Assembly: GCA_946479015.1 (NCBI GenBank) | Contig: CAMLEQ010000066.1 | Location: forward strand, 1 to 12,644 | Length of the DNA: 12,644 bases | Reading direction: 5' to 3' | DNA from: an uncultured Gemmatimonadota bacterium | Lineage (GTDB): Bacteria; Gemmatimonadota; Gemmatimonadetes; Gemmatimonadales; Gemmatimonadaceae | In this document: positions 1 through 12,644 of the stretch, one piece after another | Position numbering within the stretch: the first letter of the stretch is position 1 | How the letters are laid out: each line of letters starts with the position of its first letter | Position numbers and translations under genes: made by a program | Notes under the pieces: model-generated | What the model was told of the DNA's origin: nothing | Database searches by the model: none | What the model saw: the letters and a program-made list of their open reading frames with translations, nothing else

Positions 1-326
1 CCGCGCCGCCCGCCCCCGGCGGGGCGCGGCGCGGGGGTGGCCGCCGGCGCCGCCGGCGCCCCCGCGGGCTCCGGCGTGGGCGGGTTGACGTCCTCGAACT
101 GCACCTGGATCGGCCCCGATTCCTCGGGGCGTAGCAGCGCGATCGATGGCGGCACCGCGGGGAGGAAGATCACCAGCAGCACCCAGAGCAGGCCGAGGCC
201 GATCGCCGTCGTCCACGACCACACGATCGCGCGCCCCTCGGCGTCCGCCAACTCGTAGCGCATGTTGCGGGTGAACGACGTGTCGTCCACCGCCACGCGC
301 CGCGCCCTCACCTGGTCGGCGGCCAT
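1..326 (-). CDS. TonB-like energy transducer, N-terminal part (runs off left edge)
   Basis: The first 108 codons of a membrane-anchored TonB-family-like protein are present; the C-terminus lies outside the window. A polar, basic N-terminus of about 35 residues comes first, then one hydrophobic helix at about 36-57 (IVWSWTTAIGLGLLWVLLVI is its core). A periplasmic stretch follows that becomes rich in Pro and Ala from about residue 80 (NPPTPEPAGAPAAPAATPAP), as in the TonB linker. The ATG at 326 lies one base after the stop of the upstream ExbD gene, with a GGGAG about 9 bases ahead. TonB proteins couple the ExbB-ExbD motor to outer-membrane partners, which fits its place directly after one ExbB and two ExbD genes. 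The N-terminal cytoplasmic segment is longer than in E. coli TonB. The C-terminal TonB fold cannot be seen, so the family call rests on architecture and context. Confidence 0.7.
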   Translation of the reverse strand, partial: MAADQVRARRVAVDDTSFTRNMRYELADAEGRAIVWSWTTAIGLGLLWVLLVIFLPAVPPSIALLRPEESGPIQVQFEDVNPPTPEPAGAPAAPAATPAPRPAGGGRR

Positions 327-327
327 C

Positions 328-873
328 CTACTGCGCTCCCGCCGCCGGCTCCGGGCCGGTGGTCTTGCTCACCTGCAGCGACAGGTTCTTGAACCCCGCC
401 AGCCGCGCCGTCTGCATCATCCGCGCGAGCAGATCGTAGCGCATGCTCCGGTCTCCCTGGATGGCGAGCGGCGTCTCCAGCGGCGCCCCGCGCGGCACGT
501 GCTTCTCCGCGCGGATCGAGTCCGCGGCGCGCACCAGCGCCGCGTAGAGCGGCGGGATGAGCAGCGGCTGCCGCGGATCGTCCGACCGCGCGCGCGCGGC
601 ATCCACCGTGCTCATCACGCGGTGGCCGGCGAGCGTCACCTGCGGCCCGATGCCGAGCGTGAGCTGCTGGAGCGCGGTCGCCCCCACGCGCGACTCGGGG
701 AGCCGCACGCCGGGCACCACCGGCGCGAGCTCGCCCACGGTGGCCGTGGTGAGCGCGAAGAACACGATCGACACGAACGTGTCCACGAGGGGGACGAGGT
801 TGAGCTCCGTGATCCGGAACTTCGCGAACTGCGCGGCGCGCCGTTGCGCGCGCATCTCCCGGGCGCGGCTCAT
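328..873 (-). CDS. ExbD/TolR-family proton-channel protein, second copy
   Basis: A 181-aa inner-membrane protein with the ExbD/TolR layout: a short basic cytoplasmic N-terminus, one transmembrane helix at about 25-47, and a periplasmic domain. The helix carries the family signature ELNLVPLVDTFVSIVFF; Asp31 matches the proton-carrying Asp of ExbD (Asp25) and TolR (Asp23). The C-terminal part (LAIQGDRSMRYDLLARMMQT, about 136-155) matches the helix-strand end of the periplasmic ExbD fold. Between the two lies an extra segment (about 88-130, with DDPRQPLLIPPLYAALVRAA) that its neighbour lacks and that is long for the family. The start lies two bases after the stop of the first ExbD gene. It probably joins that protein around the ExbB pentamer and converts proton flow into movement in the periplasm. 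Confidence 0.9.
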   Translation of the reverse strand: MSRAREMRAQRRAAQFAKFRITELNLVPLVDTFVSIVFFALTTATVGELAPVVPGVRLPESRVGATALQQLTLGIGPQVTLAGHRVMSTVDAARARSDDPRQPLLIPPLYAALVRAADSIRAEKHVPRGAPLETPLAIQGDRSMRYDLLARMMQTARLAGFKNLSLQVSKTTGPEPAAGAQ

Positions 874-875
874 CG

Positions 876-1415
876 CTACTTCCCCGTCCCCACCGGCGCC
901 GCGCCGCGGGCGCGCGTGCCGAGCGAGATCCCCGAGTACTGCGCGAGGCGCAGCCGCTCGAGCACGTGGATGATGTCGTCGTAGCTCACGTCATCCGAGG
1001 GGATGACCAGCACGTCGGAGTTCTGCGGGTACTGCCGCCGGATCTGCGTCATGAGCGCCTGCAAGGTGTCCAGCGACGTGGCGTCGAGCCCATCGATCCG
1101 CCGGCTGAAGCCCCCGGCACCGGAGTGCTCGACGGTCATCGCGGTCCGCTCCAGGCGCACGGCGAGCAGGAGATTGAGCGCGTCCTGCTCCGACTTCACG
1201 CGCGACGCCTGCTCCGGCGTGCTCACCACCACCGGCGGGAGCGAGAGGTCGAACGCGGTGAGCGCCATCAGCGTCGCCCCCTGGTAGGTGAGGAGGCTGA
1301 AGAACACGATGGACGTGAGGATGTCCACGAGCGGGACGAGGTTGATGTTCCCGTGCGCGGTCACCGGCGCGCGCTCGGCGCGCCGCTGGTTCGATCGGCG
1401 AAAGAGCGATGCCAT
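876..1415 (-). CDS. ExbD/TolR-family proton-channel protein, first copy
   Basis: A 179-aa protein with one transmembrane helix (about 26-47) and a periplasmic domain. The helix has NINLVPLVDILTSIVFFSLL with Asp31 at the position of the essential Asp of ExbD/TolR, the same residue number as in the next gene. The C-terminal segment DVLVIPSDDVSYDDIIHVLE followed by RLRLAQYSGISLG is a good match to the end of the ExbD periplasmic domain (strand, D-x-x-V-x-Y helix, strand). It starts 42 bases after the ExbB stop. The sequence just ahead of the ATG is GGGCTGAGCCC rather than a clear Shine-Dalgarno site, so initiation may depend on translation of the gene before it. Two distinct ExbD proteins next to one ExbB suggest a motor with a mixed TolR-like core. 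Confidence 0.92.
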   Translation of the reverse strand: MASLFRRSNQRRAERAPVTAHGNINLVPLVDILTSIVFFSLLTYQGATLMALTAFDLSLPPVVVSTPEQASRVKSEQDALNLLLAVRLERTAMTVEHSGAGGFSRRIDGLDATSLDTLQALMTQIRRQYPQNSDVLVIPSDDVSYDDIIHVLERLRLAQYSGISLGTRARGAAPVGTGK

Positions 1416-1457
1416 GGGCTCAGCCCGCGGGAGAGCGGCGCCGCCGCGCGCGCGCGG

Positions 1458-2102
1458 TCAGCGGTGCCCCAGCCGGACGTCCGGCCGGTCGATCAGCGCG
1501 TTGATGAGCCGCACCTGGAACTCGTCCACCTGCTCGATGATCCCCTCCGCCTGGCTCACGAGATAGGCGTGGGCCACCGAGAGCGGTACGGCGGTGATGA
1601 GGCCGAAGCCGGTGGCGTTCAGGGCGATCGCGATCCCCTGCGCGAGCGCCGCCGAGCGCTCGGCCGCCGCGGCGAGCGCCACGGACGCGAACGCGGCGCG
1701 CAGCCCGAAGATGGTGCCGAGGAGCCCGATGAGCGTGGCGACGTTGGCCAGCATCGGGAGATAGTGCAGGCGGCGCGTGAGGCGCGGGAGCACGCTGAGC
1801 GCCGCGGCATCGGCCACGTTCTGGAGGTCCGCCTCGTCGCGGCTGCGGCTCCGCAGGATGAGGAGGCCCATGTCCGGGAGCACCGCGTTCGACTGCGAGC
1901 ACAGCTTGATCGCGTCCTCGATCTTCCCCGCGCGCACGAGCTGGATGGCCCGCTCGATGAACGCGCGCCCGTTGATCTTGGCGCGGACGACGATCGTGTA
2001 GAATCGCTCGAGGAACACGGCCAGGCCCGCGACGGCCACGATGAGGATCGCATACATCACCGGGCCGCCCGCCCGGAAGTACTCCAGTAGTGTCGTCAGC
2101 AA
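1458..2102 (-). CDS. MotA/TolQ/ExbB-family proton channel
   Basis: A 214-aa inner-membrane protein with three helices, at about 13-33, 113-138 and 156-183, the normal ExbB/TolQ layout and length. Signatures are GGPVMYAIL and FLERFY in helix 1, TLIGLLGTIFGLRAAF in helix 2 and GIAIALNATGFGLITAVPLS in helix 3. Thr130 and Thr164 match the conserved pore threonines (Thr148 and Thr181 of E. coli ExbB). The helix 3 glutamate (Glu176 in E. coli) is replaced by Ile159. The start is a TTG at 2102, chosen because GGAGGA lies six bases upstream; no ATG in this frame precedes it. It forms the stator channel for the two ExbD proteins encoded next, using the proton gradient to drive the complex. Confidence 0.93.
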   Translation of the reverse strand: MLTTLLEYFRAGGPVMYAILIVAVAGLAVFLERFYTIVVRAKINGRAFIERAIQLVRAGKIEDAIKLCSQSNAVLPDMGLLILRSRSRDEADLQNVADAAALSVLPRLTRRLHYLPMLANVATLIGLLGTIFGLRAAFASVALAAAAERSAALAQGIAIALNATGFGLITAVPLSVAHAYLVSQAEGIIEQVDEFQVRLINALIDRPDVRLGHR

Positions 2103-2108
2103 GGCGAG

Positions 2109-2114
2109 TCCTCC
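2109..2114 (-). promoter_or_regulatory. Shine-Dalgarno site that fixes a TTG start (ExbB gene)
   Basis: GGAGGA on the minus strand, six bases before the TTG at 2102. It is a near-perfect anti-16S match at ideal spacing, and supports TTG as the start of the ExbB-like gene although the codon is non-standard. Confidence 0.75.
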
Positions 2115-2136
2115 AGAGGGTTCGCGACGAGAGGGT

Positions 2137-2844
2137 TCAGCGGGGCTTCCGCGCGGTGCTGTCGCGCGGGAGCCGCGTGGTGTCAGCGGGCGCGTGCGGC
2201 CGCCCGAGGGAGTTGACGAGCACTTCGAGCGAGTCCAGCCGCGCGCGGCGGTACTCGAGCTCCTTCAGGAGCTCCTCGATCTCCGCCTGACGCGAGGCGG
2301 AGTCGCTGGCGGAGCGGGGCGTGGGAGCACCCAGCCCGCGCGCCGTCTCGCCGCGGGCCGCCTCGCCGCGCAGCGCGCGCTGGAGCGAGTCGAGCCGCGC
2401 CCGGCGCTCCGCGATCTCGCGGCGCATCGCCTCGGCCTGCGCCGCGCGCGCGGCGGCGGCGGCGCTGTCGCCCGGCGCGACCGGCGCGGCCGCGCTGTCG
2501 CCGGCTGTCGCCGGCTCGGCGGCCACCAGCGCGCCGGGAGTCGAATCCAGCGGCGCGTTGCCGCGTACCTGCCGCCCCGGCACGAGCTGGTACCCCGGCA
2601 TCACCGCCGACCAGAACGAACGGCCGGAGAGCTCGGGGCTCAACACCTGGCGGCTGTACGTCGGCACCTCGCGCGGGCGCACGGTCACCACCTGGGGCGT
2701 GGGCACCTGCCCGTGGATCACGATCGTCTGCGTCCCCTTGGGCGGCGCCTTCCGCCCCTGCTGCTGCGCGACGGCGAGCGCCGGCACGAGCACCAGCGCG
2801 GCGCCGAGCGGCGCGGAGCGCGCCATCCATCCGAGCCTGCGCAT
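2137..2844 (-). CDS. Periplasmic protein with Pro/Arg segment and two RRARLDSL helices, unknown function
   Basis: A 235-aa protein that I do not recognise by name. A signal peptide (about 1-27, core APLGAALVLVPALAVA) precedes a short ordered-looking segment: TIVIHGQVPTPQVVTVRPRE at about 40-59, then SGRSFWSAVMPGYQLVPGR. A low-complexity Ala/Pro/Asp/Ser linker (about 98-135) follows. Two predicted helices carry the same octamer RRARLDSL at 147-154 and 199-206. There is no lipobox and no further membrane segment, so it is probably soluble in the periplasm. The ATG at 2844 overlaps the stop of the 1003-aa TPR gene by one base (TGATG), with GGAGG-rich sequence ahead. Its position between the TPR scaffolds and the ExbB gene suggests a linking part of the same complex; this is inference. 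Confidence 0.85.
   Translation of the reverse strand: MRRLGWMARSAPLGAALVLVPALAVAQQQGRKAPPKGTQTIVIHGQVPTPQVVTVRPREVPTYSRQVLSPELSGRSFWSAVMPGYQLVPGRQVRGNAPLDSTPGALVAAEPATAGDSAAAPVAPGDSAAAAARAAQAEAMRREIAERRARLDSLQRALRGEAARGETARGLGAPTPRSASDSASRQAEIEELLKELEYRRARLDSLEVLVNSLGRPHAPADTTRLPRDSTARKPR
2227..2250 (-). repeat. Second copy of the RRARLDSL octamer
   Basis: Encodes residues 199-206 of the 235-aa protein, matching the copy at 2383-2406. It lies in the C-terminal helix that begins with AEIEELLKELEYRRARLDSL. Confidence 0.6.
2383..2406 (-). repeat. First copy of the RRARLDSL octamer
   Basis: Encodes residues 147-154 of the 235-aa protein. The same octamer is encoded again at 2227-2250 (residues 199-206), with similar DNA. 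Each copy starts an amphipathic helix, suggesting an internal duplication of a docking helix. Confidence 0.6.
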
Positions 2845-5800
2845 CACCGGTTCCCTCCCTCGCGTCCGTTCGCCGGCGCGCCGTCGGCGCTCGCGGCCGG
2901 ATGCGCATCCACGCTCCCCTGGAGCGCGGCCCGCGCGCGGTCCACCCACGGATTGCCGATCCCTTCCCCCTGCGCCTTGTCCACCAGCGCCTGCCACGTG
3001 GCGCGCGCCGCGGTGTAGTACTGCTCCGCCTGCTGCGCCGCGCCCTGCTTCGCGGCCGCCTCCTGCTGCGGCGTGAGATCCTTCGGGAGCTGCACGTTCT
3101 TCAGGAACTCGCCGTACTCCCACTGCGCGAGCCCCACGTAGTAGGACGACGCCGCGAGCCACTCCGGCGCGCCGGCGGCGATCGACTTGGTGAAGTGCGC
3201 GGACATCGCTTGCAGCAGTTGCCGCTTCCGCGCCGACAGCCGCTCGATCCCGCGCCGCGTGAGATTGCCGCGCGTCGGGATCACCAGTTGGAGCGGTTGG
3301 TACTGGGCGAACAGCGCCGCGCCGGCGCGGAACTCGCGCTCGCCCGTCCGCTCGGCGCACGTCCCCTTCAACTCCTCCGTGGGGTGCGCGCACAGGCGCG
3401 TCAGCTCGGCGCTCACCGCCGTCGTGTCCCCCGCCGCCCGGAGCAGCGCCACGCGCGCCTGCTGCGCGGCGCCGGTGCGCGGATCGCGCGGGAACGCGGT
3501 GGCGAACGTGCCGTAGGCGCGCGCCGCGTCGGCGGTGTCCGCCGCCTGGAGGTAGGTGAGCGCCGCGTTGTGCTGCGCGTCGGCGGCGCGACGATCCCTC
3601 GGGTACGCCGCCGCGAACGCCTCGTACGCGGCCGCCGCGTCCTTCGGCCGCCCGAGCGAATCGAGCATCACCGCGCGCCGCACCATCGCGTCGGCGCGCC
3701 CACTCCAGTCGGGGTTGTCGCGGATGAGCGCATCGAGCGCCTGCACCGCCTCGTCGTGCCGCCCCAGGTCGGCGAGGAGCTGCGTCTCCAGCGACTGGTA
3801 CTGCACGCGGTACTGGTAGCGCGGGTACTGCGTCACCAGCCGGTCCGCCAGCTCGAGCGCGCGCTGCTTCGCGGCCACACTCGCCATCGCGTCGCCGCGC
3901 GCGCGCGCGGCGCTGTCGGCGAGCACGTACGTCTCCACCGCGTTGCGGAGCGCGTCCGGCGCCTTCTCCGACGTCGGGTTGCGGTCGGCGTACGCCACGT
4001 ACACCTCTTCCGCCGCGCGCCGGTAGTCCCCCGACTTCACCAGCGAGTCGCCGAACGACACCGCCGCCGCGTTCCGGATCACGTTGATCGAGTCGGCGAG
4101 CTTTCCGCGCCCGGAGTGCGCCGCCACCGTCTGCGCCTGCTCCCACTGCGCCTGCGCCTCGGTGTACTTCCCCTGCTTGTACAGCGCGTCACCGATCAGC
4201 TTCTGCGCCGTGGGCGTGTAGCGGTCGGTCGGGTACGTCTGCGCGTACGTCTGGAACGTCTGCGCCACCACGTCCCACCGCCCCGCCTCGGAGGCGCGCT
4301 TCCCCTTCTCGATCAGCGCCTTCGGTGCCACGTCGCTCTGCGGGTGGGCGGCCACGAAGTGGTCCACGGCCGCGAACAGCGAGTCCTGCGCCGCGCGGTC
4401 GGCGCGGTCGTGCACCACCGCCGAGTCGAATGCCACGATCGCGTTCTGCCCCGCGCGCGCGCCCAGGTCGCCATTCCCGCCGCTCGCTCCGTTCCCCGCG
4501 AGGGCGTACGCCGCGCGCGAGTACTCGATGCCCGCGCGGAAGTACTCGCCCTGCCCGAACAGCGCCTCGCCGTGCAGGAAGTCCACGCGCTGCGCGCTGT
4601 CCGACGTGGCGAACTCCGTCATGTAGCGCCCGTAGAGCTGCGCCGCCGTGGCGAAGCGCGCCTTGTCCTTCTCCTTCTGCGCGCGCGCGAGCTCGTACTG
4701 CGCGGCCTGGCGCAGCATCGCCTCGCGCACCGCGTTCGCCGAGTCCACGAGCGAGGGGTTCGCCTGCGCCCACGCCGAGCCGGGAGCGAACCGGTCCACC
4801 AGCTCGAGCCGCGCCTCCTGCGCCTTCTCCGGCTCGAGCACGCGGTTCTGGTAGATGTCGATGATCTCGCGCTGCACGGCGAGCGCCGACGAATCGGTGG
4901 GCGCCTCCGCCTGCACCGCCTTGTACGCCTCCACCGCCTTGGCGAAGTCTCCCTGATCGCGCAGGCTGGCGGCCACGCGCCGGAGCACGGGGAGCTTCAC
5001 GCTCGCGGCGTCGTGCGTGGCGAAGTAGCGGGAGGCTGCCTCGGCCCCCCCCACCTGCGTGAACGCCACCGCCATGTACTCGATCGCGTCGCCGCGCAGC
5101 CCGAGGCGCGCCTGCCGCTCGGGGCTGAGCTGGTCGTACTCCGACACCAGCCGCCCGAACACATCCACCGCCTCCGCGTACTCCGGCTGGTTCGCCTGGG
5201 TGGCCTGGTTGTAGTAGCTCCACCCGAGCTTGTAGAGCGCCAGGAAGTAGATGTCGCCGGCCGGCGGCGCGGTGCGCGTGGCGCTGTCGTAGGCCTGCGC
5301 CGCCTTCACGAACCACCCCCGCCGCGCGTCCCCTCGCGCCGCGGACGCCAGCTCGAAGCGCGCGTCGCCGAGGCGGAAGAACGACTCGCCGCGGTACGAC
5401 GACTGCGGCTTGGAGGTGACCAGCTCGAACATCGCCGCCGCGTCGGCCCAGCGCTGGTCGGAGAAGTAGAGCGTCCCCAGCGTGTACGCCGCCGCATCCA
5501 CGTGCTCGAAGTCCGGGTACTTCTTCACCAGCTCCTCGTAGCGCGCGATCGCCGGCGCGTAATCGGGGCGCGCCGGCACGTCGCCGCCGGCGCGCTGCGC
5601 GGCCGCGAACGCATCGTCGGCGCGGCGCACGAGCAGCTCGCCGAGCTGGTACAGCGCGTTCGGCCGCAGGCGGCTCTCCGGGTAGCGCGCCACGAAGGCG
5701 GAGAGCTTGTCGATCGCGACGTCGCGCGCCGAACCGTCGCGCGCCGGGGAAGCGGCGGCGAGCGTGGGCGCCGCCGCGGGCGCGGCGCTCTGGGCGGCGG

Positions 5801-5855
5801 CGGGCGCCGCGAGCAGCAGCGCCAGCGCGGGATAGAGTCTGCGCACGGGGCTCAT
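2844..5855 (-). CDS. Large periplasmic TPR protein (AglT/GltE-like architecture)
   Basis: A 1003-aa protein with a signal peptide (about 1-22, ALALLLAAPAAAQ) and then helical repeats over nearly its whole length. TPR-type units are clear, for example YTLGTLYFSDQRWADAAAMF (124-143), LYKLGWSYYNQ (207-217), KALIEKGKRASEAGRWDVVA and DALYKQGKYTEAQAQWEQA. The C-terminus is different: EYGEFLKNVQLPKDLTPQQE (about 913-932) followed by a helix and NPWVDRARAAL. From memory this resembles the end of large myxobacterial TPR proteins of the AglT type, but no alignment was done. The gene starts inside the end of the 765-aa gene (ATGA overlap) with no clear Shine-Dalgarno site, so translation is probably coupled. 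TPR arrays hold multi-protein complexes together; here it is likely a scaffold between the motor and the outer-membrane barrels. Confidence 0.9.
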   Translation of the reverse strand: MSPVRRLYPALALLLAAPAAAQSAAPAAAPTLAAASPARDGSARDVAIDKLSAFVARYPESRLRPNALYQLGELLVRRADDAFAAAQRAGGDVPARPDYAPAIARYEELVKKYPDFEHVDAAAYTLGTLYFSDQRWADAAAMFELVTSKPQSSYRGESFFRLGDARFELASAARGDARRGWFVKAAQAYDSATRTAPPAGDIYFLALYKLGWSYYNQATQANQPEYAEAVDVFGRLVSEYDQLSPERQARLGLRGDAIEYMAVAFTQVGGAEAASRYFATHDAASVKLPVLRRVAASLRDQGDFAKAVEAYKAVQAEAPTDSSALAVQREIIDIYQNRVLEPEKAQEARLELVDRFAPGSAWAQANPSLVDSANAVREAMLRQAAQYELARAQKEKDKARFATAAQLYGRYMTEFATSDSAQRVDFLHGEALFGQGEYFRAGIEYSRAAYALAGNGASGGNGDLGARAGQNAIVAFDSAVVHDRADRAAQDSLFAAVDHFVAAHPQSDVAPKALIEKGKRASEAGRWDVVAQTFQTYAQTYPTDRYTPTAQKLIGDALYKQGKYTEAQAQWEQAQTVAAHSGRGKLADSINVIRNAAAVSFGDSLVKSGDYRRAAEEVYVAYADRNPTSEKAPDALRNAVETYVLADSAARARGDAMASVAAKQRALELADRLVTQYPRYQYRVQYQSLETQLLADLGRHDEAVQALDALIRDNPDWSGRADAMVRRAVMLDSLGRPKDAAAAYEAFAAAYPRDRRAADAQHNAALTYLQAADTADAARAYGTFATAFPRDPRTGAAQQARVALLRAAGDTTAVSAELTRLCAHPTEELKGTCAERTGEREFRAGAALFAQYQPLQLVIPTRGNLTRRGIERLSARKRQLLQAMSAHFTKSIAAGAPEWLAASSYYVGLAQWEYGEFLKNVQLPKDLTPQQEAAAKQGAAQQAEQYYTAARATWQALVDKAQGEGIGNPWVDRARAALQGSVDAHPAASADGAPANGREGGNR

Positions 5856-8149
5856 CGCCGGGGCGGGTTGGACGACGAGGCGCCGGACGCCGGGGCGCTT
5901 CCCGCGCCCCCCGCGCCGCCGGCCGCTCCCGTCGTGGTGCCGGCGGCGCCGTTCGGCTCCGTCGCGCGGAAGAAGGCGGAGCTGGCGGAACCGTAGTCCG
6001 CCTGCTCGCGGTCGCGCCCGAGCTGTGCCAGCATCCCCGACGCGCGCGCGCGCAGCTCGCTCTCCACGAGCGCCACGAGCTGCCCCTCCGCCGCCGCCTG
6101 ACGCGACTGCGCGGTCACGAGCGCGCCGCGCATGGCCTTCGTGCCCTCGGACTCCGAGGCGCGCAGCCCGGCGAGCGCACCGGTCACCACCTGATCGTCC
6201 GCGGCCAGCACCTGCTGCGTCTCGTCGTGCAGCGCCCGCGCGCGCGCCAGCCGCCCGGCCAGCGAGTCGCGGAGCGCGAACACGGGGTGGCGACCGATGG
6301 CCGAGTCGAGCCCGGCATCCACGTCGCCCGCCATCCGCGCATACGTCTCCGCCGTCTGCCGCTCGGTATCCAGGATCTCCCCCTCCGCCGTCCCGGCGCT
6401 CGCGCCGAGCGCGGCCCGCACGCTGTCGATCATGGCCACGTTCTCCGCCGCCATCCTCCGCGTGGCGTCGAGCTGCGTCGCGAGCGCCTGGCGCACGCGG
6501 CCGCGCGTCCGGTCGATCACCACGCGCATCGCCGTGAGCGAGTCCTGCGTGGCGGCGAGGATCCGCGCGTTCGCGGCCAGCGACTCGTTCCCCGTCCGCA
6601 CCAACCCTTGCAGCTCCTCGAGCGCGGCGATCTTCGCCGCGTGCGCGCCCACCTGCTCGTCCAACCGGTAGCGCGCCAGCGCGACATCCACGTCGGCGGC
6701 GCGCAGCGCGGCGGCGCGCTCGGCGTACCCCGCCACGGCGCCGCTGTCCGTGGCGTGCACGAACATCAGTCGCCGCGGGAACTCGGCGCCGAGCGTGGGG
6801 CCCACGCTGTCGAGACGCGCGCCGACGTCGGTGATCGACACGATGCGGGGCGCCACCCGCGACGGCGGCGCGCTTGCGCCAACGAACGCGGCGAGCACCG
6901 TCGCCGCATCGGCGCCGGCCGCGTCGGGGAGCGCCACCGTCTTGCCGGCCATCGGGTCGCCCACGAAGGCGATCCCCGCCGCGCGCGCCGCCACCAGGGC
7001 GCGCGCCGCTCCCGCGAGCGCGGTCGTCGCGCGCGCCTGCAGCGTCGTGACCTCGGCGGCGATCGAGTCGCCCATCGCCTGGAAGTAGCGCTCCGCCGCC
7101 TCCGACTGCCCGGCCTCGAGCAGCGACTGCCCCACCATCAACCGGGCCTCATCGCGCTGCGGCAGCTCGGGGTAGCGCGAGACGAAGTCGCCGAAGGTGT
7201 GCGCGGCGGCATCGAGCGCGCCGCTCCGGTACTGCGCCCACCCCTTCACCAGCAGCGCCTGCGCCCCCAGCCCGCTCGCGGGAGACACGCCGTCGGCGTA
7301 CGTGAGGGCGGCATCGTACTGCGCGCTCTCGTACGCCAGCTCCGCCGCCGTGAGGCGCACCTGGTCGCCGAACGCGCCGGTGGCGATCCCGGCGAGCGGC
7401 CGCAGCGAGTCGAGCGCCGCCGCCACGCGCGCGGTGTCTCCCTGGAGCACCGTGAGCGCCTCCATGTACTGCGCGTACGGCGCGTACGGACCGCCGGCGG
7501 CCCGCGCCATCGCGAACGCGCCGAGCGCGGCGGGGAAGTCCCTCGTGTGGTACGCGGCCAGCCCCGCCACCAGCTGCGCCAGCGGCCGGTCCCCCGCCAG
7601 CGCCGGCTTCGCGGCCAGCTCGCGCGCGGCCGCGTAGTCGCCGCGCTGGTACGCGTCGAGCATGAGCTGCGAGGCGATCACCCCCTCGTAGCGCGCGCCG
7701 CCGGGGGACGCGGAGAGCTCCCGCGCCGAGGCGCGGAACGCCTCGCCCATCCCGAGCCGGTCGTAGCTCTCGGCCAGCAGGAAGAGCAGATCGTCGCGCG
7801 AGCGGAGCGCGGCGGCCGATGCGCGCCCGCTGTCCGCGACGGCCGAGTCGGGCGCGCCACCCGGCGACGGTGTTGCACCCGGCACGGAAGCGGGATTTGC
7901 GGATGATTGCGCGGCGAGCGCGGAGCGCAGCCACTCCAGCCGCTGGAGCGCCGAGAGCGGGCGCCCCGCGGTGAGATCGAACAGCGCCGCGCGCAGCTCC
8001 GCATCCACGCCGCGCGCCTGGTCGGCCTGCGGCGTGACCGCGGGCGCCTGACGGCGAGCGGCCGTGTCGGACGCGGTTGGCTGCTGCGCGACGAGCGGCA
8101 TCGGCGCCGCCAGCGCCGCCACCGTGAGCGCGCGCGCGAGGATCCCCAT
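5852..8149 (-). CDS. Periplasmic TPR plus long coiled-coil protein
   Basis: A 765-aa protein. The start at 8149 (MGILARALTVAALAAPMPLV) gives a clean signal peptide cleaved near AQQ at 21-23. Residues about 120-360 are TPR-like (LLFLLAESYDRLGMGEAFRA, LLVKGWAQYRSGALDAAAHT, RLMVGQSLLEAGQSEAAERY). A non-repeat segment (about 390-465) follows, then a long helical, coiled-coil-like part (about 475-730). The last 35 residues are a Gly/Ala/Ser/Thr tail. It starts eight bases after the 236-aa gene and its stop overlaps the next start as ATGA. The frame stays open upstream to about 8851, but that part runs across the real gene 8158-8868 and lacks a signal. It is likely a second scaffold paired with the 1003-aa protein; no enzyme domain is visible. 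Confidence 0.88.
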   Translation of the reverse strand: MGILARALTVAALAAPMPLVAQQPTASDTAARRQAPAVTPQADQARGVDAELRAALFDLTAGRPLSALQRLEWLRSALAAQSSANPASVPGATPSPGGAPDSAVADSGRASAAALRSRDDLLFLLAESYDRLGMGEAFRASARELSASPGGARYEGVIASQLMLDAYQRGDYAAARELAAKPALAGDRPLAQLVAGLAAYHTRDFPAALGAFAMARAAGGPYAPYAQYMEALTVLQGDTARVAAALDSLRPLAGIATGAFGDQVRLTAAELAYESAQYDAALTYADGVSPASGLGAQALLVKGWAQYRSGALDAAAHTFGDFVSRYPELPQRDEARLMVGQSLLEAGQSEAAERYFQAMGDSIAAEVTTLQARATTALAGAARALVAARAAGIAFVGDPMAGKTVALPDAAGADAATVLAAFVGASAPPSRVAPRIVSITDVGARLDSVGPTLGAEFPRRLMFVHATDSGAVAGYAERAAALRAADVDVALARYRLDEQVGAHAAKIAALEELQGLVRTGNESLAANARILAATQDSLTAMRVVIDRTRGRVRQALATQLDATRRMAAENVAMIDSVRAALGASAGTAEGEILDTERQTAETYARMAGDVDAGLDSAIGRHPVFALRDSLAGRLARARALHDETQQVLAADDQVVTGALAGLRASESEGTKAMRGALVTAQSRQAAAEGQLVALVESELRARASGMLAQLGRDREQADYGSASSAFFRATEPNGAAGTTTGAAGGAGGAGSAPASGASSSNPPRR

Positions 8150-8157
8150 GTGCGCGC

Positions 8158-8868
8158 TCAGAACGGCGTGGTGCCCTTGCTCGTCCACGTGCTCGGCACG
8201 AGCTGCCCGCCGCGCATCGTGAACTGGACGTACGTCACCATCTCGCTCGGCGCCGTCACGTTCAGCCCCTGCACCACCGGCTGCCCGTTCACGGTCACGC
8301 TCACCGTGATGGTGTGCGTGGTGGGGAGCACCTCCGACCGGTAGAGCTGGTCCACCGCGCCCTGCTGCAGCGCCTGGACCGCGACCGGCGTGTAGGTGCG
8401 CGTGGATGCCGAGGCATCGTCCACCTTGAGATCCGCCGCGCCCAGCCCCGCCGCCGCCCCCGAGTCGGCGCGCAGCAGCACCACCAGCACCGCGCCCGTG
8501 CGCCGCCGCACCGCGTCGCCGAGCGCCTTCATCCGGTCGCGCTGGGCCAGCATGTTGTCCTGCGCCGAGGCCAGCGTGCCGTCGAGCTGCAGCAGCGCGT
8601 TCTGCTCGGAGCTCATGAGCAGCATGTGCGCGCGCTTCTCCATCGTCTGCGCGAGCACGTTCTCGATCCGGGCCTCGAGCTGTACCCGCTGGCTCCGAAG
8701 CTGGCTGAGCTGGTCCTGCGTCTCCTGGAGTTGCTTGACGAGCGCCGCGCGGCGCGCGTCGTACGCCTGCTGCTGCGTCACCGAATCCGCCTGGCTCTGC
8801 GCGCGTGCGGCGCCAGGCGCCAGCATCGCCAGCAGGAGGACCGCCCACCACCTACGCGAAAGTCGCAT
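8158..8868 (-). CDS. Periplasmic coiled-coil protein with C-terminal beta-type domain, unknown function
   Basis: A 236-aa protein of unrecognised family. A signal peptide (RRWWAVLLLAMLAPGAARAQ) is followed by a Gln-rich coiled coil at about 30-118 (ALVKQLQETQDQLSQLRSQR and onwards). The C-terminal part (about 122-236) looks beta-rich, with TGAVLVVLLRADSG, THTITVSVTVNGQPVVQGLN and EMVTYVQFTMRGGQLV, and could be a small beta-sandwich. I chose the ATG at 8868. An in-frame GTG at 8877 would add three residues (239 aa), and neither has a strong Shine-Dalgarno site. It follows the second barrel gene by about 30 bases and precedes the 765-aa gene by eight. By position it may be the periplasmic contact between the barrels and the TPR scaffolds; this is inference. 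Confidence 0.85.
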   Translation of the reverse strand: MRLSRRWWAVLLLAMLAPGAARAQSQADSVTQQQAYDARRAALVKQLQETQDQLSQLRSQRVQLEARIENVLAQTMEKRAHMLLMSSEQNALLQLDGTLASAQDNMLAQRDRMKALGDAVRRRTGAVLVVLLRADSGAAAGLGAADLKVDDASASTRTYTPVAVQALQQGAVDQLYRSEVLPTTHTITVSVTVNGQPVVQGLNVTAPSEMVTYVQFTMRGGQLVPSTWTSKGTTPF

Positions 8869-8898
8869 GATCTTCACTCGATATGGGGCGCGCCTGCG

Positions 8899-10095
8899 TC
8901 AATCCTCCGGCGGATTCAGCTCGCTCGGCGGCGTGTTCTGCTCCAACCGGCGCAGCCGCTCCTCGAGTCGCTGCAGCGCCTCGCGCTCCGAGCGCAACTC
9001 CTGTTCCGCTTGCGCCCGCCGCTGCTCCAGCTCGAGAAGGCTCTGGGCCTGGTACCGGTCGATCTCCAGCTCGAGCGATGCGATGCGCTGCTGGCGCGCC
9101 GAGATCTCGCGCTGCAGCCCCTCCCGCTCCTGCTCCAGCTCCGCGATGCGGTCCTTGAGGATGTCGCCGCGCAGGAGCCCCAGCGCGTTGCTCTGCCAAC
9201 CGAGCGTGAACGCGAACTTGTCGTAGTTGAACGTCGTCCGCGCCGAGTCCCGCGACCCGGCCCCCATCTCCGTCCAGTACACCCCCGCCTGCAGCCCGCG
9301 GTAGTCGAACACCGCGCCGCTGTTGAAGTCCCACGCGTTGTTCTCGACGAGGAACGACAACACGCTGCGCGACGACGGGTACACATCCATCTTCACCCCG
9401 CCGAACACCCCGCCCGTGGAGTGGCGCGCGTAGGCTTTCCCCAGCCCGCCGTCATCGGAGAACAGTCCGTTCCCGTAGCCCACCGTGAAGCTGAGCCCCA
9501 CGTGCGGCATCCCCGCGCCGAAATCGGAGAGCATGAACGACTTCGTGGCCGCGCCGTACACCGTCTCGCCGGTGGAGAAGCCCTGATGGAGCGAGTCGGC
9601 CACGTGCCGCCGGCTCGGACTCGATGGCGTCCCCGACACGAGGCTGTAGCCGAGATTGAAGCGGTCCACCTTGGAGTAGGGGCCCACGTTGCGCAGCCCC
9701 ACCGCGACGCTGGGAATCCACCCCGCGATCCCCGTGCGCCCGCGGAAGTCCTCCTCGTTCAGCAGCAGCGCGCGGCCGAAGAAGCCCCACTCCGGCGCGT
9801 CGGAGAACACCGACAGGCCGATCTCCGCGCGCCCGAACAGCGACGTGGAGACCGCCATGTTCGAGTTCAGCCCGTGCCCGATGCCGAGCCCCTGGGAGAA
9901 GTTCGATCCCTTGATCGATTTGGCGGAGAAGCCGATCCCGAAGTCGCCGGTGACGGGCGACACCCAGGCCACCGGCACATCCACCAGCCCGGAGCCCCAG
10001 TACTCCGTCTGCGGGTACGTCTGCTGCGCGCCGGCCGCGCTGGCGGTCGTGAGCGCGAGCGCGGTGATCACCGTGCAGCGTTGCGTGAAGGACAT
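8899..10095 (-). CDS. Outer-membrane beta-barrel with C-terminal coiled coil, second paralogue
   Basis: A 398-aa protein with a signal peptide (about 1-24, ending ASAAGAQ). A barrel-like region with alternating Gly, aromatic and polar residues spans about 28-308, starting YWGSGLVDVPVAWVSPVTGD. A strongly charged coiled coil follows at about 311-386 (DRIAELEQEREGLQREISAR, ELRSEREALQRLEERLRRLE). It is clearly paralogous to the 398-aa product of 10116-11312: both share G-[TS]-GL-[IV]-D-[IV]-PVAWVSP and DDGGLG-[RK]-AY. The start GLxDxPxA faintly recalls YjbH-type outer-membrane proteins. AGAGAGG-like sequence (AGAGAGG) eight bases before the ATG at 10095 decides the start; an ATG at 10119 overlaps the previous stop but has no site of its own. 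The coiled coil should point into the periplasm to bind scaffolds. Confidence 0.88.
   Translation of the reverse strand: MSFTQRCTVITALALTTASAAGAQQTYPQTEYWGSGLVDVPVAWVSPVTGDFGIGFSAKSIKGSNFSQGLGIGHGLNSNMAVSTSLFGRAEIGLSVFSDAPEWGFFGRALLLNEEDFRGRTGIAGWIPSVAVGLRNVGPYSKVDRFNLGYSLVSGTPSSPSRRHVADSLHQGFSTGETVYGAATKSFMLSDFGAGMPHVGLSFTVGYGNGLFSDDGGLGKAYARHSTGGVFGGVKMDVYPSSRSVLSFLVENNAWDFNSGAVFDYRGLQAGVYWTEMGAGSRDSARTTFNYDKFAFTLGWQSNALGLLRGDILKDRIAELEQEREGLQREISARQQRIASLELEIDRYQAQSLLELEQRRAQAEQELRSEREALQRLEERLRRLEQNTPPSELNPPED
9959..9975. repeat. 17-base identity shared by the tandem barrel genes, copy 1
   Basis: GACACCCAGGCCACCGG on the plus strand, also found at 11158-11174. It encodes the shared PVAWVSP segment and is a relic of the tandem duplication or of strong selection on this strand. 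Confidence 0.7.
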
Positions 10096-10103
10096 CGCGC
10101 GTG

Positions 10104-10110
10104 CCTCTCT
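10104..10110 (-). promoter_or_regulatory. Shine-Dalgarno site of the second barrel gene
   Basis: AGAGAGG on the minus strand, eight bases before the ATG at 10095. It lies inside the longer reading from the ATG at 10119, so it favours the downstream start. Confidence 0.55.
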
Positions 10111-10115
10111 CGGAT

Positions 10116-11312
10116 TCATCGCGACGGGGGCGTGGAGCCGCCCGGCGGCGGCGTGGTGGGCTTGTCCTCTCCCTGCTGCAGCGCCTTCAGGCGCTCCTCG
10201 GCGCGCTGGATGGCGTCGCGCTCCTCCTGGATCTGGCTCTCGAGCTGCTCGCGGCGCTTCGCGACCTCGGCCAGCTCCGCCCCCTGCGACTTGCGCAGCA
10301 GGTCCTCCAGCAGCGCGATGCGCCGCTCGCGCTGCCCCAGCTCCGTGCGGAGGCGCCCCTGCTCGCGCTCCAGCTCGGCCACGCGGGAGCGCAGCACCGT
10401 GCCGGCGGCGATGTCGTGCAGGTTCCCGCTGTAGCCGAGCGACACGTTGAGCTTCGTGTAGTTGTACACGGTGTACAGCGGCCCCTTCGTCGGCGACTTC
10501 CCCCCCTCCTCCAGCTCCGTCCCGTAGATGCCGAGCGAGAGCCCGCGCCACGTCCCGACGACGCCCGCGTTCCAGTCCCACCCGTCGTTCTCCGCGAGGA
10601 AATCGATGCGCGTGTTGCGCGACGGGTGCACCGCGTACCGCCCACCGAGGAAGAGCCCCTGGGCGATCTGCCCCTTGTCGTTGTACGCGCGACCGAGGCC
10701 GCCATCATCGGCGAACAGGCCGCTCCCCACGCCCACGCTGAAGCTCGCCGAGCCGGAGCCCACGGCCACCGACTTCGTCGCCACCCCGTACACCGAGGGC
10801 GCGGTCTTGAAGCCGCGCGCGTACGACGCGGTCGCGTCGCCGCCGCCGACGGGATTCACATCGTGCCCCACGAGGAAGCGGTCCTCGTGGTCGAAGGAGC
10901 CGAGGTTGCGGAAGCCGACCGCGATCGCGGGCCACGCATGGTGCGCCTGCTCCTTGAGGAGCAGCGCCTGCCCGAACACGCCGATCTCGGGATTCTGGCT
11001 GTACACCGACACGCCGAGGGAGAAGCGCCCCGCCCAGTGCGTGTCGATGGAGAAGTTGGTGTTCCAGCGCGAGGCGAAGTTGAGCGCCGACTCCCCCGTG
11101 GCGTTGTACGGAATCTGCTTCGCCGACGACTGCACCCAGATGTCGCTCGAGTTGGGTGACACCCAGGCCACCGGGATGTCGATGAGCCCCGTGCCGAAAT
11201 CCAGCGTGGCGGGATACAGATCCTGCTGCTGCGCGGAAAGCGGGGAGGCGGCGATCAGCGCCGCTCCGAGCGCCATGGCGGTCAGAGCGACCCCGGACCG
11301 CATCGTGCGCAT
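10116..11312 (-). CDS. Outer-membrane beta-barrel with C-terminal coiled coil, first paralogue and first gene of the operon
   Basis: A 398-aa protein with a signal peptide (about 1-27, ending ASPLSA before QQQ). A barrel-like region spans about 31-300, opening with LDFGTGLIDIPVAWVSPNSS and containing ADDGGLGRAY at 201-210. A coiled coil follows at about 303-380 (VLRSRVAELEREQGRLRTEL, KRREQLESQIQEERDAIQRA), then a short Pro-rich tail. The sequence is divergent from, but collinear with, the next gene product of the same length. The ATG at 11312 has GGAGGA three bases ahead. The frame is open further upstream to 11777, but that part has no signal peptide and crosses the promoter region. Ending in a coiled coil rather than a C-terminal beta-strand with an aromatic residue is unusual for a barrel. 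Tandem outer-membrane barrels also occur in the Glt system (GltA and GltB). Confidence 0.88.
   Translation of the reverse strand: MRTMRSGVALTAMALGAALIAASPLSAQQQDLYPATLDFGTGLIDIPVAWVSPNSSDIWVQSSAKQIPYNATGESALNFASRWNTNFSIDTHWAGRFSLGVSVYSQNPEIGVFGQALLLKEQAHHAWPAIAVGFRNLGSFDHEDRFLVGHDVNPVGGGDATASYARGFKTAPSVYGVATKSVAVGSGSASFSVGVGSGLFADDGGLGRAYNDKGQIAQGLFLGGRYAVHPSRNTRIDFLAENDGWDWNAGVVGTWRGLSLGIYGTELEEGGKSPTKGPLYTVYNYTKLNVSLGYSGNLHDIAAGTVLRSRVAELEREQGRLRTELGQRERRIALLEDLLRKSQGAELAEVAKRREQLESQIQEERDAIQRAEERLKALQQGEDKPTTPPPGGSTPPSR
11158..11174. repeat. 17-base identity shared by the tandem barrel genes, copy 2
   Basis: Same 17 bases as 9959-9975, at the matching point of the first barrel gene (PVAWVSP). 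Confidence 0.7.
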
Positions 11313-11315
11313 GAG

Positions 11316-11321
11316 TCCTCC
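11316..11321 (-). promoter_or_regulatory. Shine-Dalgarno site of the first barrel gene
   Basis: GGAGGA on the minus strand, three bases before the ATG at 11312 (four if only GGAGG pairs). It is a strong site with short spacing and supports this ATG as the start of the operon's first gene. Confidence 0.65.
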
Positions 11322-11343
11322 GGTGTCTCGGTTGAGCAGTGGT

Positions 11344-11360
11344 GCTGGCGACCGGCCAGC
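11344..11360 (-). promoter_or_regulatory. Hairpin in the presumed operon leader
   Basis: Perfect 6-bp inverted repeat GCTGGC / GCCAGC around a 5-base loop, 23 bases upstream of the Shine-Dalgarno site of the first operon gene. No U-tract follows, so it is not an obvious terminator. It may stabilise or control the leader. Confidence 0.35.
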
Positions 11361-11424
11361 CGGGCGTGCGTATGTTGGCACACTCACCGGACGCGCGCGT
11401 GCCTTCGGCGTTACGCCGGCGGGT

Positions 11425-11453
11425 ATGATGCAGCGATGGAGTGTCGCGGTCAA
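11425..11453 (-). promoter_or_regulatory. Candidate sigma70-type promoter for the ten-gene operon
   Basis: On the minus strand, TTGACC (11448-11453; five of six match to TTGACA) and CATCAT (11425-11430; four of six match to TATAAT) are 17 bases apart. Transcription would start near 11418, giving a leader of about 105 bases. A GGCG-TTA-CGCC palindrome (11407-11417) lies at the presumed start site. Confidence 0.4.
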
Positions 11454-11604
11454 AGGCTGAGCACGGTGCAAGACACATGCCCCCTGCGGGGTGCGCGCCT
11501 GCCGAACGAGAGTGGTCAAAGTCAGAAGGTGGAGCGGGAGGGTGCGCCTGGGGGCGCGGATCGGAGCGCGGGCACAGGAGCGCCGGCGGCGGTTGCGAGC
11601 GATC

Positions 11605-11637
11605 TTGACGACGCTGTGGTGGCCCCCAAGATAGAGT
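11605..11637 (+). promoter_or_regulatory. Weak candidate promoter for the plus-strand lipoprotein gene
   Basis: TTGACG (11605-11610) and TAGAGT (11632-11637) are separated by 21 bases, longer than the usual 16-18. The -10 element matches four of six consensus bases. It lies about 68 bases before the start codon and is the best candidate I can find. Confidence 0.25.
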
Positions 11638-11692
11638 GAGGAGTGACAGTCCCGCCATCCGCCGCCCCGACCCTGGCCTGGTGCGGCCCATC

Positions 11693-11698
11693 GGGAGG
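11693..11698 (+). promoter_or_regulatory. Shine-Dalgarno site of the 125-aa lipoprotein gene
   Basis: GGGAGG six bases before the ATG at 11705. It fixes this start. Confidence 0.7.
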
Positions 11699-11704
11699 CT
11701 AGCC

Positions 11705-12082
11705 ATGCATCTGGTGCAACGCCTGCTCGTGCTGCCCGTCCTGCTGCTGTGCGCGGCGTGCGCGCATCGCGCCTCACCCGAACCCGCCGCGCCCGCCGCG
11801 CGTTCCACGCTCCACGTGGACAATCACCACTGGCTCGACGTGGACATCTTCGTCGTGCACGATGGACAGCGCAGCCGGCTCGGGACCGTCACCGCCACGG
11901 CGGCCCGGGACTTCGTCTTCCCCCGCGAGATGCTCGGATCGCTGGGCGAGGTACGGCTCGTCGCGGATCCCGTGGGATCACAGGACGCGATCATCACCGA
12001 TCTGATCGTCGTGAAGCCAGGTACCGCGGTGACGTGGACGCTCGAGAGCAGCCTCCAGCGCTCGAGCCTCGCCGTCTATTAG
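11705..12082 (+). CDS. Small putative lipoprotein, Gemmatimonadota-type, unknown function
   Basis: A 125-aa protein. The N-terminus is a lipoprotein-like signal (VQRLLVLPVLLLCAAC) with the acceptor Cys at 19; the -3 position is Cys rather than Leu, so the lipobox is imperfect. The mature part (about 35-125) looks all-beta: STLHVDNHHWLDVDIFVVHD, RSRLGTVTATAARDFVFPRE, VRLVADPVGS, then DLIVVKPGTAVTWTLES. I associate this N-x-x-x-x-D-x-x-[IV] / RLG-x-V / VxPG pattern with small uncharacterised secreted proteins of Gemmatimonadota, from memory only. It is transcribed away from the large operon with its own ribosome site, so it is probably unrelated to the machine. It converges on the 143-aa lipoprotein gene. 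Confidence 0.85.
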   Translation: MHLVQRLLVLPVLLLCAACAHRASPEPAAPAARSTLHVDNHHWLDVDIFVVHDGQRSRLGTVTATAARDFVFPREMLGSLGEVRLVADPVGSQDAIITDLIVVKPGTAVTWTLESSLQRSSLAVY

Positions 12083-12083
12083 T

Positions 12084-12109
12084 GAGGCGCGCGGGGGACC
12101 GCGCGCCTC
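12084..12109. terminator. Bidirectional terminator hairpin between convergent genes
   Basis: Perfect 10-bp inverted repeat GAGGCGCGCG / CGCGCGCCTC with a 6-base loop (GGGGAC), filling the 34-base gap between the stops at 12082 and 12117. There is no clear T-tract on either side, but the stem is very stable and serves both converging genes by position. Confidence 0.7.
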
Positions 12110-12116
12110 CTCGTGC

Positions 12117-12548
12117 TCACTTCGGCGAGCCGCCCGTGCCGCCGCTGGACGGCGCGCCGGTCGCGTCGCCGGAGATCCCCTTGATCGCGAACACGCCGGC
12201 GACGAGCAATCCCGCGATCAGCCCGCTGCGCCAGGTCGACAGCTTCTTCTGCTGCACCGTGGCGATCGCCCCCCGCGGCAGCGACACCGACTCTCCCTTC
12301 CAGAACTGCTCGTCGCCATCGCGCTTCGCGACCTCGCTCACCGAGACCGCCACGGCGGTGTCGGTGCTCTGGAGCAGCCGCCCATCCACGGACATCACGT
12401 TCGGGCCGAGATAGCGCGCGAGCTCGCCGGACCCATCGTCCGTGAGCTGCACGTGCACGCGCGTCCCCGGATCCGGCGCCGTCGTGGCCAGCGGCACCGT
12501 GACGTAGCAGCCGCAGAGCAGCAGACTCGCGAACGGAAGAATGCGCAT
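12117..12548 (-). CDS. Small putative lipoprotein with a C-terminal hydrophobic helix, unknown function
   Basis: A 143-aa protein. The signal MRILPFASLLLCGC has a lipobox-like LCGC with Cys14 as the acceptor. The middle part is beta-rich: GTRVHVQLTDDGSGELARYL, GPNVMSVDGRLL, TAVAVSVSEVAKRDG, then FWKGESVSLPRGAIATVQQK. A basic patch (KKLSTWRSG) precedes a hydrophobic helix (about 109-124, LIAGLLVAGVFAIKG) and a Gly/Ser tail. I recall similar uncharacterised proteins (GxRVxVxLT ... WxGExVxLP ... LSxxRS) in Gemmatimonadota; this was not searched. The ATG at 12548 is chosen because GAGG lies five bases ahead and the signal begins there; an upstream extension to 12593 would mask the signal. Confidence 0.85.
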   Translation of the reverse strand: MRILPFASLLLCGCYVTVPLATTAPDPGTRVHVQLTDDGSGELARYLGPNVMSVDGRLLQSTDTAVAVSVSEVAKRDGDEQFWKGESVSLPRGAIATVQQKKLSTWRSGLIAGLLVAGVFAIKGISGDATGAPSSGGTGGSPK

Positions 12549-12577
12549 GTGAACCTCGCCCTGGAAAGTTCCGATGC

Positions 12578-12610
12578 ATGATATTCGCGCCAAATGCCAT
12601 CGGGCGTCAA
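12578..12610 (-). promoter_or_regulatory. Candidate promoter for the 143-aa lipoprotein gene
   Basis: On the minus strand, TTGACG (12605-12610) is followed after 21 bases by TATCAT (12578-12583; five of six to TATAAT). The -10 element is good but the spacing is long. Transcription would start about 23 bases before the ATG at 12548. Confidence 0.35.
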
Positions 12611-12644
12611 GAGTGGAGGAGGCCGCCGGCCACTCGGGACGCCC

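What the first reader, a model, noticed from the sequence alone, without database searches (positions are those of the whole stretch)
1..11312. Ten-gene operon for a proton-driven trans-envelope machine resembling Agl-Glt
Seen: one ExbB, two ExbD, a TonB-like protein, two large TPR proteins, two coiled-coil periplasmic proteins and two outer-membrane barrels in one unbroken operon with overlaps. Known: the Myxococcus Agl-Glt gliding/sporulation machine has one TolQ-like (AglR) and two TolR-like (AglQ, AglS) motor proteins, periplasmic TPR proteins, the barrels GltA and GltB, and TonB-like linkers. Inferred: this operon is a compact, possibly independent version. In Myxococcus the parts are spread over several loci; here they sit together. 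No TolB, Pal or TonB-dependent receptor is present, which argues against Tol-Pal or nutrient uptake. The cargo or output (motility, capsule or lipoprotein movement) is unknown.
Basis: partly seen in the sequence, partly recalled or inferred. Interest (0 to 1): 0.82.

Follow-up and report, generated by a model that had tools for sequence, protein, structure and literature searches.

The report
Proton-driven envelope machine in Gemmatimonadota

Summary
The ten genes are real, on the minus strand, at most 42 bases apart. The window is Gemmatimonadaceae. In 24 related loci (23 assemblies) no gene is out of order; ten loci show all ten genes; in L021 the barrel pair stands alone. At least 25 of 395 sampled genomes of the phylum carry it. 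In seven carriers it is a further motor beside a Tol-type locus (7 of 7) and a TonB-ExbBDD locus (6 of 7). Strongest link to Agl-Glt: complete relatives of gene 10, cut in the window, carry the AgmX/PglI domain over NCBI's cut-off and match the C-terminal third of GltG. This domain models like TonB/TolA C-termini and, over the cut-off, occurs in 25 genomes, 24 of them operon carriers by TPR2. Against full membership: no FHA domain, no Glt-named match for the other parts, barrels and motor untestable against Glt/Agl, TonB-dependent receptors near at least 13 of 24 loci. One-cluster core complexes are already described in other phyla, so 'compact' is not new. Verdict: a new variant of the Agl-Glt/Nfs kind; force transmission likely, gliding only possible.

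The parts
10116..11312 (-). gene 1, outer-membrane barrel A, 398 aa, about 12 strands, C-terminal helix (about 10176-10400), Pro-rich tail
   Evidence: (562 database proteins at E<=0.001)
8899..10119 (-). gene 2, outer-membrane barrel B, 406 aa, paralogue of barrel A (38% identity)
8158..8868 (-). gene 3, periplasmic coiled-coil protein (236 aa) with a conserved C-terminal part
   Evidence: (17 sequences, window included)
5852..8149 (-). gene 4, periplasmic TPR protein 1 (765 aa), weak YbgF/YfiO match; fused to gene 5 in several relatives
2844..5855 (-). gene 5, periplasmic TPR protein 2 (1003 aa), YbgF-type TPR repeats
2137..2844 (-). gene 6, exported protein (235 aa) with a strongly conserved segment close to the mature N-terminus and, in close relatives, a charged coiled-coil-like region
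2650..2724 (-). conserved segment of gene 6 (core VPTPQVVTVRPREVP); proposed docking peptide for the gene 10 C-terminal domain (inference)
   Evidence: 15 sequences
1458..2102 (-). gene 7, ExbB/TolQ/MotA-family proton channel subunit (214 aa, TTG start)
876..1415 (-). gene 8, ExbD/TolR-family subunit 1 with the invariant Asp of NLVPLVD
328..873 (-). gene 9, ExbD/TolR-family subunit 2, also with the invariant Asp
1..326 (-). gene 10, GltG-type/TonB-like transducer: short cytoplasmic N-terminus, one TM helix, start of linker; cut by the window end

Best explanation
The operon encodes a dedicated proton-driven trans-envelope force machine of the Agl-Glt/Nfs kind. Genes 7-9 form an ExbB/ExbD-type motor with two different ExbD subunits (5:2 make-up inferred from the family). 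Gene 10, an inner-membrane protein whose C-terminal domain is predicted to fold like TonB/TolA, takes up the movement and reaches across the periplasm (coupling inferred). It pulls on the periplasmic TPR/coiled-coil assembly of genes 3-6, perhaps through the conserved N-terminal segment of gene 6 and, in relatives, through a downstream lipoprotein with a similar domain (inferred). The load is the pair of outer-membrane barrels with their C-terminal helices in the periplasm (inferred). The output is movement or gating of outer-membrane parts against the cell wall; surface displacement such as gliding or polymer wrapping is possible but not shown.
Confidence: 0.6

Rival explanations
1. A specialised TonB system: motor and gene 10 energise transport through barrels A/B or through the SusC/SusD-type receptor encoded nearby, with the TPR proteins as scaffold.
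For: Gene 10 has a TonB/TolA-like predicted C-terminal fold. A receptor cluster (c8; two members confirmed in Pfam) lies in the fetched flanks of 11 of 24 loci, and plug domains lie 4-5 kb downstream on the contigs of two more (G360 and G365, the contigs of L003 and L004). A SusD gene was confirmed in L005. Barrel A resembles FapF, KdgM and NanC channels. Some further AgmX proteins lie near a plug domain (G002:C54, G039:C3, G316:C105).
Against: A separate TonB-ExbB-ExbD-ExbD locus exists in 6 of 7 carriers, none found in G002. In the loci read no receptor lies between operon genes, and in L001, L005-L007 and L013 an opposite-strand gene separates them. No receptor of that cluster was seen in the fetched flanks of L009, L018, L019/L028, L021-L023/L030 or L024/L031, and none among eight large flanking proteins of such loci tested in Pfam (flanks are incomplete). 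Carriers hold 17-52 plug domains each (19 of 19), so nearness is weak evidence.
Confidence: 0.2
2. A Tol-Pal-like system that keeps outer membrane and wall together during division, with barrels in place of Pal.
For: TPR2 matches YbgF over its cut-off (5.4e-37) and the ExbB matches TolQ best among NCBIfam models (8.9e-17, below cut-off); one remote solo barrel carries an OmpA wall-binding domain (L062).
Against: A Tol-type locus exists in 7 of 7 carriers, with TolB-, Pal- and CpoB-like genes visible in five and tested by Pfam in one. The operon was found in only 25 of 395 genomes. No TolB or Pal in the operon.
Confidence: 0.12
3. A genuine gliding motor orthologous to Agl-Glt, steered by MglA (a stronger form of the best explanation, so the odds overlap).
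For: AgmX/GltG match; an MglA homologue (PDB 6hjh, 6.2e-83) in 26 of 26 carriers, beside a roadblock gene in 12 of 12; MreB in 12 of 12. In four genomes of one sublineage a large putative lipoprotein with Ig-like Big_2 domains, a possible adhesin, lies just upstream of barrel A on the same strand (L018, L022, L113 by Pfam, L114 by similarity).
Against: MglA is also in 287 of the other 369 genomes. The Ig-like gene was not seen upstream in L016, L019, L115 or L021. No listed title or abstract start reports gliding in Gemmatimonadota (full texts not read). GltI, GltH, GltK, CglB and AglZ not tested; GltJ matched only weakly through the shared domain (4.9e-4).
Confidence: 0.2

Closest known systems
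Agl-Glt gliding machine of Myxococcus xanthus (AglRQS, GltA-K)
   Same: One TolQ-type and two TolR-type motor proteins; GltG-type transducer with the AgmX/PglI C-terminal domain; periplasmic TPR proteins; paralogous barrel pair (PMC4488436, passages)
   Different: All in one operon; gene 10 lacks FHA; barrels of about 400 aa with C-terminal helices against 256 and 275 aa (Table 1 of PMC3169522); no gene recognised as GltF, GltH, GltI, GltJ or GltK in the operon
Nfs spore-coat machine of Myxococcus xanthus (NfsA-H, works with AglRQS)
   Same: Paralogues of GltA-H in a single cluster (PMC3858216, passages)
   Different: The nfsA-H cluster has no motor genes; here the motor is built in
Core complex AglRQS + GltC/D/E/G of Gammaproteobacteria, Geobacter and Fibrobacter
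   Same: Motor, transducer and TPR proteins clustered, function unknown (PMC3169522, sections 6, 7, 11, 12 read)
   Different: The paper reports GltA and GltB only from Myxococcales and Bdellovibrionales; here a barrel pair belongs to the operon; Gemmatimonadota are not named in the sections read
TPR + TolQ + two TolR + vWA transducer loci of the PVC group (PMC12204202, passages)
   Same: Same motor make-up with a TPR gene, proposed force transducer of unknown function
   Different: Transducer has a vWA fold; here a TonB/TolA-like fold
Tol-Pal and ExbBD-TonB
   Same: Motor family and transducer fold
   Different: Tol-type locus separate in 7 of 7 carriers, TonB-type in 6 of 7; no TolB, Pal or receptor in the operon

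Membership tests
Agl-Glt/Nfs | one TolQ-type plus two distinct TolR-type subunits with the proton Asp | tested here: met
   the feature is shared with other motors
Agl-Glt/Nfs | GltG-type transducer: TM helix plus AgmX/PglI C-terminal domain | tested here: met
   two complete relatives (L017, L024) over the NF033768 cut-off, partial GltG match; the window holds only the N-terminal 107 aa
Agl-Glt/Nfs | cytoplasmic FHA domain of GltG | tested here: not met
   no FHA match in two complete relatives; short N-terminus
Agl-Glt/Nfs | motor subunits within the AglRQS clade | not testable with these tools
   no Agl sequences could be obtained; only separation from the genomes' own TolQ and ExbB shown
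Agl-Glt/Nfs | GltA/GltB-type paralogous barrels | tested here: inconclusive
   paralogous pair present, kinship to GltA/B could not be tested
Agl-Glt/Nfs | GltC, GltD, GltE TPR proteins | tested here: inconclusive
   TPR proteins present; no Glt-named model matched, library content for these names unknown
Agl-Glt/Nfs | MglA switch and MreB in the genome | tested here: met
   26 of 26 and 12 of 12 carriers; MglA also in 287 of 369 others, so not specific
Agl-Glt/Nfs | gliding or spore-coat phenotype | not testable with these tools
   needs a cultured carrier
Tol-Pal | TolB and Pal in the locus | tested here: not met
   no such match among the ten genes; separate Tol locus with both in G003
ExbBD-TonB | TonB C-terminal family match over cut-off | tested here: not met
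   TIGR01352 15.6 and 16.4 bits against 27.1; PF03544 0.22 or none; predicted fold is nevertheless TonB/TolA-like
ExbBD-TonB | conserved TM His for motor docking | tested here: inconclusive
   His in 2 of 15 gene 10 sequences that cover the position; present in 15 of 15 TonB/TolA-type proteins of carriers

The most novel reading that the evidence does not exclude
A complete surface-displacement machine of Agl-Glt design, from proton channel to outer-membrane barrels, packed in one operon in Gemmatimonadota, in which the TonB-fold tip of gene 10 grips a TonB-box-like segment at the N-terminus of gene 6 and drags coiled-coil-tailed barrels, in one sublineage together with an Ig-like surface lipoprotein as adhesin, along the wall, giving gliding or polymer transport in a phylum not known for it.
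Probability: 0.22. Interest if true: 0.85.

Novelty: new variant of a known kind. Interest (0 to 1): 0.57.

Why it matters
[quoted passage not shown] A version in which motor, transducer, periplasmic scaffold and barrels sit in one conserved operon of about 11 kb would allow the whole machine to be modelled, co-expressed and imaged, and would show which parts form the minimum. It would also place a barrel-bearing machine of this kind outside the two groups, Myxococcales and Bdellovibrionales, from which Luciano 2011 reports GltA and GltB, which bears on how gliding machines arose from a core of unknown function.

Tried and rejected
Tol-Pal and ordinary TonB readings were tested and lowered. 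Barrels as universal porins of the phylum: rejected; strong matches (E<=1e-79) in 23 of 395 genomes, the other 63 of the 86 matching genomes at 7e-16 or weaker; of 16 remote loci fetched (out of these 63 genomes) a barrel was re-found in 13 and no other operon gene was found in any, though my crude gene finder gave no barrel in the other three. MglA as a specific partner: rejected. Plasmid searches with gene 10 and ExbB found nothing. PDB sequence searches gave only coiled-coil noise for the barrel profile and nothing useful for gene 10. The ExbB protein search listed 120 of 993 hits; rows with an organism name are Gemmatimonadota except one labelled Elarobacter, so it yielded no Agl sequences. 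An early idea that gene 10 lacks the TM His everywhere was wrong and was dropped. My notebook says 14 of 16 for the remote loci; the count is 13.
Full report
WHAT IS THERE. The operon runs on the minus strand from 11312 to the window end. Ten genes follow each other with spacings of -4 to +42 bases: barrel A, barrel B, coiled-coil protein, TPR1, TPR2, gene 6, ExbB, ExbD1, ExbD2 and the start of a TonB-like gene. Pfam confirms ExbB, both ExbDs and TPR2; TPR1 is weak; barrels and genes 3 and 6 match no family over its cut-off. The barrels are paralogues (38% identity). The model of barrel A has about 12 strands and a helix of about 75 residues at the C-terminus (mean pLDDT 64.5). Its nearest solved shapes are FapF, KdgM, NanC and autotransporter barrels, which supports an outer-membrane barrel but shows no function.

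WHO HAS IT. The barrel A search found 562 database proteins; those with organism names among the 120 listed are all Gemmatimonadaceae or Gemmatimonadota. One scan of genome contigs gave 24 loci, all titled Gemmatimonadaceae, Gemmatimonadetes or Gemmatimonadota; L007 and L017 are two contigs of one assembly, so 23 assemblies. No order violation occurs; neighbour pairs are seen 12 to 21 times each, as contigs allow. Ten loci show all ten genes (L002-L006, L008, L009, L012, L019, L023); L007 and L013 show only barrel A; in L021 the barrel pair is not followed by the rest. These loci were picked by the barrel. In 395 genomes drawn from the phylum, TPR2 is found in 25 (E<=1e-10), the barrel profile strongly in 23 (E<=1e-79) and AgmX/PglI over cut-off in 25. 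TPR2 and AgmX share 24 genomes; G232 has TPR2 without AgmX, G379 has AgmX and barrels without TPR2. G244, G363 and G393 have TPR2 and AgmX but no barrel match; in G244 the operon starts at gene 3 with another gene on the opposite strand before it (L107), while the G393 contig ends there (L110). So the barrels look separable from the core, as Luciano 2011 describes for Group A and Group B genes (PMC3169522, sections 7 and 11). These figures are lower bounds: the first look of the tool scores few candidates and many genomes are fragmented.

MORE PARTS OUTSIDE THE WINDOW. Downstream of gene 10 in relatives lies a small protein with a domain of the same type: ten matches at E<=1e-59 from nine genomes, seven of them the sequences the profile was built from; nine of ten show a lipobox by a loose pattern. 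It was not found by that profile in the fetched stretches of G005 and G006, though G005 has a sub-cut-off AgmX match there. Fourteen of the 25 AgmX-bearing genomes have two or three over-cut-off AgmX matches on different contigs; those read are exported proteins with Pro-rich linkers or short proteins. TPM, LemA and M23-peptidase genes follow in L025. In one sublineage a large putative lipoprotein with Ig-like Big_2 domains lies directly upstream of barrel A (L018, L022, L113 by Pfam; L114 by similarity), a possible adhesin; it was not seen upstream in L016, L019, L021 or L115.

NOT THE CELL'S OTHER MOTORS. G001-G007 hold two to four ExbB-family genes. Besides the operon there is a Tol-type locus in 7 of 7 (TolB-, Pal- and CpoB-like genes visible in five; contig ends cut the other two) and a TonB-ExbB-ExbD-ExbD locus in 6 of 7, judged by eye from sequence and order. 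Pfam was run on G003 only; there the second TonB-like gene had no match. The fourth gene of G004 lies beside genes I read as flagellar. In a 19-row tree the operon ExbB forms its own clade with support 100/100.

RESULTS AGAINST. A TonB-dependent receptor cluster lies in the fetched flanks of 11 of 24 loci (L001, L002, L005, L006, L007, L010-L014, L020; two members tested in Pfam), and plug domains lie 4-5 kb downstream on the contigs of L003 and L004: at least 13 of 24. None lies between operon genes, and carriers have 17-52 plug domains each. MglA is in 26 of 26 carriers but also in 287 of 369 other genomes. The attempt to find long AgmX proteins failed, so no comparison with myxobacterial sequences was possible beyond NCBI's models.

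MECHANISM. Shown by sequence: motor family, proton Asp in both ExbDs, AgmX/GltG domain in relatives, TPR proteins, barrel pair, conserved order. Predicted: barrel and TonB-like folds. Inferred: gene 10 couples motor to scaffold; genes 3-6 pass the force to the barrels; TPR1 and TPR2 work as one unit, since they form one reading frame in L012, L019, L023 and L024. Gene 6 has a segment near its mature N-terminus that is almost unchanged in 15 sequences. Short strands near the N-terminus are how TonB-dependent receptors and TolB meet such domains (recalled knowledge), so this is my candidate docking site; it is untested.

WHAT IT IS CALLED. It works most like Agl-Glt/Nfs. I do not file it as a full member: the FHA feature is not met, and motor and barrel kinship are untested. 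Papers: PMC3169522 (abstract, sections 6, 7, 11, 12), PMC4488436, PMC3858216 and PMC12204202 (passages), PMC13104615 (passages and section 7). The searches listed no title or abstract start that joins Gemmatimonadota with this machine; (AglRQS with Gemmatimonad) found no paper; full texts of the others were not read for this.

Noticed in passing
window 11636-12082 (+) and 12117-12548 (-): A small lipoprotein-like gene stands convergent between the operon and another conserved lipoprotein-like gene; in L001, L005-L007 and L013 the latter follows a SusC/SusD-type pair (L005 tested in Pfam, the others by similarity cluster).
   Followed up: partly
L018 6548-9772, L022 7018-9798, L113 1737-4772, L114 1939-5124 (-): Large putative lipoprotein with Ig-like Big_2 domains just upstream of barrel A in one sublineage; candidate surface adhesin or cargo.
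   Followed up: partly
L062-L077: Remote solo relatives of the barrels occur in other genomes of the phylum without the operon; one (L062) carries a C-terminal OmpA domain, L074 and L069 sit beside cytochrome c maturation genes.
   Followed up: partly
L012, L019, L023, L024 (also L015, L018 at contig edges): TPR1 and TPR2 are fused into one reading frame of 1511-1720 aa in the four complete cases.
   Followed up: partly
L107 (G244), L110 (G393), L111/L112 (G379): Operon without a barrel match, and a barrel pair apart from the rest: the barrels look like a separable module.
   Followed up: partly
L094-L098, L100, L104-L106, L109: Additional AgmX-domain proteins in operon-bearing genomes; those in L094-L096 lie near a TonB-dependent receptor plug.
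   Followed up: partly
L093 1300-2595 (-): Close MglA homologue next to a roadblock (MglB-like) gene; common across the phylum.
   Followed up: yes
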